From Treponema primitia ZAS-2 (GTDB lineage: Bacteria > Spirochaetota > Spirochaetia > Treponematales > Breznakiellaceae), in assembly GCF_000214375.1 (NCBI RefSeq), contig NC_015578.1, positions 3,224,001 through 3,288,000 of the forward strand: a stretch of DNA of 64,000 bases. Direction: 5' to 3'. This document shows, one piece after another, positions 1 through 64,000 of this stretch. Numbering within the stretch: position 1 is the stretch's first letter; each line of letters starts with the position of its first letter. The position numbers were made by a program, and so were the translations under genes. Below the pieces are notes generated by a model. The model was not told the origin of the DNA and made no database searches. It saw only the letters and a list, made by a program, of their open reading frames with translations.

Positions 1-910
1 CCCAAACAGTTACTCTACCTAATCCGAAATTAGTATTCTTCCCGGCATGAAAAATTTCCGCAAACCCCAGGCAGGCATATTCATAGGCCGAAAAAGCCCC
101 TTCCAGGACCATGCTGCCCGTAAGCCCCCCAAACTGCATAGTTTTCCGCTGCCGGGCCGAATAGTGGGCAAAATCCCGCCATACCAAGTTTCTTTCTTTT
201 ATAGCCCATGCTTCCGAAAAATAATATCCTCCCTCAACATCATTGTCATGGACAACGCCGTATTGGGAGCAGAGGGTACGGGTCCTGCGGTGAAGGCAGA
301 GCGCAAAATCTGCCGCACTAAAACTGTCATCGTAATGGCCCTGGACCTTAAACCTGAGGGGTGAAAGCATTTGTACCATCAGCCGCCTCTGCTTCACCGC
401 GCCGTCTCCGGGGACATATTCCCAAACATCGGGCTCAAAGCGGGTATTAAGTGTTTCCTCATCCTCCAGCAGTTCATGGCCATCATCGAAAACCCCGGTT
501 ACCCTGAAAGGAACCCGTTCCCTCAGGATCCCCGCCTCCCCGCCTTTCTTGAGGGCATAAAAAAAATAGGGCAGGTATTTAATCGCCGGCCCTAAAAAAA
601 TAAGGTACAAGCCCAGGGAATCCCCGGGTTTTTCAAGAAAACTCTCTGTTTCAATTATTACCGGATGGGAAATCCGATCCCGCCCTGAAAGCACAGGGTT
701 ATCCCTGGGCAGGATTGACTCAAAAGCAAACCCGTATGCGCAGGTCCCGCTAAACATACAATCCGGGCACTTAACGCCATGGGCGATGCAGCAAATCCGG
801 TGCAGCTGAGCACCAATAATACTTCTAAAGACAAACGCAGGAGGCACAGGAAACCGTAACTCCCCCGCAAAAGCCAGGGTGAATCTGATTTTTTTGTAAA
901 ACAGCTTCAT
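1..910 (-). CDS. cas6: CRISPR RNA-processing endoribonuclease Cas6 (3' end beyond window)
   Basis: An uninterrupted leftward frame of 303 codons begins at the ATG at 908-910 and leaves the window at base 1, so the C-terminus is missing. Cas6 cuts CRISPR precursor RNA within each repeat. Support: a cysteine cluster near the N-terminus (C48, C51, C57, pattern C-x2-C-x5-C) typical of one Cas6 branch, and a glycine-rich RNA-binding motif GKNTNFGLGR at residues 290-299, preceded by H288. The CRISPR array lies 120 bp upstream in the same reading direction, which fits processing of that array. No other cas gene is visible; they would have to lie beyond base 1 or elsewhere. There is no Shine-Dalgarno sequence; the promoter abuts the start codon. 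Subtype cannot be decided, although this cysteine-bearing form is common with type I-B and III systems. Confidence 0.88.
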   Translation of the reverse strand, partial: MKLFYKKIRFTLAFAGELRFPVPPAFVFRSIIGAQLHRICCIAHGVKCPDCMFSGTCAYGFAFESILPRDNPVLSGRDRISHPVIIETESFLEKPGDSLGLYLIFLGPAIKYLPYFFYALKKGGEAGILRERVPFRVTGVFDDGHELLEDEETLNTRFEPDVWEYVPGDGAVKQRRLMVQMLSPLRFKVQGHYDDSFSAADFALCLHRRTRTLCSQYGVVHDNDVEGGYYFSEAWAIKERNLVWRDFAHYSARQRKTMQFGGLTGSMVLEGAFSAYEYACLGFAEIFHAGKNTNFGLGRVTVW

Positions 911-916
911 GTGGGT

Positions 917-945
917 ATTGTACCACCCGGGCATGCGGGGTACAA
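917..945 (-). promoter_or_regulatory. cas6 promoter, predicted leaderless
   Basis: Read leftward, TTGTAC (940-945) and TACAAT (917-922) are separated by exactly 17 bp. Only six bases lie between the -10 box and the cas6 ATG, so transcription should start at or one base before the start codon. Confidence 0.6.
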
Positions 946-1032
946 GCGGGCATTGCGGGAGGCCTCCGAAATGCCCCAAAGAAGAGAGCCATCTATTGGT
1001 GGCTAAAAAGAGAATTGCTAGGCATTACAGGG

Positions 1033-1502
1033 GGCAGTTTAATCCCTTAAACAGGTCAGTGGTTAAAATACGGGAAACTCAAATTGTATATTACCGTGTA
1101 AACAGTCGCAATCCCTTTTAATTCAGGTCATTGGTTAAAATCACAAAAACTAGACAAGCGTGTCAGATTGCACAAGTCGCAATCCCTTTTAATTCAGGTC
1201 ATTGGTTAAAATTGAAGGCACCGTTGAACATAACAACGTGGGGTTCAAGTCGCAATCCCTTTTAATTCAGGTCATTGGTTAAAATAAGTATAACCATTCA
1301 ACGTTGACGGATATCATGAAGTCGCAATCCCTTTTAATTCAGGTCATTGGTTAAAATCCATAAAAATGTAAAATATATATTATCACGTAAACGTCGCAAT
1401 CCCTTTTAATTCAGGTCATTGGTTAAAATTGGCCGAAAAATTACCAGTAAAAAAGGCTTACTTAAGTCGCAATCCCTTTTAATTCAGGTCATTGGTTAAA
1501 AT
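1033..1502 (-). CRISPR. CRISPR array: six perfect 37-bp repeats plus one degenerate repeat
   Basis: Perfect repeats lie at 1105-1141, 1176-1212, 1249-1285, 1321-1357, 1393-1429 and 1466-1502. A degenerate copy at 1033-1069 keeps mainly the last 17 bases. The six spacers are 34-36 bp. A degenerate repeat usually marks the leader-distal end, so the leader should be on the right (after 1502) with leftward transcription. In that direction each repeat ends in GGGATTGCGAC, giving the 8-nt ATTGCGAC tail that resembles the 5' handle made by Cas6 cleavage. This agrees with the leftward cas6 next to it. Confidence 0.97.
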
Positions 1503-1640
1503 ACACCCCCATATAATTCCTTATCCCACAATGCTTTATTTGCCACTTTTCGCGAACCCCTCTCTGAAATCCGATTTCACAGAAGCATAGTTCCCATTTC
1601 ATCCCATAACTCCTTTTTTTATAAGCAATTATCATTTATG
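1503..1640 (-). promoter_or_regulatory. Putative CRISPR leader
   Basis: This stretch borders the last perfect repeat on the leader-proximal side. It contains no recognisable protein gene. On the minus strand a GGAG motif precedes a 37-codon frame that runs into the last repeat; it resembles nothing I know and is probably chance. No convincing -35/-10 pair was found, so the array promoter is not located. Confidence 0.4.
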
Positions 1641-1704
1641 CGAACCCTGTTCCCTCTGCTGCCTGCCCGGAAGCGGAAGAATTCGCAGACTGTCAAAAAC
1701 CAAA

Positions 1705-1955
1705 ATGCAGGATACGAAACATATAGTAGAAATTCCGCCCTTTGTCTACGACACGCAGTGCCTCATCGAAAAAGATACCAAAACGGGACTGTGCCTCATT
1801 TAGAAAAAGATACCCAAAAATAACAGACTATACCGTTAGAGAGCTGGCAAACAATAGGAATGTATGGGAAAATATTGTTTACAGTTTATACAGAGCGCGG
1901 AGAAAACAAACGGATTATATCCGCACGGCTGGCCGATAAAGCTATACATAATATC
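1705..1955 (+). pseudogene. Decayed BrnT-like toxin remnant
   Basis: From 1824 a frame without a start codon reads ...WQTIGMYGKILFTVYTERG... then NKRIISARLADKA. The pattern W-x-T-I-G, T-E-R-G and R-I-I-S-A-R is that of the C-terminal half of BrnT ribonuclease toxins (BrnT/BrnA toxin-antitoxin systems). A stop codon at 1821-1823 cuts it from anything upstream. In another frame, 1705-1803 encodes a 32-residue piece containing VEIPPFVYD, which may be part of the same lost gene. No BrnA-like antitoxin is present. The fragment runs into the promoter of the next gene, so it is almost certainly non-functional. Confidence 0.5.
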
Positions 1956-1959
1956 GACA

Positions 1960-1989
1960 TTGACAAATCCCCAACCCCGTACCTATACT
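1960..1989 (+). promoter_or_regulatory. Promoter of the cupin isomerase-like gene
   Basis: TTGACA at 1960-1965 and TATACT at 1984-1989 are 18 bp apart. A strong AGGAGG ribosome-binding site follows at about 2000-2005, seven bases before the ATG. Confidence 0.6.
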
Positions 1990-2011
1990 ACCCCCATACA
2001 GGAGGCCCATC

Positions 2012-3220
2012 ATGGACAAAGCTCTAATCGAAAAGACCCTACAGCGCGGCGAGGGCATCTTCCGCCTGAACCCCGCGTTTATTCCCCGGCCCTTTGGAAA
2101 AGCGGGCCACCGCCTCAGACTGCACCCGGATGATTACTACGCCTACGGCCTGGAGCGGGGTTCCATCAAGGAACGGTGGATGACCTCCACCAATGTGGCC
2201 CAGAACGGCCCCCTGGCAGGTCCCGAGGAAGGCCTGAGCTTTGTGGCCGTAGACTTTGGGAGCGATGAAAAATTCAGCCTGAAAGAAGCGATCCAAGTCC
2301 TGGGCGCCGACCTGGTGGGCGAAGAGCTCATGAAAAAATATGGCGGCTGGCCGGTATTCTCAAAATTCTACGACCTCACCACACCCCTGTTCCATCACCT
2401 TCATCTGGGCTTTGAGGATGCCGCCCGGGTGGGCAAGCTGGGCAAGCCTGAGTGTTACTATTTTCCCCGGCAGTTTGCCAGCCATTCCGGCGAAATGGAC
2501 GCCACCTACTTTGGCTATGATCCTGATACCAAACCGGAACAGGTAAAGCAGCGGCTCCTGGACTACAACAAGGGGGACAACCGGATCACCGAGCTTTCCC
2601 GGGCCTACCGCATAGAGCTGGGCAGCGGCTGGTATTCCCCTCCGGGGGTCATCCACGCCCCGGGATCCGTGCTGACCTTTGAATTAAACTGGAACGGGGA
2701 TGTCAACTCGGTCCATGAAAATGTGGTTTCCGGAGAAATCTTCCCCCGGAACTTCCTGAACGGCGAATGCCCGGAGGACAAAAAAGACGACATTGAGTAC
2801 ATCTTCAGTCTCCTGGACTGGGAAAAGAACATCGACCCCCACTACAAGAAGCACTTCGGCCGCCCGCCCATTGTAATAAGCTCCAACGCCGATTATGAAG
2901 AAAAGTGGGTCTCCTATGCCAACGACGGCTATTTCAGCGCCAAGGAACTCACCATATTCCCCGGAAAGACCGTCACCCTGAAGGAGCCGGTGGTTCACGG
3001 GATTATCCTGACCCAGGGCCACGGAAAACTGGGCCCCCACATCTGCGAGTCCCCCACCATGCTGCGCTTCGGCCAACAGAGCGCCGACGAATTCTACGTC
3101 TCCGAGCCCGCAGCGAAAAAAGGTGTGGTAATCAGCAACCAGAGCCCGGTGGAACCCCTGGTTCTCATCAAAAGCTTCGGCCCCAACCATCCCGAGGCGC
3201 CTAAAAGCGTTGGTAACTGA
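2012..3220 (+). CDS. Cupin-fold protein resembling class I mannose-6-phosphate isomerase
   Basis: 402 residues, with a clear AGGAGG site fixing the ATG. The protein resembles phosphomannose-isomerase-type cupins, which interconvert mannose-6-phosphate and fructose-6-phosphate. Likely metal-site elements are the histidine cluster FHHLHLGFE, the segment GWYSPPGVIHAPGS and a later HICESP. A second cupin half (GKTVTLKEPVVHGIILTQGHG) occupies the C-terminal third. Soluble: no signal peptide or membrane segments. It stands alone under its own promoter, between CRISPR debris and a convergent Uma2 gene, so context gives no substrate. The isomerase activity is inferred from fold-like motifs; it could act on another sugar phosphate. 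Confidence 0.6.
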   Translation: MDKALIEKTLQRGEGIFRLNPAFIPRPFGKAGHRLRLHPDDYYAYGLERGSIKERWMTSTNVAQNGPLAGPEEGLSFVAVDFGSDEKFSLKEAIQVLGADLVGEELMKKYGGWPVFSKFYDLTTPLFHHLHLGFEDAARVGKLGKPECYYFPRQFASHSGEMDATYFGYDPDTKPEQVKQRLLDYNKGDNRITELSRAYRIELGSGWYSPPGVIHAPGSVLTFELNWNGDVNSVHENVVSGEIFPRNFLNGECPEDKKDDIEYIFSLLDWEKNIDPHYKKHFGRPPIVISSNADYEEKWVSYANDGYFSAKELTIFPGKTVTLKEPVVHGIILTQGHGKLGPHICESPTMLRFGQQSADEFYVSEPAAKKGVVISNQSPVEPLVLIKSFGPNHPEAPKSVGN

Positions 3221-3267
3221 GCAGAAATGAGGTAGCTGTCACCTTTTTGGAGTTTTCTTAACGGTGA

Positions 3268-3846
3268 TTATGCAGGATTTTCTTCCCAAAAGGAGGTGAT
3301 AGCTATCTCCAATCCCGGTAGTATTGAAACAGGAATAGCACCGGTTTTGTATATACCGGATACATAGTGCCCATCTTTCAGGATATGGACCTGTACCGTT
3401 TTATTATCAGGATCGACAATCCAATATTCCCGTACCCCGGCGTCCAGATAGTAATTAAATTTCTTGAGTATCTCTTTTACGGTATTGGACGGAGAAACAA
3501 TTTCAATCACCAGATCCGGCGCACCGTCACAGGAACCCTTAGAGAGCTTGGTTTTGTCGCATACCACGAACAGATCCGGCTGTAATACCGTATCGTCACT
3601 ATGGTCTTCCCGGGGGAAAAGGCGTACATCCAGGGGCGCGGCAAATACTTCACAGGGTTTCCCCAAAAGGAAAGAACCAAACTGAACGGTGAGGCTCATG
3701 CTGATCCGCTGGTGGATTACCGAGGGAGAAGCCATCATATAAGCCTCCCCGTCCATGAGCTCATAGCGCTTGTCCGTTTCCCATTCAAGGTAATCGGCGT
3801 AGGTATAATGTGTTTTTTCCGCTTCGACGCTTACCGGACCTGACAT
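3268..3846 (-). CDS. Uma2-family putative restriction-endonuclease-like protein
   Basis: 192 residues. Uma2 (DUF820) proteins have the PD-(D/E)XK nuclease fold and are common in multiple copies in cyanobacteria, chloroflexi and some spirochetes; their biological role is poorly known. Family hallmarks visible here: N-terminal YTYADYLEWETDKRYELMDG, then LQPDLFVVCD, PDLVIEIVSPSN (catalytic D and E-x-V) and GVREYWIVDP. It is a single-gene unit convergent with the cupin gene; no obvious terminator separates them, only a six-pair GTCACC/GGTGAT inverted repeat around 3238-3267. Identification of the family is firm, function is not. Confidence 0.85.
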   Translation of the reverse strand: MSGPVSVEAEKTHYTYADYLEWETDKRYELMDGEAYMMASPSVIHQRISMSLTVQFGSFLLGKPCEVFAAPLDVRLFPREDHSDDTVLQPDLFVVCDKTKLSKGSCDGAPDLVIEIVSPSNTVKEILKKFNYYLDAGVREYWIVDPDNKTVQVHILKDGHYVSGIYKTGAIPVSILPGLEIAITSFWEENPA

Positions 3847-3934
3847 GGTTATAGTTTAGGGCATTTGAAGGAATTTGGCAATATAAGAAATTTAACCGCG
3901 AGAACCGCGGTTTATCTTCTTCGGCATTCATGCA

Positions 3935-3966
3935 TAAAAAAACCGCCCAACCGGGCGGCTTTTTCT
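3935..3966 (-). terminator. Intrinsic terminator of the flaA pair
   Basis: CCGCCC (3943-3948) pairs with GGGCGG (3953-3958). Reading leftward it follows the upstream flaA2 stop codon by about 20 bases and ends in seven Ts; a T-run on the other side (3960-3965) could make it bidirectional. Confidence 0.8.
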
Positions 3967-3979
3967 TGAACAGGGTATA

Positions 3980-4702
3980 CTACCAGGAATCGACCATGTC
4001 GTCGGGGTCCCGGCTGTCCTCCGCAAAGAGGTCGGTTACCGCCCGGACATCGTCCAGGTAGACGTAATAGCTTCCCTGGGCTTCCATGGGGTCTACATCG
4101 ACCCGGAAACCAACTATTTTAATCCCCATCTGGTTGTTGTAGTGATAATTCCGCTGAACAATGCCGCTCCAACCGTTCATAGCCTGGGGGGGAATCGCCA
4201 CGGTCAGCTGTTTCCAGCCCTGGAAATTCAGTTTGCCCACATACAGTTCAAAGTTCCGGCCGAAAAAGTCCTGGATCAGAATATGCAGTTCATGGTCAAA
4301 GTTACGGCCCGCCACCCAGAGGGAAATCGTCTTGGTAATGCCCTCAATGGGAATGGGGCGAACCGGGTACATAATAAAGCTGCTATAACCACGGTGGAGG
4401 TAGTCAACCCGGGTACCCAACACATAGCGGTCAGGAATATTCAGCCCCTCTTCTTCCGGGATGGGTTTCTTCCCCAAGGGACCGCCCTCAAAAAGGCGGG
4501 TGGTGGTATACCCCTGATCGGGAGACATAGAGGAACGCCAAAACCCGTCATGCTCGAATTTTTCAACTGAAACTTCCTTCAGTTTCTGCTGGGCGGCATC
4601 GATCCCAAGCCGCTCCGTGTTGGTTCCGCCCACTTCTTCCTGCTGCGCAAAGGCAAGACCGCCTATGGATATCAACAAAGCTATGATAATATATCGTTTC
4701 AT
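3980..4702 (-). CDS. Flagellar filament outer layer protein FlaA (FlaA2-like)
   Basis: 240 residues with a cleavable signal peptide (MKRYIIIALLISIGGLAFA then QQ). FlaA proteins coat the FlaB core of spirochete periplasmic flagella. The mature part is beta-rich and carries the conserved FlaA features KTISLWVAGRNFDHELHILI, GKLNFQGWKQLTV and the C-terminal YVYLDDVRAVTD. It starts 12 bp after the stop of a second flaA gene and shares its promoter. Both end before a strong terminator, so they form a two-gene operon. Numbering (FlaA1 versus FlaA2) follows the order of the homologues I recall in T. pallidum and is not proven. Confidence 0.85.
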   Translation of the reverse strand: MKRYIIIALLISIGGLAFAQQEEVGGTNTERLGIDAAQQKLKEVSVEKFEHDGFWRSSMSPDQGYTTTRLFEGGPLGKKPIPEEEGLNIPDRYVLGTRVDYLHRGYSSFIMYPVRPIPIEGITKTISLWVAGRNFDHELHILIQDFFGRNFELYVGKLNFQGWKQLTVAIPPQAMNGWSGIVQRNYHYNNQMGIKIVGFRVDVDPMEAQGSYYVYLDDVRAVTDLFAEDSRDPDDMVDSW

Positions 4703-4714
4703 TTACCCGCCTCC

Positions 4715-5449
4715 TTAATTATTGCCGTTCCAGAGTTCCTGGACCCGCTCAGGCAGTGCCAGCTCATCCCCATCAAAGAGGCTTTCAAAGGTATCCGTAA
4801 CTATCTTGAATTGATCGAAATAAATGCGGAAATCGGCTACCTGCTCCCAGGGCGGGGTCCAGATACGGAATTTTACAAAGGTCAGGGCAGCCAGCCGGGG
4901 AAGTACCCGCTTGTGCTGGGGAATGCGCTCCGGGACCCGGACCTGCAGATCCTTCCAGCCCTGGTAATTGAGATGCCCCATCTCAAGGGTGTGGATAACT
5001 CCCTGGTAATCCCGGAAATAGGCTTCTATAGTATAATCAAGGTTGGAACCCCACACCCAGAGATCAAAATACTGAATCCGGCCGGGAATAGGGATTTCAG
5101 CCGGCTCATCCCCGCCTTTTGTAACGGGATACACGTCTACCCAGTTAAAGCCCTGACGGTCAAAACGGCCCCAAAGGCCAAGGCTCTTCAGGTCCTTTCC
5201 TTCACGGTTGATGCCGAAAAGGGCCTGGGGCCAGGCGGAAATAACCGTGGACTGTGGCCATGAGGCGTCGTCGGTTTTAGTAGCAAATTTGCTGCCCATA
5301 ACCTTCCAATCATATTCGGAATCACCATCAAAGCTCTCCAAGATTACGGATGTGCTATTAATGGTATTTTCATCTCCGAAAGCTGCATTTATCGCAATCA
5401 ATGCCAAAAGTACGAAGCATACAGCTTTGAAACTACCCTGTTTCATCAA
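4715..5449 (-). CDS. flaA: Flagellar filament outer layer protein FlaA (FlaA1-like)
   Basis: 244 residues with a signal peptide ending near INAAFG. It is a paralogue of the following gene, sharing the layout W-V-W-G-S-N-L-D-Y, G-H-L-N-Y-Q-G-W-K and a C-terminal FRIYFDQFKIVTDTFESLF. It is the first gene of the flaA pair and is exported to the periplasm, where it forms the flagellar sheath. It is read from a near-ideal promoter at 5492-5520 and has a GGAG site before the double ATG. Two FlaA paralogues in tandem are a spirochete marker. Confidence 0.87.
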   Translation of the reverse strand: MMKQGSFKAVCFVLLALIAINAAFGDENTINSTSVILESFDGDSEYDWKVMGSKFATKTDDASWPQSTVISAWPQALFGINREGKDLKSLGLWGRFDRQGFNWVDVYPVTKGGDEPAEIPIPGRIQYFDLWVWGSNLDYTIEAYFRDYQGVIHTLEMGHLNYQGWKDLQVRVPERIPQHKRVLPRLAALTFVKFRIWTPPWEQVADFRIYFDQFKIVTDTFESLFDGDELALPERVQELWNGNN

Positions 5450-5491
5450 ATACTCCTTTTTCCATCTTTTAGGAAAATCAGGTCAGCTAAC

Positions 5492-5520
5492 ATTATATTT
5501 CCTTGTCGCGCCTTTGTCAA
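5492..5520 (-). promoter_or_regulatory. Consensus sigma-70 promoter of flaA
   Basis: Leftward TTGACA (5515-5520), 17-bp spacer, TATAAT (5492-5497): a perfect match to the housekeeping consensus, about 42 bp before the flaA ATG. This suggests constitutive strong expression rather than a sigma-28 flagellar promoter. Confidence 0.85.
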
Positions 5521-5588
5521 ACCTCTCTACGGGGGTTTTCGCTTAGAGTTAATAAGATAATCGGCGTTTTACAAAATAATTTTACCTT

Positions 5589-6515
5589 TTAATGAATATC
5601 TTTAGCCAAGGCTGTTTTTTTTATATCCCTCCATACCCTGGTATTTGCAAACCGATCCTTAAGGGCCAGGATTTTCGAAGGAAGGGGAACCGTTTCCCCC
5701 CGGACCAGCATCTTCACCGTCTCTACCCCGAGAGCCCAGGGAGAATCATCAAATATCACCTTGACTTCCCGGGCCGTCGCTGCGGGATCCAGCCAGGAAA
5801 AGAGGATAACCGGAATAGTCAGGTCCTTATCCAGATAAAATTCCGCCGGGGCAGTCATTACTGCACAGGAAATACCACTGAGGCCGGTAAAATTCCCCCC
5901 GGCATCCGCAAAACGGGGCATTTCATCATACCCCTGGTCTTTTAGCCCCCTGGAAAAGGATTCACGGTGCGCCCGGGTAATCAAATCTCCGGTAATAAAG
6001 AGAATTCTCCCCCCAGAACCGGAGTTTCCGCCCCCTTCGGGCTGTTCTGAAAGGGCGATACGGGCAGCACAAAGCCCTGCCCGGTAAAAATCGCCCTCCC
6101 TGTCGGTTTCCACAAAAACCAGCCTTTCCGACGCCGTATCAGGTCGCTTGATTCCCCCCAGCACCCCCACGGGAACCTCGGGAAACTGTTCCGCATAACG
6201 CCCGGCTCCTTGGTAATAACTGTAGGCAAAGAGCGCCGCATAGGGCTTTGATGCCGCCGCTTCCACCGCGAAGGCCACCATATCCGGGGCGGACCCATCG
6301 ACGATCCTCACGATTTTTACCCGCCGGAACAGCTTGAGGGAACTCTCTATCTGGGCAACCCGGGTCCTTTTAAGCCCATAGAGCCCGGTAAATTCATCCC
6401 CGATCACCATCAGCACCGGCGAGCGGAGGAAAAACATCCCCGTCCCCAGGCCCAAAACTACCACCAGAGCCAGAACAGCAATGACCAGGCCCTTTATAAG
6501 CCCCTTAAACCCCAT
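5589..6515 (-). CDS. Membrane-anchored periplasmic-binding-like protein, unknown function
   Basis: 308 residues. One N-terminal membrane segment (about residues 8-29) is followed by an apparently exported domain. The domain alternates beta strands and helices like a periplasmic-binding-protein fold: VLMVIGDEFTGLYG, then PYAALFAYSYYQGAG, VLGGIKRPDT, GRILFITGDLITRAH and TIPVILFSWLDP. I recognise no ligand or named family. It is read from the opposite strand to fba, diverging from it across 160 bp, and lies 70 bp upstream of the flaA promoter. Possibly a spirochete-specific sensor or binding protein; this is inference from the strand pattern only. Confidence 0.6.
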   Translation of the reverse strand: MGFKGLIKGLVIAVLALVVVLGLGTGMFFLRSPVLMVIGDEFTGLYGLKRTRVAQIESSLKLFRRVKIVRIVDGSAPDMVAFAVEAAASKPYAALFAYSYYQGAGRYAEQFPEVPVGVLGGIKRPDTASERLVFVETDREGDFYRAGLCAARIALSEQPEGGGNSGSGGRILFITGDLITRAHRESFSRGLKDQGYDEMPRFADAGGNFTGLSGISCAVMTAPAEFYLDKDLTIPVILFSWLDPAATAREVKVIFDDSPWALGVETVKMLVRGETVPLPSKILALKDRFANTRVWRDIKKTALAKDIH

Positions 6516-6616
6516 TACTGAACCATAGCGGCGCTTAGAGGAGAAATCAAGAGGATAGAAGAAAAATACAACAATCCAAGAATGCCGTCCAGCGAACTCC
6601 CCTGGGCGCCGGTTCC

Positions 6617-6645
6617 TTGACCAAGCCCCCGGGATGGCATACTAT
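6617..6645 (+). promoter_or_regulatory. fba promoter
   Basis: TTGACC (6617-6622), 17 bp, TACTAT (6640-6645). An AAGGAG ribosome-binding site lies six bases before the ATG. Confidence 0.6.
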
Positions 6646-6676
6646 TTAATGCATATCTGATTTTAAGGAGTTTTAC

Positions 6677-7675
6677 ATGACCAGTTATAAAGAATTAGGC
6701 TTGGTGAATACCGTTGAACTGTTCAAGAAAGCAGTAAAAGGCGGCTATGCGCTTCCGGCGTATAACTTTAACAATATGGAGCAAATGCAGGCAATTATTC
6801 AGGCCAGCGTGGAGACCAAATCGCCGGTTATACTCCAGGTTTCTGCAGGGGCCCGGAAATACGCCAACCAAAACCTGCTCCGGAATATGGCTAAAGGCGC
6901 GGTGGAGTATGCCCATGAACTGGGCTACGATATCCCCATCGTACTGCACCTGGACCACGGGGACAGCTTTGAACTCTGCAAGGATTGTATTGAGACGGGC
7001 TTTTCCTCGGTGATGATCGACGGATCCCACCTTCCCTATGATGAAAACGTGGCGCTCACCAAGAAGGTCTGCGAATTTGCCCATTCCCAGAAGGATTATG
7101 TGACCGTGGAAGGGGAACTGGGGGTTCTGGCCGGGGTTGAGGACGATGTTTCCTCCGAACACAGCAACTATACCCAGCCCGAAGAGGTCCAGGACTTTGT
7201 GGGGAAGACCAAGGTCGATTCTCTGGCAATTTCCATCGGTACCAGCCACGGCCGGACCAAATTTAAGCCCGAACAGTGCACCCGGGGGCCCAACGGCATC
7301 CTGATTCCCCCTCCCCTGCGCTTTGATATTCTGGCGGAAATCGAAAAACGGCTTCCCGGCTTCCCCATCGTCCTCCACGGCTCCTCCTCGGTGCCCCAGG
7401 AATATGTGGAGATCGTCGAAAAATTCGGGGGCAAGCTGACCGACTCGGTGGGTATCCCGGAGGAACAGCTCCGCCAGGCCGCCAAAAGCGCGGTATGCAA
7501 GATCAATGTCGATTCCGACGGCCGCCTTGCCATGACCGCCATTATCCGCAAGGTTTTTGCGGAAAAACCGGATGAATTCGACCCCCGGAAGTACCTGGGG
7601 CCGGCCCGGGATGAGCTCAAGAAGCTCTATGCCCATAAAAACGTCAATGTCCTGGGTTCTGCCGGGCAGGCTTAA
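6677..7675 (+). CDS. fba: Fructose-bisphosphate aldolase, class II
   Basis: 332 residues. The enzyme splits fructose-1,6-bisphosphate to dihydroxyacetone phosphate and glyceraldehyde-3-phosphate in glycolysis and uses a divalent metal. Visible family motifs: LPAYNFNNMEQMQA, the metal-binding LHLDHGDSFELC, MIDGSHLPYDENV, VEGELGVLAGVED, SIGTSHGRTKF and LHGSSSVPQEYVE. Its length is usual for the longer bacterial class II form. It is monocistronic, with its own promoter and a terminator just after the stop. Neighbouring flaA genes recall the T. pallidum arrangement. Confidence 0.96.
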   Translation: MTSYKELGLVNTVELFKKAVKGGYALPAYNFNNMEQMQAIIQASVETKSPVILQVSAGARKYANQNLLRNMAKGAVEYAHELGYDIPIVLHLDHGDSFELCKDCIETGFSSVMIDGSHLPYDENVALTKKVCEFAHSQKDYVTVEGELGVLAGVEDDVSSEHSNYTQPEEVQDFVGKTKVDSLAISIGTSHGRTKFKPEQCTRGPNGILIPPPLRFDILAEIEKRLPGFPIVLHGSSSVPQEYVEIVEKFGGKLTDSVGIPEEQLRQAAKSAVCKINVDSDGRLAMTAIIRKVFAEKPDEFDPRKYLGPARDELKKLYAHKNVNVLGSAGQA

Positions 7676-7687
7676 GTTTATACTTTC

Positions 7688-7727
7688 GGGCGCCTCTAAA
7701 AACCAAGCAGTTTTTATGGGCGCCCTT
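7688..7727 (+). terminator. fba terminator hairpin
   Basis: GGGCGCC (7688-7694) pairs with GGGCGCCC (7718-7725). The inner arm AAAAAC pairs with GTTTTT. The core CTCTAAAAAC recurs in the hairpin at 39660-39698, which suggests a shared hairpin family. Confidence 0.65.
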
Positions 7728-7798
7728 ATGTATCGAATTTAAGTAAATATCCGTAGCTAAGTCTGTAAATTTATAGTATACTTATTTTAGGTATATCT

Positions 7799-10069
7799 GT
7801 GCGTCGGTTTCTGTTATTTATTATTACTACAGGACTCGCCGTTCTTTTTGCCGGTTGTGGCGAGTTAGATGCGGTATTTCCCTCCCAGGGAACCTATCGG
7901 GTAAACGCCCGGGTGGACAACGACCATACCCTGGATGAATACTCAATTGTACACCACAGCAGTAGCATACGCCCCTTTTTTGAAAATTCTGTGACCAATG
8001 ATCCGGATATCCGGGGACTGATCGTTTTTGTTCAGAACTCCGGAGGAACCACGGTCAGCAGAAAAGTACAGTACCTGATTTCCAATGATTCCAAGGATCA
8101 ACAGGACCCGGCCCAGGAAACCCCAGCGAAGCTCCTCGTAGAAGTTCCGCCGCCGGATTCAACCATGGAAGTTCTGGCGCCGGTTTTAGACGACAATCTT
8201 CCGGCGGAAGTTCCGGCGCCGGATTCAGCCGGCGAATTCCCCACAGAAACCGATGTTCAGAACCCGCTTGATCCCGAGACGCCCTCTGAATCGCCCCCAT
8301 CCAAGGTCTCTGATTCCGGGGGATTGAAGGATCCTCCCCCGGCGGTACTTTCAGCCCCGGTTTCAATCGAAGAGCCCCCTGCGAAACTTTCTGCACCGGC
8401 TTCAACCGGAAAGCTCCCCGCGGAAACCGACATCAGCCACGGCGCCCAGGGTGGCGGTACTTCCAGCGAAGCTTCCCCCGGAAAAACTCAGCCGGTACAG
8501 GCAGCTGGAGAGAACAGAAATAACGCCGGCGACCCACTCACGGTACAGGCAGCCGGACAGTCTGGTACTTCCAGCGGAGAAAACCCCACTGTTCCTGATA
8601 CGGCACAAGCCGCCGGGGAGAACCGGGACAAGCCCGGGGATTCTATTATGGTACAGGCAGCCGGACAGTCCGGTACTTCCAGCGAAGCTTCCCCCGATTC
8701 GGTATCCGCCGCGGAGGCCAAAGTTCAGGATCCGCCCCCGAAGAGCGACGCCAATCCACCCCGGACAGAAGAACAAAGTACCGGGAGCCGGGAATATAAG
8801 GATGAGATAATACTGGTTAAGACCCTGGAGCAGTACCTACCGGCCTTTCAAATCTTAGAAGAACTTGATATAGGCCAGTACAATATTGTTTTCCAGGTCA
8901 TGGGGGACCAGGAGGTTCTCTACCGAAGTTTCAAGCCCATTTATTTTCTTGCAGATGCGGACTTTACCCTGGGGGAAATCCAAAGTTACCTCCCTGCGAC
9001 CAATGTGGGAAAGAGCCTTATTCCGCCGGGGATCAACGTGGTGCTGGAAACCGAGATCAGCGCGGATAAACGCTTGGACCCCTATATAATTTGGCAGTAC
9101 GGCAAGAAGATAATTGCCCAGGGCCGAAAATCCGCCGGGGCAAATTATATACTCTGGAAAACTCCGGAACAGCCCGGGTTACTCAATATCCGGGCCGAAG
9201 TATTTCCCCTGCTGCCCGGTGACCGGCTGCCTGCAAACATGCTGGGAAAGTTTAAATCCCTGTCCCTGCCGGTTTCCACGAAAGTCCGGGGCCTTAAGTA
9301 CTTTGATGAAAAGGCGGGGACCTTTACCAACTGGTATCAACTCTGGGGAAACCTGGAGGATACCAAGGCGCCCGGGGATACGGCTAAACAGCTCCAGACC
9401 CTGGCTGATAAAAAACCCCGGTGGATACCTCACAATGGTATTTACGGCCTTTCCACTGGCCCCCAGGATGTTTATACCCTGCCCGGAAAACCCTTCACCG
9501 TATCAGCGGGAGAATTGGGGAAGGGAAGGATACTTCTCCGGCTTGCTCCTCTGGATGGAACTATCCTTCACGCAGCCTTTGCCGCTGGGGGCGGTCTGCC
9601 CGGCAATGCGGAACTGAACCTGTCCGCCCAGGGGGAAACCCTGGTTCTTGAACTTAGCTCTTATGGCGTTCCTAAAGACTGGTCCCCGGAGAATTCCGCG
9701 GCTGATACCCCGACGGAGGATGAACCCCTCCGTCAATCACTTACCCTGAATCTTAATGAAGCCGACGCATATATTTCTCTTTTTATTTATTTTGAAATTG
9801 CCCCGAACCGTTTCAGCGCAAAACTAAGCCTGGAAAACCCGGACTCGGAAACCGCTTTGATTAGCCTTCCCCTGGCAAACCCCCTCACCGGGGATAGCAC
9901 GGTCCTGCTCGGCGCCCGAAAAAAACCAGAATCCAGGTCCTTTGATACAAATGATGATAGTAGTAATGAAGCGGCCATTCTGAATGAGCTGGCCCTGGCT
10001 TTTACCCAAACCCGGTATGAGGGGGACGCTTTCGGCGGGTCTGCCGAGGAGACTGTCTCCCCACCCTGA
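7799..10069 (+). CDS. Large lipoprotein with proline/serine/glutamate-rich repeat linker
   Basis: 756 residues from a GTG start. The signal peptide ends in LFAGC, so C20 should be lipidated and the protein anchored at a membrane. Residues about 30-100 form a first folded part. Residues about 105-325 are low complexity, with repeated units such as VQAAGQSGTSS, AAGENR and LPAEVPAPDS. Residues about 330-756 are a folded C-terminal region containing SFKPIYFLADADFTLGEIQ. I do not recognise a family. A second lipoprotein follows 47 bp downstream, probably in the same operon. The linker DNA is repeat-rich and could vary in length between strains. The weak ribosome-binding site leaves the start slightly uncertain. 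Confidence 0.6.
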   Translation: MRRFLLFIITTGLAVLFAGCGELDAVFPSQGTYRVNARVDNDHTLDEYSIVHHSSSIRPFFENSVTNDPDIRGLIVFVQNSGGTTVSRKVQYLISNDSKDQQDPAQETPAKLLVEVPPPDSTMEVLAPVLDDNLPAEVPAPDSAGEFPTETDVQNPLDPETPSESPPSKVSDSGGLKDPPPAVLSAPVSIEEPPAKLSAPASTGKLPAETDISHGAQGGGTSSEASPGKTQPVQAAGENRNNAGDPLTVQAAGQSGTSSGENPTVPDTAQAAGENRDKPGDSIMVQAAGQSGTSSEASPDSVSAAEAKVQDPPPKSDANPPRTEEQSTGSREYKDEIILVKTLEQYLPAFQILEELDIGQYNIVFQVMGDQEVLYRSFKPIYFLADADFTLGEIQSYLPATNVGKSLIPPGINVVLETEISADKRLDPYIIWQYGKKIIAQGRKSAGANYILWKTPEQPGLLNIRAEVFPLLPGDRLPANMLGKFKSLSLPVSTKVRGLKYFDEKAGTFTNWYQLWGNLEDTKAPGDTAKQLQTLADKKPRWIPHNGIYGLSTGPQDVYTLPGKPFTVSAGELGKGRILLRLAPLDGTILHAAFAAGGGLPGNAELNLSAQGETLVLELSSYGVPKDWSPENSAADTPTEDEPLRQSLTLNLNEADAYISLFIYFEIAPNRFSAKLSLENPDSETALISLPLANPLTGDSTVLLGARKKPESRSFDTNDDSSNEAAILNELALAFTQTRYEGDAFGGSAEETVSPP

Positions 10070-10116
10070 TGTAAAACTTCGACCTGTAAGACTCCGCCTT
10101 GTAACGAAGAGGTATC

Positions 10117-10803
10117 ATGAAAACATCCAGCGCCGTTATTTCCGGCGCCTGCATTATAATTGGCCTGGTCCTGTTAACAACTGGCTGTTCCACGGAACCC
10201 CCGCGGTTGGCTGAACTGGGGCCTATCCCGAAATATATAGAAAACAATCCACCCTTTGAGCTAATCGATCACGAAAACGGGGATGAAGACCCACCTGATT
10301 GGGTAAGCCTGTATATCGACCAGGGGGTTCAGGGAATTGAGAACCTGCCCGAATATGCGGACAGCTATGTCTTTGTCAGCAAACAGCAGGGGAACAATCT
10401 GGAAGCCCTGTATCTTTGGCGCAGTGGTTTTTCGATTACCCGGGACTTTCCCCGACTGGTCTCAGCCCGGATCCAGGCCCGCTTTATCAAGGACGCTCCG
10501 GAAAACCCTAACGGTGCCTTTGGCCGCTATTTTGAAACCGTGATACGGGCTAGTTCGGATGCAAGCTTCAGCAACGTTGAACAGAAAGACAGCTACTGGG
10601 TACAGAAACGACTGTATGCCGAAGACGGGGTAAGCCCGGAAGAGGATGTTTTTGAGAGTTACATCCTGGTCAGCGCTGAAAGGGATACCTTGAAACAGCA
10701 AATAAACACCATACTCAGGATGGCCAGGCCGGAGATTCCCCCGACTCGGGAACAGTCGGCAGCAGGGATGCGGCTGAGAATAAACTTTTTTGATGGGTTC
10801 TGA
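10117..10803 (+). CDS. Lipoprotein of unknown function
   Basis: 228 residues with a signal peptide and lipobox LLTTGC (C24). The mature part has VSLYIDQGVQGIENLPEYADSYVFV, then a strand-rich region and FESYILVSAERDTLKQQI near the C-terminus. The layout resembles small spirochete lipoproteins related to LPP20-like proteins, but I cannot assign it. It follows the large lipoprotein by 47 bp; GAAGAGG before the ATG is a usable ribosome-binding site. No terminator is visible after it. Confidence 0.6.
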   Translation: MKTSSAVISGACIIIGLVLLTTGCSTEPPRLAELGPIPKYIENNPPFELIDHENGDEDPPDWVSLYIDQGVQGIENLPEYADSYVFVSKQQGNNLEALYLWRSGFSITRDFPRLVSARIQARFIKDAPENPNGAFGRYFETVIRASSDASFSNVEQKDSYWVQKRLYAEDGVSPEEDVFESYILVSAERDTLKQQINTILRMARPEIPPTREQSAAGMRLRINFFDGF

Positions 10804-10848
10804 AAGGACCCAATTATGTTACTCAAAGACAAACGCTTTAAAAAATGT

Positions 10849-10854
10849 TACAAT
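10849..10854 (+). promoter_or_regulatory. -10 element abutting a 28-codon ORF
   Basis: TACAAT at 10849-10854 lies six bases before the ATG at 10861. The best -35 at 17 bp spacing is AAGACA, a 4-of-6 match. The spacing repeats the leaderless pattern of cas6 and ychF. Confidence 0.4.
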
Positions 10855-10860
10855 AAAAAC

Positions 10861-10947
10861 ATGAGGATATATACAAAAAAATCCGGCTTTCTGGCGGTGG
10901 TCCCCCTCTGCTGCCTGATAAGCCCTGACACCTGGTTTTTTAAATGA
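10861..10947 (+). CDS. 28-residue leader ORF coupled to the PAP2 gene
   Basis: The frame encodes 28 residues starting MRIYTKKSGFLAVVPLCCLI, basic at the N-terminus and hydrophobic after that. Its TGA stop overlaps the PAP2 ATG as ATGA (10944-10947), the classic arrangement for translational coupling. The PAP2 start has no ribosome-binding site of its own, so the small frame may deliver ribosomes to it. Nothing proves that the peptide itself has a function; it may be a regulatory leader or a short membrane peptide. Confidence 0.45.
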   Translation: MRIYTKKSGFLAVVPLCCLISPDTWFFK

Positions 10948-12032
10948 ACGGGGCCGTCATCATTAGCAGCGCCGAAAGGTTGCCGGTGTTTTTTGCCATA
11001 TACCGCTGGGGCCTAGCTTTCATCCAGGGTATTCAGGGTATAAAGAGCCCGGGTCTTACGGCGCTTATGAAAGGTATTACCGCCCTGGGTTCGGAATATT
11101 TTTATATCCCCTTGATACTCTTCATTTTCTGGTGTGTCAATGAAAAGAAGGGGCTGCGGCTGGGGCTCATCATCCTGGTTTCCGCCTTTATCAACGGGTT
11201 TTTCAAGGATCTGCTGAAGCAGCCCCGGCCCTTTAATCTGGAAGCCTCAGTGGGCCTGGTCTTTGAGCCCAGCTACGGCTTTCCCTCGGGGCACGCCCAG
11301 CTTTCCCTCTGCTTCTGGCTGCCCCTGGCGTTTTGGCTTAGCCGTTCCCGGCGGACAGCTACTTGCAACACCGACTTTAGTCGGCAAGTTCCCCGCGCTA
11401 CTTGCAACGAAGTTCCCCGCGCAGGGAAGATGTTCCGGGCTGCTGTTTGGGGAGGGGCGATCTTTTTCGTCCTGCTTATCGCCTTTACCCGGCTCTACCT
11501 GGGTGTCCATTTTCCTACGGATATTCTGGGGGGCTGGTTCCTGGGGGGGCTTATCCTCCTGCTCTGGTACTTCTTTAGAAAACCCGTAACAGCCCTGTTG
11601 AATGCAGGAAAACTGCGGGCTCAGATGATTGCCGCGGCCCTTATTGCTCTGGGGATGAACGCCCTCTACCCGGCTGATTCCAGCCTTGGGGGCCTGTTTC
11701 TTGGGTTCGCCGCAGGCCATGGGCTAACACTTCATTACTTCCCCCGCAGTAATTCCGATGAACAGAAACCCTCTCCCCTGATCCTGGCTGCCCGGTATGC
11801 CCTGGGCCTGGGTGGGGCGGCGCTGATCTACCTGGGTTTCAAGACGATCCTGCCCGGCGAAAATTCCCTCTTTTCGGGGCTGCCCCTTTGGGGAGCTGGG
11901 TCCCCCTACTTTCAACTGGGGCGCTTTGTACGCTACGGACTCTTGGGCCTCTGGGCGGCTGCGGGGGCGCCCTTAGTTTTTCTGCGACTGCACCTGACGG
12001 AGGTTTCACAGAATGATGGGGAGCGGGATTAG
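10944..12032 (+). CDS. PAP2-family membrane phosphatase with in-frame repeat insertion
   Basis: 362 residues, strongly hydrophobic with about eight membrane segments. PAP2 enzymes dephosphorylate lipid phosphates such as undecaprenyl pyrophosphate or phosphatidic acid. All three signature motifs are present: K88...RP (KDLLKQPRP), PSGH at 114-117, and TRLYLGVHFPTD at 182-193. Between motifs 2 and 3, residues about 137-161 (two similar units containing ATCN and VPRA) come from a tandem short repeat at 11361-11422 that is absent from ordinary family members. The extra residues fall in a loop between membrane segments and keep the frame. The gene leads into mnmE two bases downstream. Substrate unknown. 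Confidence 0.82.
   Translation: MNGAVIISSAERLPVFFAIYRWGLAFIQGIQGIKSPGLTALMKGITALGSEYFYIPLILFIFWCVNEKKGLRLGLIILVSAFINGFFKDLLKQPRPFNLEASVGLVFEPSYGFPSGHAQLSLCFWLPLAFWLSRSRRTATCNTDFSRQVPRATCNEVPRAGKMFRAAVWGGAIFFVLLIAFTRLYLGVHFPTDILGGWFLGGLILLLWYFFRKPVTALLNAGKLRAQMIAAALIALGMNALYPADSSLGGLFLGFAAGHGLTLHYFPRSNSDEQKPSPLILAARYALGLGGAALIYLGFKTILPGENSLFSGLPLWGAGSPYFQLGRFVRYGLLGLWAAAGAPLVFLRLHLTEVSQNDGERD
11361..11422 (+). repeat. Two tandem copies of a short dispersed repeat inside PAP2
   Basis: Copy A (11361-11398) and copy B (11400-11422) both begin ACTTGCAAC and end AAGTTCCCCGCGC. Copy A has an added CCGAC/GTCGG hairpin with a TTTA loop. The copy B core recurs in the hybrid kinase gene (45530-45553) and purL (25195-25216), each time in a different reading frame and with no frameshift. 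Confidence 0.7.
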
Positions 12033-12034
12033 CC

Positions 12035-13513
12035 ATGGCCCTTCATTCCGCTGAATACGGCGACACGGATCCCATGGCCGCCCTGGCCACCCTCCTGGGG
12101 GAAAGCGCCCTAGCTATCATCAGGACATCGGGGAAAAATTCTCTGGAACTTCTGGCAGAAGTTTTTTCCCGGCCGGAAAAACTCCTTGCCGCCCCGGGGA
12201 ATTCAGTGGTCCACGGATGGATAATCGGGAAAGACCGCAGTAAAATTGACGATGTGCTCATCTCGATCTACCGAGCACCTGTCACCTACACCGGCGAAGA
12301 CAGCGCAGATATTTCCTGCCACGGGGGCATTGCCGCCGCAAAGGCGGTACTGGAGACCCTGTATAGCGCGGGCTTCAGGCCCAGCCTTCACGGTGAATTT
12401 ACCTTCCGGGCTTTCATGAACGGAAAACTCGATCTGACCCGCGCAGAATCGGTGATGGAACTGGTTTCCGCCAAAACCGGCCGGGCCCGGGAACATGCGG
12501 TGCAGCGCCTCTCAGGTACCCTGGCGGAGGAAATCTCAGGGGTCAAAGAACTTTTGGTACAGGTCCTGGCAGGGACCGAGCTGTACCTGGACTATTCGGA
12601 GGATGACGGCCTCTCCCTTGCCGCCGACCCTTCCGACGCGGCGGAAGCGGCGGGCTTACTCCCGGACCGGCCCCTGGCTGAGGAAGCCCTAAAGCGGCTG
12701 CAAACCTTGGCTGAATCCTACCGCCGGGAACGGCTCTATGCCGAGGGAGCCCTTGCAGTAATCGCCGGACGGCCGAACGCGGGAAAGTCCAGCCTCTTTA
12801 ACCTGCTCTTAAAAGAGGACCGTTCCATCGTCACCGATATCCCCGGTACCACCCGGGACTGGATCGAGGCATGGGTATCCATCGAGGGCATCCCGGTACG
12901 ACTGGCAGACACCGCAGGGCTCCACGCCTCGGAAGACCCGGTAGAAAAACTGGGCATAGAAAGGAGTCGGACGCTTCTGGAAGAGGCAGACTTGATCCTC
13001 TACCTTATCGACGGCGCCGAAGGAATCACTACGGAGGACCATGAGTTTTTTACCAACCTGGCAGATAGCAATATTAATACTACTCAGATAGTATTACTGT
13101 GGAATAAAGCCGACTTAGTATCGGTCCCGGAGAAAATACTCCCACAACTTACAACGGAGTCCCCTGTGCAAGCCCTACCGCCGGATATCCCCGCCCCTCT
13201 GCCGGTCAGTGCCAGGACCGGCGTGGGTATACCGGAACTGACCCGGGAAATAGCCGCCCGGCTGGAGCAGGCATCCGGGGACGGGAGCCGGGAAGTATCT
13301 GCGGGTCTGGGCACTGCACGGCAGAAAGAGCTTGTCGATTCAGCCGCAGCTTCACTGAACGAAGCCCTGACCCTGGCGGCCGCCGGGGAACCACTGGACA
13401 TCATCGCCCCGCTGCTTCGGGAAGGGGTAAACGCCCTGGGGGAAATCACCGGCGAAGTGTCTACCGCAGATATTCTGGAAACCATGTTCAGCCGTTTCTG
13501 CATAGGAAAATGA
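12035..13513 (+). CDS. mnmE: tRNA modification GTPase MnmE
   Basis: 492 residues. MnmE works with MnmG to place the (carboxy)aminomethyl group on U34 of tRNAs that read two-codon boxes. N-terminal folate-binding domain (about 1-125, with the SADISCHGG region), helical domain, and inserted G domain with P-loop GRPNAGKSS (245-253), switch and DTAGL, and NKADL. The C-terminal FCIGK carries the catalytic cysteine. mnmG follows four bases downstream, as in many bacteria. A hairpin (TAATACTA/TAGTATTA) lies in the G domain coding sequence near 13074-13096. GGGAGCGGG upstream can act as ribosome-binding site. Confidence 0.96.
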   Translation: MALHSAEYGDTDPMAALATLLGESALAIIRTSGKNSLELLAEVFSRPEKLLAAPGNSVVHGWIIGKDRSKIDDVLISIYRAPVTYTGEDSADISCHGGIAAAKAVLETLYSAGFRPSLHGEFTFRAFMNGKLDLTRAESVMELVSAKTGRAREHAVQRLSGTLAEEISGVKELLVQVLAGTELYLDYSEDDGLSLAADPSDAAEAAGLLPDRPLAEEALKRLQTLAESYRRERLYAEGALAVIAGRPNAGKSSLFNLLLKEDRSIVTDIPGTTRDWIEAWVSIEGIPVRLADTAGLHASEDPVEKLGIERSRTLLEEADLILYLIDGAEGITTEDHEFFTNLADSNINTTQIVLLWNKADLVSVPEKILPQLTTESPVQALPPDIPAPLPVSARTGVGIPELTREIAARLEQASGDGSREVSAGLGTARQKELVDSAAASLNEALTLAAAGEPLDIIAPLLREGVNALGEITGEVSTADILETMFSRFCIGK

Positions 13514-13516
13514 AAA

Positions 13517-15424
13517 ATGGATTATGATTGCATTGTTGTAGGGGGCGGACACGCGGGGATTGAGGCGGCCCTGGCAGCGGCCCGGCTCGGCTTTTCCGCC
13601 CTGTTGATCACCCAAAACCCCGACCGCATCGGCGCCCTCTCCTGCAACCCCGCGGTAGGGGGCCTCTCCAAGGGCAACCTGGTCCGGGAAGTGGACGCCC
13701 TGGGGGGGCAAATGGGGAAACTCATAGACGCAACCATGATCCAGTACCGGGTGCTCAACCGCTCCCGGGGCCCCGCAGTCCAGGCCCCCCGGGCCCAGGC
13801 GGACAAACAGGCCTACCAGGCCGCCGCCAGATCCGCCCTGGAAGCCCAGGGAAACCTTTCGATTTTTATGGACACTGTGACAGACCTTTTGGTAGCCGGG
13901 GATGACGGGAACGATGGCGGCGAAAGCCTTCCCGGTTCCGGCCAACGGGGCCAAGTCCTGGGGGTGGTGACCCGGCGGGGGCACCGCATCAGCAGCCGGA
14001 CAGTAATACTGTCCACCGGCACTTTTATGGAAGGAAAGATATTTATCGGCGAATATGACGCACCCCAGGGGCGGCTGGGGGAAGAGGCCGCCCTGGGACT
14101 GGGGACCAGCCTCAGGCGGCGGGGCTTCCCTGTAGGGCGGCTCAAGACGGGCACCCCTGCCCGTATAGCCGGGGATTCCCTGGATTATTCGCGGATGGAA
14201 AAACAGGAGGGCGAAGAAGCAGCCCCCTTTTCCTTTGACCGCGATCCCGGCTCGGGGCCAATCGGCCTTGCAACACGGCCCTGCTGGATCACCTACACCA
14301 ATCAGAAAACCCACGAAATTATCCGAGCCAATATACTTAGGTCTCCCCTCTACGGGGGAAAGATCGTCGGTGTAGGCCCCCGATACTGTCCATCCATTGA
14401 GGACAAGGTAGTGCGCTTCCCGGAGCGGGAACGGCACCACATCTTTATTGAGCCCGAGGGGCTTTCAACAAATGAAATGTATATGAACGGCGCTTCCAGC
14501 TCCCTGCCCGAGGATGTGCAGGCCGCCTTCATCCACAGCATAGCCGGCCTGGAGGAAGCCCGGATCGTCCGCCCCGCCTATGCGGTGGAATACGACTACC
14601 TGGACCCCCTGGACCTCTACCCCACCCTGGAATCCAAGCGTATGGCCGGGCTCTTCGTGGCAGGCCAAACCAACGGCAGTTCCGGCTATGAAGAAGCGGC
14701 GGCCCAGGGCATCATAGCGGGGATCAACGCCGCACTAATGCTGCGGGGGGATACCCCCCTGGTCCTGGGCCGGGCGGAAGCCTACATCGGGGTCCTGGTG
14801 GACGACCTTACCACCCAGGGTACAAAGGAACCCTACCGTATGTTCACCAGCCGGGCGGAACACCGACTTATGCTGCGCCACGATACTGCGGATACCCGGC
14901 TCACCCCAAAAGGACGGGCCATAGGGCTTGCGGAGGAGGTGCGCTGGGAACGATTTGAGAAGAAAACCCAGGGGCTCGAAGCTATCGCAGAATTGCTGCG
15001 TACCAGGAAGGTTCCCGGCGCCATTGCTGCTGCGGAAAACAGACCCGCAGCATCATTACTGCCCCATGCAGGGGACAGCCTGGAACGCGCCCTGACCGAT
15101 TCAGCGGTAAAGTTCGATGACATCCTGCCCTGGGCACCGGAGTTGGCGGATTATCCCCGGGAATGGATTGAGCGGAGCTTCCTAGACATCAAGTACGCCG
15201 GGTATATTGAGAAAGAAAGCCGATCCGCCGCCCGGGGGGCCAAGATGGATGCAATAAAACTGCCCCCGGACATGGACTATGCCGCCATCTCAGGCCTTTC
15301 CGTGGAATCGAGAGAAAAACTGCGCCAGGTCCGGCCCCTGACAGTGGGCCAAGCCGCGCGTATTCCCGGGGTGCGTCAGGGGGACATCGCACTATTACTG
15401 GTTCTTGTTAAAAAAGGGGGCTAA
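13517..15424 (+). CDS. mnmG: tRNA uridine-34 carboxymethylaminomethylation enzyme MnmG (GidA)
   Basis: 635 residues, usual family length. The FAD-dependent partner of MnmE. Visible: N-terminal dinucleotide-binding [17 protein letters not shown], the family signature [47 protein letters not shown], the second signature [21 protein letters not shown] and the C-terminal [23 protein letters not shown]. It is transcribed with mnmE and fluC. Both partners adjacent and complete imply a working tRNA wobble-modification pathway. Confidence 0.97.
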
Positions 15425-15425
15425 G

Positions 15426-15806
15426 ATGCAGTACCTATCGGTTCTTGCAGGAGGCGCTATGGGCGCTTTATTACGGTACCTGTCAACCCAGGGGATAAGT
15501 GGGCTTATCAAAACACCCTTCCCAGCGGGCACCCTCCTGGTCAATATGATAGGGTCCCTCGTTATAGGGTTTCTGTTCGGGGTTTTTGAAACCCGCGCGG
15601 TCCCCGCCGGCCTCCGGCTCTTCCTCATCACCGGGTTTCTCGGGGGCTACACCACCTTCTCTTCCTATTCACTGGAAACAGTACGGCTGTTTTTAGCCGG
15701 TAACATTTCTGCGGCTTTCATCAACCTGGCCCTCAATAACCTACTCTGCCTGGGCTTTACCTTTTTAGGCCTGGGCCTAAGCCAAAAACTGGTGGCCCAT
15801 GTTTAA
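15426..15806 (+). CDS. crcB: Fluoride ion channel FluC/CrcB
   Basis: 126 residues from the ATG at 15426, chosen because AAAGGGGG precedes it and the mnmG stop is two bases upstream. FluC dimers export fluoride through the inner membrane. Four hydrophobic segments; signatures GGAMGALLRY, GTLLVNMIGSLVIGF and the GFLGGYTTFSSYSLE segment that lines the pore. Only one copy is seen, so a homodimer is expected. No fluoride riboswitch was recognised; it is simply the last intact gene of the mnmE operon, overlapped by a broken transporter gene. Confidence 0.93.
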   Translation: MQYLSVLAGGAMGALLRYLSTQGISGLIKTPFPAGTLLVNMIGSLVIGFLFGVFETRAVPAGLRLFLITGFLGGYTTFSSYSLETVRLFLAGNISAAFINLALNNLLCLGFTFLGLGLSQKLVAHV

Positions 15807-15983
15807 CTGGATTTCATTCTTAACCTTTATCGTTGTTATGTCCTTTATCCCGGGGCCCAACAATATCATGTCCATGAATAACGCTGCAAACATGGGTTTG
15901 AAGCGCAGTGTCCCTTTGCCCTGGGAGTGCTGACCGGGGTATTTGTCAGCACCGTTTTATGTATGGCCTTTTCGGCGCTGCCA
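15799..15983 (+). pseudogene. Truncated, frameshifted LysE/RhtB-family exporter
   Basis: The ATG at 15799 overlaps the fluC stop by eight bases. The frame reads MFNWISFLTFIVVMSFIPGP then NNIMSMNNAANMGLKRS, the classic start of a LysE/RhtB amino-acid exporter. A one-base loss in the C-run near 15911-15915 shifts the frame and gives TGA. The other frame continues sensibly as GVLTGVFVSTVLCMAFSAL until about 15980, where it meets the 3' end of the convergent hit gene. About 140 residues are missing. Confidence 0.8.
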
Positions 15984-16331
15984 TCACCCCGGAGGCCAGT
16001 CCAGGGGCCGGCCGCCCAGGACATGGATGTGCAGGTGGTTCACGGTCTGCCCACCGTCGGACTTGCAGTTGATCACGAACCGGGCGCCCTTTTCGCCGCA
16101 GCCCTGTCCGACCGCCAGCTCCTGGGCCTTGTTGATCATCCGGCCTGTCAGGGCCACATCGTCCTTTCCCAGTTCCATGATGTTGCGGATGTGCTTTTTA
16201 GGGATCAGGAGGAAGTGAACCGGCGCCTGGGGAGATACATCGTGGAAGGCCAGAATTTCATCATCCTCATAAAGCTTCTTGCTGGGGATTTCACCGCTTA
16301 TGATTTTACAAAAAATACAATCGTCCATCAT
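15984..16331 (-). CDS. HIT-family nucleotide-binding hydrolase
   Basis: 115 residues, a standard small HINT-type protein. These hydrolyse AMP-linked substrates such as adenosine phosphoramidates. Zinc/nucleotide features CIFCKIISGEIPS at the start and the histidine triad HLHIHVLGG near the end. Its ATG overlaps the serS stop (ATGA), so the two are translationally coupled. A link to aminoacyl-adenylate clean-up is an attractive inference from the pairing with a tRNA synthetase, but unproven. The C-terminus abuts the LysE remnant. Confidence 0.93.
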   Translation of the reverse strand: MMDDCIFCKIISGEIPSKKLYEDDEILAFHDVSPQAPVHFLLIPKKHIRNIMELGKDDVALTGRMINKAQELAVGQGCGEKGARFVINCKSDGGQTVNHLHIHVLGGRPLDWPPG

Positions 16332-17611
16332 ACCCCGCCTTTTTTCTGAATCACCTCAAAGCCGCAGTAGGGAACCAGGGCTTTTGGCAGCTTTACTGTG
16401 CCGTCGGCCTGCTGAAAATTTTCCAAGATGGCGATGATCCCCCGGGAGACCGCGATGGCAGTGCCGTTGAGCATGTGGACAAATTTGTTTTTCCCGTCAT
16501 CGTCCTTGTATTTGATGTTGAGCCGCCGGGCCTGGTAGTCGGTACAGTTTGAGGTGGAGGTAACCTCCCCCCACTCGCCGTTGTTGCGACCCGGCATCCA
16601 GGCTTCTAGGTCCCACTTGCGGTAGGCCGGGGCGCCCAGGTCGCCGGTGCAGGTATCCACTACCCGGAAGGGAATCTCCAGGCCTGCGAATATCTCTTCT
16701 TCAACAGCACGAAGCTCCTCATGGAGCCTGTCCGAATCTTCGGGCAGGCAGTAGACGAACATCTCAAGTTTGGTGAACTGGTGTACCCGGTAAAGTCCCT
16801 TGGAAAATTGCCCTGCGGCGCCCGCTTCCCGGCGAAAACAGTGGGAAAGCCCGGCCATGCGCAGGGGCAATTTTTCCCGGGGCAGGATCACGTTGGAGTA
16901 GTAGCCCCCCAGGGTGATCTCTGCGGTTCCCACCAGGCAGGTCCCCTCATCCTCCACAGTGTAGACATTGGACTCCGCGCCCCGGGGGTTGAAGCCTATG
17001 CCTTCCAGGATTTCCTCCTTGGCAATATCCGGGGTGATGAAGGGGGTAAAGCCCCGTTTCTGCAAAATATCCAGGGCATAGCGCACCAGGCCGAGTTCCA
17101 GGAACACCCCTTCGTTTTTAAGGTAGTAAAATTTGGTCCCCGAAACCTTGGTGGCCGAATCAAAGTCGATAATATCCAGGTCCTGGCCCAGCTTCACATG
17201 GTCCACAGGCTCAAAGTCAAACTTGGTAGGCTCCCCCACCCGTTTCACTTCCAGGTTATCCTTGTCTTCCTTGCCCACTGGCGCCTGGGGATGGGCCATA
17301 TTGGGTATGCGCCGCCCTTCGGTGTCCAGCTCCGCTTCCACCGACCCCAGCTCGGTCTCCTCCCCGGCAATGTCGTCCTTGAGCTTCTTCCCCTCTTCTA
17401 TCAAAGCGGCCCGCTTGTCCGGTTCAAGCTTGCCCTTCATGGCAGCAGCGTTGGCGTTCCGCTGCTGCTGCAGGGACTGGAGCGCCGTGACCAGCTCGGT
17501 ACGGCGGTTAAAAAGGCGGACCACCGCATCCGCATCGGCCTTCATATAGCGGTCGGTGATATTTTTTTTCACCGCCGGGAGATTGTCTGCAATAAAATGA
17601 TAGTCCAACAT
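16328..17611 (-). CDS. serS: Seryl-tRNA synthetase
   Basis: 427 residues, usual length. It charges tRNA-Ser. An N-terminal two-helix coiled coil (about 30-105) binds the tRNA long arm. The class II core shows motif 2 around LSHCFRREAGAAG and motif 3 in HMLNGTAIAVSRGIIAILENFQ, plus TSTSNCTDYQARR. It is the first gene of a two-gene unit with hit. The start is supported by a promoter whose -10 lies eight bases before ATG; there is no Shine-Dalgarno sequence. Confidence 0.97.
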   Translation of the reverse strand: MLDYHFIADNLPAVKKNITDRYMKADADAVVRLFNRRTELVTALQSLQQQRNANAAAMKGKLEPDKRAALIEEGKKLKDDIAGEETELGSVEAELDTEGRRIPNMAHPQAPVGKEDKDNLEVKRVGEPTKFDFEPVDHVKLGQDLDIIDFDSATKVSGTKFYYLKNEGVFLELGLVRYALDILQKRGFTPFITPDIAKEEILEGIGFNPRGAESNVYTVEDEGTCLVGTAEITLGGYYSNVILPREKLPLRMAGLSHCFRREAGAAGQFSKGLYRVHQFTKLEMFVYCLPEDSDRLHEELRAVEEEIFAGLEIPFRVVDTCTGDLGAPAYRKWDLEAWMPGRNNGEWGEVTSTSNCTDYQARRLNIKYKDDDGKNKFVHMLNGTAIAVSRGIIAILENFQQADGTVKLPKALVPYCGFEVIQKKGGV

Positions 17612-17619
17612 GATGGATC

Positions 17620-17648
17620 AGTTTACACGGGGATGGGGCGGGAAACAA
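17620..17648 (-). promoter_or_regulatory. serS promoter, predicted leaderless
   Basis: Leftward TTGTTT (17643-17648), 17 bp, TAAACT (17620-17625), then eight bases to the serS ATG. The transcript would have at most one or two bases before the start codon. Confidence 0.5.
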
Positions 17649-17706
17649 GGGGCGCACCCCAAGGCGGCCAGAGGCCAAAGCGGGCCGGAGATTTTAAAAT
17701 ATTTTA

Positions 17707-17810
17707 TTGACCGTAAGGAAAAAAGGTGCTAAAATTAATTGGATTATACTAGCTTTTGAAAAGGGATCCTTTTTGTGCTTTTAAATCGTTGTATTTCCTT
17801 GTATTATAAT
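17707..17810 (+). promoter_or_regulatory. Candidate promoters upstream of the poly-C tract
   Basis: Two rightward candidates. TTGACC (17707-17712), 17 bp, TAAAAT (17730-17735) is a good pair. A perfect TATAAT at 17805-17810 has only a weak -35 (TTAAAT, 18 bp), but it lies seven bases before the poly-C run, so its start point would fall in the first Cs. Confidence 0.5.
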
Positions 17811-17817
17811 GAATTAG

Positions 17818-17838
17818 CCCCCCCCCCCCCCCCCCCCC
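17818..17838 (+). repeat. Homopolymeric tract of 21 C
   Basis: Twenty-one consecutive Cs at or just after a predicted transcription start, 190 bp upstream of a repeat lipoprotein. Homopolymeric G/C tracts upstream of treponemal surface-protein genes are known phase-variation switches. The assembled length may not be exact, since such runs vary and sequence poorly. Confidence 0.9.
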
Positions 17839-17976
17839 GATAGGTTTACCAGGAATTACCGGTTTGCCATCGGCATTTCCGGAAAGACGATCTCTATCAA
17901 ATTCCCGTTATTTATACAAATTTCCAAAATTCTCTTTTTTGTTTTCGCCCATACCGGGCTTCCTTATATCTCTGTA

Positions 17977-18001
17977 CCCCGGCCTATTCCGGGGCTTTTT
18001 T
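17977..18001 (+). terminator. Terminator in the lipoprotein leader, possible attenuator
   Basis: CCCCGG (17977-17982) pairs with CCGGGG (17989-17994), followed by CTTTTTT. It lies only 26 bases before the start codon at 18028, with no promoter between. Upstream CCGGG (17954-17958) can pair instead with the terminator 5' arm, which would form an antiterminator. This alternative pairing is seen by eye only. Confidence 0.6.
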
Positions 18002-18027
18002 AATTTCTTTGATAATGGAGGACTCTG

Positions 18028-20127
18028 ATGAAAAAATATGTATTCCGGGGAATAACCGTTCTGGCCTTAGCCTGTGGTTTGATTCTATCCGCTTGCAGTA
18101 ATCCAACAGGCGGCGGGGGCAATAATTCATGGGTCCTCCCAAGCCCTATTCCCCAAGTTGGAAACGGGATATTGACTATTAACGATATACCCGGAGGAAT
18201 AGAAACCTTCGCGGTGTATATTAGCTCAGACGAAATAACATCAGCAGATTATACTTCACTCCTGACGAGTTACGTGGCCCTTGGCGCAGTGACCGAAACC
18301 AGCAGTGATTCTGTTGCCATACCCCTTTATACTTCGGATGGAACCACAACATTCAGTGGCAATGGCACATATTCAATTTTGGTCATCAGTTCAACCGGAA
18401 GTTCATTGGTACGGGCGGTGAATAATAAAACTTTCGCCAATGGATCGGTGACGATTTCCTGGGCTGATCTACAGGATCTTTCCAGCCAAAACAGCACAAA
18501 CGGCACATTGACTATCAACGATGTACCTACCGGGACCGGAACCTTTGCGGTGTATATTACCACAAGCGAAATATCATCATCAAACTATACTTCAATCCTG
18601 ACGAGTTACGTGGCTCTTGGCGCAGTGACCGGCAGCAACAGTGGTTCTGTTACCATACCACTTTATACGACATCCGGGGGAACTTCGGCATTCAGTAATA
18701 GTGGCACTTACTCAATTCTGGTCATTAGCTCAACCGGAAGTTCATTGGTACGGGCGGTGAATAACAGGACCTTCGCCAATGGATCGGCGACGATTTCCTG
18801 GGCTAATCTACAAGATCTTTCCAGCCAAAACAGCACAAACGGCACATTGACTATCAACGATGTGCCCACCGGGACCGGAACCTTTGCGGTGTATATTACC
18901 ACAAGCGAAATATCATCATCAAACTATACTTCAATCCTGACGAGTTACGTGGCTCTTGGCGCAGTGACCGGCAGCAACAGTGGTTCTGTTACCATACCAC
19001 TTTATACGACATCCGGGGGAACTTCGGCATTCAGTAGTAGTGGCACTTACTCAATTCTGGTCATTAGCTCAACCGGAAGTTCATTGGTACGGGCGGTGAA
19101 TAACAGGACCTTCGCCAATGGATCGGCGACGATTTCCTGGGCTGATCTACAGAATCTTTCCAACCTGGGCGGCGAAGGCGGGATACTGACGATAAACGAT
19201 GTACCTAGTGGGACCGGAACCTTTGCGGTGTATATTACGGTTGATGAAATTACATCGGCTACTACTTCGATCCCAACAAGTTACGTTGCTATTGGAGCAG
19301 TAACCGGAAGCAGCGGTTCTGTTGCGCTGCCTCTTTATACGATAACCGGGGGTACGGCATTTAACGGAACCGGCTATTATTCAATTCTGGTCTTTGGTTC
19401 AACCGGGAGCGGCCTGATACAGGGGGTAAACGACATAGAGTTTACTAATGGGGGAGCTGAAATTTCCTGGAACGATTTGCAGAACGTATCCAGCATTCCC
19501 GGCACCAACGCAATACCCTTGAAGGACAATGTTTGGTATGACAATACCATTACGGATGGGGCATCCCATGAATACCAATTCTACGCCCAGCAGGGAAAGT
19601 CTTATTTAGTGTCTTGGAATGACGGCTCTTATGGGAATGGAACCAAAACCGGGGATATAAAAGTTTCCGCTTCATGGAAGGGCGGAACAAGTATATTTTC
19701 CAGTGAGTCTTACGGAGGATTTAACTACCCCAAGCTTATTGAAGCCGAAAAATCAGGATATATCAAAATAAAAGTCGAAAAGAGGGACTATTACAATCCC
19801 GGAACCTATGGCCTTATCTATTGGGAAAGCCAGGGGGTCTTGACAGTACAAATCGGCTTCAAAGGGCCGAATGATATCACCGTCTCAGGCGATTTAAAGT
19901 TGGATATAAGTGATAATAATTCTATCACCCTTAGTGTAGGGGATGCTTCGGCGTACTCGGGCTTCAAGTGGATTATAGACGGGGCAGAGCTCAGCGGCCA
20001 AACAAGCTCAAGCATAACACTATCCGCTTCGGTTTATAATACACCCGGTGTTTATCATCTTACCGCAGTTGCATACCAGGGCGTAGTCCCCTATTCACGG
20101 GAAATCAGCTTTGCGGTAGTACCATAA
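18028..20127 (+). CDS. Surface lipoprotein with four tandem 113-residue repeats
   Basis: 699 residues; lipobox ILSAC (C23) after a signal peptide, GGAGG before the ATG. Residues about 47-490 are four copies of one domain, each beginning near TLTINDVP, with FAVYIT, TSYVALGAVTG and SISW-like ends. Copies 2 and 3 are almost identical. After that comes a region (about 495-600) resembling a bacterial pre-peptidase-like domain (NVWYDNTITDGASHEYQFYA) and an Ig/PKD-like C-terminal part (GFKWIIDGAELSGQ). Probably an exposed surface protein or adhesin, given its repeats, lipid anchor and phase-variable-looking upstream tract. It is followed 12 bp later by a BspA-like lipoprotein, so both may switch together. 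Confidence 0.7.
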   Translation: MKKYVFRGITVLALACGLILSACSNPTGGGGNNSWVLPSPIPQVGNGILTINDIPGGIETFAVYISSDEITSADYTSLLTSYVALGAVTETSSDSVAIPLYTSDGTTTFSGNGTYSILVISSTGSSLVRAVNNKTFANGSVTISWADLQDLSSQNSTNGTLTINDVPTGTGTFAVYITTSEISSSNYTSILTSYVALGAVTGSNSGSVTIPLYTTSGGTSAFSNSGTYSILVISSTGSSLVRAVNNRTFANGSATISWANLQDLSSQNSTNGTLTINDVPTGTGTFAVYITTSEISSSNYTSILTSYVALGAVTGSNSGSVTIPLYTTSGGTSAFSSSGTYSILVISSTGSSLVRAVNNRTFANGSATISWADLQNLSNLGGEGGILTINDVPSGTGTFAVYITVDEITSATTSIPTSYVAIGAVTGSSGSVALPLYTITGGTAFNGTGYYSILVFGSTGSGLIQGVNDIEFTNGGAEISWNDLQNVSSIPGTNAIPLKDNVWYDNTITDGASHEYQFYAQQGKSYLVSWNDGSYGNGTKTGDIKVSASWKGGTSIFSSESYGGFNYPKLIEAEKSGYIKIKVEKRDYYNPGTYGLIYWESQGVLTVQIGFKGPNDITVSGDLKLDISDNNSITLSVGDASAYSGFKWIIDGAELSGQTSSSITLSASVYNTPGVYHLTAVAYQGVVPYSREISFAVVP
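18166..19500 (+). repeat. Tandem 336-339-bp coding repeats
   Basis: Unit starts at 18166, 18502, 18841 and 19180 give periods of 336, 339 and 339 bp. Units 2 and 3 differ at only a handful of bases; units 1 and 4 are more diverged. All periods are multiples of three, so gain or loss of a unit keeps the frame. Confidence 0.9.
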
Positions 20128-20139
20128 AGGAGGAAGGAA

Positions 20140-22974
20140 ATGAAAAGACAAGCTTTTAGAAAAACCGTTCTTATTATAGGGCTGCTGGGAACAATCATTT
20201 TTGCGGGATGTTCCAATCTATTTGACGCGCCGGTAAAGCCGGAACCCGGGATCAGTCCGGAAACAGCCGCCACAGGCAGGGTAAGTATATCCCTGGAAGG
20301 GACCGGAACGGACGAAGCAGGGCGGACCCTTTTCCCCCATGCGCCGGTATTCAGTAAATATGACCTGATTTTTACCCCCCTGGACGGGCAGACCGCAACG
20401 GCGCCGGTTACCATAACGGATGGGGCGCGGTATAGCCTGGACCTTGCGGGGGGCTACTGGACTATTGCGGCGGTAGGTTATGTACATATACAGGGCGTAA
20501 GCGGTATTACCGACGGGGATTATGAAGCGGCCCGTGGGGAAGCAACGAATATATATGTGTCTACCTACTCGGCTCAACAGATATCCATTGACATTAATGG
20601 AGGAGTACAGCCGGGACAGCAGGGGATATTCAGCTATACTGTTACCCTCCCCACAGGATTTAGCGCAGCTTTTCTGCAGATACTTCCATTAACGGGAGGC
20701 ACGGCGCTTAAAGAAGTAAGCCTTTTGTCATCAAACCCTTCCGGCTCATTCGCCCTGGACGCAGGGTATTATTTTCTTAAAATAAAATACACCAAGGATG
20801 GGAAGGAAACCATACGGACCGAAGTTATCCATATTTACGGCGGCCTAACGACTGCGGCGGCGGGAACGAAGTACGATTTTACCGGGTTTAGCAGCATTGC
20901 GGACCTTATGTACTACCTGGCCAGCGCGGCGGTGAATACGGCGAGCAATCCCTATACCATCGTATTGAAGGGTATTAATCTGGAACAGGATTTGTATAAA
21001 GATTATGACCCCTTAAGACTGCTTTTTGAAGCCCTGAGCGGTAAGTATGTCAGACTAGACCTGAGTGCTTGTACCGGCTTCAACATACCTTACAGCTCTA
21101 TTGAGTACAGACCGAATAAGGACAAGATAGTCTCACTTATACTGCCTGATACGATCACCAATATTGGCGAATACATGTTCAGGGACTGTACTGCGCTTGA
21201 GTCGGTAGATCTGCCGGATCACCTGACCACTATCAAAAATCATGCGTTTTATAACAATAGCTCCCTTACTTCGATAATTTTCCCCGATTCTCTGGTAAGT
21301 ATCGGCAACGAGGCTTTTAGGGGCTGTAATGGCATTACCTTCCAGACTACCGGGAATAACGTTCATGTGAGTACCCTGGAATCCGGGAAAGTGCTTATAT
21401 GCAACGGGGTAATACTGGAATGGTTGGCGGATAAGACCGGCGCTATAACGATACCTGAAGGTATTACCGATATAGGTACGGTATTCCAAGGAAGCGGGAT
21501 TACCTCGATAGACATGCCAAATTCTCTGAACGCTATCGGCGATTACGCATTCAGAGGTTGTACTTCTCTTACCTCGATAGACCTGCCGGATTCGCTCACC
21601 ACTATCGGTGAGGGGGCCTTCATCGGTTGTACTTTACTGGCCGCGATAGACCTTTACTCTACACAGTTGACCAGTATCGGCGGTTACGCATTCTCCGGCG
21701 ACGATGCATTCAACGGTTGTACTTCCCTCACCTCGATAGACCTGCCGGATTCGCTCACCACTATCGGTAGATATGCATTTGCCTTTTCTTCGCTTACCTC
21801 GATAGGCCTGCCGGATTCGCTCACCACTATCGGCGAGGGAGCATTTTTTGCTTGTGCTTCGATAACCGCAGTAAACCTTTCCGGTACACAGGTGACTAGT
21901 ATCGATGAATACACATTCCAAGGCTGTACTTCACTGGCCGCGATAGACCTTTCCTCCATACAGTTGACCAGTATCAGTGGTTACGCATTCAACAGCTGTA
22001 CTTCGCTTACCACAATAGATCTCGCCGGCACACAGATAACCAGTATCAGCGGTTACGCATTCAACGGATGCACTTCGCTTGCCGCAATAAATCTTTCCGG
22101 CACACAGGTAACCAGTATCAGTAGTAGCGCATTCTCCGGATGCACTGCGCTTGCTTCTGTAGACTTGCCGTATACTCTGACTACTATCGGCGATGATGCA
22201 TTCAAAGGCTGTAATAATATAACATTCCATATAACCGGAAGCGGACAATTCAGTACCGGTGGGAATGGAAAATTACTTATTAAAAACGGTGTAACCCTGA
22301 TTGCGGCGCGTACAGGGGGGGATATTACCATACCTGCGGGGATTACCGATATAGGAACGGTATTCCGTTCCAGTCAGATTACTTCAATCATATTGCCCGC
22401 TTCCCTGACTAGTATCGGAAATGAGGCTTTTAAGGGCTGTAGTTTGCTTGAGTCGATAAGTCTGCCTAATACCCTTACCAGTATCGGAAATGAGACTTTT
22501 AAGGGCTGTAGTTTGCTTGAGTCGATAAGCCTACCTGATACCCTTACCAGTATCGGAGAACAAGCGTTCGGAGATTGTACATCCCTTGAGGAAATAGATC
22601 TATCCATGTGTATTTCACTAACCGTTTTAAGCAAATATATATTCATAGATTGTCATGCGCTTACGTCAATAAAACTTCCAAATTCATTAACTATTATAAA
22701 TGATGGCGCATTTTCCGGTTGTCATTTGCTTGCACGGTTTGATTTTCCCTATTCTCTGAATAGCATGGGATATAATATATTTTATTCTTATTATGACCCG
22801 CCTGCTTTAACCACATTGATTGTAAGAGCCGTCAATCCTCCAGCATGGGATGGGTCCATGTACCGAAGCTCAATTATTATTTATGTCCCCGATGCAAGTG
22901 TGGACGCATATCAGGGCGCAAGCAATTGGAGCGCCTATGCGAGTAAGATTAAACCCATAAACGAACTTCCCTAA
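20140..22974 (+). CDS. BspA-like leucine-rich-repeat lipoprotein
   Basis: 944 residues; lipobox IIFAGC (C24), strong AAGGAGG before the ATG. Residues about 40-250 form an N-terminal beta-rich part. From about 320 on, many LRR_5 (BspA/Treponema) repeats of about 23 residues read SLTSIDLPDSLTTIGEGAF and variants, interrupted twice by non-repeat segments. The C-terminus ends in a PAWDGSMY...IIYVPDASVDAYQGASNWSAY segment typical of these proteins. BspA-type proteins of oral treponemes bind host matrix; here the partner could be gut material or other microbes, which is inference. It is the second gene of the poly-C lipoprotein unit, and a terminator follows. Confidence 0.85.
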   Translation: MKRQAFRKTVLIIGLLGTIIFAGCSNLFDAPVKPEPGISPETAATGRVSISLEGTGTDEAGRTLFPHAPVFSKYDLIFTPLDGQTATAPVTITDGARYSLDLAGGYWTIAAVGYVHIQGVSGITDGDYEAARGEATNIYVSTYSAQQISIDINGGVQPGQQGIFSYTVTLPTGFSAAFLQILPLTGGTALKEVSLLSSNPSGSFALDAGYYFLKIKYTKDGKETIRTEVIHIYGGLTTAAAGTKYDFTGFSSIADLMYYLASAAVNTASNPYTIVLKGINLEQDLYKDYDPLRLLFEALSGKYVRLDLSACTGFNIPYSSIEYRPNKDKIVSLILPDTITNIGEYMFRDCTALESVDLPDHLTTIKNHAFYNNSSLTSIIFPDSLVSIGNEAFRGCNGITFQTTGNNVHVSTLESGKVLICNGVILEWLADKTGAITIPEGITDIGTVFQGSGITSIDMPNSLNAIGDYAFRGCTSLTSIDLPDSLTTIGEGAFIGCTLLAAIDLYSTQLTSIGGYAFSGDDAFNGCTSLTSIDLPDSLTTIGRYAFAFSSLTSIGLPDSLTTIGEGAFFACASITAVNLSGTQVTSIDEYTFQGCTSLAAIDLSSIQLTSISGYAFNSCTSLTTIDLAGTQITSISGYAFNGCTSLAAINLSGTQVTSISSSAFSGCTALASVDLPYTLTTIGDDAFKGCNNITFHITGSGQFSTGGNGKLLIKNGVTLIAARTGGDITIPAGITDIGTVFRSSQITSIILPASLTSIGNEAFKGCSLLESISLPNTLTSIGNETFKGCSLLESISLPDTLTSIGEQAFGDCTSLEEIDLSMCISLTVLSKYIFIDCHALTSIKLPNSLTIINDGAFSGCHLLARFDFPYSLNSMGYNIFYSYYDPPALTTLIVRAVNPPAWDGSMYRSSIIIYVPDASVDAYQGASNWSAYASKIKPINELP

Positions 22975-22990
22975 TTAACCCGGATTATTT

Positions 22991-23021
22991 GGCCCCGTCC
23001 TGATGGATTGGGGCCTTTTTT
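22991..23021 (+). terminator. Terminator after the BspA-like gene
   Basis: GGCCCC (22991-22996) pairs with GGGGCC (23010-23015), followed by six Ts. It separates the lipoprotein unit from the convergent purL. Confidence 0.85.
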
Positions 23022-23033
23022 GGCTTCATATTC

Positions 23034-26000
23034 CTACCCGAAATACCCCACACCTGCCTCAAAGATCCGCTGGCGCTTGTTCCCCGGTATGTTGATATGC
23101 ACGTATTCCCCGCAGCGTTCCGAGTGGGCCATCTTCCCCAGGACCCGGCCATCCGGGCTGGTGAGGCCCTCGATGGCGAAGTCGGAACCGTTGGGGTTGT
23201 CCGGCTCGGCCATGGTGGGCTTGCCCTGGGGATCGGCGTAACAGAAGGGGACCTGCCCTGCGGCAAAGAGGGCCCGGCCCTCCTCTTCCCTGATAACAAT
23301 GCGGCCCTCCCCGTGGCTCACCGGAAGTATGTGGACGGTTCCCGGATTCTCCAGGGCAAGCCAGGGCGATGGGTTGGCGACAACTTTAGTGCGGACCATG
23401 CGGGAAACGTGGCGACCTATGCGGTTAAAGCTCAGGGTAGGCATGGAGGGGTCCGCTTCCCGGTACTCACCGTAGGGGACCAGGCCCAGCTTGATCAGGG
23501 CCTGGAAGCCGTTGCAGATACCCAGGACCAGGCCGTCCCGGGCATCCAGCAGTTTTGTTAACTCCTCCGCAATGGCGGGGGATCGGAACACATTGGCGAT
23601 GAACTTCCCCGACCCATCAGGCTCATCCCCGGCGCTGAAGCCCCCGGACAGGGCCACTATTTGGGCCTCCGCGATGGCAGCCGCCAGTTCTTGTGTGGAT
23701 TCCAGGATATCTTCCCGGTTCCGGTTCCTAAATATAATCGGCCGGGTTCTCGCTCCGGCTTTGCGGAAAGCCCGCTCCATATCCCACTCGCAGTTTGTGC
23801 CGGGAAAAACCGGCAGCACCACTAAAGGCTTGGCGGTTCCGGCGGCATTTTTTCTGCCCGGCGCTGCAGCGGAGGCGGTTCTGGCACTGCGGACAAGCGC
23901 TTCCAGGCCATCAGCAGGCACGGAACCGGCAACAGCAATTGGCTCTTCCGCCGCTGTGACCCCCGTAGAGGTCTGGGGGTAGACCTTAGCCAGGACGCCT
24001 TCGTAGATACGGCGCAGCTTTACTAATGGCGCCTCTGCGGATAAGTCCGCCGCCGATTCCGCAGCCCCGGACCTGACACCCGGCTGCACCGCAGGATCGG
24101 CGGCGCAGCGGGCTACCCGGAAAACCGGCTCAGCCAGGGTCCGGGCTGCAATGGCCCAGCAGGGCTTGGCCCCGGAAACCCCTGGAGCTGCTTTGGCAGC
24201 ACCGCCCGGAGCCGTAGCTGCGGTGCCCGCCAGTATTGCCCGAACCATTGCGCCGTTTGCGCCGCCCTCAAGGGCCGCGCCGTCTATCTCCACAAGGACC
24301 GATCCCGGCCGCTGGGCCGGCTGCAACAGTGATAGTGTTTCTTCGTAAACCTCAAGGCCGGTCATGTTTCCAAAGGCCATGAGCGCCAGGGCTGCGGCAC
24401 CCCCCCCTGAGCCCACGGGATAGGCGGCCCGGACCAGGCCTTTGTCGGACAGGGCGGCCAGGGCGTCCATGTTGGCCCTGAAAACGTCCCACTCACCGGC
24501 TTCGGCGGCTTGATACAGGAGGATCACTACCGATGCCGGGCTGCCGCTTAAGGCCCCGGAACGGACCGCAGCAGCCGGAGCGGTTCCGGCGGCAAAGGCG
24601 ACCAGGGTGGGGGGGACCGCCAGGTCGATGCCGTTGACGCTGTCCCGGTAGCTGCCGGACATGGAGTCCTTGCCGCCGATGGCGGGTATGCCCAGGGCCA
24701 GTTCCGCTTCCAGGGCACCCAGAAGAGCGGCCAGGGGTTTGCCCCAGGAAGCGGGTTTGTCCATGCGTTCAAAGTACTCCTGGAGGGAAAGCCGGGCGGC
24801 CCAAGGATTGCCCCCCAAACAGGCGTACTTTGCCAGGGCCTCCCGAATAGCCGACTTAGCTCCTTCGTAGGGACTGCGTTGGGCCAGGTCCGGGTCGTAG
24901 CCGAAGCTCATCAGGCTGACCGTGCGGCTTTCCTTTTCCAGGGAAGGGAGCAGAGCCGCCATGCCGCACTCCGGGGTTCCCTGTTCCGCCCCACCCCAGG
25001 GGTAGAGCGCCGAAGCCGCCCCGATGGACCCGTCAAACCGTTCCTGGAGACCCCGGCGGCTCCCGCTGCGGAGGGCCCCCAGTTCCTGTTCTAGAGTCTT
25101 CAGTAATACTGCGGTATCCTTCTCTTCTACTCTCACCGCTTTCAGTAATACTGCCGCCTCGTTACCCTGAACATCCACCCCGCTCCCCTGCAACGTGCAA
25201 CAGAGTTCCCCGCGCAGATCCATAAGCGCCTTGGCGGATCTGGGGGCGCCATTGGAGTTAAGGAAACGCCGGGACAGGTCCACGACAGCCTTACCCCGCC
25301 AGCTCATTCTGAGCCGGGGACCCTGGTCGGCTTCTTCAATGGAAAAGGCGGCGTCCTCTTCATCAGAAGCGCTGACCGTGGCAATAATCACGGCGTCCAG
25401 GTTTTCCGCTGCTGCGTAACGGATCAGTTTTTCTGCGTCAGCGGCGGCAACCACTACCGCCATACGTTCCTGGGATTCTGAGATAGCGATCTCCATGCCA
25501 TCCAGGCCGGCATATTTTTTCGGAACCTTATCCAGGTTGATGTCCAGCCCGGCGGCAAGCTCCCCCACCGCCACTGCCACGCCCCCGGCGCCAAAGTCAT
25601 TGCAGCGCTTGATCAGGGCGGTAACTTTGCTGTTGCGGAAGAGGCGCTGGAGTTTCCGTTCCTCCACCGCATTTCCCTTCTGCACCTCCGCCCCGGCGCT
25701 CTCCACGGACTCCCCGGTGTGGGCCTTGGAAGAACCGGTGGCGCCCCCTATGCCGTCCCGGCCGGTCTTCCCCCCCACCAGGAGCACCAGGTCCCCCGGC
25801 GCCGGTTCCTCCCGGCGCACCCAAGCTTCCGGGACCGCCCCAATCACCGCCCCTAGTTCCAGGCGCTTGGCCACAAAGCCCGGGTGGTAGAATTCCGACA
25901 CCTGCCCGGTGGTCAGCCCTATCTGGTTGCCGTAGGATGAGTAGCCCGCCGCAGCTTCCCGGGCTATCTTGAGCTGGGGCAGCTTCCCGGGCAAAGTGTC

Positions 26001-27158
26001 CCCCAGGGGCCGCCGGGGATCCCCGCCCCCTGAGACCCGCATGGCCTGATGCACGTAGGCCCGCCCGGAAAGGGGGTCCCGGATGGCGCCCCCTAGGCAG
26101 GTTGCAGCCCCGCCGAAAGGCTCGATCTCTGTGGGGTGGTTGTGGGTTTCGTTCTTAAAGAGGAGCAGCCAGGGTTCATAGGAACCGTCGGCAAATTCCG
26201 CCTGAACCCTGATGGAACAGGCGTTGATCTCCTTTGACTCATCCAGATCAGTTAGGAGCCCTCGTTTGTTCAAGACCTTGGTCCCGATAGTCGCCAGGTC
26301 CATGAGGGTCTGTTTCCGTTTCTCCGCAGCTTCACCGTAAACTTCCTGCCGCGCTTCCTCGTAGAGGGACAGAGCTCGCTTCAAAGCAAGGACCGAAGAG
26401 GGGTCGCCCCCTTCCTCAATGGCAATATCCTCCAGAGCGGTAGTAAAGGTAGTATGTCGGCAATGGTCAGACCAGTAGGTATCCAAAACCCGCAGTTCTG
26501 CCAGGCTGGGGTCCCGGCCTATGCTGCTGAAATAGACCCGGCAAAAAAGAAGGTCCCCGGCAGACATGGCAAGGCCGTAACCTTTGGCAAGGGCATCCAG
26601 TTCCCGGGGATTGGCGGAGGAAAATCCCTCCAGCACCGGAACATCAGACGGCTCGGCTCCTTTTTCCTCCAGGGTCAGGGGCAATTCCATAGAAGCTTCA
26701 CGGGAATCTACCGGGTTGATGAGGTATCGTTTTACCGCTTCTAGCGCTTCATTTGAAATCACCCTTTCCCCTTCCAGGATGAAAACACGGGCGCTGCGCA
26801 CCACCGGCCTCAGCCCTACCGCCAATTCCACACACTGCTCCGCCGAATCAGCACGCTGGTTAAACTGCCCGCTCAGGTACTCAATCCCAAAGACCTGGGT
26901 ATTTGCCCCGGAACCCGCCGCCGGAAGCTCTCCATAGTACACTTCATCGCACTGGGGCTCGGAAAAGACCAGGTTCACCGCCCCCCGGAACTGCCCATCT
27001 TCCAAACCAGCTACATCGTAACGCTGGAGTATACGCAAATCACGCAACCGGGCCAGCTCAGGGTACTGGGCGCCCAGAAAATCCGCCAATTCCGCTCTCA
27101 GCCGCCGCGCCTCACCGTCAAACCCTGCTCTTTTTTCAACAAACACCCGCCTGATCAT
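23034..27158 (-). CDS. purL: Phosphoribosylformylglycinamidine synthase, large single-chain form
   Basis: 1374 residues, the full-length fused form. It converts FGAR and glutamine to FGAM in purine synthesis. N-terminal region, then the synthase halves: HCRHTTFTTAL, FKNETHNHPTEIEPFGGAATC, GDLVLLVGGKTGRDGIGGATGSS (short form seen as GGKTGRDGIGGATGSS) and IGGKDSMSGSY. The C-terminal glutaminase has VLPVFPGTNCEWD, ICNGFQALIKLGL and LPVSHGEGR. Oddities: an insertion around MDLRGELCCTLQG contains a short dispersed repeat and two CAGTAATACTG palindromes. The linker before the glutaminase domain is unusually alanine-rich (about 1030-1160). It stands alone on its strand. Confidence 0.96.
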   Translation of the reverse strand: MIRRVFVEKRAGFDGEARRLRAELADFLGAQYPELARLRDLRILQRYDVAGLEDGQFRGAVNLVFSEPQCDEVYYGELPAAGSGANTQVFGIEYLSGQFNQRADSAEQCVELAVGLRPVVRSARVFILEGERVISNEALEAVKRYLINPVDSREASMELPLTLEEKGAEPSDVPVLEGFSSANPRELDALAKGYGLAMSAGDLLFCRVYFSSIGRDPSLAELRVLDTYWSDHCRHTTFTTALEDIAIEEGGDPSSVLALKRALSLYEEARQEVYGEAAEKRKQTLMDLATIGTKVLNKRGLLTDLDESKEINACSIRVQAEFADGSYEPWLLLFKNETHNHPTEIEPFGGAATCLGGAIRDPLSGRAYVHQAMRVSGGGDPRRPLGDTLPGKLPQLKIAREAAAGYSSYGNQIGLTTGQVSEFYHPGFVAKRLELGAVIGAVPEAWVRREEPAPGDLVLLVGGKTGRDGIGGATGSSKAHTGESVESAGAEVQKGNAVEERKLQRLFRNSKVTALIKRCNDFGAGGVAVAVGELAAGLDINLDKVPKKYAGLDGMEIAISESQERMAVVVAAADAEKLIRYAAAENLDAVIIATVSASDEEDAAFSIEEADQGPRLRMSWRGKAVVDLSRRFLNSNGAPRSAKALMDLRGELCCTLQGSGVDVQGNEAAVLLKAVRVEEKDTAVLLKTLEQELGALRSGSRRGLQERFDGSIGAASALYPWGGAEQGTPECGMAALLPSLEKESRTVSLMSFGYDPDLAQRSPYEGAKSAIREALAKYACLGGNPWAARLSLQEYFERMDKPASWGKPLAALLGALEAELALGIPAIGGKDSMSGSYRDSVNGIDLAVPPTLVAFAAGTAPAAAVRSGALSGSPASVVILLYQAAEAGEWDVFRANMDALAALSDKGLVRAAYPVGSGGGAAALALMAFGNMTGLEVYEETLSLLQPAQRPGSVLVEIDGAALEGGANGAMVRAILAGTAATAPGGAAKAAPGVSGAKPCWAIAARTLAEPVFRVARCAADPAVQPGVRSGAAESAADLSAEAPLVKLRRIYEGVLAKVYPQTSTGVTAAEEPIAVAGSVPADGLEALVRSARTASAAAPGRKNAAGTAKPLVVLPVFPGTNCEWDMERAFRKAGARTRPIIFRNRNREDILESTQELAAAIAEAQIVALSGGFSAGDEPDGSGKFIANVFRSPAIAEELTKLLDARDGLVLGICNGFQALIKLGLVPYGEYREADPSMPTLSFNRIGRHVSRMVRTKVVANPSPWLALENPGTVHILPVSHGEGRIVIREEEGRALFAAGQVPFCYADPQGKPTMAEPDNPNGSDFAIEGLTSPDGRVLGKMAHSERCGEYVHINIPGNKRQRIFEAGVGYFG
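25195..25216 (-). repeat. Short dispersed repeat copy inside purL
   Basis: GTGCAACAGAGTTCCCCGCG followed by CAG matches the PAP2 and hybrid-kinase repeat cores at nearly every base, although it encodes a different peptide (LRGELCC on the minus strand). Two copies of CAGTAATACTG lie just upstream at about 25104 and 25143. Confidence 0.6.
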
Positions 27159-27286
27159 GTACCCTCCTCCCCGGCCGGGACCGCCTCCCCGGCCACCCCA
27201 TTTTAGCCATAAACCCCGCTAAATGTAACCACACACGCTGCCTCATAATCGGTGATCTCTGTCCCCCATCCCCCAAACAACGGCAT

Positions 27287-27307
27287 GGAGTTTGCTCCGC
27301 AAACTCC
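27287..27307. repeat. Perfect 9-bp hairpin with 3-nt loop between purL and ychF
   Basis: GGAGTTTGC pairs with GCAAACTCC around a TCC loop. It has no T-run. Its architecture is the same as that of the two hairpins inside epmA (29060-29105). Confidence 0.6.
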
Positions 27308-27334
27308 CAAGTGGATCGGCACCGCCGAGCCGCA

Positions 27335-27363
27335 TTGACCCTGGCCGCTGTCCCCCCTACAAT
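27335..27363 (+). promoter_or_regulatory. ychF promoter, predicted leaderless
   Basis: TTGACC (27335-27340), 17 bp, TACAAT (27358-27363), then six bases to the ATG at 27370. Confidence 0.6.
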
Positions 27364-27369
27364 AGAAGT

Positions 27370-28497
27370 ATGGCATTAAACTGCGGCATTGTGGGACTCC
27401 CCAACGTGGGCAAGTCCACCATCTTTTCGGCCCTCAGCTCCGCCCCGGCGGAGGCGGCTAATTATCCCTTTTGCACCATTAACCCCAACGTGGGCATCGT
27501 GGATGTGCCGGACCAGCGGCTTGCCCAGCTCAGTGCGCTCTTTAAGCCCGCGCGAACTATCCCCGCAGCCGTGGAGTTCGTGGACATCGCCGGCCTTGTG
27601 CAGGGTGCGTCTAAGGGGGAGGGCCTGGGCAACCAGTTCCTGTCCCACATCCGGGAGGTGGGGGTCATCGCCCAGGTGGTCCGCTGCTTTGACGACCCCG
27701 ACATCGTCCATGTGGCCAACAAGGTCGATAGCGACGCGGACATGGAGGTCATCAACATCGAGCTGGCCCTGGCCGACCTGGAGACCCTAGCCAAGCGCCG
27801 GGAGCGGGCGGACCGGGCCCTGCGGACCCAGGGCAAGGCGGAGCAGAAGGGCGCCGAAACGGTGCTGGCCGCCCTGGACAAGATAGGCCCCCTCCTGGAG
27901 CAGGGGAAGAGCGCCCGCGCTGCGGTTTTGAGTGATGATGAGCGGGCCGCGATCTACGACTGCCACTTTATCACCGCCAAACCCCAGCTCTATGTGTGCA
28001 ATGTTGATGAAGCCACCATGCGGGCCCTCGGCGCCGGCCAGGGCGGCAATGCCCACATCGAGGCAGTGCAGCGCCGTGCCGCCGCCGAGGGCTCCGAGGC
28101 AGTGGTCATCTGCGGCAAATTCGAGGCGGAACTGGCGGACATCGACGACCTCGCAGAGAAGCTGGCCTTCCTGGAAGAGCTGGGCCTGGCCGAGTCCGGC
28201 CTGGGCGCCCTGGTCCATGCCGCGTACCGGCGCCTGGGCCTGCGGACCTTCTTCACCGCCGGCGCCGATGAGTGCCGCGCCTGGACCATTCACGCCGGGG
28301 ACACGGCGCCCAAGGCCGCCGGGGTCATTCACACGGACTTCGAGAAGGGCTTCATCAAAGCCGAGGTGTATTCCTACGACGATATCATCCAGTACGGCAC
28401 CGAGGCGAAGATCAAGGAAGCCGGGAAGTACCGTATTGAGGGCAAGGAGTACCTCGTCCGGGACGGGGACGTGGTGTTTTTCAAGTTCAATGTGTGA
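27370..28497 (+). CDS. ychF: Redox-regulated ATPase/GTP-binding protein YchF
   Basis: 375 residues from the ATG at 27370; an earlier in-frame ATG would add 26 unrelated residues and lies before the promoter. YchF is an Obg-family P-loop protein that hydrolyses ATP and associates with ribosomes. Visible: GLPNVGKST at the start, DIAGLVQGASKGEGLGNQFL (G3 region), a helical coiled-coil insert around the EKRRERADRALR-like segment, the NVDE specificity region and a C-terminal TGS domain (RTFFTAGADECRAWTIHAGD). A cyclic-nucleotide-binding-domain gene follows 12 bp downstream. Confidence 0.96.
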   Translation: MALNCGIVGLPNVGKSTIFSALSSAPAEAANYPFCTINPNVGIVDVPDQRLAQLSALFKPARTIPAAVEFVDIAGLVQGASKGEGLGNQFLSHIREVGVIAQVVRCFDDPDIVHVANKVDSDADMEVINIELALADLETLAKRRERADRALRTQGKAEQKGAETVLAALDKIGPLLEQGKSARAAVLSDDERAAIYDCHFITAKPQLYVCNVDEATMRALGAGQGGNAHIEAVQRRAAAEGSEAVVICGKFEAELADIDDLAEKLAFLEELGLAESGLGALVHAAYRRLGLRTFFTAGADECRAWTIHAGDTAPKAAGVIHTDFEKGFIKAEVYSYDDIIQYGTEAKIKEAGKYRIEGKEYLVRDGDVVFFKFNV

Positions 28498-28509
28498 GGG
28501 AGGTATCCC

Positions 28510-28956
28510 ATGGTCAATTCTTTATCCTTGCAGAAGTATTCTCTGTTCGGCGGTCTTCTGGAGGACCAGATCAACCAGATCATTCCCCTGATGGAACAGG
28601 AGAGCTACGAGGCCGGGGGCGACATCATTGTCGAGGGCGCCCCTAACGACCGGATCCGGTTTATCCTGGAGGGCCGGGTGGCGGTGGTCAAGGAGAGCCT
28701 GATCCTGTCGGAATTCAAGGAAGGCGATGCCTTTGGCGAAATGGAAGTGCTTGATGTGATGCCATCGGTGGCAACCATAAAGGCCCTTACCCCGACCAAG
28801 GTTATGTCAATTTCCAACCGGGCCCTGCGGGAAATCTACAAGCTGGACCTAAAGGCCTTTGCCCTGATACTGATGAACCTGTCCCGGGACCTGTCCCGGC
28901 GGCTCCGGCACATGGACGAGCGGGCCGCCGATGGGAAGTCCCGGCCCATCGATTAG
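28510..28956 (+). CDS. Cyclic-nucleotide-binding-domain protein
   Basis: 148 residues made of one cNMP-binding domain (about 10-125) and no DNA-binding domain. Visible: LFGGLLEDQINQIIPLME, the beta-barrel core, and a phosphate-binding-cassette-like GDAFGEMEVLDVMPSVATIKA-type loop. The arginine that normally contacts the cyclic phosphate appears to be replaced by serine (P-S-V-A-T in place of P-R-S-A-T). It may therefore not bind cAMP or cGMP and could be a structural or protein-interaction domain. GGGAGG precedes the ATG. It probably shares the ychF transcript. Confidence 0.8.
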   Translation: MVNSLSLQKYSLFGGLLEDQINQIIPLMEQESYEAGGDIIVEGAPNDRIRFILEGRVAVVKESLILSEFKEGDAFGEMEVLDVMPSVATIKALTPTKVMSISNRALREIYKLDLKAFALILMNLSRDLSRRLRHMDERAADGKSRPID

Positions 28957-28964
28957 CAACTAGG

Positions 28965-30020
28965 CTATTGCATGGGGAAGGGAAGAACGGAGTCGATGGT
29001 TGATCTGCCGGTGAGGGCCATGATCAGCCGATCCAGCCCCAGGGCCACGCCGGAGCATGGGGGAAAACCTTTGGTTTTCCCCTTGGAGAAGCCTTCGGCT
29101 TCTCCGGGCTGGGAGGGGTTGCCCTTGGATGGGTCTGCGGCTTCTCTGGGCTGGAAGAGCTTCCAGTAGTCCCGGTCGCTTGCATGGGGGACCAGGGCGG
29201 TCTTTGCCTTGAGCGCCCCTTCCCGTTCAAAGTATCGGCGAATCTCCTCAGGGTCGGTTTCCTCGGAATAGCAGTTCGCCAGTTCAATCCCCTGTACATA
29301 CAGCTCCCAGCGCTCCACCGTTTTGCCATCCGGCCGCTTTTGGGCCAGGCAGGGGACAAAGGCGGGGTAATCCATCAGCGCCACAGCTCTGTCCCTCGGC
29401 AGGGAGGGTTCCACGGCATGGATAAAAATCAGATCGTAGAGCGCCGCCGTGTCCAGGTCCGGGGTCGGGTCCAGACCCAGTTTCCGGGCCTCTGCGCCCA
29501 GGGTCCCCCCTTCGGCGGCCTCGAAGAGGCTGAAGCCTGCCCAGCGGGTAAAGGCTTCTTCCATGGTGATGTGCAGGAAGGGGGGGCGGAGAGGGCTCTG
29601 TCCCTCAGCGGTTTCCGTCCCCAGGAGCCTTGCAAAAAGCTCCTCGGTAATCCTGAGCGAATCCTCGTACCCGGCGTCCATGGTGTAGTATTCCAGCATG
29701 GTGAATTCCGGGCTGTGAAGCCGCCCGGTGGATTCCCCGTTTCTGAAACACTTGCAAATCTGGTACAGACTGGTCCGGTGTCGGGCGATGAGCCGCTTCA
29801 TCCAGATTTCCGGGGAGGGGATGAGCCAGTAGGGTTTTGTTTTCCTGACCCTGCTGTTTTCCGGGGCAAGGTAGGCGGTCTCGAAAACTTCCAGGCAGGT
29901 TTCGGGGATTAGGTCCGGCGCCAGGAGGGGGGTGTCCGCTTCCAGATAGTTCCGTTTGTCAAAAAAAGCACGTACTTCCCGGATTATCCGGGCTCGTTCC
30001 CACAGTAGTTCAATATCCAA
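28965..30020 (-). CDS. epmA: EF-P lysine ligase EpmA (GenX/PoxA), LysRS-like
   Basis: 351 residues: a lysyl-tRNA-synthetase catalytic domain without the anticodon-binding domain. EpmA attaches beta-lysine to elongation factor P. Class II motifs seen: ADTPLLAPDLIPE, IPSPEIWMKRLIARH, YQICKCFRNGESTGRLHSPEFTMLEYY, ELANCYSEETDPEE and the motif-3-like CSGVALGLDRLIMAL. About 30 residues (PREAADPSKGNPSQPGEAEG and on) before motif 3 are extra. They are coded by hairpin repeats at 29060-29160 and keep the frame. No epmB or efp gene lies in the window. It follows murD on the same strand with a 12-bp gap. Confidence 0.88.
   Translation of the reverse strand: MDIELLWERARIIREVRAFFDKRNYLEADTPLLAPDLIPETCLEVFETAYLAPENSRVRKTKPYWLIPSPEIWMKRLIARHRTSLYQICKCFRNGESTGRLHSPEFTMLEYYTMDAGYEDSLRITEELFARLLGTETAEGQSPLRPPFLHITMEEAFTRWAGFSLFEAAEGGTLGAEARKLGLDPTPDLDTAALYDLIFIHAVEPSLPRDRAVALMDYPAFVPCLAQKRPDGKTVERWELYVQGIELANCYSEETDPEEIRRYFEREGALKAKTALVPHASDRDYWKLFQPREAADPSKGNPSQPGEAEGFSKGKTKGFPPCSGVALGLDRLIMALTGRSTIDSVLPFPMQ
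29060..29160. repeat. Hairpin repeats inserted in epmA
   Basis: Arms GGGGAAAACC (29060-29069) and GGTTTTCCCC (29073-29082) form a perfect 10-bp stem with a TTT loop. GGAGAAGCC (29085-29093) and GGCTTCTCC (29097-29105) form a perfect 9-bp stem with a TTC loop. A direct repeat CGGCTTCTC(C/T)GGGCTGG follows (two copies, about 29096 and 29138). The block codes for the non-conserved stretch of EpmA. Confidence 0.8.
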
Positions 30021-30032
30021 GCTTATTATTCC

Positions 30033-31478
30033 TTATGCAAGCCGCAGGGCCGCCTCTTTCCAGCGGCGGCCCCGGTCAAATTCGTTCAAAAACATCCCAA
30101 AGGAAGCACAGCCTGGGGACAACGCCACCACATCCCCCGCCTCAGCCGCCTCCAGGGCGGATTTGACCGCCTCATCCACGGTACCAAAGGGCCCCCGGTA
30201 GGGGATGCCCGCCTGATCCAGAAGGCTCCGGAGCTTTTCGCTGCCGGTTCCGGCCAGGAGTACCAGGGCTTTTGCCTTGACCGCCGCCTTGGCCAGACAA
30301 CTGAAGTCCAGGTTCTTGTCGGTGCCCCCGGTGATCAGCACCACAGGCCGGTCAAAAGCCTCCAAAGCGGCGGCGGCGGCTTCGGGGATGGTGGCGGCGG
30401 TGTCGTTGTAGAACCGTATCCCCCTTGCCTCATGGAAAAATTCCAGCCGGTGTTCAATGCCCGGAAAAGTCCCCAGGCTTTCCCGGATAAAATCCGCTGG
30501 CAGCCCCAGGTCCAGGAGGGACAGAGCTGCGGCGAGAAGGTTCTTTTTCTGGTGGACCCCCGGTGTCAGGAGCTGTGCCGGGACGACTTCGACGATGTCC
30601 CCTGAACCCAGCCTGGCCAGGCCACAGCCGCTGGCGTCGTCAACCCAGCCGCCGGCTCTGTCCCCATCCGGGGGCTTCATACCGTAAACCAGGTGGCGGC
30701 CCTTTGTTTCCCCAAGGAAGCTCTGTCCCCAGGAATCATCCGGGGCTACAGTGACATCCCTCCCATCCTGGCCCTGACAAATCACCCGTTTGTCCGCTAC
30801 ATAGGCTTCCATGGCGCCATACCAGTCCAGGTGGTCGGGCATGATGGATGTAATCACCGCCGCCCGGGGTTTAAGCAGCGCCCTGTTTCCCGGATTGGGG
30901 ACAGAGCTCATTTTTCCCCGCAGATCCCCCAACTGCCAACTAGAAAGCTCCAGCACCACATCATCCTCCGCCCTCAGCCCATCCAGAAAAGTGAGGGGCG
31001 AAAGGGTGATGTTACCTCCCAGGTAGGCCTTCCCGGAAAGCAAGCCCTTGGCCCGTGCCTTATCCAGCACCCAGTGTATCGCCGAGGAAGTGCTGGATTT
31101 GCCCTTGGAACCGGTAACCGCGATAAGCCGGGCTGGGGAGGCAGCCAGGAAAAGGGAGATATCCGTCTCAATGCGCCGGGCCGCTTGGAGGTAGGGGGAA
31201 TTCGGCCGTACACCGGGGTTTTTAATCACCAGATCCGCCTGTTCAAAATCCTTGATATCGTGGCGGCCCAGGACATAGCGGGCTGTGATCCCGGCGGCCT
31301 TGAGTTTTTCTATTGATGGGGACAGAGCTGTTTCATCCCGCAGATCCGTTACAGTCAGTTCCGCCCCGTGGTCCGCCAGGTAGCGGGCGGATTCCAGCCC
31401 CCCCCCGTGGAGGCCCAGCCCCATAACCAGGGCCTTCATCCCCCTGAATGGCTGCCTTGTTTCCGCACTCCCTTCCAT
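30033..31478 (-). CDS. murD: UDP-N-acetylmuramoylalanine--D-glutamate ligase MurD
   Basis: 481 residues from the ATG at 31478, chosen for GAAGGAG six bases upstream. Adds D-glutamate to the peptidoglycan precursor in the cytoplasm. Visible: N-terminal VMGLGLHGGGLESARYL, ATP loop AVTGSKGKSSTSSAIHW, ELSSWQLGDLRG, IMPDHLDWYG, and the C-terminal GIRFYNDTAATIPEA and LITGGTDKNLDF. A stretch KMSSVPNPGN after DLRG looks like an insertion and overlaps a copy of the GGGACAGAGCT motif. The DUF2804 gene diverges just upstream. Confidence 0.95.
   Translation of the reverse strand: MEGSAETRQPFRGMKALVMGLGLHGGGLESARYLADHGAELTVTDLRDETALSPSIEKLKAAGITARYVLGRHDIKDFEQADLVIKNPGVRPNSPYLQAARRIETDISLFLAASPARLIAVTGSKGKSSTSSAIHWVLDKARAKGLLSGKAYLGGNITLSPLTFLDGLRAEDDVVLELSSWQLGDLRGKMSSVPNPGNRALLKPRAAVITSIMPDHLDWYGAMEAYVADKRVICQGQDGRDVTVAPDDSWGQSFLGETKGRHLVYGMKPPDGDRAGGWVDDASGCGLARLGSGDIVEVVPAQLLTPGVHQKKNLLAAALSLLDLGLPADFIRESLGTFPGIEHRLEFFHEARGIRFYNDTAATIPEAAAAALEAFDRPVVLITGGTDKNLDFSCLAKAAVKAKALVLLAGTGSEKLRSLLDQAGIPYRGPFGTVDEAVKSALEAAEAGDVVALSPGCASFGMFLNEFDRGRRWKEAALRLA
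30518..31329. repeat. Cluster of GGGACAGAGCT motifs within murD
   Basis: Exact copies at 30518-30528, 30719-30729 (reverse), 30898-30908 and 31319-31329, and a one-mismatch copy near 30655. Further copies lie at 26366-26376 (purL), 29385-29395 (reverse, epmA) and, with one mismatch, near 29595 and 27256. The copies at 30898 and 31319 extend the match: each is followed by 5-7 unlike bases and then CCCGCAGATCC. Confidence 0.6.
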
Positions 31479-31502
31479 CAATAACTCCTTCACCCCGGAC
31501 CA

Positions 31503-31531
31503 TTGCCCCCAGGGGCACTTCATTGTATAGT
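31503..31531 (+). promoter_or_regulatory. Promoter of the DUF2804 gene, predicted leaderless
   Basis: TTGCCC (31503-31508), 17 bp, TATAGT (31526-31531), then seven bases to the ATG at 31539. Confidence 0.5.
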
Positions 31532-31538
31532 ATCTCAC

Positions 31539-32567
31539 ATGGCGCCCATTGAAACAGATACTCAGCGGCCGATTCTGGACGAAACCGGTAAGCCGGTCAA
31601 TTTCGGCTGGGCCCGCTCGCCTCTTTTCCTCTATAACAAGGATTTAGTTCACCCCCCCTACGGGCGCATCACCGAATCGGAACGGTACATCATCTTTTCC
31701 CCCACCCACCTCATGATCTTTGACGTGATGGACGGCGGATGCCTGGGGTACATCAGTATAAGTGTGGTTTCCCTGAAGGATAAAAAACGGTCCACCCAGC
31801 CTTTCACCATTCCTTTCCCTTTGGGGATCTTCGATTTGCCTTCGAGCAGTGAAACCGGTTCTGCCCGGATACAGCGGAAAAAGTTCGCCATCGACTTTTC
31901 CGCCATGGAAGGGGGAAGTCGGATCATCAAAGTGGACATCCCCCGTTTCGGCCACCATCGGCGCCTGAGGGGGGAAGTGGTACTGAGCCCGCCTCCGGGA
32001 GCTGAATCTATGGTGACCTGCTCTCCCTGGCGGCGGGAAAAAAACGCCTTCTGGTATACCCGGCGCTCCCCCTGGTACATAGCCGAAGGGGTCATGCAGT
32101 TCGGCAGCACCGAGTTGGTCTTTCTCAAAGACAAGGCTTGGGGTATCTTTGACTGGAACCGGGGGGTCCGTCCCCGTGGGGACATCCGCCTTTGGGCCGC
32201 CGCCTGCGGTAAGTCCGGGGGTCGGCAGATAGGTTTTAACGTGGGATACAGCAGCGCCGATTCCGGCCCGGGTACGGAAAACGCCTTTTTTGCCGAGGGG
32301 AAGCTCCACAAACTGGATCAGGTAACCTTCCATATCCCCCCGACGGACTGGCTTGAGCCCTGGCGTTTTACCAGCAACGACAAACGGCTCGAAATGACCT
32401 TCACTCCCCACCAGGAACGGTCCGACCGGAACGTCATGTTCTTTCACACCCTTACCCGCCGCCAGGTTTGCGGCTCTTTTTCCGGCAAGGTGATCCTGGA
32501 CGACGGCGCAAAACTGGAATTTCAGGATATCACGGGCTTCGCGGAACGACGGAAAACCCGCTTTTAG
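31539..32567 (+). CDS. DUF2804 family protein
   Basis: 342 residues from the ATG at 31539; an in-frame ATG 36 bases earlier would lie in the promoter. DUF2804 proteins are beta-rich and share distant likeness to secreted or lipid-related beta-sandwich proteins; function unknown. Features seen: NFGWARSPLFLYN near the start, DVMDGGCLGYISISVVSL, VTCSPWRREKNAFWYTRR, GIFDWNRGVRPR and GFNVGY. No signal peptide, so it should be cytoplasmic. It is the only gene on its transcript unless the methyltransferase gene 147 bp downstream is included. Confidence 0.7.
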   Translation: MAPIETDTQRPILDETGKPVNFGWARSPLFLYNKDLVHPPYGRITESERYIIFSPTHLMIFDVMDGGCLGYISISVVSLKDKKRSTQPFTIPFPLGIFDLPSSSETGSARIQRKKFAIDFSAMEGGSRIIKVDIPRFGHHRRLRGEVVLSPPPGAESMVTCSPWRREKNAFWYTRRSPWYIAEGVMQFGSTELVFLKDKAWGIFDWNRGVRPRGDIRLWAAACGKSGGRQIGFNVGYSSADSGPGTENAFFAEGKLHKLDQVTFHIPPTDWLEPWRFTSNDKRLEMTFTPHQERSDRNVMFFHTLTRRQVCGSFSGKVILDDGAKLEFQDITGFAERRKTRF

Positions 32568-32713
32568 AAAGTTTTTTTGATGAACCTCTCCGTAAGTTGA
32601 CTTTTTGTAACCCAGGGTATGGACCTGTTTGCGGATTAGGTATATACTCCGTCCTACGTGCCGTCACCGTGCAGCGTACTAGAGAAGTCTCAGCTATTAC
32701 AACAGGAGCGAAG

Positions 32714-33361
32714 ATGATAGGTAAGCTGGTTTTGACGGCAATTAATCGGTTGGTTAATAATATTATTTTGGGCAGGGTACGGAATAACTTAGTCTATAAA
32801 GACGACTTTGTCCGTAATTCCTCCCTGGAACTTGTGGCCTATGAAATTTTTGAAAAAAAGCTGCTGGGATGTGTTGCTGAACTAGGGGTATTCAGGGGTG
32901 AATTCGCCCAGCTTATCAATACCTTGTTTCCTGAGAGAAAACTGTATTTATTTGACACCTTTGAAGGGTTTGATCACAGGGATGTAAAAATAGAAATCGA
33001 AAATGGTTTTTCCACCGCAAAAAAACAAGATTACTACAATTCAAGCGTTGATTTGGTATTGGATAAAATGAAATACCCCGAAAGCTGTATAGTTAAAAAG
33101 GGTTATTTCCCCGAAACAATAACAGACGTAGAAGAAAAATTTGTGTTTGTCAGTATTGATGTGGATCTATATGAACCGATTTATAACGGGCTTTTGTTCT
33201 TTTACCCCCGATTGCAGCACGGTGGATATATTTTTGTGCATGATTATAACAATATAAGCTTCGGCGGCGCTAAAGCGGCGGTACAAAAATTCGCAAGAGA
33301 ATTTAACATTTCCTATTTTCCTTTAAGCGATGGCTGCGGTACCGCAGTATTTGTAAAGTAA
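32714..33361 (+). CDS. TylF/MycF-type O-methyltransferase
   Basis: 215 residues from the ATG at 32714, preceded by AGGAG at the right distance; the longer frame upstream overlaps the DUF2804 gene and is unlikely. SAM-dependent methyltransferases of this family (macrocin O-methyltransferase type) modify sugar or polyketide hydroxyls and occur in surface-polysaccharide clusters. Visible: CVAELGVFRGEFAQLINTLF (SAM site), LYLFDTFEGFD, KGYFPETI, VFVSIDVDLYEPIYNGL and the metal-binding GGYIFVHDYNN. The gene is distinctly AT-richer than murD and murE on either side, consistent with acquisition from elsewhere. Substrate unknown. Confidence 0.82.
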   Translation: MIGKLVLTAINRLVNNIILGRVRNNLVYKDDFVRNSSLELVAYEIFEKKLLGCVAELGVFRGEFAQLINTLFPERKLYLFDTFEGFDHRDVKIEIENGFSTAKKQDYYNSSVDLVLDKMKYPESCIVKKGYFPETITDVEEKFVFVSIDVDLYEPIYNGLLFFYPRLQHGGYIFVHDYNNISFGGAKAAVQKFAREFNISYFPLSDGCGTAVFVK

Positions 33362-33418
33362 GCCATTATAATAATTTGCCTGGTCCAAAATCCACAGAAC
33401 CGGAACACCGGGATATTT

Positions 33419-35002
33419 TTAGTTTGTTCCGGTAAAGCCCATTTCCCCCAGGGCCTTTTCTGCCTCGGCGATCTCGTCGTAGGCTATGGTTTCTGTCGCA
33501 TATATAATCGAATTCTCGTGACCCTTCCCCAGGAGGAGGACCAGGTCCCCGCTCTCAGCCAGAGAAAAGGCCTTCCGTATGGCCTGGCTTCGATCCGGAA
33601 TGAGGAAGAGGTTCTCGCCTCGTTTACCCTCAGGACAGCCTAGGGCGATTTCCTCCAGGATGGTCAGGGGTACCTCGCCCCGGGGATCCTCGTCGGTGAG
33701 GAACACTAAATCCGACCAGTCGGCGGCGATCCGGCCCTGTTCAGGCCGCTTTTTGGTGTCCCGCTCCCCGGCGGAACCGAAGAGGCTGATGATGCGACCC
33801 CCGGTTCTGTCTATTCGTTCCCGTAAGGGAGGGAAAATCGTTTCAAAAGAAGAGGGAGTATGGGCATAGTCCACCAACACTTCAAAGGGTTGTCCTCTTT
33901 GAACCTTTGTCATACGCCCTCGGACCGGTTTGAGCTTGGTTACCAGTGGGATCAAGTCTTTTACCGGCACAAAGAGGAGCCCTGAAACGACGAGGAGGCT
34001 TGCCAGGACATTCCCGGCATTAAAAGCCCCGGGCAAACGGTCCCGGATATCCACTACTTCCCCGGTTTCCCGGATCAACGCCTCATACCAGTTGCCATTA
34101 ACGGCGCTTTCTACGCTCCGCAGGGAAATGTCCGCGTCTTTGCCCCGGGTACTGTAGGTATAGGTTTTATGCAGGGTGGCGGAGGCGAAATAGCCGACGC
34201 TGGGGTCATCCGCATTGGCTACTCCGAAAGAAGGGGGGAGCGCCTCGGTTTTTTGTAAATGGACGCCTTTAAGATGATCGTAGTGGTCCAGGGTGCGGAA
34301 AAGATTGGCCTTGTCATCCCGGTACTGCTCCCAGGTGCCGTGAAATTCCAGGTGCTCATGGGTCACGTTGGTCATGACGCTTACATCAAAGGCCACATCC
34401 CCCAGGCGGTTGGTCTTTGGGGAAAGGCCGTGGGAACTGGCCTCAATCACCGCATATTCGGCGCCGTTTGCGACCATATCAGCCAGGAGCCTGTGTATGG
34501 TGATAGCCTCCGGGGTAGTCTGATGCTCCGGGTTCCAGAGCTCACCGGTACCATCACTGTACTGTACTGTAGAAACGAACCCCGCTTTTTTTCCGGCCAG
34601 GAGCAGAAACTGGTAGATCAGGTAAACCGTGGTGCTTTTCCCCTCGGTGCCGGTTACCCCGATAATAGTTAACTGTTTGGAGGGGTTATTATAGAAGGAA
34701 GACGCCACCGGGGACATGGCAGCCCGGGAATTTCGCGCCCGCAGATACAGGACTCCATCCTGGAATTCGGTCAACTCATCCTGATACAGAATCGCCGCCG
34801 CCCCCCTCTGTATGGCATCGGGGATAAACCGGTGCCCGTCGGTATGCAGTCCCGGTAGGGCAAAAAAGAGGTTCCCCGGCTTAACCTTACGGGAGTCGTA
34901 TTCAAGCCCCGTGATCAGAGGATCCTCCCGGCCATTTTTTTCCAATAACTCCGCTTGCCAGGAAATACCATCGGTGAAAAAATCAGATAAACAACGTTCC
35001 AT
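33419..35002 (-). CDS. murE: UDP-MurNAc-tripeptide synthetase MurE
   Basis: 527 residues. Adds the third residue to the peptidoglycan stem peptide. Visible: substrate domain GLEYDSRKVKPGNLFFALPG, ATP loop GVTGTEGKSTT (115-125), EASSHGLSPKTNRLGD, MTNVTHEHLEFHGTWE and a C-terminal GSAGERDTKKR. The specificity motif reads D-E-D-P-R, near the D-N-P-R of diaminopimelate-adding enzymes, whereas treponemes are known to contain ornithine. The third amino acid cannot be settled from this. A perfect 9-bp inverted repeat (33399-33407/33425-33433) overlaps the stop codon. The transcript appears leaderless. Confidence 0.94.
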   Translation of the reverse strand: MERCLSDFFTDGISWQAELLEKNGREDPLITGLEYDSRKVKPGNLFFALPGLHTDGHRFIPDAIQRGAAAILYQDELTEFQDGVLYLRARNSRAAMSPVASSFYNNPSKQLTIIGVTGTEGKSTTVYLIYQFLLLAGKKAGFVSTVQYSDGTGELWNPEHQTTPEAITIHRLLADMVANGAEYAVIEASSHGLSPKTNRLGDVAFDVSVMTNVTHEHLEFHGTWEQYRDDKANLFRTLDHYDHLKGVHLQKTEALPPSFGVANADDPSVGYFASATLHKTYTYSTRGKDADISLRSVESAVNGNWYEALIRETGEVVDIRDRLPGAFNAGNVLASLLVVSGLLFVPVKDLIPLVTKLKPVRGRMTKVQRGQPFEVLVDYAHTPSSFETIFPPLRERIDRTGGRIISLFGSAGERDTKKRPEQGRIAADWSDLVFLTDEDPRGEVPLTILEEIALGCPEGKRGENLFLIPDRSQAIRKAFSLAESGDLVLLLGKGHENSIIYATETIAYDEIAEAEKALGEMGFTGTN

Positions 35003-35010
35003 TTCTTAAT

Positions 35011-35038
35011 AGTATAGTGGAAAAATACATTCGGTCAA
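35011..35038 (-). promoter_or_regulatory. murE promoter, predicted leaderless
   Basis: Leftward TTGACC (35033-35038), 16 bp, TATACT (35011-35016), then eight bases to the murE ATG. No Shine-Dalgarno sequence. Confidence 0.6.
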
Positions 35039-35126
35039 CGCAGAATCATTTGAGTATAACTATTCTCAACTTATGATGGCTAAAGCAATTTTTAGCCCAA
35101 TACCCTAAAAGGTACGGAGGCGGGAA

Positions 35127-36800
35127 ATGTTGATTCATACTTATGCGCCCTTTGGGGCTGAAGGAATTATTATCCGGGTTGAGGCGGATATACGCAGGGG
35201 CATACCGGGGATCGATATCACCGGTCTTGCCGAGGGGGCGGTACGGGAGGCCCGGGAACGGGTCAGGGCGGCTTTCCGGAATTCCGGTTTTACCTTTCCC
35301 ATGGACCGGGTCCTGATCAACCTGGCCCCTGCGGGGGTGCGGAAGGACGGGGCTTCCCTGGACCTGCCCATAGCTTTGGCGGTGATGACCGCTGCAGGGC
35401 TTATCCCCAATACCGGCCTGTCCCAGGAAAGCGCCTGGGATGAAAAGCCCCTGCTGGTCATGGGTGAGCTGGAACTTTCCGGCCGCATTCGACCGGTCCG
35501 GGGGGTCCTGGCAGCTGCTGCGGCAGGGCTTAAGGCGGGTATTGGGGAATTTATGGTCCCCACAGGGAATGCAACCGAGGCGGCCATCCTGGTTTCAGGC
35601 CGCTTTGCCGCCGCCGCTACCCTAACCGAAGCGGCCCATGCCCTGGCCCTGCGCCGGGAAACCGGCTCCCTGCCCCTTTCCACAGCGGCATCGGATACTG
35701 GGGCTTCCGGCACGGCGGCCCCAGGCGAATCAGCCTGGGGGGACTTTGCGGAAGTCCGGGGCCAGGGCCGGTACAAGCGGGCCCTGGAGATAGCCGCTGC
35801 AGGGGGGCACAACCTCCTGGTCTTCGGTCCCCCTGGGGCAGGTAAAACCATGCTGGCCCGGCGCCTCCCCTCGATCATGGCCCCCCTCACGGCGGAGGAA
35901 GCCGTGGAAGTGACCCGACTTCACAGCCTGGCAGGGCGCATCATGGAAAAAACCGAGGGCCGGCTTATCACCAGGCCCCCCTTTCGCTCCCCCCACCATT
36001 CCGCCTCCGCCGAAGGCATTCTGGGGGGCGGCAAAACCGTCCGCCCAGGAGAGATAAGCCTGGCCCACTTCGGCCTGCTCTTTCTGGATGAGGCCCCTGA
36101 ATTCCGCTCCAATGTCCTTCAGTCCCTGCGGGAACCCCTGGAAGATCGGGTGATAACCATCTCCCGTGCGGACGGCCCGGTGCGGCTTCCCGCAGAATTC
36201 CAGCTCATCCTGGCTGCCAACCCCTGCCCCTGCGGCCGCCTGGGTATGCGTACACCCTCAGGGGGAATCACAGCCGGCAACCCAGACGCACCGTATATCC
36301 CCAGGGACCCGCATCTCGCCGCCATCCCCGGCGCCCAGGGCTGTTTCTGCAGCTCCGATGAGATACGCCGGTACTGGCGCAAATTCGGCGCCGCCCTCCT
36401 GGACCGGGTAGAACTCCGGGTAGCCGTGGCGTCCCCGGGCTTGGAACGCATGGCCAGTGAACGGGAGGAGAGCAGCGCTGCTATTGCAAAACGGGTTCTT
36501 GGGGCGGTGAAGATACAGCGGGAACGGTTTAAAAACGTAAATCTTCGCCGTAACGCCAATATGTCTCCGGCCCTGATAGACCGGTACTGCGTCCTGAGCG
36601 AAGGCGCAGAAAAAGCCTTCCATACTGCCACAGAAAAACTGGCCCTTTCCGGCCGGGCCTACCATGGGGCACTCCGGGTAGCCCGGACCATTGCGGATCT
36701 GGAAGGGCAGGAACTCATTAAAACTGTCCACATCCTGGAAGCCATACAGCACCGCCGCCTGGGGGAAGATCCCTACGATGTGTTTTCTGCGGAGGGGTAG
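35127..36800 (+). CDS. comM: YifB/ComM family Mg-chelatase-like AAA ATPase
   Basis: 557 residues. ComM-type helicases drive branch migration during integration of transforming DNA; many non-competent bacteria also carry them. N-terminal Lon-protease-like domain (about 1-170, FGAEGIIIRVEADIRRGIPG), then the AAA core with Walker A VFGPPGAGKTMLARRLP, Walker B LLFLDEAPEF, NPCPCGRLG and the C-terminal RAYHGALRVARTIADLEG. It has GGAGG before the ATG and its own unit, ending in a hairpin shared with satP. A roughly 25-residue Ser/Ala-rich stretch (about 180-205) before the AAA domain looks like a linker. Confidence 0.93.
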   Translation: MLIHTYAPFGAEGIIIRVEADIRRGIPGIDITGLAEGAVREARERVRAAFRNSGFTFPMDRVLINLAPAGVRKDGASLDLPIALAVMTAAGLIPNTGLSQESAWDEKPLLVMGELELSGRIRPVRGVLAAAAAGLKAGIGEFMVPTGNATEAAILVSGRFAAAATLTEAAHALALRRETGSLPLSTAASDTGASGTAAPGESAWGDFAEVRGQGRYKRALEIAAAGGHNLLVFGPPGAGKTMLARRLPSIMAPLTAEEAVEVTRLHSLAGRIMEKTEGRLITRPPFRSPHHSASAEGILGGGKTVRPGEISLAHFGLLFLDEAPEFRSNVLQSLREPLEDRVITISRADGPVRLPAEFQLILAANPCPCGRLGMRTPSGGITAGNPDAPYIPRDPHLAAIPGAQGCFCSSDEIRRYWRKFGAALLDRVELRVAVASPGLERMASEREESSAAIAKRVLGAVKIQRERFKNVNLRRNANMSPALIDRYCVLSEGAEKAFHTATEKLALSGRAYHGALRVARTIADLEGQELIKTVHILEAIQHRRLGEDPYDVFSAEG

Positions 36801-36803
36801 CCC

Positions 36804-36833
36804 AAGAAGGCGCCATGCCCGGCGCCTTCTTTC
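36804..36833. terminator. Bidirectional terminator between comM and satP
   Basis: AAGAAGGCGCC (36804-36814) pairs perfectly with GGCGCCTTCTT (36821-36831) around six bases. It lies three bases after the comM stop and touches the satP stop codon. Confidence 0.8.
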
Positions 36834-37392
36834 AGAGTGGAAGAATCTTTTTGCCAAATTCTCCATTTACCAGTTGAGCCATGGCGGAATAAATCGCTGA
36901 AAGCCCGCAGACAAGGCCTACAAAACCGGCAAGCTTTGTGATGGTGTGGTTTTCCAGAAAATCACCGGCGGAAAGCAGGAAAAATAAAATCGTTAAGGAT
37001 GAAAACACAAGCTGGGTTGCCCGATTATGTTTTAGGGTTCCCAAAAACATGAAAAAAGTAAAGATTCCCCACAGGAGCAGGTAAAAACCCATCGAAACAT
37101 GGTCGCCTGGTTTTATCGCCAGGCCAAAGGGCTTAATCCAGATAATACACAGGGACCACCAGAAAAAACCATAGGCGGTAAACGCCGTACCCCCAAAGGT
37201 GTTTCCCGATTGCAATTCGCATATACCTGCGATAATTTGGGCAAGCCCACCAAGGGCAATTCCCATTGCTACTATTACAATGGACAACTGAATAATATCC
37301 ATGTTGTGCAGGTTTAATAGCACCGTGGTCATTCCAAACCCCAAAAGTCCCAGAGGGCCGGGATTAGCCTTTCCTTTTGCGTCACTGGACAT
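36832..37392 (-). CDS. satP: Acetate/succinate transporter of the SatP (YaaH/GPR1/FUN34) family
   Basis: 186 residues with six membrane segments. Family signature NPGPLGLLGFGMTT near the N-terminus and the following LLNLHN. Family members move acetate and other short acids with protons. In a fermentative or acetogenic gut spirochete it would most likely export acetate, which is inference. Convergent with comM and divergent from the EamA gene. Confidence 0.9.
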   Translation of the reverse strand: MSSDAKGKANPGPLGLLGFGMTTVLLNLHNMDIIQLSIVIVAMGIALGGLAQIIAGICELQSGNTFGGTAFTAYGFFWWSLCIIWIKPFGLAIKPGDHVSMGFYLLLWGIFTFFMFLGTLKHNRATQLVFSSLTILFFLLSAGDFLENHTITKLAGFVGLVCGLSAIYSAMAQLVNGEFGKKILPL

Positions 37393-37504
37393 AAAAATCT
37401 CCTTAAATTCCTTTAAGATATCGGGTGTTATGGCTTAAAGTATCGTGAATATTTTTTTGAAATGCAAAAAAATTGGACAATGAGCCTCTTCCTCTGATGG
37501 AATC

Positions 37505-37534
37505 TTCCCAAATTCTCATCTTTTCGACTATACT
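37505..37534 (+). promoter_or_regulatory. Promoter of the EamA transporter, predicted leaderless
   Basis: TTCCCA (37505-37510, 4 of 6), 18 bp, TATACT (37529-37534), then six bases to the ATG at 37541. Confidence 0.45.
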
Positions 37535-37540
37535 CTTGAT

Positions 37541-38461
37541 ATGAACAAACGGGCATTGCGTGCGGATATTCTTTTGCTTTTAACCTCCTGTATTTGGGGG
37601 TTTGCCTTTGTGGCCCAGCGTACGGGTATGGAATACTTTGGGCCCTTTACCTATAACGGGGTGCGCTTCCTCCTGGGGAGCCTTTCGCTCCTCCCGCTGA
37701 TTTTCTTTTTGCGGCGGAAGCCCCCTCGGGATGGGGAAACGAAGCCCCCTGTCTCGGCGAAACGGCTCGTCCTCTCCTCCCTGGCGGCGGGGCTCTGCCT
37801 TTTTATCGCGGCATCCATGCAGCAGGTGGGGATCATCTATACCAGCGCCGGGCATTCGGGGTTCATCACCGGGCTCTACGTGGTGCTGGTTCCCATTTTC
37901 GGGATATTCCTAGGGAGAAAGACCGGTATCCCCACCTGGGTGGGGGCGGTTTTCACCCTGACAGGGCTCTACTTCCTCAGCGCTGCAGGGAATATCACTA
38001 ACATTAACCCCGGAGATATCATCACTGCGGTAAGCGCCCTGTTCTGGGCCCTTCATGTGCTGGTCATCGACGCCCTAGTGCAGAAGATTGACCCACTCAT
38101 GCTTTCCTCCGGGCAGTTTGCCTGCTGCGGAATTCTTTCCTGCGCAGTAGCACTGTTCCTGAAAGAGCAGCTTTCCCTGGATGCAATCATTGCCGGGATC
38201 ATCCCCCTGCTCTATGGCGGCCTTGCTTCTGTGGGTGTGGCCTATACCCTCCAGGTGGTAGCCCAGAAAGACGCCCCCCCGGCCCACGCCTCAATCATTC
38301 TCTGCCTTGAAGGGGTCTTTGCCGCTATCGGCGGGGTTCTCCTCCTGGCAGAACCCTTAGGCTCCTGGACCCTGGTAGGTTTTGTGCTGATGTTCTGCGG
38401 TATGCTGGCCACCCAGTGGGATGTGATCTTCAAGGGCTTCACCGCCAAAAAACGTGGGTGA
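37541..38461 (+). CDS. EamA-family (DMT superfamily) transporter
   Basis: 306 residues with ten predicted membrane segments arranged as two EamA repeats. First repeat: LLLTSCIWGFAFVAQRTGMEY and FNGVRFLLG-like YNGVRFLLGSLS. Second repeat: GDIITAVSALFWALHVLVID and ASIILCLEGVFAAIGGVLLL-type helices. These carriers export amino acids, metabolites or nucleotides; substrate not predictable here. It overlaps the start of the SfsA fusion gene by eight bases, so the two are translated together. Confidence 0.9.
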   Translation: MNKRALRADILLLLTSCIWGFAFVAQRTGMEYFGPFTYNGVRFLLGSLSLLPLIFFLRRKPPRDGETKPPVSAKRLVLSSLAAGLCLFIAASMQQVGIIYTSAGHSGFITGLYVVLVPIFGIFLGRKTGIPTWVGAVFTLTGLYFLSAAGNITNINPGDIITAVSALFWALHVLVIDALVQKIDPLMLSSGQFACCGILSCAVALFLKEQLSLDAIIAGIIPLLYGGLASVGVAYTLQVVAQKDAPPAHASIILCLEGVFAAIGGVLLLAEPLGSWTLVGFVLMFCGMLATQWDVIFKGFTAKKRG

Positions 38462-39671
38462 AAGCTATTCCCTCTTTACCAATCACCGGGAAGCGGTTTT
38501 CCTCCGCCGGCCGAACCGCTTTCTCATAATCGCTGCTCCGCCGGAAGAGGGGGCGGGGGGCGAAGTACTGGTCTGCCACTGCCCCAACCCCGGGCGGCTC
38601 ATGGAATTTGCTTTTCCCGGAACCAGGCTCATCCTGGAAAAACGGGACGAGGAAAACCTGAAAGCCAAAACTGCCTGGACCGCCGCAGGTCTCTACCACA
38701 GGAATACTGTGGTACCCCTCTTTGCATCCCGAGCAAACGGGGCGGCGGAAAAACTCATCCTTAAGGAAATTATCCCCGGGCTTACAGAAATACATCCCGA
38801 GTATACCCTAGGCCCTTCCCGCTTCGACTTCCTCTGCCTGGACAACAAAAAGCGGAAACACCTGGTGGAAGTCAAGGCCTGCTCCCTCATTGAGTACCAA
38901 AGCGCCATGTTTCCCGATGCCCCCAGCGGCCGTGCCCTGAAACACCTGGAAGAACTGGCAGAACTGTCCAGTCAGGGTTACTGTTGCCATATCCTCTTTG
39001 TCATTACCCACAGTAAACCTAGGGTTTTCATCCCCAACCTCCACACGGATCCTGAATTTGCTGCAGCCCTAAGCCGCTGTGGTCATGCAGTGCTGCCCTT
39101 TGCGGACGCTTCCGCTGGCGATGGCCCGGTAGCCATCCATGCCGCCCTGATCCGCTGCGACTCCCAGGGCCGGGCAAAACTGGTTTCCCCAGCCATTCCG
39201 GTGGACCTCTCCCATGGTAAACTGGCGGACAGCAACAGCGGCAACTATCTGATACTCCTGGAACTGCCCCGGGAACAGGCCATAGAAATCGGCGCCCTGG
39301 GGACCATAGCATTTAAAAGCGGCTGGTATGTCTACACCGGTTCCGCCCGAAAGAACCTTTCCCAGCGGGTAAACCGCCATCTCCGCCATCATTACAAACA
39401 GAAACACTGGCACCTGGACTACCTCACCCCCCAGGCAGGCAAAATAAAAGCCCTGCCCATCATGTCCTACCGTAACCTTGAGTGCGGCCTGGCCCGGGAC
39501 CTGGAAAAAATCGGCGGCCTGGGCATACCCGGCTTCGGCTCGTCAGACTGCCGCTGCGACAGCCATCTTTTTTATTTTACGGACCCGCCCATGGAAAACC
39601 GGGATTTTGTAGACCTGATCCTCCGCTACCGACATCGGGATGCTTTGAAAAGGGATCAAGGGAATCTCTAA
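38454..39671 (+). CDS. sfsA: SfsA nuclease fused to a DUF123 GIY-YIG-like domain
   Basis: 405 residues from GTG at 38454, overlapping the EamA gene by eight bases. Residues about 10-230 are SfsA, a PD-(D/E)XK-type protein: CHCPNPGRLMEF, GPSRFDFLCLD, HLVEVKACSL, FPDAPSGRALKHLEEL, VITHSKP. Residues about 245-390 are DUF123, a GIY-YIG-related domain usually found alone or joined to endonuclease III: YLILLELPRE, GWYVYTGSARKNLSQRVNRH, KHWHLDYLT and GFGSSDCRCDSHLFYF. Both parts are full length with all their motifs, so this is a genuine fusion rather than a misread. It implies a two-domain nucleic-acid enzyme. The stop codon is embedded in a 17-bp hairpin. Confidence 0.88.
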   Translation: MGESYSLFTNHREAVFLRRPNRFLIIAAPPEEGAGGEVLVCHCPNPGRLMEFAFPGTRLILEKRDEENLKAKTAWTAAGLYHRNTVVPLFASRANGAAEKLILKEIIPGLTEIHPEYTLGPSRFDFLCLDNKKRKHLVEVKACSLIEYQSAMFPDAPSGRALKHLEELAELSSQGYCCHILFVITHSKPRVFIPNLHTDPEFAAALSRCGHAVLPFADASAGDGPVAIHAALIRCDSQGRAKLVSPAIPVDLSHGKLADSNSGNYLILLELPREQAIEIGALGTIAFKSGWYVYTGSARKNLSQRVNRHLRHHYKQKHWHLDYLTPQAGKIKALPIMSYRNLECGLARDLEKIGGLGIPGFGSSDCRCDSHLFYFTDPPMENRDFVDLILRYRHRDALKRDQGNL

Positions 39672-39698
39672 AAACTCGGTTAGTTTTTAGAGATTCCC
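39660..39698 (+). terminator. 17-bp perfect hairpin overlapping the sfsA stop
   Basis: GGGAATCTCTAAAAACT (39660-39676) pairs perfectly with 39682-39698 around a 5-nt loop. The arm includes the last three codons and the stop. A T-rich stretch follows a few bases later. Its core matches the fba hairpin. Confidence 0.75.
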
Positions 39699-40090
39699 GT
39701 TAGTATTTTTGTATGATTACAACTTTTCACTTCAATAGCAAATGATTATACAATTTCTTAAAAAATAACAAATAAATTCTATTGTGAAAAAATTCGTTTT
39801 GATTTTTTACTGTCTTTGGGTTTTTTATTTTTTAATTTTAATGTTGATTATTTGAGTTAGGATTAGTACATTTACTCAATGCCTATCAGGTATATGTTTT
39901 ATTATTCCTGTTGAGACAGCAGGAAAATTATAGCTTCCGTATTATCCCTGTACCGGTTAAAGGGTTTGATACAAAATCCGTTTTTCCCTGGCTGAACAAA
40001 AAGTGATGAACCATTTACTAAAACTATATAGGCGCAATAATCCGATTACAAAAGGTACGGTACCTTTCGGATATTATAAGAGGTATTATT
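39699..40090. other. AT-rich intergenic region with a palindrome
   Basis: No gene is supported. The first 170 bases are very AT-rich. A short frame near 39930-40003 (FRIIPVPVKGFDTKSVFPWL) may be a protein remnant that I cannot name. AAAGGTACGGTACCTTT at 40051-40067 is a near-perfect palindrome. Flanking bases (ATCCG...CGGAT) extend it into a hairpin just before the ribosome-binding site of the RCC1 lipoprotein, so it may be an operator or a leader hairpin. Confidence 0.4.
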
Positions 40091-41707
40091 ATGAGTGTAA
40101 CTATGAAGCAGCAATGGATTTTTCCAATCCTCTGCGCTCTGAGTATGGGGTTCTGGGCCTGTTCTTCGCCAACATCCCCTGCTGAACCTTCCGGTCCGGG
40201 GGGTTCATCCAATTCGGTCCATCCTTCCGATCCGGCCCGCCCTTCTGATCCGGGCAACCCTTCCGATCCGGCTAATCCTTCTGATCCGGCTAATCCTTCT
40301 GATCCGGCTAATCCTTCTGATCCGGCTAATCCTTCCGACCCTGATGTTCCCGGTATTTCGGGAAAACAGACGATCTACTATTATGGTAATGGCAACACCT
40401 GGGGTACCACCCTGATATCGGAAAGTCAGGATGATGAAAACAGTACTACTGTTACCTTAAAGGATCGCGGGGACCTGTACCGGGTGGGTTACCAATTTAC
40501 CGGGTGGAATACCAGTTCTGACGGGACAGGCGACAATTTTGAAGCAGGCTCATCCATACCTAAGAATGGAAAAACAATAAAACTGTATGCCCAGTGGAAA
40601 GAGGTTTTCCCTTTCGTCTCTGCGGGAGAAAAATTTTCTACCCTGCTGACTGAAAGCGGAAGGCTCTATTCCGCCGGGGACAACACCGATGGAAGGCTTG
40701 GAAACGGCACTACGGTACCCCAGAGGCAGTTTGTCCCGGTTAGCGGAGCTGTCGCCGGCGCCGGAATAAAGGCAGCGATTTCCGGTAAAGACCATTCTTT
40801 CGCCATCCTGAATGACGGGACTACCCTGGGCTGGGGAAAAAGCGATGCCGGTAAGCTGGGCAATAAAGCTGACCATGGTTCCGCCCTTCTTCCGGTCATA
40901 CCCCTGTATACTATTGACGGCGATGCCATCCCCGCAGTCCGGATAGCATCTGTATCTGCCGGCAAAAACCAAACAGCCCTGCTGACGGAAAATGGCGAAT
41001 ATTGGGCAGCCGGGGGCCGGTATTACGGGGCCCTGGGAAACGGCAACGGCAGCATGCAGCTCACCTTTGAAAAAATTGCGGATGGTATACTATCCGTGTC
41101 CACAGGTGAGGACTACGTTATGACTATTAAAAATGACGGAACCCTCTATGCCGCCGGTAATGGCTGGCTGGGCAGAACAGGTACTACCGCCAATACCAAA
41201 AACGGCCTGACCCTGATTGCAGATGCCGGCAGCGATAACTCCCTGGTATTTGCAGGAAAGCTGAACCATACCATGATCCTGAAAAAAGACGGCAGGCTCT
41301 TCGCTGCGGGGTACAATGAACTTGGACAGCTGGGTGTGGGGAATCTCACAAATCAGAATTCATTTAAGCCTGTTATTGATTCTGCGGGGAACCCCCTAAC
41401 CGGCGTGGTATATGTCTCCTTGGGAGAAACCCATTCCATGATACTGGGAAGTGACGGAACCCTGTGGGCTGCCGGGAACAACCGGAGAAAACAGCTGGGC
41501 ATAAACGGGCTCATCGCCCAGACCAGGGCTGTGAAAGTTCTGGAAAATGTCGCCCGTGTAGCCGCCGGATTCGACCATACCCTTGCGGTGACCGAGGACG
41601 GCAAACTCTGGGCCGCAGGCTCAAACCGCAATGGCCAATTCGGGGCAAACACCGGGTTGCCGGGTTATAGCGCATGGACAGAAATAGACATTTCATCCCT
41701 GCATTAA
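40091..41707 (+). CDS. Lipoprotein with SDPANP repeats, InlB-type repeat and RCC1 propeller
   Basis: 538 residues; lipobox FWAC (C24), AGAGG before the ATG. Residues about 33-90 are a stalk of six-residue units (SDPANP). Residues about 95-165 form a Listeria-Bacteroides (InlB B-repeat-like) module (YQFTGWNTSSDGTGDNF...KLYAQW). Residues about 170-538 have seven RCC1-type repeats, for example GRLYSAGDNTDGRLGNGT, GRLFAAGYNELGQLGVGN and GKLWAAGSNRNGQFGANT, enough for a seven-bladed propeller. Such architecture suggests a protein displayed away from the membrane that binds a partner; the partner is unknown. It is monocistronic. Confidence 0.8.
   Translation: MSVTMKQQWIFPILCALSMGFWACSSPTSPAEPSGPGGSSNSVHPSDPARPSDPGNPSDPANPSDPANPSDPANPSDPANPSDPDVPGISGKQTIYYYGNGNTWGTTLISESQDDENSTTVTLKDRGDLYRVGYQFTGWNTSSDGTGDNFEAGSSIPKNGKTIKLYAQWKEVFPFVSAGEKFSTLLTESGRLYSAGDNTDGRLGNGTTVPQRQFVPVSGAVAGAGIKAAISGKDHSFAILNDGTTLGWGKSDAGKLGNKADHGSALLPVIPLYTIDGDAIPAVRIASVSAGKNQTALLTENGEYWAAGGRYYGALGNGNGSMQLTFEKIADGILSVSTGEDYVMTIKNDGTLYAAGNGWLGRTGTTANTKNGLTLIADAGSDNSLVFAGKLNHTMILKKDGRLFAAGYNELGQLGVGNLTNQNSFKPVIDSAGNPLTGVVYVSLGETHSMILGSDGTLWAAGNNRRKQLGINGLIAQTRAVKVLENVARVAAGFDHTLAVTEDGKLWAAGSNRNGQFGANTGLPGYSAWTEIDISSLH
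40222..40341 (+). repeat. 18-bp tandem repeat coding SDPANP
   Basis: GATCCGGCTAATCCTTCT occurs three times in perfect tandem, flanked by diverged units. The period is 18 bp, so copy-number change alters stalk length and keeps the frame. Confidence 0.85.
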
Positions 41708-41738
41708 TGCCTAAGGGCAATTCAAAGTAGGAATGAGC

Positions 41739-41791
41739 ACGTAGGGGAGCACACGGAAAAGACGATAATTAGTCTGTGTGCTCTCTTACGT
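41739..41791. repeat. 16-bp RNA hairpin downstream of the RCC1 gene
   Basis: ACGTAGGGGAGCACAC (41739-41754) pairs with GTGTGCTCTCTTACGT (41776-41791), all Watson-Crick except two G-U pairs. It lies 32 bases after the stop and may be a terminator or processing site, although no strong T-run follows. Confidence 0.5.
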
Positions 41792-41867
41792 CGTCTTTAC
41801 TCTTTATAAGTTTTGAAAGCACTAGTACCATAACTATAATAATGTCGCTTACAATAAAAGTTCCCGG

Positions 41868-42018
41868 GATCTTCCTCCAGGGCCATGTATAAATAGGCCG
41901 CCACCGCAATGGCGCCGATATATTGTGACTTGAGAATCTGGGATATCAAAATTGCCACAGGCCCATCGGCGGATCCGATAATGCCGATTGCGGTAGCATC
42001 ATGGAGATCAAAGCCTAG
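41868..42018 (-). pseudogene. Fragment of a Na+-pumping decarboxylase beta subunit (OadB/GcdB)
   Basis: On the minus strand the sequence reads [20 protein letters not shown] then [21 protein letters not shown]. This is the core of the membrane beta subunit of oxaloacetate/glutaconyl-CoA decarboxylases. The fragment has no start, and loses similarity after YMAL (the usual VPIIQP is missing). No alpha or gamma subunit gene is near. It lies downstream of rluA and is plainly dead. Confidence 0.8.
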
Positions 42019-42071
42019 TATACCTGGAGAACCATGTCAAGGGAATGGTGTTCACATCAGAAATTTCAAAT

Positions 42072-42845
42072 TTAACCGCTAAGCTTTTTCCCTGAAACTT
42101 TCTCCATCTGCTTAACCATGGCTGCCATATCCCGTGGCAGCGGCGCACTCAGGGTAAGGGCGCTGTTCTCCCCAGCCAGCCCCGCTTCCTCGTCTGAGGG
42201 CAGCACCAGCTTTGCTGCGTGAAGGCCCAGCCTTTCCAGGAGGGGCTTTTCATCCAGGGGATCACCGCGCCAGTTTTTCTTAAAAGAAGAAAGGTACACC
42301 GGCTTCGGGCTGTTCCTGGCGCCGTAGAGGGGATCGCAGACTACAGGGTGGCCCAGGCTGGCCAGGTGGACCCGTATCTGGTGGGTACGGCCTGTGGCGG
42401 GGCTTGCCTCTACCACAGAATAGCTGCTCGCAGAGAGGAGAAGGCGGAAGCTGGTAAAGGATTTTTTGCCGTGCGGTTTATCAACAACCGTGCGGTGGAG
42501 CTTGTCCCCATCCGGGGCCAGGGGGAGATCACAGTCCGTTTCAGTCCAGGAAGGGCGGCCGTGGATAATGGCGAAGTAGGTTTTCTGCACTTCCCGGGAC
42601 TCAAAGGCTTTGGAGAGGCGACGATGGGTTTCTTCGTTTCGGGCGAAGACTATCAGCCCCGAGGTGTCCCGGTCAATGCGGTGGACTATGTAGACCCGGC
42701 TGCCGTAATGGACTTCCAGGAGTTTGTCCAGTCTGTCCTGGGATTCGTCCCAGCGGTCGCCGCTAACGGTTATGCCCGCAGATTTATTGACAGCAGTAAT
42801 ATTGCTGTCCTCATGGATGATAGCGTAGGGTTGTTTTTGCTTCAT
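42072..42845 (-). CDS. RluA-family pseudouridine synthase
   Basis: 257 residues. Converts uridine to pseudouridine in rRNA or tRNA. Catalytic motif HRIDRDTSGLIVFAR with the essential aspartate, N-terminal YAIIHEDSNITAVNKSAGI, later TGRTHQIRVHLASLGHPVVCDPLYG. No S4 domain is present, so it is closer to the short RluA/TruC type; the target base is not predictable. It is the last gene of the leftward sensor operon, with a nine-base gap after the hybrid kinase and AAAGGAA as ribosome-binding site. Confidence 0.92.
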   Translation of the reverse strand: MKQKQPYAIIHEDSNITAVNKSAGITVSGDRWDESQDRLDKLLEVHYGSRVYIVHRIDRDTSGLIVFARNEETHRRLSKAFESREVQKTYFAIIHGRPSWTETDCDLPLAPDGDKLHRTVVDKPHGKKSFTSFRLLLSASSYSVVEASPATGRTHQIRVHLASLGHPVVCDPLYGARNSPKPVYLSSFKKNWRGDPLDEKPLLERLGLHAAKLVLPSDEEAGLAGENSALTLSAPLPRDMAAMVKQMEKVSGKKLSG

Positions 42846-42854
42846 CAGGTTCCT

Positions 42855-45800
42855 TTATACCCGCCGGGAGAGGTATTTCCGCAGTTTTAGTAATACCTCG
42901 CTGAAGTCCAGGGGCTTGCCTACATGATCATTCATCCCGGCGGCCAGGCACTGTTCTATGTCCTGGCGGAATACATTGGCGGTCATGGCCACTATGGGCA
43001 CTTTTTTTGCCCACTCGGTATCCAGGGCGCGGATGCGGCGGGTGGCTTCGTAGCCATCCATCTCGGGCATCTGTACGTCCATGAAGATCATGTCAAATTT
43101 ATCCGGGGCTTCTGTAAACTGCGCCAGGGCCTCAGCGCCGTTCTCCGCACAGTCGATCTCAATTTCCGTAGGCTCAAGCAGGGCCATTACAATTTCCCGG
43201 TTAATATCAATGTCCTCCGCCAGAAGGAGATGGAAGCCCTTGAAGTTGTCCGTAACGGCGGCGTCTTTGTCTGTATCCGCCTCTTCATGGCCCAGACAAT
43301 CATTGATGATATCAGCCACAGAAGATGCAAACAGGGGTTTTGAGAGGAATTTATTCACCCCGGCTTTCTTTGCATCCCCTTCAATAATGTTCCACTCCGC
43401 TGCAGATATCATTATTACTACCGAATTCCCCGTGCTTCCCTCTTTGATGCGCCGGGAAAGTTCCACCCCGTCCATGCCGGACATCTTCCAGTCCACAAAG
43501 TAGAGATCGTAGGGCCCGTTTTTTTCGATCAGTGCCAAAGCTTCATCGCCGCTTGAGGCAGTGTCCCCCTGGAGGGAAAGTTGGCGCATAAATTCTACAA
43601 AGCAGTCCCGTATGTCTCCATCGTCGTCCACCGCCAGGATGCGGAGGTTGTTACGGTTGACCCCGGGGTTGAGGAGGCTCTGCCGGGTCTCGCTGCCCCG
43701 CTTTGTCTGAATAGTAAAGCCAAAGGTGGAGCCTTCGCCGGGTTTTGATTTTACCCAGATGGCGCCCCCCATCATCTCCACGATCCGCTTTGATATGGCA
43801 AGCCCCAGGCCGGTGCCGCCGAAGCGCCGGGATATGCTGGAATCCGCCTGCTGGAAGGAGGCGAAGAGTTTGGCCTGCTGTTCTTCGCTGATCCCAATAC
43901 CCGAATCGGTCACTTCCACCAGGATGGTGCAGATTCCTTTTTCCTCTTTTATAAACGAGGCCTTCAGTTTTATGGTCCCCTCTTCGGGAGTAAACTTAAC
44001 CGCATTTGAAAGAAGGTTGGTGATCACCTGGGCCAACCGCTGCTCATCCGCAATCAGGGATGGCGGTATATCCCCATCCAGGTGTATATTGAAGTCCAGC
44101 CGCTTCTCTTCCATCTTGGAGTTAATAACATTAACCACCCGCTGGATCAACTTTTCAAAATTGAAATCCGTATCCGAGAGGTCGAATTTATTCGCCTCAA
44201 TCTTTGACATATCCAGCACATCGTTGATGACCCCCAGGAGGTGGATGGAGGCGCCTTCAATTTTTTCAAGGCAGTAATCCTTCCGTTCAATTTCGGTGGA
44301 AGATTTTGCCAGGGAGGTCATGCCGATGATGGCGTTCATGGGGGTGCGCATTTCGTGGCTCATGTTCGCCAGGAAATTGCTCTTGGCGCTGCTTGCGGCT
44401 TCCGCCTCCAGTCTGGCCCGGGCAAGCATGGTAACATCGCTGAGGATCATCATAACGCAGACCGGGCCCGAGTTTTCAATGCCCCCGGGACCACCATTTA
44501 TCCGCCGCAGGGTCATGGTATAACTGCGATCTTCCTCCATGGAATCGGGAATCACCAATTCTGCGCTGCAGGTGTCGCCATTTTTTGATCCCACAATAAA
44601 GAGGGATGAGGCCAGGGCTGTCAGGAGCTCCAGGTGGTTTTTTTTGACAGTGGAAATTTTCTCCGCCGCAAGTATAGAAGAAAGCAGGTCAGGATCATCA
44701 GCGTTAAGCTGGTGGCTTAAGAGTATATCTACCATGGTCTGGTTAAGGTAGATACATTTTCTGTTCCCGTCAAACAGGGCCAGGGCATTGGGCATGACGT
44801 TGAGGTGGGAACAAATGATGTCCAGCATGGCGTTTATTCCGGTGATGATCAGGTGATAGTCCCCCTGGTAGGGGGTTGGGTCCGCCCTCACGTTCAGTGA
44901 ACCTGCCTGGGCCGCATTGGAGAGGCCGGCAATATCCTTGATCACCGTATGGATGGTTTGGGCCATGGAGATAAAGGTAAAGCCCAGGCGGCCGATTTCG
45001 TCCCGCCGGTTTGTAATATCCTTGGGCAGGGCGGCATCCAATTTTCCCAAGGCAAGCATATGGGCGCTTTCGGTAATTTTCCCCAAAGGTGTGGTAAGTA
45101 TCCGCTTGAGGGCGGTATGGAAGACCAGGATGAAGAACAGGATTGCTGCAATCATAATGATGATGCTTACCACGATGGCCAGCTGGAGGGGAGCGATAAA
45201 ATCAAGCCGTGGTGCCTGTATGCCCAGAGACCAGAGGGTTCCCCGAATCGGGGCAAAGCTGATAAAGATCCGTTCACCAGCCCCGGCTATGTTGGCGGAG
45301 CCGGACTGGCCCTGCTTCATCAGTTCCACTATTTCCAGCGCTTCCCGGCCCGACCCCAGGCTTTCGGTGACCAGCTCACTGCTGTAAACCCGGCCTTGAT
45401 CCCGGTGGGCAATCAGTTTTCCCGATTCGTTGATGATAAATGCGGTACCCCGGGCGCCGATATTGATGCTGTGCAGCACATCGCTGAGTATGTCGTAACG
45501 GTAACTTCCCACCAGGTACCAGGCTTCCTCTTGCAACGAAGTTTCCCGCGCAGCCGAGTTGTCATCGACCATCGTTTCCCCGGAATCGGAAAGCAGGGGT
45601 ATACCCATGAGTATCTCCAGGCCGCTGTTCCCCACTGAAGTGTCATTGATCACCAGGTTGTCAGTTTCCCTGATCCGGTGGAATATTTCCCGCCCGGAAA
45701 TACTGCGGGGAGAATCTTCGCTGCCGTCCAGAAGCACCCCGTCATGGCTGTACAGGCCGAGCCACACAAATTCTATCCCCGAGGCGACCCGCTCAATTAT

Positions 45801-46067
45801 CGCCCTCCTTTCGGAGGAGCCGGATCCCCGGCTCACAAAGGCGCTCCGATCCCGGATCATAAAAAAACGATCCCCTAGGGTATGGAGATTGCTCTCTACA
45901 TTCCGGGCCGCAGTTTTTGCAGTGGTTTGCAGCACATGGATCAAGATTTCATCGGTCAGAGAATTCATGAAATAGGTCATTACCGTCACTAATCCTGCGG
46001 TGAGGAAAATAACTACCAGTACGGCGGTAAAAGCGATACGGGTGGTGATGCTTTTTTCTTTACCCAT
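42855..46067 (-). CDS. Hybrid sensor histidine kinase with two receiver domains
   Basis: 1070 residues. Transmembrane helix 11-33, exported sensor region about 34-293, second helix about 295-317, HAMP about 318-375, PAS-like region about 415-545 (MPNALALFDGNRKCIYLNQT), HisKA with H571 (NMSHEMRTPMNAIIGM), and ATPase with N690-region, DSGIGIS and GGTGLGLAISK. Then receiver 1 (D859 in YFVDWKMSGMDG) and receiver 2 (D997 in IFMDVQMPEMDG). There is no output or HPt domain, so an unlinked phosphotransfer partner is needed. A short dispersed repeat codes SAARETSLQ in the sensor domain (about 171-179). The two genes upstream encode a binding lipoprotein and an FMN-domain lipoprotein, which suggests the kinase senses a ligand through the binding protein. 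Confidence 0.93.
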   Translation of the reverse strand: MGKEKSITTRIAFTAVLVVIFLTAGLVTVMTYFMNSLTDEILIHVLQTTAKTAARNVESNLHTLGDRFFMIRDRSAFVSRGSGSSERRAIIERVASGIEFVWLGLYSHDGVLLDGSEDSPRSISGREIFHRIRETDNLVINDTSVGNSGLEILMGIPLLSDSGETMVDDNSAARETSLQEEAWYLVGSYRYDILSDVLHSINIGARGTAFIINESGKLIAHRDQGRVYSSELVTESLGSGREALEIVELMKQGQSGSANIAGAGERIFISFAPIRGTLWSLGIQAPRLDFIAPLQLAIVVSIIIMIAAILFFILVFHTALKRILTTPLGKITESAHMLALGKLDAALPKDITNRRDEIGRLGFTFISMAQTIHTVIKDIAGLSNAAQAGSLNVRADPTPYQGDYHLIITGINAMLDIICSHLNVMPNALALFDGNRKCIYLNQTMVDILLSHQLNADDPDLLSSILAAEKISTVKKNHLELLTALASSLFIVGSKNGDTCSAELVIPDSMEEDRSYTMTLRRINGGPGGIENSGPVCVMMILSDVTMLARARLEAEAASSAKSNFLANMSHEMRTPMNAIIGMTSLAKSSTEIERKDYCLEKIEGASIHLLGVINDVLDMSKIEANKFDLSDTDFNFEKLIQRVVNVINSKMEEKRLDFNIHLDGDIPPSLIADEQRLAQVITNLLSNAVKFTPEEGTIKLKASFIKEEKGICTILVEVTDSGIGISEEQQAKLFASFQQADSSISRRFGGTGLGLAISKRIVEMMGGAIWVKSKPGEGSTFGFTIQTKRGSETRQSLLNPGVNRNNLRILAVDDDGDIRDCFVEFMRQLSLQGDTASSGDEALALIEKNGPYDLYFVDWKMSGMDGVELSRRIKEGSTGNSVVIMISAAEWNIIEGDAKKAGVNKFLSKPLFASSVADIINDCLGHEEADTDKDAAVTDNFKGFHLLLAEDIDINREIVMALLEPTEIEIDCAENGAEALAQFTEAPDKFDMIFMDVQMPEMDGYEATRRIRALDTEWAKKVPIVAMTANVFRQDIEQCLAAGMNDHVGKPLDFSEVLLKLRKYLSRRV
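45530..45553 (-). repeat. Short dispersed repeat copy inside the hybrid kinase
   Basis: CTTGCAACGAAGTTTCCCGC followed by GCAG differs by a single base from copy B in the PAP2 gene. Here it is read on the opposite strand and in another frame. Confidence 0.65.
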
Positions 46068-46081
46068 GTTCCCCTCTAGAT

Positions 46082-46582
46082 CTAATTTTCAGGCAATTCG
46101 ACCTGAGCGACTTTTCTGTCCCCGGCCTTTGCCTGCTCAATCACTGCCTCGGCCAGCAGCTTAAAGGATTTATAGGAATTGGTGGCTCCTGTTAAGACAT
46201 CAATTTTGGCCGGGTCCTGCCGGTTGAGCAAGGCTGTTGCGTAGGTCCGGGTATACCTGGTAGGATAGTTACTCTTTACGGCTTTCATTTCCCGCATATA
46301 TTCCATGTCCCAGGACTTGAGGAAACCGCTTGAGTTTTTTGCATCGTATTCAACCGTTACAATACGGTTATGGTCGATATAAACCGTGAGAAATTCCTTC
46401 CAGCCATGATTGTCGAAGGAAGCTCCTTCCGCAGTATAGTAACCCTCGTTGATAGTAAGCTTTCCTCCCGGTATAACCGGCCCGCTCTGGTCTGGGTCGT
46501 TTTCCTGTATACAGGACGACAGAATAACTGCGCCGAGAATAAGTCCCGGGAGGAGGATTTTTATGGTTCTCTTAAAAATCAT
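46082..46582 (-). CDS. FMN-binding-domain lipoprotein
   Basis: 166 residues; signal peptide and lipobox ILSSC (C24). The mature part resembles the small FMN_bind family of treponemal membrane immunogen-type lipoproteins: EGYYTAEGASFDNHGWKEFL, VYIDHNRIVTVEYDAKNSSG and VLTGATNSYKSFKLLAEAVI. The T-G-A-T-x-S stretch is where flavin is attached or bound in related proteins. Its start overlaps the end of the binding-protein gene by 11 bases, and the hybrid kinase follows 14 bases after its stop. A periplasmic redox or flavin role in the sensor operon is inference. Confidence 0.8.
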   Translation of the reverse strand: MIFKRTIKILLPGLILGAVILSSCIQENDPDQSGPVIPGGKLTINEGYYTAEGASFDNHGWKEFLTVYIDHNRIVTVEYDAKNSSGFLKSWDMEYMREMKAVKSNYPTRYTRTYATALLNRQDPAKIDVLTGATNSYKSFKLLAEAVIEQAKAGDRKVAQVELPEN

Positions 46583-47651
46583 AGTTGTCCACGTTGCTGA
46601 TGGTAAATTCTGTCCGATCCGGCAGCAGGACCACTGCGGAAACAGGGGACGTATAGGCCCCTGGGTCCAGTACCGTATTGGGCATGAGTTCCACGGTGCC
46701 TATATCAGGCACATCCACCCGGTCGCCTACCCGCAGTTGTTTGCCTATTGCCAGCTGCCAGGCCAGGTAGCAGCCCAGGGCGCCCTGGACCTGACAGTCC
46801 CAGAGGCCCCAGCGGTCAATAATGCCGGCTTTGCTGAAATCCCGCATGGCGTTGGGAGAGGCGAACCCGGTGATGGTCAGGTTCGCGGCATTAAAGCCCA
46901 GGTTTTTTGCCGCCTGGGCCTGGCCGGGCAGGGAGGTAGAATCGTTGCAGATGATAAGATCGATCCCGGGATGAGCTTTCAGTATTTCTTCCCCCACCGC
47001 AATGGCCTTCACAGGATCCTGGTCGCTATAGTAGTTTTTCGCCTCCACATTTTTCCAGTTGGGGTATGTGGCCTGTATATAGGCTTCCCCGGCGGCTTGC
47101 CAGGAATTCTGGTCCGTTACTGTGGCCTGGGAATAGTGCCAGACATAGTTTACCGGCCCTTTCAGGTTAAGCCCCCGTTTGGAAAGGCCCTTTGCCCCCA
47201 TTTCTACCAGCATCTTGCCCAGCTGGTCCGGGGTCCCCTGGGAGACCATGATCTGCCGGGCGTCGCCGGAAACATCCGAGTCCCAGGTGGTAACCTTGAT
47301 GCCCGCCGCCATGGCTTTCTTCAGCACCGGGTCCAGGGCCTTGGCGTCCAGGGCGGAAATGCAGATGGCCGCCGCCTTTTCTTCGATAGCCCGGTTGATG
47401 ATGTCTATCTGTTTGTCAATCGCCGCCTCGGGGCTCCCGTCGTAGCGTATCTTAAACCCGTTCTTCGCGGCATAGGCCTGGGCGCCCTGGTTGGCGGCTT
47501 CAAAAAAGGCGTTCCCCGTAACCTTGGGCACAAAAACCACCGTGATATCCCCGGCTTGGGCTGGTTTTGCCCCGGACCCCTTGGAACAGCCTGCGGCGAT
47601 AAAGGCGATAAGGCAGGCTGCAATAAGCCCTGATATAATACATTTTCTCAT
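46572..47651 (-). CDS. LsrB/RhaS-type sugar or autoinducer-2 binding lipoprotein
   Basis: 359 residues; lipobox IAAGC (C22). It is a cluster-B periplasmic-binding-protein family member: TVVFVPKVTGNAFFEAANQG, DIINRAIEEKAAAICISALD, VTTWDSDVSGDARQIMVSQG and LIICNDSTSLPGQAQAAKNL. This resembles LsrB (autoinducer-2) and rhamnose-binding proteins more than ribose-binding ones. No permease or ATPase gene accompanies it; the operon goes on to an FMN-domain lipoprotein and a hybrid kinase. That is the layout expected for a sensory rather than a transport role. GGGGGAG precedes the ATG. Confidence 0.87.
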   Translation of the reverse strand: MRKCIISGLIAACLIAFIAAGCSKGSGAKPAQAGDITVVFVPKVTGNAFFEAANQGAQAYAAKNGFKIRYDGSPEAAIDKQIDIINRAIEEKAAAICISALDAKALDPVLKKAMAAGIKVTTWDSDVSGDARQIMVSQGTPDQLGKMLVEMGAKGLSKRGLNLKGPVNYVWHYSQATVTDQNSWQAAGEAYIQATYPNWKNVEAKNYYSDQDPVKAIAVGEEILKAHPGIDLIICNDSTSLPGQAQAAKNLGFNAANLTITGFASPNAMRDFSKAGIIDRWGLWDCQVQGALGCYLAWQLAIGKQLRVGDRVDVPDIGTVELMPNTVLDPGAYTSPVSAVVLLPDRTEFTISNVDNYDF

Positions 47652-47808
47652 AGATACTCCCCCTACAACTATAGAACAAATTAATTATATACCAATATTG
47701 TCAGAGAGGATATCCGATCTTTTAGAAGTATGGACTATTTTTTTATATTGATTCTCCAGTATTTAAAAAGGAATAACAATTTAGTATAGTATTGTATCGG
47801 AGGTTATT

Positions 47809-48324
47809 ATGGCTCTTGTGACATTTGGGGGAAAAATGATAAAAACCAGCGGCGACCTGCCTGCCTTGGGTTCCCGGGCGCCGGATTTTTGTCTGGTGGA
47901 TGGCCAGTTAGGGGACAGGACCCTAGATAATTGGGCTAGAAAGGTGAAGATCCTCAATATTGTGCCCAGCTTTGATACCCCGGTCTGCGCCACCTCGGTC
48001 AGGCGCTTCAACCAGGAGGTGGAGAAGGAGCCCATGCTGGTGGTCCTGGGCATCTCCTGCGATCTGCCCTTTGCCCAAAGCCGGTTCTGTCAAAATGAGG
48101 GGATCCGCAATATCATCCCCCTTTCCCAGATGAGGGACCGGTCCTTCGGCAGGGATTACGGGGTGGAAATTGTGGACAGCCCCATGGCGGGGCTTCTGAG
48201 CCGGGCGGTGGTGGTGCTGGACCGGGAAAATACGGTGGTGTACACCCAGCAAGTGGCGGATATCGGCAACCCGCCGGATTACGCCGCTGCCCTGGAAGCG
48301 GCAAGAGCCGCTTTGGCAAAATGA
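47809..48324 (+). CDS. tpx: Thiol peroxidase Tpx
   Basis: 171 residues. Reduces hydrogen and alkyl peroxides using thioredoxin. Peroxidatic cysteine in SFDTPVCATSVRRFN and resolving cysteine in SRFCQNEGI, plus the ALVTFGGKMIKTSGDLP start typical of Tpx. Usual length. It is monocistronic with a GGAGG site; the hairpin in the first 193-bp direct repeat serves as its terminator. It marks the left edge of the accessory region. Confidence 0.95.
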   Translation: MALVTFGGKMIKTSGDLPALGSRAPDFCLVDGQLGDRTLDNWARKVKILNIVPSFDTPVCATSVRRFNQEVEKEPMLVVLGISCDLPFAQSRFCQNEGIRNIIPLSQMRDRSFGRDYGVEIVDSPMAGLLSRAVVVLDRENTVVYTQQVADIGNPPDYAAALEAARAALAK

Positions 48325-48367
48325 GGCGCCGTCGGGGAAGGGAATTCTCGAATAATTTTTTTGTAAC

Positions 48368-48560
48368 CTTGAAACGGATCTTTTGTTTCCTTATTGAATA
48401 GATCTCCTCCATACATTTCTCTTCATTGCCGCCGTCGTTTCCTCCTTTCGACGGCGGCTTTTTTTATGGTAACCAGCGGCGGCATTATTGCCGACCGCCA
48501 GCCTCTACCATGCCCGCCGTGGGCGAAAATGCTTCCGATACAGGCGAACCCAATTAAAGC
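48368..48560. repeat. 193-bp direct repeat, left copy
   Basis: Matches 53618-53810 at all but four positions, offset exactly 5250 bp. Two of the four differences are paired changes in the arms of a hairpin. The left copy carries only the 3' part of a small secreted-protein gene, joined to a DUF3786 pseudogene at 48560/48561. Confidence 0.95.
48428..48465 (+). terminator. tpx terminator in the left direct repeat
   Basis: GCCGCCGTCG (48428-48437) pairs perfectly with CGACGGCGGC (48449-48458), then seven Ts. The matching hairpin in the right copy has GCCGCCGCCG/CGGCGGCGG. Confidence 0.9.
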
Positions 48561-48968
48561 AGACTTTTTCTCATTGCAAAATTTTTGATAATCGGGACCA
48601 AAAACTTTTCCCAATAGGCGTGAGTTTAGCACATCGCTTTCATTATTTTCACGAAATACCTCATTTGAAAAACTTGAAAGTGTACAAAAATCGCAAAAAG
48701 GCTCAATACACGCTTCGGATAATACATAATAGCCCAAAACACTTTTTAAGTTATAATCAAATTCTTCCGTATTGCTTGGCCAAATAATTTTTTGTTCTGC
48801 GAGCTGAATTCCGTTTTTACTAACTAAATATATTCCACCTTAAAATTCAACCAAAACTTCACCCTCCGAAGTTTGTTTAATCTCAAGTCTCTTTGAGCTA
48901 TCTGAAAAATTATATTTTTGTAATAATTTTACAACCCATTTATATGTTTCTTCATGTCCCTTTTTCAT
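48561..48968 (-). pseudogene. DUF3786 paralogue, nonsense-mutated and 3'-truncated
   Basis: From the ATG at 48968 (GGAGGGG upstream) the frame reads MKKGHEETYKWVVKLLQKY, NFSDSSKRL, then stops at TAA (48840-48842). In the same frame it goes on as GIYLVSKNGIQLAEQKIIW, VLGYYVLSEACIEPFCDFC and FGPDYQKFCNEKKS. It is then cut by the left direct repeat. This parallels the first 130 residues of the intact DUF3786 gene at 51215-51850, so it is a decayed duplicate. Confidence 0.85.
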
Positions 48969-49020
48969 ATCCCCTCCATTTTCTTTGCACGCATTTTTTC
49001 TATTATCGCTGGTGTAGTAT

Positions 49021-49316
49021 CTATAGTTTATCTCTCGATTCCCTAATTTCGTCGTCATTGAATAAAAGGGCGCCAAAATAAGTAACGGTATCTTCTCCAT
49101 TGCTATAATTGATATCTGCCCGTTGTGTTAGTTCATTGACAAGAATCCCATAGCCTTCTATAAAATGATGTAATTTTTCCAGGAAACGGCAGGGCGAATT
49201 GGGGTAAGTACAGGTTTTGCATATACCGCAGCCTTATTAGACAATACAAGATAATTTTTCAGGTAAGGTTTCACTGCCGATTCCATATCTCGCGCAATCT
49301 GCTTGAAATCTACCAT
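49021..49316 (-). pseudogene. Frameshifted small gene of unknown family
   Basis: An ATG at 49316 opens MVDFKQIARDMESAVKPYLK and continues to AKPVLTPIRPAV. There the reading frame must shift to continue as FLEKLHHFIEGYGILVNELT and on to a stop at 49021. The combined product would be about 95 residues, acidic at the C-terminus. I do not recognise it. Low GC, like its surroundings. The true start and the frameshift position are uncertain. Confidence 0.4.
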
Positions 49317-49416
49317 AAATTTAATGATTGACAAAGATAATATACATATCATTCCTATAGTCATAATATGTATATTATCTTCAGATCGTCCTAGTCAGAT
49401 TGATTTTCAACAATGC

Positions 49417-49467
49417 TTGACAGTTTTGCAATGTATGATATACTCTAATAGACCAGTCGGTTTTATT
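49417..49467 (+). promoter_or_regulatory. Promoter and probable operator of the TetR gene
   Basis: TTGACA (49417-49422), 16 bp, TATACT (49439-49444). Directly downstream, AATAGACCAGTCGGTTTTATT (49447-49467) is an imperfect inverted repeat covering the start point. Autoregulation by the TetR protein would fit. Confidence 0.55.
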
Positions 49468-49503
49468 TGCCGCTGTAAATGCCTGTTTTAATGGAAAGAT
49501 TAT

Positions 49504-50073
49504 ATGGATCTGAATGCAAAAGGTTTAAAAGGCGAAAAGTCTAAAGTACAATTGATAGAATGTGCCGCCCGCTTATTTCTGGAAAATGGTTATAATGCAA
49601 CCGGAATAAACGAGATAATAACCAAAGCTGGTCTCTCCAAAGGGTCTTTCTATTTTTATTTTTCAAGTAAAAAAGAATTAGCTATATCTGTAACAGAATA
49701 TCATAGCCAAATGATACTAACCAAATTTTCCGGGATTGCACAAGGCAAAACGTGGGAAGATTTTATCGAAAAGCTGGTGGGTGGTATCGTTAAGAAAGCA
49801 AAACAGGGGGGAGTATATGGGTGCCCTTTGGCTGTATTGGGAATGGAAACCGCCTTTCTTGATCCTGACATTGCCGCAAAAAATCATGCGACTTTAAAAA
49901 GTGTGGCTGATATATTTGAAGATGTACTTAAAAGGTCAGGTTTCTCCAAAGCAAATGCAACCATTGCTGCAGAGCGTGCATTAGCCATATTCGAAGGGCA
50001 TTTGTTGCTTTACCGGTTAGGAAAAGATGGCAATGAATTAAAAAAAATTATAAGAGACTTAAAGGATTTGTAA
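49504..50073 (+). CDS. TetR/AcrR-family transcriptional regulator
   Basis: 189 residues. N-terminal helix-turn-helix: ECAARLFLENGYNATGINEI, ITKAGLSKGSFYFYFSSKKEL. The C-terminal ligand domain (about 75-189) is of the TetR_C type seen in YxaF/LmrA-like repressors (GCPLAVLGMETA, FEGHLLLYRLG). It precedes a QueG-like iron-sulfur protein and a DUF3786 gene on the same strand, so these are its probable targets together with itself. AT-rich, unlike the backbone. Confidence 0.92.
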   Translation: MDLNAKGLKGEKSKVQLIECAARLFLENGYNATGINEIITKAGLSKGSFYFYFSSKKELAISVTEYHSQMILTKFSGIAQGKTWEDFIEKLVGGIVKKAKQGGVYGCPLAVLGMETAFLDPDIAAKNHATLKSVADIFEDVLKRSGFSKANATIAAERALAIFEGHLLLYRLGKDGNELKKIIRDLKDL

Positions 50074-50121
50074 ATTAATAAAATTAATCCGGGCTGACTC
50101 TAAGAATAAGGAGAAGTGAAT

Positions 50122-51171
50122 ATGATTAATGAAAAATTAATAAAAGAGAAAGCACTAGAACTCGGTTATGAAGATTGTGGTATTATAAATATTTCTGAAA
50201 TTAATGATTATGCTGAAAAAATAAATGATCGTATTATAAAATTTCCCAATACCAAAAATACTTTAGAAAAATTAAATCGATTTACAAATTTGAATGAGCG
50301 TTTTCCATGGGCAAAATCAATTATTGTTTGTGTGCGAAAATATGGTAAATACAGTATACCGAATAATTTAAAAAATTTAATCGCTAAATATTATTTAGTA
50401 GACGGAAGAATAAATGAACAATCTATAGATTTTCAGGCAAGCATTGAATTTGAAACGTTTTTAAATAAAGTAGGTCTGAAAACAGCTACGGAAAGAAAAT
50501 TTGGACTAACCGCACTGAGATGGGCGGCATTTAAGGCAGGGCTTGGGATAATTAGAAGGAATAATTTCTTTTATACAGAAAAAAGTGGTTCTTGGGTATA
50601 TTTAGAGGCATGGCTGATAGATTGTGATATGGAAATGAAAAACAATGACAATTCAAAACCCTGTCCAAATAACTGTAACAAATGCATAAAAGCCTGTCCA
50701 ACAAAATCACTTCATGAGCCTTATTCTATGGACCGTTCAACTTGTGTATCATGCCTTACTACCTTTGAAGGGTGGGATATGAGTAAAGAGTCAAATAATC
50801 ATAATATTGGGAATTGGATATATGGTTGTGATGTCTGTCAGGATATTTGCCCCTTTAATAAAAACAAATGGATGGAAAATGAACAATTCCCACGATTAAA
50901 TGAATTGGCAGAACATATATCATTAGAAAAAATAATCGAAATGGATTATACCTATTTAGAAGGTATTATATCTTCAAAATTTTTTTATATAGGTAAGGGC
51001 GATGTATATAAGTGGAAAACAAATGCTCTTAACGCAATGTTGAATAATTATAATGAAAATTATTTATTTTATATAAGAAAGGCATGTAACGATTCTAACG
51101 AACATGTACGTAATATGGCAGAATGGGTATTAGATAAAATTACAAATTATGTACCATCCATGACAGAGTAA
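50122..51171 (+). CDS. QueG-like double [4Fe-4S] protein
   Basis: 349 residues from ATG 50122, chosen for AAGGAG eight bases upstream. Architecture of epoxyqueuosine-reductase-like proteins: an N-terminal DUF1730-like region (WAKSIIVCVRKYGKY), a middle (ERKFGLTALRWAAFKAGLG), two ferredoxin-type clusters (PCPNNCNKCIKACP, CVSC, then CDVCQDICPFN) and a C-terminal helical-repeat tail. QueG is a cobalamin-dependent reductase. This low-GC relative sits with a TetR regulator and not with tRNA-modification genes, so it may act on something else. AT-rich composition suggests transfer. Confidence 0.8.
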   Translation: MINEKLIKEKALELGYEDCGIINISEINDYAEKINDRIIKFPNTKNTLEKLNRFTNLNERFPWAKSIIVCVRKYGKYSIPNNLKNLIAKYYLVDGRINEQSIDFQASIEFETFLNKVGLKTATERKFGLTALRWAAFKAGLGIIRRNNFFYTEKSGSWVYLEAWLIDCDMEMKNNDNSKPCPNNCNKCIKACPTKSLHEPYSMDRSTCVSCLTTFEGWDMSKESNNHNIGNWIYGCDVCQDICPFNKNKWMENEQFPRLNELAEHISLEKIIEMDYTYLEGIISSKFFYIGKGDVYKWKTNALNAMLNNYNENYLFYIRKACNDSNEHVRNMAEWVLDKITNYVPSMTE

Positions 51172-51214
51172 ATTGAAATATTTACAATTTTATTAATATT
51201 TTTTGGGGGATTTG

Positions 51215-51850
51215 ATGGAAAAAGGATGCGTAAAAACTTATAATTGGGTAGTAAGCTTGTTGAATAATTGTGATTTTTCTGATAGCGCTAAAAGGCTTGG
51301 ATTAGAGCAAATCTCAGAAAACGCTGTATTAATTAATTTTTTTGATCGGATATATAAAGTCTCAAAAAACAATATAGAACTTATTGATAAAAAAACAATA
51401 TGGACAACAGCATCAGAAGATTATGAATATGACTTAAAAAGCGTATTAGGATATTATATATTGTCAGATGCAAATATAGAACCACTATATGAATATTGCG
51501 CCCTGGGACAATTTTCCGGCGGTGTATTTCGGGAAAGCAGTAGTGTGGTATCAATGGCAAATAAAAAATTTGCAGATACATTTGGTAATGATTATGACAA
51601 ATTTAAAAAAATAATGAATATGTTTGGCATAGAATATGAAGAAGGAAACAGGGATGGAAAGTATAGTTGGAATTATAAAATATTACCCAAAATACCGATC
51701 AAATTAGTATTTTATGAAGGGGATGATGAGTTCCCTTCAAAATTACAAATTCTCTATGATAAAAATGCAATAAAAATATATAATTTTGAACAATTAGCAG
51801 TTTTACATGGTATAATTACTCAAACAATACTATCTTTAGGCAAATCATAA
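51215..51850 (+). CDS. DUF3786 protein
   Basis: 211 residues from the ATG at 51215, which follows GGGGGA; an upstream TTG in frame is less likely. DUF3786 is a family of unknown function found mostly in anaerobes. Family-like features: an early RIYKVSKNNIELI strand pair, SVLGYYILSDANIEPL, SGGVFRE, and IPIKLVFYEGDDEFPSKLQI near the C-terminus. It is the third gene of the TetR/QueG-like unit (31-44 bp gap). A dead paralogue lies 2.2 kb upstream on the other strand. No membrane segments. Confidence 0.8.
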   Translation: MEKGCVKTYNWVVSLLNNCDFSDSAKRLGLEQISENAVLINFFDRIYKVSKNNIELIDKKTIWTTASEDYEYDLKSVLGYYILSDANIEPLYEYCALGQFSGGVFRESSSVVSMANKKFADTFGNDYDKFKKIMNMFGIEYEEGNRDGKYSWNYKILPKIPIKLVFYEGDDEFPSKLQILYDKNAIKIYNFEQLAVLHGIITQTILSLGKS

Positions 51851-51870
51851 AATTGAAAATTTATTTTACC

Positions 51871-52821
51871 TTACACCGGCAACAATGCCGCTTCATGCCA
51901 ATTGTCCGGGAAGCCCATACTTTTAATCAACTCAGGTTTGGGGAAGGCGGCATTGTCCGGGTGGTTTTTGATTATATCCTCCAGGTTACAAAAAAACCGG
52001 GAGAAATTAGTATCTTCCAGCAGATACCGGAGCGCAATGACTGCGGCGAACAAGTCCTGTTTCCCGTAGGCGCAATCACCATTTGCCAGGCGGGGTACGC
52101 CAAGTTCCTTATGGAGCTGTAAATACGGCAGTTTGCCTTTGTTTACCGTATAGTTATACAAGCGGTCATTATGGGCGCAGGTATTACGGAACAATACCAA
52201 AAGGCTGATGATTGCGGATAACTGCGGTGTACTGGTTAAAGAGGTGTAGTTTTTGCTGATTTTTGTTTGCAGCAGCATGGGAAGCATATCAAGCATTTTT
52301 GATACATTGCCGAAGGTCAGTTTCCGCATCAAGACCCAGAGGGGGATATTCTCGTGGTTTACAATATAGTGATTCAGATTAACCGCATTGAAGTTGGCGG
52401 TAATAACCCGGTTAATTTCGCCTAACAGCCTGAATATCTCCGATATTTTTTTGGGGTCCTGGTAATCATAGTTATACAGGCTAGTATAGGCGTCGATTGA
52501 GTTACCGTGTTCCTCGCTAAAATAATAGGATATATGGGATTTGAGTTTTTGCTCCACTTTCAGGAGGTACTTGAAAAATAACTCCCGGAGGGCTTCATCG
52601 AAATAATACAAATTTTCAATGTCGGTAAAGGTTGCGCCGCTTTTGTACTGTCTGGTAACGGTGTCTTTGAAGGGGGTTTTATAGCCGTTTATGAGGGAGA
52701 AATAGCCGATTTGGGTAAGGATGTCTATAGCATGAGCTTCATCGGGTATGGCAAGACCCTTTTCGTCCCGAAGTTTGCGTATCTGCTGTTCATAGGTTAA
52801 AAAGGGCTTTTTTTCCGGCAT
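51871..52821 (-). CDS. Abi_2 (AbiD/AbiF) family abortive-infection protein
   Basis: 316 residues. Abi_2 proteins protect lactococci and other bacteria from phages by abortive infection and probably act as HEPN-type RNA-targeting factors. Visible: N-terminal PFLTYEQQIRKLRDEKGL, IGYFSLINGYKTPF, FDEALRELFFKYLLKVEQKLKS-like helices, WVLMRKLTFGNVSKM and the R-N-T-C-A-H-N-D-R-L-Y-N motif, which matches the R-x4-H pattern of HEPN nucleases. It has intermediate GC, higher than the DUF3786 unit with which it converges. A terminator-like hairpin lies just upstream. No partner gene is visible. Confidence 0.9.
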   Translation of the reverse strand: MPEKKPFLTYEQQIRKLRDEKGLAIPDEAHAIDILTQIGYFSLINGYKTPFKDTVTRQYKSGATFTDIENLYYFDEALRELFFKYLLKVEQKLKSHISYYFSEEHGNSIDAYTSLYNYDYQDPKKISEIFRLLGEINRVITANFNAVNLNHYIVNHENIPLWVLMRKLTFGNVSKMLDMLPMLLQTKISKNYTSLTSTPQLSAIISLLVLFRNTCAHNDRLYNYTVNKGKLPYLQLHKELGVPRLANGDCAYGKQDLFAAVIALRYLLEDTNFSRFFCNLEDIIKNHPDNAAFPKPELIKSMGFPDNWHEAALLPV

Positions 52822-52835
52822 GGTATCCTCTGGTT

Positions 52836-52864
52836 AAAAAAAAGGAGCCCTTCAGGGCCCCTCC
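52836..52864 (-). terminator. Terminator-like hairpin upstream of the Abi_2 gene
   Basis: Leftward, GGAG-type arms (52861-52864 with 52844-52847) and AGGG/CCCT form a bulged stem followed by eight Ts. It lies 14 bases before the Abi_2 start codon, so transcripts entering from the right would stop here. Confidence 0.5.
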
Positions 52865-53159
52865 GGTCGCCTTGGTTAATAACCTCCGCAACACGATCAC
52901 TACTAAAAATATACAGGGTTTGCCCCTTGCTTGTCAAGGAAAAAAATAAATGCCTTTTCCCTTTATATGTGTGGGCTGCACGGGTTTGACGTTGATGGTC
53001 ATTTCGTTACCTTTTTCTAAAACATACCAGGTTTTGGGGAGACAGGCAAGCCAAAATCCTCCATTTTGCGCCTTTGCGGCAGAAAAGGTCAAGAAGGTCA
53101 ATATTCGGGGAGATTTTGACGGTATCGGGATATACCGTCCTGTGGAAGGAGCTAGATTT

Positions 53160-53425
53160 ATGAAGACGGTACAGGTCCCCGGATTACCGATGATCCGGAG
53201 GGGAACCTCAGCCTTTGGCTTCGGCGGAATGTTCCGGCTTTGAAGGATTCTCTTGAGGTATCGAAAGAAATTCATGCTATACACTTAAAGGTCCAGGACG
53301 AAAATGAGGGGTTATCTGTTGATGAGATTAACCACAAGGCAGAGGTTACTTTGGCTTCCTGGGGGATTTCGCTTTGTCGGGATAGGACGGGACAGGGGAA
53401 GATTGGGGCTGTGGCGGAGGTATAG
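53160..53425 (+). pseudogene. Frameshifted small gene of unknown family
   Basis: GGAAGGAG precedes an ATG at 53160 that opens MKTVQVPGLP. A shift to another frame then gives a sensible hydrophilic protein: DDPEGNLSLWLRRNVPALKD, SLEVSKEIHAIHLKVQDENE and GLSVDEINHKAEVTLASW. Neither frame alone makes a whole protein. I do not recognise the family. The rest of 52870-53160 and 53430-53617 shows nothing else I can support. Confidence 0.35.
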
Positions 53426-53617
53426 GATTAGCCATACGCATAAAAACTCTCCTGTAAGGTAGCTGCTTTCACAACGATTACGAGAGGATTGTGGCAGAAG
53501 AGGCTAATCCTCTCAAGTTAAGGGAACCCCTATTTATGCCTCGGATTGGGCAGGTTACTTTAGCTCTATAAAGAGGCTGCCTGGTGATGGCGAAGTATAA
53601 AACAACCTATTATAGGA

Positions 53618-53810
53618 CTTGAAACGGATCTTTTGTTTCCTTATTGAATAGATCTCCTCCATACATTTCTCTTCATTGCCGCCGCCGTTTCCTCCTTTCG
53701 GCGGCGGTTTTTTTTATGGTAACCAGCGGCGGCATTATTGCCGACCGCCAGCCTCTACCATGCCCGCCGTGGGCGAAAATGCTTCCAATACAGGCGAACC
53801 CAATTAAAGC
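53618..53810. repeat. 193-bp direct repeat, right copy
   Basis: Partner of 48368-48560 (four differences). This copy contains most of an intact 55-codon gene and a hairpin at 53678-53715 whose arms carry the compensating C/G changes. Confidence 0.95.
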
Positions 53811-53840
53811 CGCCATAACGACAATCTTTGTATATTTCAT
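53673..53840 (-). CDS. Small secreted glycine/histidine and arginine-rich protein
   Basis: 55 residues beginning MKYTKIVVMAALIGFACIGS, a signal-peptide-like start with a possible cut after IFA. The mature part starts HGGHGRGWR and ends in a basic tail (ERRKRRRQ) coded by the terminator hairpin region. The HGGHG stretch might bind metal. The left direct repeat holds the same gene without its first 13 codons. The start has no clear ribosome-binding site. It could be a relic carried by the repeat; expression is uncertain. Confidence 0.4.
   Translation of the reverse strand: MKYTKIVVMAALIGFACIGSIFAHGGHGRGWRSAIMPPLVTIKKTAAERRKRRRQ
53678..53715 (+). terminator. Hairpin terminator in the right direct repeat
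   Basis: GCCGCCGCCG pairs with CGGCGGCGG, followed by eight Ts, read rightward. In this copy no intact rightward gene precedes it. Confidence 0.75.
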
Positions 53841-54049
53841 AATATACTTACAGTCTGATTGTTTATATTATTCATCTGGTTTATTTTACCACATTGCATT
53901 ATTCATTTGATTGTACACTGTACAAAAAAGTTAAACGATGCATTCCTATTACACAGAAAAATTAGTTCAATTGTATTATTATGATTGACAAAATAAGAAT
54001 AAAAGAATATTTTTGGAAATCAATAAGAAATATTTTGGAGGATCTATCA

Positions 54050-54607
54050 ATGAATGAAACTTTATCAGTCATAAAAAACAGGCGCAGTATTAGAGATTTC
54101 AAACCAGAGCAAATCAAGGGTTCTGAACTTGAGGTTATTTTGGAAGCCGGGATGTATGCGCCTTCCTCAGGTGGGCACCAACCTTGGCACTTTACGGTCA
54201 TTCAAAACAAAAAAGTAATTGGCGAAATATCTGAAGCTATAAAAGCTGTGTATAGAGAAATGCCCATTCCGTTTTTACAAAAAATAGGGAAAGAGCGACC
54301 TCACCTATTTTACAATGCTCTTCCTGTCATTGTGATTTCTGGCGATCAAAATTCATTGTCACCCGATATAGACTGCGCCCTTGCCGGTGAAAATATGCTG
54401 ATTGCCGCTGAATCCTTAAATATCGGATCAGTTTGGGTGAGTGGGTTTCCCCAACTCGCAAATACAGAAGCTGGCAAACAAATAATAAAAGCGTTAAACA
54501 TACCTGAAGGATATAAACCAATTTATTCAATTGCATTGGGATATAAAGCGGCGGAGAATCCTAAAGCGGGCGCCAGGAGAGAAAACCTGGTGAACTATAT
54601 AACTTGA
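54050..54607 (+). CDS. Nitroreductase-family flavoprotein
   Basis: 185 residues from the ATG at 54050, preceded by GGAGG; the longer frame upstream lacks a site. These FMN enzymes reduce nitro compounds, quinones or flavins using NAD(P)H. Visible: VIKNRRSIRDFKPEQIKG (FMN phosphate site), MYAPSSGGHQPWHF, LAGENMLIAAESLNIGSVWV and the C-terminal ALGYKAAENPKAG. AT-rich. It lies just right of the direct-repeat-bounded block and may belong with the following redox-type regulators, although these are on the other strand. Confidence 0.92.
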   Translation: MNETLSVIKNRRSIRDFKPEQIKGSELEVILEAGMYAPSSGGHQPWHFTVIQNKKVIGEISEAIKAVYREMPIPFLQKIGKERPHLFYNALPVIVISGDQNSLSPDIDCALAGENMLIAAESLNIGSVWVSGFPQLANTEAGKQIIKALNIPEGYKPIYSIALGYKAAENPKAGARRENLVNYIT

Positions 54608-54644
54608 CAGTTATATAAAAATGAATCCATCGGGCCGCAAGACC

Positions 54645-55010
54645 TTACTTGATACCCGCTTTTTTCTGGTACTCAATAAGCAGGTCTAGATGCTGTAAAA
54701 TAAAATCTTGGGAGTTTTCGTCTAAATTATTAAAATGGTAAATAATATGTTCTAGTCGTTCATTTTGCGGAGTATCAAACATGGTTCCTTTGCCGGTTTT
54801 AATCCAATGCTCATTGGCTCCAAAGGTAAAACAGACCATAGAAATAAGGCGGTCCTTTATCTCCCGCCGCCCTTCCTCGATGGAGCTAATCATGGATCGG
54901 CTTATTTTTATCCTATCCGCAAATTCTTCTTGGGTAAGACCTTTCGCCTTGCGAATATCAAGAAGCCGATTATTTATTGAAGCACTATTCACCCAATTGT
55001 TACTTTTCAT
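54645..55010 (-). CDS. XRE-family transcriptional regulator
   Basis: 121 residues from the ATG at 55010. The ATG overlaps the end of the Rrf2 gene by 11 bases, so it is translationally coupled. Helix-turn-helix: NRLLDIRKAKGLTQEEFADR, IKISRSMISSIEEGRREI. The C-terminal part (ANEHWIKTGKGTMFD, then a helix) matches phage-repressor-like XRE regulators. Target unknown. Two regulators in one transcript pointing away from the nitroreductase suggest a small control module. Confidence 0.88.
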   Translation of the reverse strand: MKSNNWVNSASINNRLLDIRKAKGLTQEEFADRIKISRSMISSIEEGRREIKDRLISMVCFTFGANEHWIKTGKGTMFDTPQNERLEHIIYHFNNLDENSQDFILQHLDLLIEYQKKAGIK

Positions 55011-55440
55011 ATACGGCGGCAACAATGTCTTTAGCAATATCTGCAAGGGTTGTTTTTGCTAACGATTGCTTCATTGCGTCCTCCGCATCTTGCATACGAC
55101 CCATTAAAACTTCTTTAAACTGCTCGATCCGAGAGTCTTCAACTATAAAATCAATTTCAGTCTTAAATAAATGCCCGTGTTCGAGCGCCAAAAAAATGTC
55201 CAATAAGGTAATTTTTGCAATCGGCTTTGCCAAAAGGACTCCGCCTTTAGAGCCCTCCTTTGTCGTGGTGATTCCAGCCGCATTAAGGCTTTTCAGTATT
55301 CTAACAACCGTTGGAGCAGGTATTTTCAATTGTTTGGCAAGAACCTTTGTCGATACATATTCGAATCCAAACTCCTCCATTTTTATGTTAATCAAAATGC
55401 CGATTGTGATTGCCCTTGAAAATTCAGTTGAATATGCCAC
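55000..55440 (-). CDS. Rrf2-family regulator lacking Fe-S cysteines
   Basis: 146 residues. Rrf2 winged helix: STEFSRAITIGILINIKMEE, VLAKQLKIPAPTVVRILKSLNAAGI and GGVLLAKPIAKITLLDI. The protein contains no cysteine, so the [2Fe-2S] sensing known for IscR/NsrR cannot occur; it is nearer the YwgB/Rrf2 type that responds by other means. First gene of a two-gene unit with the XRE regulator. Confidence 0.9.
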   Translation of the reverse strand: MAYSTEFSRAITIGILINIKMEEFGFEYVSTKVLAKQLKIPAPTVVRILKSLNAAGITTTKEGSKGGVLLAKPIAKITLLDIFLALEHGHLFKTEIDFIVEDSRIEQFKEVLMGRMQDAEDAMKQSLAKTTLADIAKDIVAAVYEK

Positions 55441-55553
55441 CTACCCTCCTCTAACGCTACTAAATCAATTATATATCTATTTGATTGATTTGTCAAGAGG
55501 GTAAAAATATGCTTTGTGAGCAAAATGTAAATTTTTTGTTCTGAGTTTAACCC

Positions 55554-57041
55554 CTAAAACTTATACCCCATCACCGCCTTAATAAAATGATTGTCCCCAT
55601 ACTGCCCCAATTCCCCTTGTTCGTCCCCCCCAAAGAGGCCTCCTGAAAGTTCAACCGTAACATCGTTTTTAATCCAGGCTATTGAAGGGAGAATGAGAAA
55701 ATCCCTGTCCTCAATGCCCCAAAGACCGGTCGCCTTTATCTCAAGCTCATCCCTGAGAAATTTCCGTGCAAGTACCGTAGTAAGTCTGGTAGAACTCAGT
55801 TCTTTCCCGGCTTCAATATCAAGCAAGGGATCGCCATTTAGCTTATCGTGAAATAAGCGTATGGTTTCAGTTGCCTGTAAATTTAGGTTTATACCCAAAA
55901 AAAGATCCCGGTCAAACCCCAGGGACCATGCAAGCTGGGGATTATAAACATCACCCTTGTCCCCTTCAAGATCATCGGTAAGCAGTATTGCCGCCTCTGC
56001 ACGGATATTAAACCCTGCCAGTACCTGTGCGTAATCAATTCCCGCCTGATGATAACGGTTATAACGAACCTTGATTTGCAGCGTATCAAATGCATCCTTT
56101 ACCGCAGTTTCTTGAAACTCTCCTGCCGCTGCAACGCTCAGGGCGTTTTGGAATCCTGACATCCCTTTAATACTTATGCCAGGACGGAATAAATTGCCAT
56201 AGAAATACTGTATTCCAAGATCAGAGGACCCAATTGTCGCAGTAAACCTAAGACCTGCTTGGGCATATTCAAGAAATGACAAAATTTGTGTTTCCTTTGT
56301 CATGTCATTAGACAGAAACCGCCCCATCCGATCATTCATGCCTTTCCCGATAGCCGCCGTCCCTGTGCCCATTTCTGGCTTGCTTAAAATTGCGGACAGA
56401 AAAGATGAGGATATATCGGTAAATTGGGAGGGCGCCCAACGGCTTCCCTGTTCCAGGGCAAAACGGTGGCCCTGAAATGTGGGAATAAAGACCCCCTCCA
56501 GTTTTGTAAATGCCCCAAATTGGTATGAACCGTGCAGCATAGGACGGGCAATTTTCATATCCCCAACAGCGCCCATGAGACTTAAATCTGAATAATCCAG
56601 GGGGTTTACCACATCCAGGGGACCAAAACTGTCTGCCTTGCCCCAGGTAAGTTTACGCAAGCCCCCTTCCAGACTAAAATCGCCAAAATAAGCGCGGAGG
56701 TAGGCTTCATCAATAGTAAGCGGTGAGGCGGAACCATCAAAGACCGGGGCAAGTTTCAGGTTGATTGTCCCATCTGCGTGAGTGCTTGCAACAGTGAAGT
56801 TAAGTTTACCCTTAAGAACATCCCCTAAATTTGTTTTTCCAATGTCCGAAAAATCATCCCCATATCCGGTAAGCCCCGCCGATAGTTCACCGCCTATGGT
56901 TACGGCGGGTACAAAAGATGGGGCCAGACCAAGGGAACCGCCATCCATTTCATTGTTAAATCCGAAATCCTGTGCAGGAAGATATAGTACGCCGGAAATG
57001 ATGAACAAGATAACTATCAGGAGAAATAGTTTTGATTTCAC
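55554..57041 (-). CDS. Predicted outer-membrane beta-barrel protein of an RND export operon
   Basis: 495 residues with a signal peptide (MKSKLFLLIVILFIISGVLY). The mature part is rich in alternating strands (LSAGLTGYGDDF, LRKLTWGKADSFGPLDVVNPLDYSD, GLRFTATIGSSDLGIQYFYG) and ends in VMGYKF, a C-terminal aromatic typical of outer-membrane barrels. The KADSFGPLDVVNPLDY-type loop recalls DUF1302 proteins that accompany MMPL pumps. It overlaps the LolA-like gene by four bases and is last in the operon. Confidence 0.7.
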   Translation of the reverse strand: MKSKLFLLIVILFIISGVLYLPAQDFGFNNEMDGGSLGLAPSFVPAVTIGGELSAGLTGYGDDFSDIGKTNLGDVLKGKLNFTVASTHADGTINLKLAPVFDGSASPLTIDEAYLRAYFGDFSLEGGLRKLTWGKADSFGPLDVVNPLDYSDLSLMGAVGDMKIARPMLHGSYQFGAFTKLEGVFIPTFQGHRFALEQGSRWAPSQFTDISSSFLSAILSKPEMGTGTAAIGKGMNDRMGRFLSNDMTKETQILSFLEYAQAGLRFTATIGSSDLGIQYFYGNLFRPGISIKGMSGFQNALSVAAAGEFQETAVKDAFDTLQIKVRYNRYHQAGIDYAQVLAGFNIRAEAAILLTDDLEGDKGDVYNPQLAWSLGFDRDLFLGINLNLQATETIRLFHDKLNGDPLLDIEAGKELSSTRLTTVLARKFLRDELEIKATGLWGIEDRDFLILPSIAWIKNDVTVELSGGLFGGDEQGELGQYGDNHFIKAVMGYKF

Positions 57042-57829
57042 CGCGCCCGCCCGGTTTCAAGATAGCTTGTGGTAAATACCCCTTCCGGTATGGGATCGTC
57101 ATATTTAATGATGTCCACAATAATTGAGGTGGAGGTTCCGGCAGACAGGGTTGTCATTTTTGTTACCATCGGGGTAAGCCTTCCCTGCACATCCTTTAGT
57201 TCACTCATTTCAAGAATTTTTACCAGGGTCCCGCGCCGGTCAAATAACTCCGCTTTATGATTAACATAGGTACTTTTATCTATATACTGTATCATCTTTG
57301 AATACTGGAAAGTATTGTCCTTTGAGATGGATTCAATGACATAACAAAGATTACCCGCTATGGATTCTTCCCGGATTATACGATGGGTATCCAGATTTGC
57401 ATCCCGGTCCATGGCAGATAGATCGTCATAAGAAAGATCGCTGCCCATAAAACTATTGGAGCCTTCGCTGGAGGCTATACGCCGCACTTTCCCCAGGGAG
57501 GGAAGAAAAATCCATTGATCGTCATTAGCTCCGGGATTTTCCAGGGTGAGAAAACGGGTATTGGCCACCGAGGCAGGACGCTGGAATACAATAATTTTTC
57601 TGTGTCCCTTGGGGCCATCTTTGGAATATTGATCCATAACCCGTTCACTGGCGGTTCCATCCTTGGCAGCGAGGACCATACGGGATCGAGTGGAAGTTGT
57701 ATCCGCCTGTATCCTGTTCCGGGATCGGTCTATAATTACTTCCGCGTCTACCGCCTGGGCAGACACTGATCCAATAGAAAAGAACAGGGCGAACATTACG
57801 CATGGCATAATCGTCACGTTGTTTTTCAT
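57038..57829 (-). CDS. Outer-membrane lipoprotein-sorting (LolA-like) protein
   Basis: 263 residues with a signal peptide ending near VSAQA. LolA-like fold family that accompanies MMPL/RND pumps and probably passes hydrophobic molecules across the periplasm. Features: MVLAAKDGTASERVMDQYSK, GANDDQWIFLPSLGKVRRIA, GSDLSYDDLSAM and YIDKSTYVNHKAELFDRRG. It has no lipobox, so it should be soluble in the periplasm. Four bases separate it from the pump gene, and it overlaps the barrel gene. Confidence 0.85.
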   Translation of the reverse strand: MKNNVTIMPCVMFALFFSIGSVSAQAVDAEVIIDRSRNRIQADTTSTRSRMVLAAKDGTASERVMDQYSKDGPKGHRKIIVFQRPASVANTRFLTLENPGANDDQWIFLPSLGKVRRIASSEGSNSFMGSDLSYDDLSAMDRDANLDTHRIIREESIAGNLCYVIESISKDNTFQYSKMIQYIDKSTYVNHKAELFDRRGTLVKILEMSELKDVQGRLTPMVTKMTTLSAGTSTSIIVDIIKYDDPIPEGVFTTSYLETGRAR

Positions 57830-57833
57830 TTCC

Positions 57834-60455
57834 TTAAACCTCTCTATAAATAAATTTTGGTTTTATGGTTAACAAAAGGACCGGCAATACGGTAAGACTT
57901 ACCAACCCACTGGTTCCCATGGTTAATGCAATAAGTAACCCCAAATTTTTCAATATTACAAAATGGGAAAAGTAGAGTACTGCAAAACCTGCGCCCACAG
58001 AAATTGCGTTAATCAGGATTGCTTTTCCTGATGCGGCAAAGGTGTTTTGCAAGAAATCTCCCCGCCCATGACTTTGTATATATTCACGTTTGAACGCTTC
58101 CATGTAGTGGATTGTGTAGTCAATGCCGATACCGATAGAAACACTGGCGACCATGGATGTTCCTATATTGAGTTTTATGCCTAAAAATCCCATCACCGCA
58201 AAGTTAATAAGTATGGATATGGAAAGGGGGACAATACCGATAACACCTGCAATAATTGAATGATTTGAAAAGCCGAGAATAAGAAAAACAATACCCAATG
58301 AAATAAAAACCGATATGAGCTGGGAATGTACCACCAGTTCATTCAGCGCCTCTTCTACCAGCGCCGTGCCTCCGATAATAACCTTAATATTCTCCGGCGC
58401 CATGGCATCCGTAAATCGCCGTATTTCCTGAATAACCCGGCCTGTGTCTATCATACCCAGAGTCCGCAGTTGTACGGTTGTCTTGATTGCCCTTGGCTCA
58501 AGGGCATCGTCGGAGTATGAATCAATGCTTCCTGAAAGGAGTACCAGATAATTTGAAACAAGACGCTGTAATTCCTCGGGCGTTGTTTTTCCATAAAATT
58601 CAGGGTCCCTGGGAATTTCGTAATAAGAAGCGCCTTCGTAGTTTATCTGCCGCGCTATGGACCGCATAAATTCCGAAGCGTTCATGGAATTGTTCTCGCC
58701 GGAATTTACAGCCCTGTCGAGAATTGAAAAGAACTCTTCAAAGGTATAGTCTTTTTTTACAGAAGGGGCTTGCCCATATCCATCCATCGTTTCTGGGTCC
58801 GTAAATCCCGCATCATCCCATTCTCCGAATCCCAAGCCCGTTTCTCCGCCGAAACCAAAACTGTCAAATTGGCCTTCACCTACTGTATAATTCTTTCGTA
58901 TCCCCCCAGGACTTTCATCGGCGTTAAACACTTGATTAATCCGTTTAATCAGATCCGTAAATCCCATGGTTTTACCGGTTTCAGCTATGCGTTTCTCAAG
59001 GTAGGTATTGAGACCATCCATAGCACTAAGGCTTGCGGGCATAAGGAGGGTTTCAGAATTATCCGCCTCAAAAACCACATTTACTACCTTTGATCCGCCG
59101 AATTTATCACGGATAAACTTGTCGGAACGTGCAATATCTGTGTTGCTCTTAAAATATTCGATAAACACATTGTCAATGATAACTTTTGATACTCCATATA
59201 CCGATATCAGTACAATCAGTGAGGTAAAGATAAGAACGGTACGCTTTTTCCGGACTATGCTTAGAAAAACATCCGTAACCACCCGGTTGGTTTCCCCGGC
59301 TTCCTCCTTTTTTTCAACTTTCCGCAGGGGGCGCGGGCCGCGAAGGAGCAGCAGAGCAGGTATCAGTGTCATTGATACGGCAAAGGAAACAATCACGCCG
59401 AAGCTGGAAAAGAAGCCAAATTCCCGGATGGGGACAACCTTGGTAAAGCAAAAAGAGCAGAAACCGGCGAAGGTGGTTAGGGCGGCAAGAGAAATAGGCT
59501 TTCGGATCTTCCGCATCAGGGCAATAACAAGAAAGCGGTGTTCTTCGGCATTAAGAGATTTGCTTCCAATATCCTCAATATAGTGGGTTATTACATGGAT
59601 ACCATAGGCGCTTCCCACGGCAATGAGAATTACCGGTAATACCGTCGAAATAATCGACAGCTTAATGTCAAAGAGGGGCATGGCTCCCACGGACCAGATG
59701 ACGGCAATTACCACCGTGAGCAGGGGCAGCAATACCGCAGTAAGGCGGTGGAAAGAAAAGAACAGCACTAACAGTACCACCAGAATTACCAGGGGAATCA
59801 TAAGAACCAGATCAGCACCCATTGATTCGTTAATGGTTTCAGAAATTATTGGCAGTCCGGTAACGTAGACTTCCGCCATGCCGGAAAACATTTCCTGCGC
59901 CATGTCACGAATTTTAAGAAATTCATCCGCAACATCCCTATTGCTCATATCATCATCACTGATATCCAGGGAGACAAGGATTTGTGTCGCAGCAAAATCA
60001 TCGGAAACCAGGGAATGGCGGTACATATCCCAGGAGAGGATCCGCCGCTTAAGTTCGGCAATTTCCGCACTTGTGCCGGTAAAATCATCACCCACCAGCT
60101 TTTCAACCACAATGGAATCCCCAACCCCCGCTATGTATTTGGATGAGACTATGGAGTTGACATCCCCCACAATGGTTATTGCTTCAACCCAGTTATTAAA
60201 ATCCCGGATCCTGCTTAAGAAACCGGCGTCGAAAATATCGCCGTATTTCCGCTCCAGGCCGATAAGGATAAAGGATGAACCGCCAAAGGTATCGTCAATC
60301 AAACGGTTTGTTACTTTTGCCGGATCAGTATCCGGAACAAAACGGGAGTTGTTATTATCCAGCTCCGCCCGGGGAAGCTGGAGGGCAAAGAACAGGGTGA
60401 TTATCCCTATGATTACCACGATCAGAACGGGATGCTTGTATATTTTATCCATCAT
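57834..60455 (-). CDS. RND/MMPL-family exporter
   Basis: 873 residues from the ATG at 60455 (a second ATG at 60452 has better spacing to GGGAG and may be used). Two repeats of six membrane helices, each with a large periplasmic domain. Features: first helix VLIVVIIGIITLFFALQLP, LDNNNSRFVPDTDP, TVLPVILIAVGSAYGIHV, and in the second half MVASVSIGIGIDYTIHYMEA. It resembles HpnN/MMPL-type proton-driven pumps of lipids or other hydrophobic compounds. The operon supplies a LolA-like carrier and a barrel protein; a divergent TetR gene lies 106 bp away. Confidence 0.9.
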   Translation of the reverse strand: MMDKIYKHPVLIVVIIGIITLFFALQLPRAELDNNNSRFVPDTDPAKVTNRLIDDTFGGSSFILIGLERKYGDIFDAGFLSRIRDFNNWVEAITIVGDVNSIVSSKYIAGVGDSIVVEKLVGDDFTGTSAEIAELKRRILSWDMYRHSLVSDDFAATQILVSLDISDDDMSNRDVADEFLKIRDMAQEMFSGMAEVYVTGLPIISETINESMGADLVLMIPLVILVVLLVLFFSFHRLTAVLLPLLTVVIAVIWSVGAMPLFDIKLSIISTVLPVILIAVGSAYGIHVITHYIEDIGSKSLNAEEHRFLVIALMRKIRKPISLAALTTFAGFCSFCFTKVVPIREFGFFSSFGVIVSFAVSMTLIPALLLLRGPRPLRKVEKKEEAGETNRVVTDVFLSIVRKKRTVLIFTSLIVLISVYGVSKVIIDNVFIEYFKSNTDIARSDKFIRDKFGGSKVVNVVFEADNSETLLMPASLSAMDGLNTYLEKRIAETGKTMGFTDLIKRINQVFNADESPGGIRKNYTVGEGQFDSFGFGGETGLGFGEWDDAGFTDPETMDGYGQAPSVKKDYTFEEFFSILDRAVNSGENNSMNASEFMRSIARQINYEGASYYEIPRDPEFYGKTTPEELQRLVSNYLVLLSGSIDSYSDDALEPRAIKTTVQLRTLGMIDTGRVIQEIRRFTDAMAPENIKVIIGGTALVEEALNELVVHSQLISVFISLGIVFLILGFSNHSIIAGVIGIVPLSISILINFAVMGFLGIKLNIGTSMVASVSIGIGIDYTIHYMEAFKREYIQSHGRGDFLQNTFAASGKAILINAISVGAGFAVLYFSHFVILKNLGLLIALTMGTSGLVSLTVLPVLLLTIKPKFIYREV

Positions 60456-60464
60456 TTCTCCCAA

Positions 60465-60560
60465 TTTAGAATGTTACACTTGCACAAGATGTTACAAACG
60501 TATTATCTTGTTGTTAAAGAGACAATAGTTTTGATGCAAGAATGGACAAAGGGGGCATAA
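60465..60560. promoter_or_regulatory. Shared control region of the RND operon and its TetR gene
   Basis: The 96 bp between divergent genes hold a CTTGCACAAG palindrome (about 60479-60488) and two ATGTTACA copies flanking it (about 60470 and 60489). These are candidate TetR operator elements. GGGGG lies before the TetR GTG start. No clear -35/-10 pair was settled. Confidence 0.4.
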
Positions 60561-61229
60561 GTGTTGCATAAAGTGAATACAGACAACCGTCAGGTTCAAC
60601 GGACCCGGGGGTGGCTCCTGGAAGCCCTGCTCATCCTGTTGGATGAAAAGCCCTATGAAAAGATAGGCATTTCGGATATTACCAAAAAAGCCGGGGTCGC
60701 CCGTCAGACCTTTTACCGTAATTATGACACCAAGGACGATATTGTTATTCAGTACCTGGATGACATTTTTACGGCTCATTTGATACGGATAAAGAATATC
60801 TCAAACCACGATAAAACAAACAAGGTCATCGCAACGCTGCGGTTCGAACAGATAATTGAACACAAAGAAAATTTAAAAAAATTATTCAAAGATGAAACCG
60901 AACATTTATTTTATTCTTATTTTAAAAAGTGGGAAGATATAATATCTGATTTATATAAAAACAAATTAACAAAAAAAGATTATTTGTCATTCAGGTATAT
61001 GGTAAAATTCCAACTCGGCGGCAGCCTTAGGGTGGTCATAGACTGGTTCCAGCATGATATGCCCCTGCATCCGGCTAAAATGGCCGAATTAGTTGCCGAT
61101 TTTCTTAAACCCTTTGAAATACGGAATACCAGTATTCCTAAACTTCTGGTGGTCATTACCCAGGATGAAAAAATAGTTACATTAAAAAGTGGAAAGAACA
61201 CGAAAGGCAAGGGCCGGCGTCACGAATAA
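60561..61229 (+). CDS. TetR-family regulator divergent from the RND operon
   Basis: 222 residues from GTG (AAAGGGGG upstream). Helix-turn-helix: LIGLLDEKPYEKIGIS-like start, then ISDITKKAGVARQTFYRNYD. The rest is a TetR_C domain with aromatic residues (FYSYFKKWEDIISDLYKN). A basic tail (KSGKNTKGKGRRHE) is unusual. Its placement back to back with the RND pump genes strongly suggests local control of the pump. The middle of the gene is AT-richer than its start. Confidence 0.9.
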   Translation: MLHKVNTDNRQVQRTRGWLLEALLILLDEKPYEKIGISDITKKAGVARQTFYRNYDTKDDIVIQYLDDIFTAHLIRIKNISNHDKTNKVIATLRFEQIIEHKENLKKLFKDETEHLFYSYFKKWEDIISDLYKNKLTKKDYLSFRYMVKFQLGGSLRVVIDWFQHDMPLHPAKMAELVADFLKPFEIRNTSIPKLLVVITQDEKIVTLKSGKNTKGKGRRHE

Positions 61230-61279
61230 GCGTATCGGCTCTGATAACCGGTAGGAGCAATTTGCGGTTTTCCTTTTAT

Positions 61280-61301
61280 ATACTATACATTAGTGTAGTA
61301 T
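61280..61301. promoter_or_regulatory. 9-bp inverted repeat upstream of metK
   Basis: ATACTATAC (61280-61288) pairs with GTGTAGTAT (61293-61301) with one G-U pair, in AT-rich DNA between the TetR gene and metK. It may be a weak terminator or an operator. I looked for a SAM riboswitch in this leader and could not build one. Confidence 0.35.
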
Positions 61302-61453
61302 AATTGAAATATAAACTGAGAAGCCTGCCGTTTTTCTCACTAGTAATTATTTTTGTTCTTTATTATATTACAATAATCACGGGTGGGTTTACTAAGATTA
61401 GACCTATTCATGATATAGAAAAAACACAAATTTTTTAAAAGAGGCGGAAAGTA

Positions 61454-62623
61454 ATGGAAAATCGGCGCTATTTTTTCACTTCGGAATCGGTTGGCGAAGG
61501 CCATCCCGATAAACTCTGCGATCAGGTTTCTGACGCTATCCTTGATGCATGCTTCAAGGAAGACCCCCAAAGCCGGGTCGCCTGCGAAACCTACGCTTCA
61601 ACCTCCCTGGTCCTGGTGGGCGGGGAAATCACCACGAAAACCTTTGTGGACTTCCAGGACGTAGTCCGGAATGTGGCAAAGGAAATCGGCTATACCGATC
61701 CCGCCTACGGGCTGGATTACCAGTCCATGGCGGTGCTGGACATGATTCACAGCCAATCCCCGGATATCAGCCAGGGAGTTTCCGGCGTGGGCCTTGATGA
61801 GTACAAAGGCCAGCAGGGGGCGGGGGATCAGGGTATGATGTTCGGCTTCGCTTGTAACGAAACCGAGGAACTCATGCCCCTGCCCATCACCCTGGCCCAT
61901 AAGATCCTGCTCCGGGCCACGGAATTGCGGAAAAACAAAACCATCAAATGGCTGCGGCCGGATGCCAAAAGCCAGGTTACGGTGGAATATGAGGGGCACA
62001 AGCCCATACGTATCGACGCGGTGGTGGTTTCCCATCAGCATGACGATGGGGTTTCCTATGAGGAAATCAAAAAGACCGTTATTGATCAAATTATTAAGCC
62101 GATTCTGGAACCCACAGGGCTTCTGGACGGGAAAACCAAGTTTTACATTAATCCCACCGGGCGTTTTGTGGTGGGCGGCCCCTTCGGCGATACTGGCCTG
62201 ACGGGCCGGAAAATCATCGTGGACACCTACGGCGGCATGGGCCGTCACGGGGGCGGCGCCTTCTCCGGCAAGGACCCCACCAAGGTGGATCGCTCCGCCG
62301 CTTACGTGGCCCGCTATGTGGCCAAGAACATCGTGGCCGCCAAACTGGCGGAACGGGCTGAGGTTGAACTGGCCTATGCCATCGGGGTCCCCTTCCCGGT
62401 TTCGGTGATGGTGGATACCTTTGGTACCGCCACGGTCCCTGAAGTCAAAATTGAAGAAGCTGCAAAACAGGTCTTTGATCTTACCCCGGCGGGGATCATC
62501 AAAGAGCTGGACCTCCGCAGGCCCATCTACCGCAAAACTGCCAGCTACGGCCACTTTGGGCGTTCGGAATTCCCCTGGGAAAAGACCGACAAGGTAGAGG
62601 CGCTTAAGAAAGCGATTAAGTAG
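61454..62623 (+). CDS. metK: S-adenosylmethionine synthetase
   Basis: 389 residues, usual length. Makes S-adenosylmethionine from methionine and ATP. Visible: [40 protein letters not shown], the GAGDQG hexapeptide with [56 protein letters not shown] and a C-terminal YGHFGR. AGAGGCGGAAAG precedes the ATG. Single gene, closed by a strong terminator. Confidence 0.97.
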
Positions 62624-62646
62624 TAAGCCTACGGTGAAAGGATTCT

Positions 62647-62682
62647 AACCGCAAAGTAAACCACTTTGCGGTTTTGTTTTTT
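62647..62682 (+). terminator. metK terminator
   Basis: AACCGCAAAGT (62647-62657) pairs perfectly with ACTTTGCGGTT (62663-62673), followed by TTGTTTTTT. Confidence 0.9.
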
Positions 62683-62719
62683 CAACCCCAGCTGTTGATT
62701 ATCATGCAGGGATGTGTCC

Positions 62720-64000
62720 ATGAGAAGTGTCCGAACCGCCTACTTTATCCTTCTCTGTTTTTTCTGCTTAGGGCCGCTTTTTGCCCGGGATGTGGAGATT
62801 ACCGTAAGCGATGCGGACCTGGAAATACCCCTGGAGGGGGCGGTGATCCGGTCCTGGGACGGCGATGAGTATTACTGCGACGAAGAGGGCCGGGTAAGCA
62901 TACCGGTCCCGGATGACCGGCCGGTGGTGATACGCATTGCCTACCCGGGTTATGAAAACGGCCGGCTCATGATCCCGGTGACCGGGGAGCGCTTCTCAGG
63001 AACCCTGCGCCTGGGCGGGGTCATGGAAAACCGGGAACTGGTGATCGAGGCATCTCCCCCAGAGGAGAACGAAATCCGCAGCGGGCGCAGTATTACTATT
63101 GCTGGGGACGCCCTGAACCGCACCTCGGAGATCGGGTTTATCGAAGATGTGATGACCTCAATAAAACTGCTGCCCGGGGTGGGATATTCGGGAATGTTCA
63201 ATGCCCAGCCCTCAATCCGCGGAGGAGACCCGGGGGATCTCATGGCAGCCATGGACGGCTTTTACATAGAAGAGCCCTATCACTGGGGGGGAGCCTATTC
63301 CATCTTTGTCCCCCAGATGGTGGAAAGCGCCCGGCTTTCCCACGGCATTTTTTCCGCCCGTTATGGACACACAATTTCCGGGCTCCTGGAAATTGTTTCC
63401 CGCAAACCTTCCCATACGGAAACCCAGCTGGACCTGGGGGTCTCAACCAGTGAAACCAACCTGGGCCTGTCCTTTCCCCTGGGTGGGAGGGGGGGTATTT
63501 CCGCCTCAGGCAAGGTAACCTATTGGGATCCCTTTGTCTTGGGAGCCCAGCAGCTTTCCAAGGGGGTTCCGGAAATTGAAGTAATCAACAGTATTACTAC
63601 TGCCCCCTATATCAGGGATTTCTCCCTTAATGGGGATTACCGGTTTTCCACCGATATGGACCTGAACTTTACGGGCTTTTTCGGGGGAGACGGGGTAGGA
63701 GCAGAGTACCAGAACACCTTTACCAGGGACGAGCGCCACCGGGACGTGGACCTGGATTTTGATTGGATGAACTACACCGCCTTTGCCATCACCGGTTTTA
63801 CCTGGAGCCCCCGCAGTGATATGCTATTCAGGGCAAGTGCCGGGATTGGCTTCTATGAATCCGACCTGATTGCGAAGATCAACATGAATCAGGAACCGGG
63901 CCCCCCGACGGTTTCCGATCCAGGAGACGGAGATCCTGATGAAGGAGATCCGGCTGAAGGAGACCTTGAAGGCGAAGGAGATACGGAAGACGGAGAAGAT
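62720..64000 (+). CDS. TonB-dependent receptor-like outer-membrane protein (3' end beyond window)
   Basis: 427 codons are visible with no stop. Signal peptide MRSVRTAYFILLCFFCLGPL then FARDVE. Residues about 25-115 form a carboxypeptidase-regulatory-like (Ig-like) domain (LEIPLEGAVIRSWDGDEYYC). Residues about 125-235 form a TonB plug: IEDVMTSIKLLPGVGYSGMF, PSIRGGDPGDLMAAMDGFYI and ARYGHTISGLLEIVSR. Barrel strands follow. The last visible residues are a Gly/Asp/Glu-rich acidic run (SDPGDGDPDEGDPAEGD and more), probably an exposed loop. Substrate unknown. AGGGA before the ATG is a fair ribosome-binding site. Confidence 0.85.
   Translation, partial: MRSVRTAYFILLCFFCLGPLFARDVEITVSDADLEIPLEGAVIRSWDGDEYYCDEEGRVSIPVPDDRPVVIRIAYPGYENGRLMIPVTGERFSGTLRLGGVMENRELVIEASPPEENEIRSGRSITIAGDALNRTSEIGFIEDVMTSIKLLPGVGYSGMFNAQPSIRGGDPGDLMAAMDGFYIEEPYHWGGAYSIFVPQMVESARLSHGIFSARYGHTISGLLEIVSRKPSHTETQLDLGVSTSETNLGLSFPLGGRGGISASGKVTYWDPFVLGAQQLSKGVPEIEVINSITTAPYIRDFSLNGDYRFSTDMDLNFTGFFGGDGVGAEYQNTFTRDERHRDVDLDFDWMNYTAFAITGFTWSPRSDMLFRASAGIGFYESDLIAKINMNQEPGPPTVSDPGDGDPDEGDPAEGDLEGEGDTEDGED

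Follow-up and report, generated by a model that had tools for sequence, protein, structure and literature searches.

Direct repeats around an accessory block of Treponema primitia ZAS-2 are probably copies of a conserved small-RNA gene with an ECF-type promoter

The window analysed here, i.e., a stretch of 64,000 nucleotides from Treponema primitia ZAS-2 (contig NC_015578.1, positions 3,224,001 to 3,288,000), contains two direct repeats of 193 bp on the plus strand, a left copy at 48368-48560 and a right copy at 53618-53810. The two are identical at 189 of their 193 positions (97.9%) and offset by 5,250 bp, exactly as the original prediction had described them, and for a 21-mer taken from the repeat 0 chance matches are expected within the window. 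The search for further copies that had been proposed at the same time was run on the whole genome of 4,059,867 bp and returned no third copy, hence no scattering; with just two copies in the genome, transposon ends or a scattered repeat were ruled out. The four differences between the copies (left/right base) lie at 48435 (T/C), 48451 (A/G), 48458 (C/T) and 48537 (G/A), and three of them fall in a hairpin, the stem pairing being preserved in all three. Those at 48435 and 48451 together exchange a T-A for a C-G pair within the stem, as had been recognized, whereas the one at 48458, which had been left unplaced, turns an outer G-C pair into G-U.

The block enclosed by the repeats (48561-53617, 5,057 bp) has a G+C content of 36.6% against 51.6% for the window, in line with the AT-richness ascribed to it, and amounts to 32% up to 51850 and 45.6% thereafter. 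From left to right, it carries a DUF3786 pseudogene (about 48561-48970, limits approximate, minus strand), a TetR-family regulator (49504-50073, plus strand; Pfam PF00440 and PF21993), a QueG-like double 4Fe-4S cluster protein (Fer4_16; 50116-51171, plus strand; PF13484), an intact DUF3786 protein (51203-51850, plus strand; PF12654) and an Abi_2/AbiD-like protein (51871-52821, minus strand; PF07751). Pfam agrees with the TetR, QueG-like, DUF3786 and Abi_2 assignments made earlier, and PADLOC also returned AbiD for the last of them. The predicted lack of an integrase was confirmed among the block ORFs tested, which include no integrase or other recombinase of the kind an integrative island would carry and no transposase, relaxase or replication gene; integrase remnants were not found either. 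The block is a mosaic, the separate parts of which match different, scattered places in relatives. The Abi_2/AbiD gene with about 120 bp upstream (51871-52940) has a counterpart in one relative (G011), with 81% identity along 1.1 kb, and also a match in another (G004); it is a travelling accessory gene. Towards its right end the block has short stretches (within 53120-53285) that share 84-92% identity with places in G003 and G011, one of these adjoining a transposase-like reading frame; they are possibly the remains of a dispersed repeat or of a pseudogene. The block is ordinary accessory DNA, and the interesting part of the locus is the RNA.

When relatives were searched with the right copy, only the first ~100 bp of the repeat proved to be conserved. 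This part is an intergenic element that occurs once in each of the five genus relatives and also, singly, in several other genera. The aligned relatives have in common the box TGTAACC, a GTT 16 nt downstream, the motif CTCC and a strong terminator hairpin, the loop of which is TTTCCTCCTTT. The idea of a small conserved minus-strand ORF (MEEI...) was ruled out, as stops break its frame in relatives. A covariance model, whose match on the left copy spans 48355-48467, detected the element in 84 of 200 family genomes and in 37 of 57 genera, with a single match in 80 of the 84; many of the 116 genomes without a match are incomplete. In a sample of the phylum the element was located mainly within the family, with seven weak matches outside it, and the sole one of these that was read closely (G432) displays the same TGTAACC-N16-GTT arrangement. 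Besides, a DNA pattern built from the same parts and run against about 85,000 named species hit 26 contigs, of which a few would be expected by chance according to our own estimate, and 24 of the 26 are Treponema, Spirochaetaceae or Spirochaetia records.

The terminator hairpin of the left copy occupies 48428-48458 (plus strand), its stem being formed by 48428-48437 and 48449-48458, and that of the right copy lies at 53678-53708 (plus strand). Across 31 aligned members, 99.7% of the cells of this 10-bp stem are paired and two-sided changes occur at eight of the ten pairs, in an alignment that was fitted to the model structure and thus favours it. The shuffle control gave means of 92% paired cells and of 3.5 pairs with two-sided changes, and none of the 500 shuffles reached either observed value. 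The loop is nearly invariant while the stem covaries. Preservation of the terminator between the two copies, pointed out in the original prediction, holds as far as pairing is concerned, but such compensating changes are typical of the whole family and are nothing special about the block.

Upstream of the hairpin, the left copy has a -35-like box, TGTAACC (48362-48368, plus strand), which is conserved in relatives, and exactly 16 nt after it a -10-like GTT (48385-48387, plus strand). The motif TGTAACN-N16-GTT, with exact spacing, was observed in 22 of the 27 aligned members carrying TGTAAC, and also in the divergent members of G011 and G034, the GTT being less conserved than the -35 box. TGTAAC is missing from the members of G020 and G033, in which sigma-70-type promoters seem to replace the ECF-type one. 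Such -35 and -10 elements of ECF type at a fixed spacing are those expected of an ECF-sigma-dependent gene, and regulation of the element by an ECF sigma factor appears likely on these grounds. The same -35 box and spacing are present in ECF16-type promoters, for which a consensus tGTAACc-N16-CGAA and a start 6 bp after the -10 have been reported (PMC3420878; also PMC8315932); their -10 is however CGAA, and that of the element GTT. Under the ECF16 start rule, the transcript would begin near 48394. With the start taken 6-8 nt after the -10 and the end at the T-run, the positions of promoter and terminator predict an sRNA of about 70 nt (48394-48465, plus strand), with a CTCCTCC motif resembling an anti-Shine-Dalgarno sequence near its predicted 5′ end (48404-48410, plus strand). 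Since the strict pattern TTGTAACC-N15-17-GTT was not enriched genome-wide (6 matches versus 7 in the reversed control), no wider regulon is supported.

The two copies differ in what surrounds them. The left one, which comprises the predicted sRNA gene body and its 3′ flank, alone keeps the TGTAACC box found in relatives, whereas in the right one the body is preceded by ATAGGAC. At the opposite edge, the start of a truncated secreted-protein gene (MKYTKIVVMAALIGFACIGSIFAHGGHGRGW...; 53709-53840, minus strand) runs across the right end of the right copy, and tblastn matched its first 31 residues to the N-terminal ends of open frames in G017 and G004 that are 134-142 aa long. In the left copy the first nine codons of this gene are missing, and its right edge abuts the broken DUF3786 pseudogene, as befits the rearrangement joint that had been suspected there. 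The G017/G004-type protein, of which the window holds the start only, is an uncharacterised secreted protein of about 130-140 aa with a signal peptide and a HGHGRGR-like stretch; no Pfam family was found for the G017 member. Because the left copy has the ancestral left side and the right copy the ancestral 3′ flank, one ancestral sRNA locus must have lain between the present outer flanks. Gain of the block, which had been proposed together with its possible loss, is hence upheld by the polarity of the joints as an insertion into one ancestral site. None of the genus relatives has the present gene order. The 5,057-bp accessory insert would have split the locus, presumably in a single event, and the 193-bp gene body would have been duplicated in the process. 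The left copy, having kept the promoter, is probably the working gene, and the right copy, because its -35 box is lost, is probably promoterless and silent. The 193-bp direct repeats could in turn support loss of the block by homologous recombination.

The 193 bp were either duplicated at insertion or brought along with the insert, break repair and single-crossover integration being the leading candidates for the mechanism of entry. In the former case, which is a serious possibility although we would not give it even chances, break repair or template switching would have brought in foreign DNA and given rise to a second 193-bp copy, much as in a target duplication of unusual length, without any recombinase or homology. 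This is consistent with joints that have only about 1 bp in common and fall within unrelated features, a gene in one case and a promoter in the other, as well as with the mosaic nature of the block; such an event and its intermediates are however invisible from one genome. Somewhat less likely, in our opinion, is the integration by single-crossover homologous recombination of a DNA circle carrying a promoterless 193-bp fragment of the sRNA gene. It would yield the observed topology, with the native left flank at the left copy and the native right flank at the right copy, and the 2% divergence could then reflect the donor's own alleles, but it requires a donor with a broken sRNA fragment, and the block showed no replicon gene. 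Finally, it is improbable that a site-specific mobile island, since deprived of its integrase, entered at the sRNA gene and that the repeats are its attachment sites: direct repeats overlapping a small-RNA gene at the ends of accessory DNA, the low G+C content and the defence-like Abi_2/AbiD gene would suit such an island, but an attachment core of 193 bp would be long, the ORFs tested include none of the genes it would need (integrase, relaxase, replication), the left joint cuts the DUF3786 gene, the G+C content is not uniform along the block (32% in one part versus 46% in the other), and sRNA copies bracketing DNA as here were not found in the other two-copy genomes examined (G151, G112 and G096), the G151 pair being divergent paralogues. 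The locus is also a reminder that what looks like the end of a mobile element, a repeat flanking accessory DNA, can instead be a functional gene present in duplicate.

The neighbours of the element vary between genomes (rluA, lepA-like, tpx and outer-membrane genes). In six genomes (G003, G004, G005, G025, G034 and G020) it precedes a co-directional gltB by roughly 100 bp, and in G001-G004 and G012 it adjoins a divergent rluA. An rluA leader was ruled out, as several genera have no rluA beside the element, and so was a gltB leader, given the promoter-like sequence of gltB itself and the varying neighbours. It is thus unlikely that the hairpin merely terminates some adjoining gene, or belongs to a gltB leader, and that there is no separate sRNA: the six gltB arrangements favour this explanation, but the flanking genes change while the element stays, a sigma-70-like promoter can be read between the hairpin and the gltB start, gltB lies without the element at ~700 kb in the present genome (where rluA is 5.5 kb to the left), and the conserved TGTAACC-N16-GTT is located about 100 bp ahead of the terminator end. 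Since its neighbours vary, gltB has a promoter-like sequence of its own and gltB here is without it, the element is best considered as an independent gene, with the promoter, the terminator and the conservation as a unit that, judged from sequence, characterize an intrinsically terminated, trans-acting sRNA. Our preferred reading, which we regard as probable, is that both repeats are copies of one conserved, independent small-RNA gene, which has an ECF-type promoter and a transcript of ~70 nt and the locus of which was split by the 5,057-bp insert with duplication of 193 bp. Hence, the anonymous terminator repeat of the original prediction would instead be a small-RNA gene, conserved and equipped with an ECF-type promoter, that is present in two non-equivalent copies. 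The call of this previously uncatalogued gene, conserved across termite-gut spirochaetes, is strong on sequence grounds, and a putative function can be proposed for it.

According to this proposal, the transcript would expose two CU-rich anti-Shine-Dalgarno motifs, the first near its 5′ end and the second in the loop of the terminator, and would likely act by base-pairing with the Shine-Dalgarno regions of target mRNAs. Literature searches retrieved no small-RNA study of termite-gut treponemes. In Rfam, no family reached its cut-off for the element, the best sub-threshold matches being LhrC (32.3 bits versus a cut-off of 110), ar14 (25.5 versus 58.8) and sX13 (22.1 versus 50), with CcsR1 further down. 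LhrC of Listeria and sX13 of Xanthomonas, the best and third-best matches over the whole element, are sRNAs acting through C-rich loops; with scores below the cut-offs, a relationship by descent cannot be claimed. The sigma-E-dependent enterobacterial sRNAs MicA and RybB are, like the element, short and stand-alone, with an ECF-type promoter and an intrinsic terminator, but differ from it in promoter motif and RNA sequence. The alphaproteobacterial ar14/NfeR1 and CcsR RNAs resemble the element in that a CU-rich anti-Shine-Dalgarno motif is unpaired, the stems vary and the small RNA is encoded by a single gene (PMC10746234). Members of ar14 act via CCUCCUCCC anti-Shine-Dalgarno motifs (PMC10746234), carried on each of three hairpins, whereas the element has one hairpin and one unpaired motif.

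A candidate regulator was found in the same genome. Sigma70_r2 matches ten of its genes, and three of the proteins (186-188 aa) are of ECF type. One of the three ECF genes, at C1:2659440 downstream of cysS, is preceded by the sRNA-type promoter motif, TGTAACG-N16-GTT (C1:~2659370, just upstream), and followed by a zf-HC2 anti-sigma gene, after which stands a gene whose product begins like a signal peptide and has no Pfam match. This sigma/anti-sigma locus is a candidate autoregulated system, and its sigma factor a candidate regulator of the sRNA, through a suggestive link that comes from one gene in one genome. More broadly, and tentatively, the family-wide RNA of termite-gut (and some other) treponemes might act as the RNA component of an autoregulated ECF sigma/anti-sigma system, repress many mRNAs via anti-Shine-Dalgarno loops and have spawned paralogues with the same promoter (G096, G112 and G151). 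As the RNA is recognisable in dozens of genera from its sequence alone, and both a promoter prediction and a candidate regulator are at hand, it offers a direct way into sRNA control in uncultured or hard-to-grow termite-gut symbionts. In some genomes, second copies or paralogues of the element stand behind the same TGTAAC-type promoter. The G151 copies (C71:18487-18608 and C71:20696-20802) are divergent paralogues 2.2 kb apart, one of them without the CCUCC loop; in G096 the second copy is divergent, and in G112 the copies belong to a ~1.9-kb stretch that is present on two contigs and 92% alike between them.
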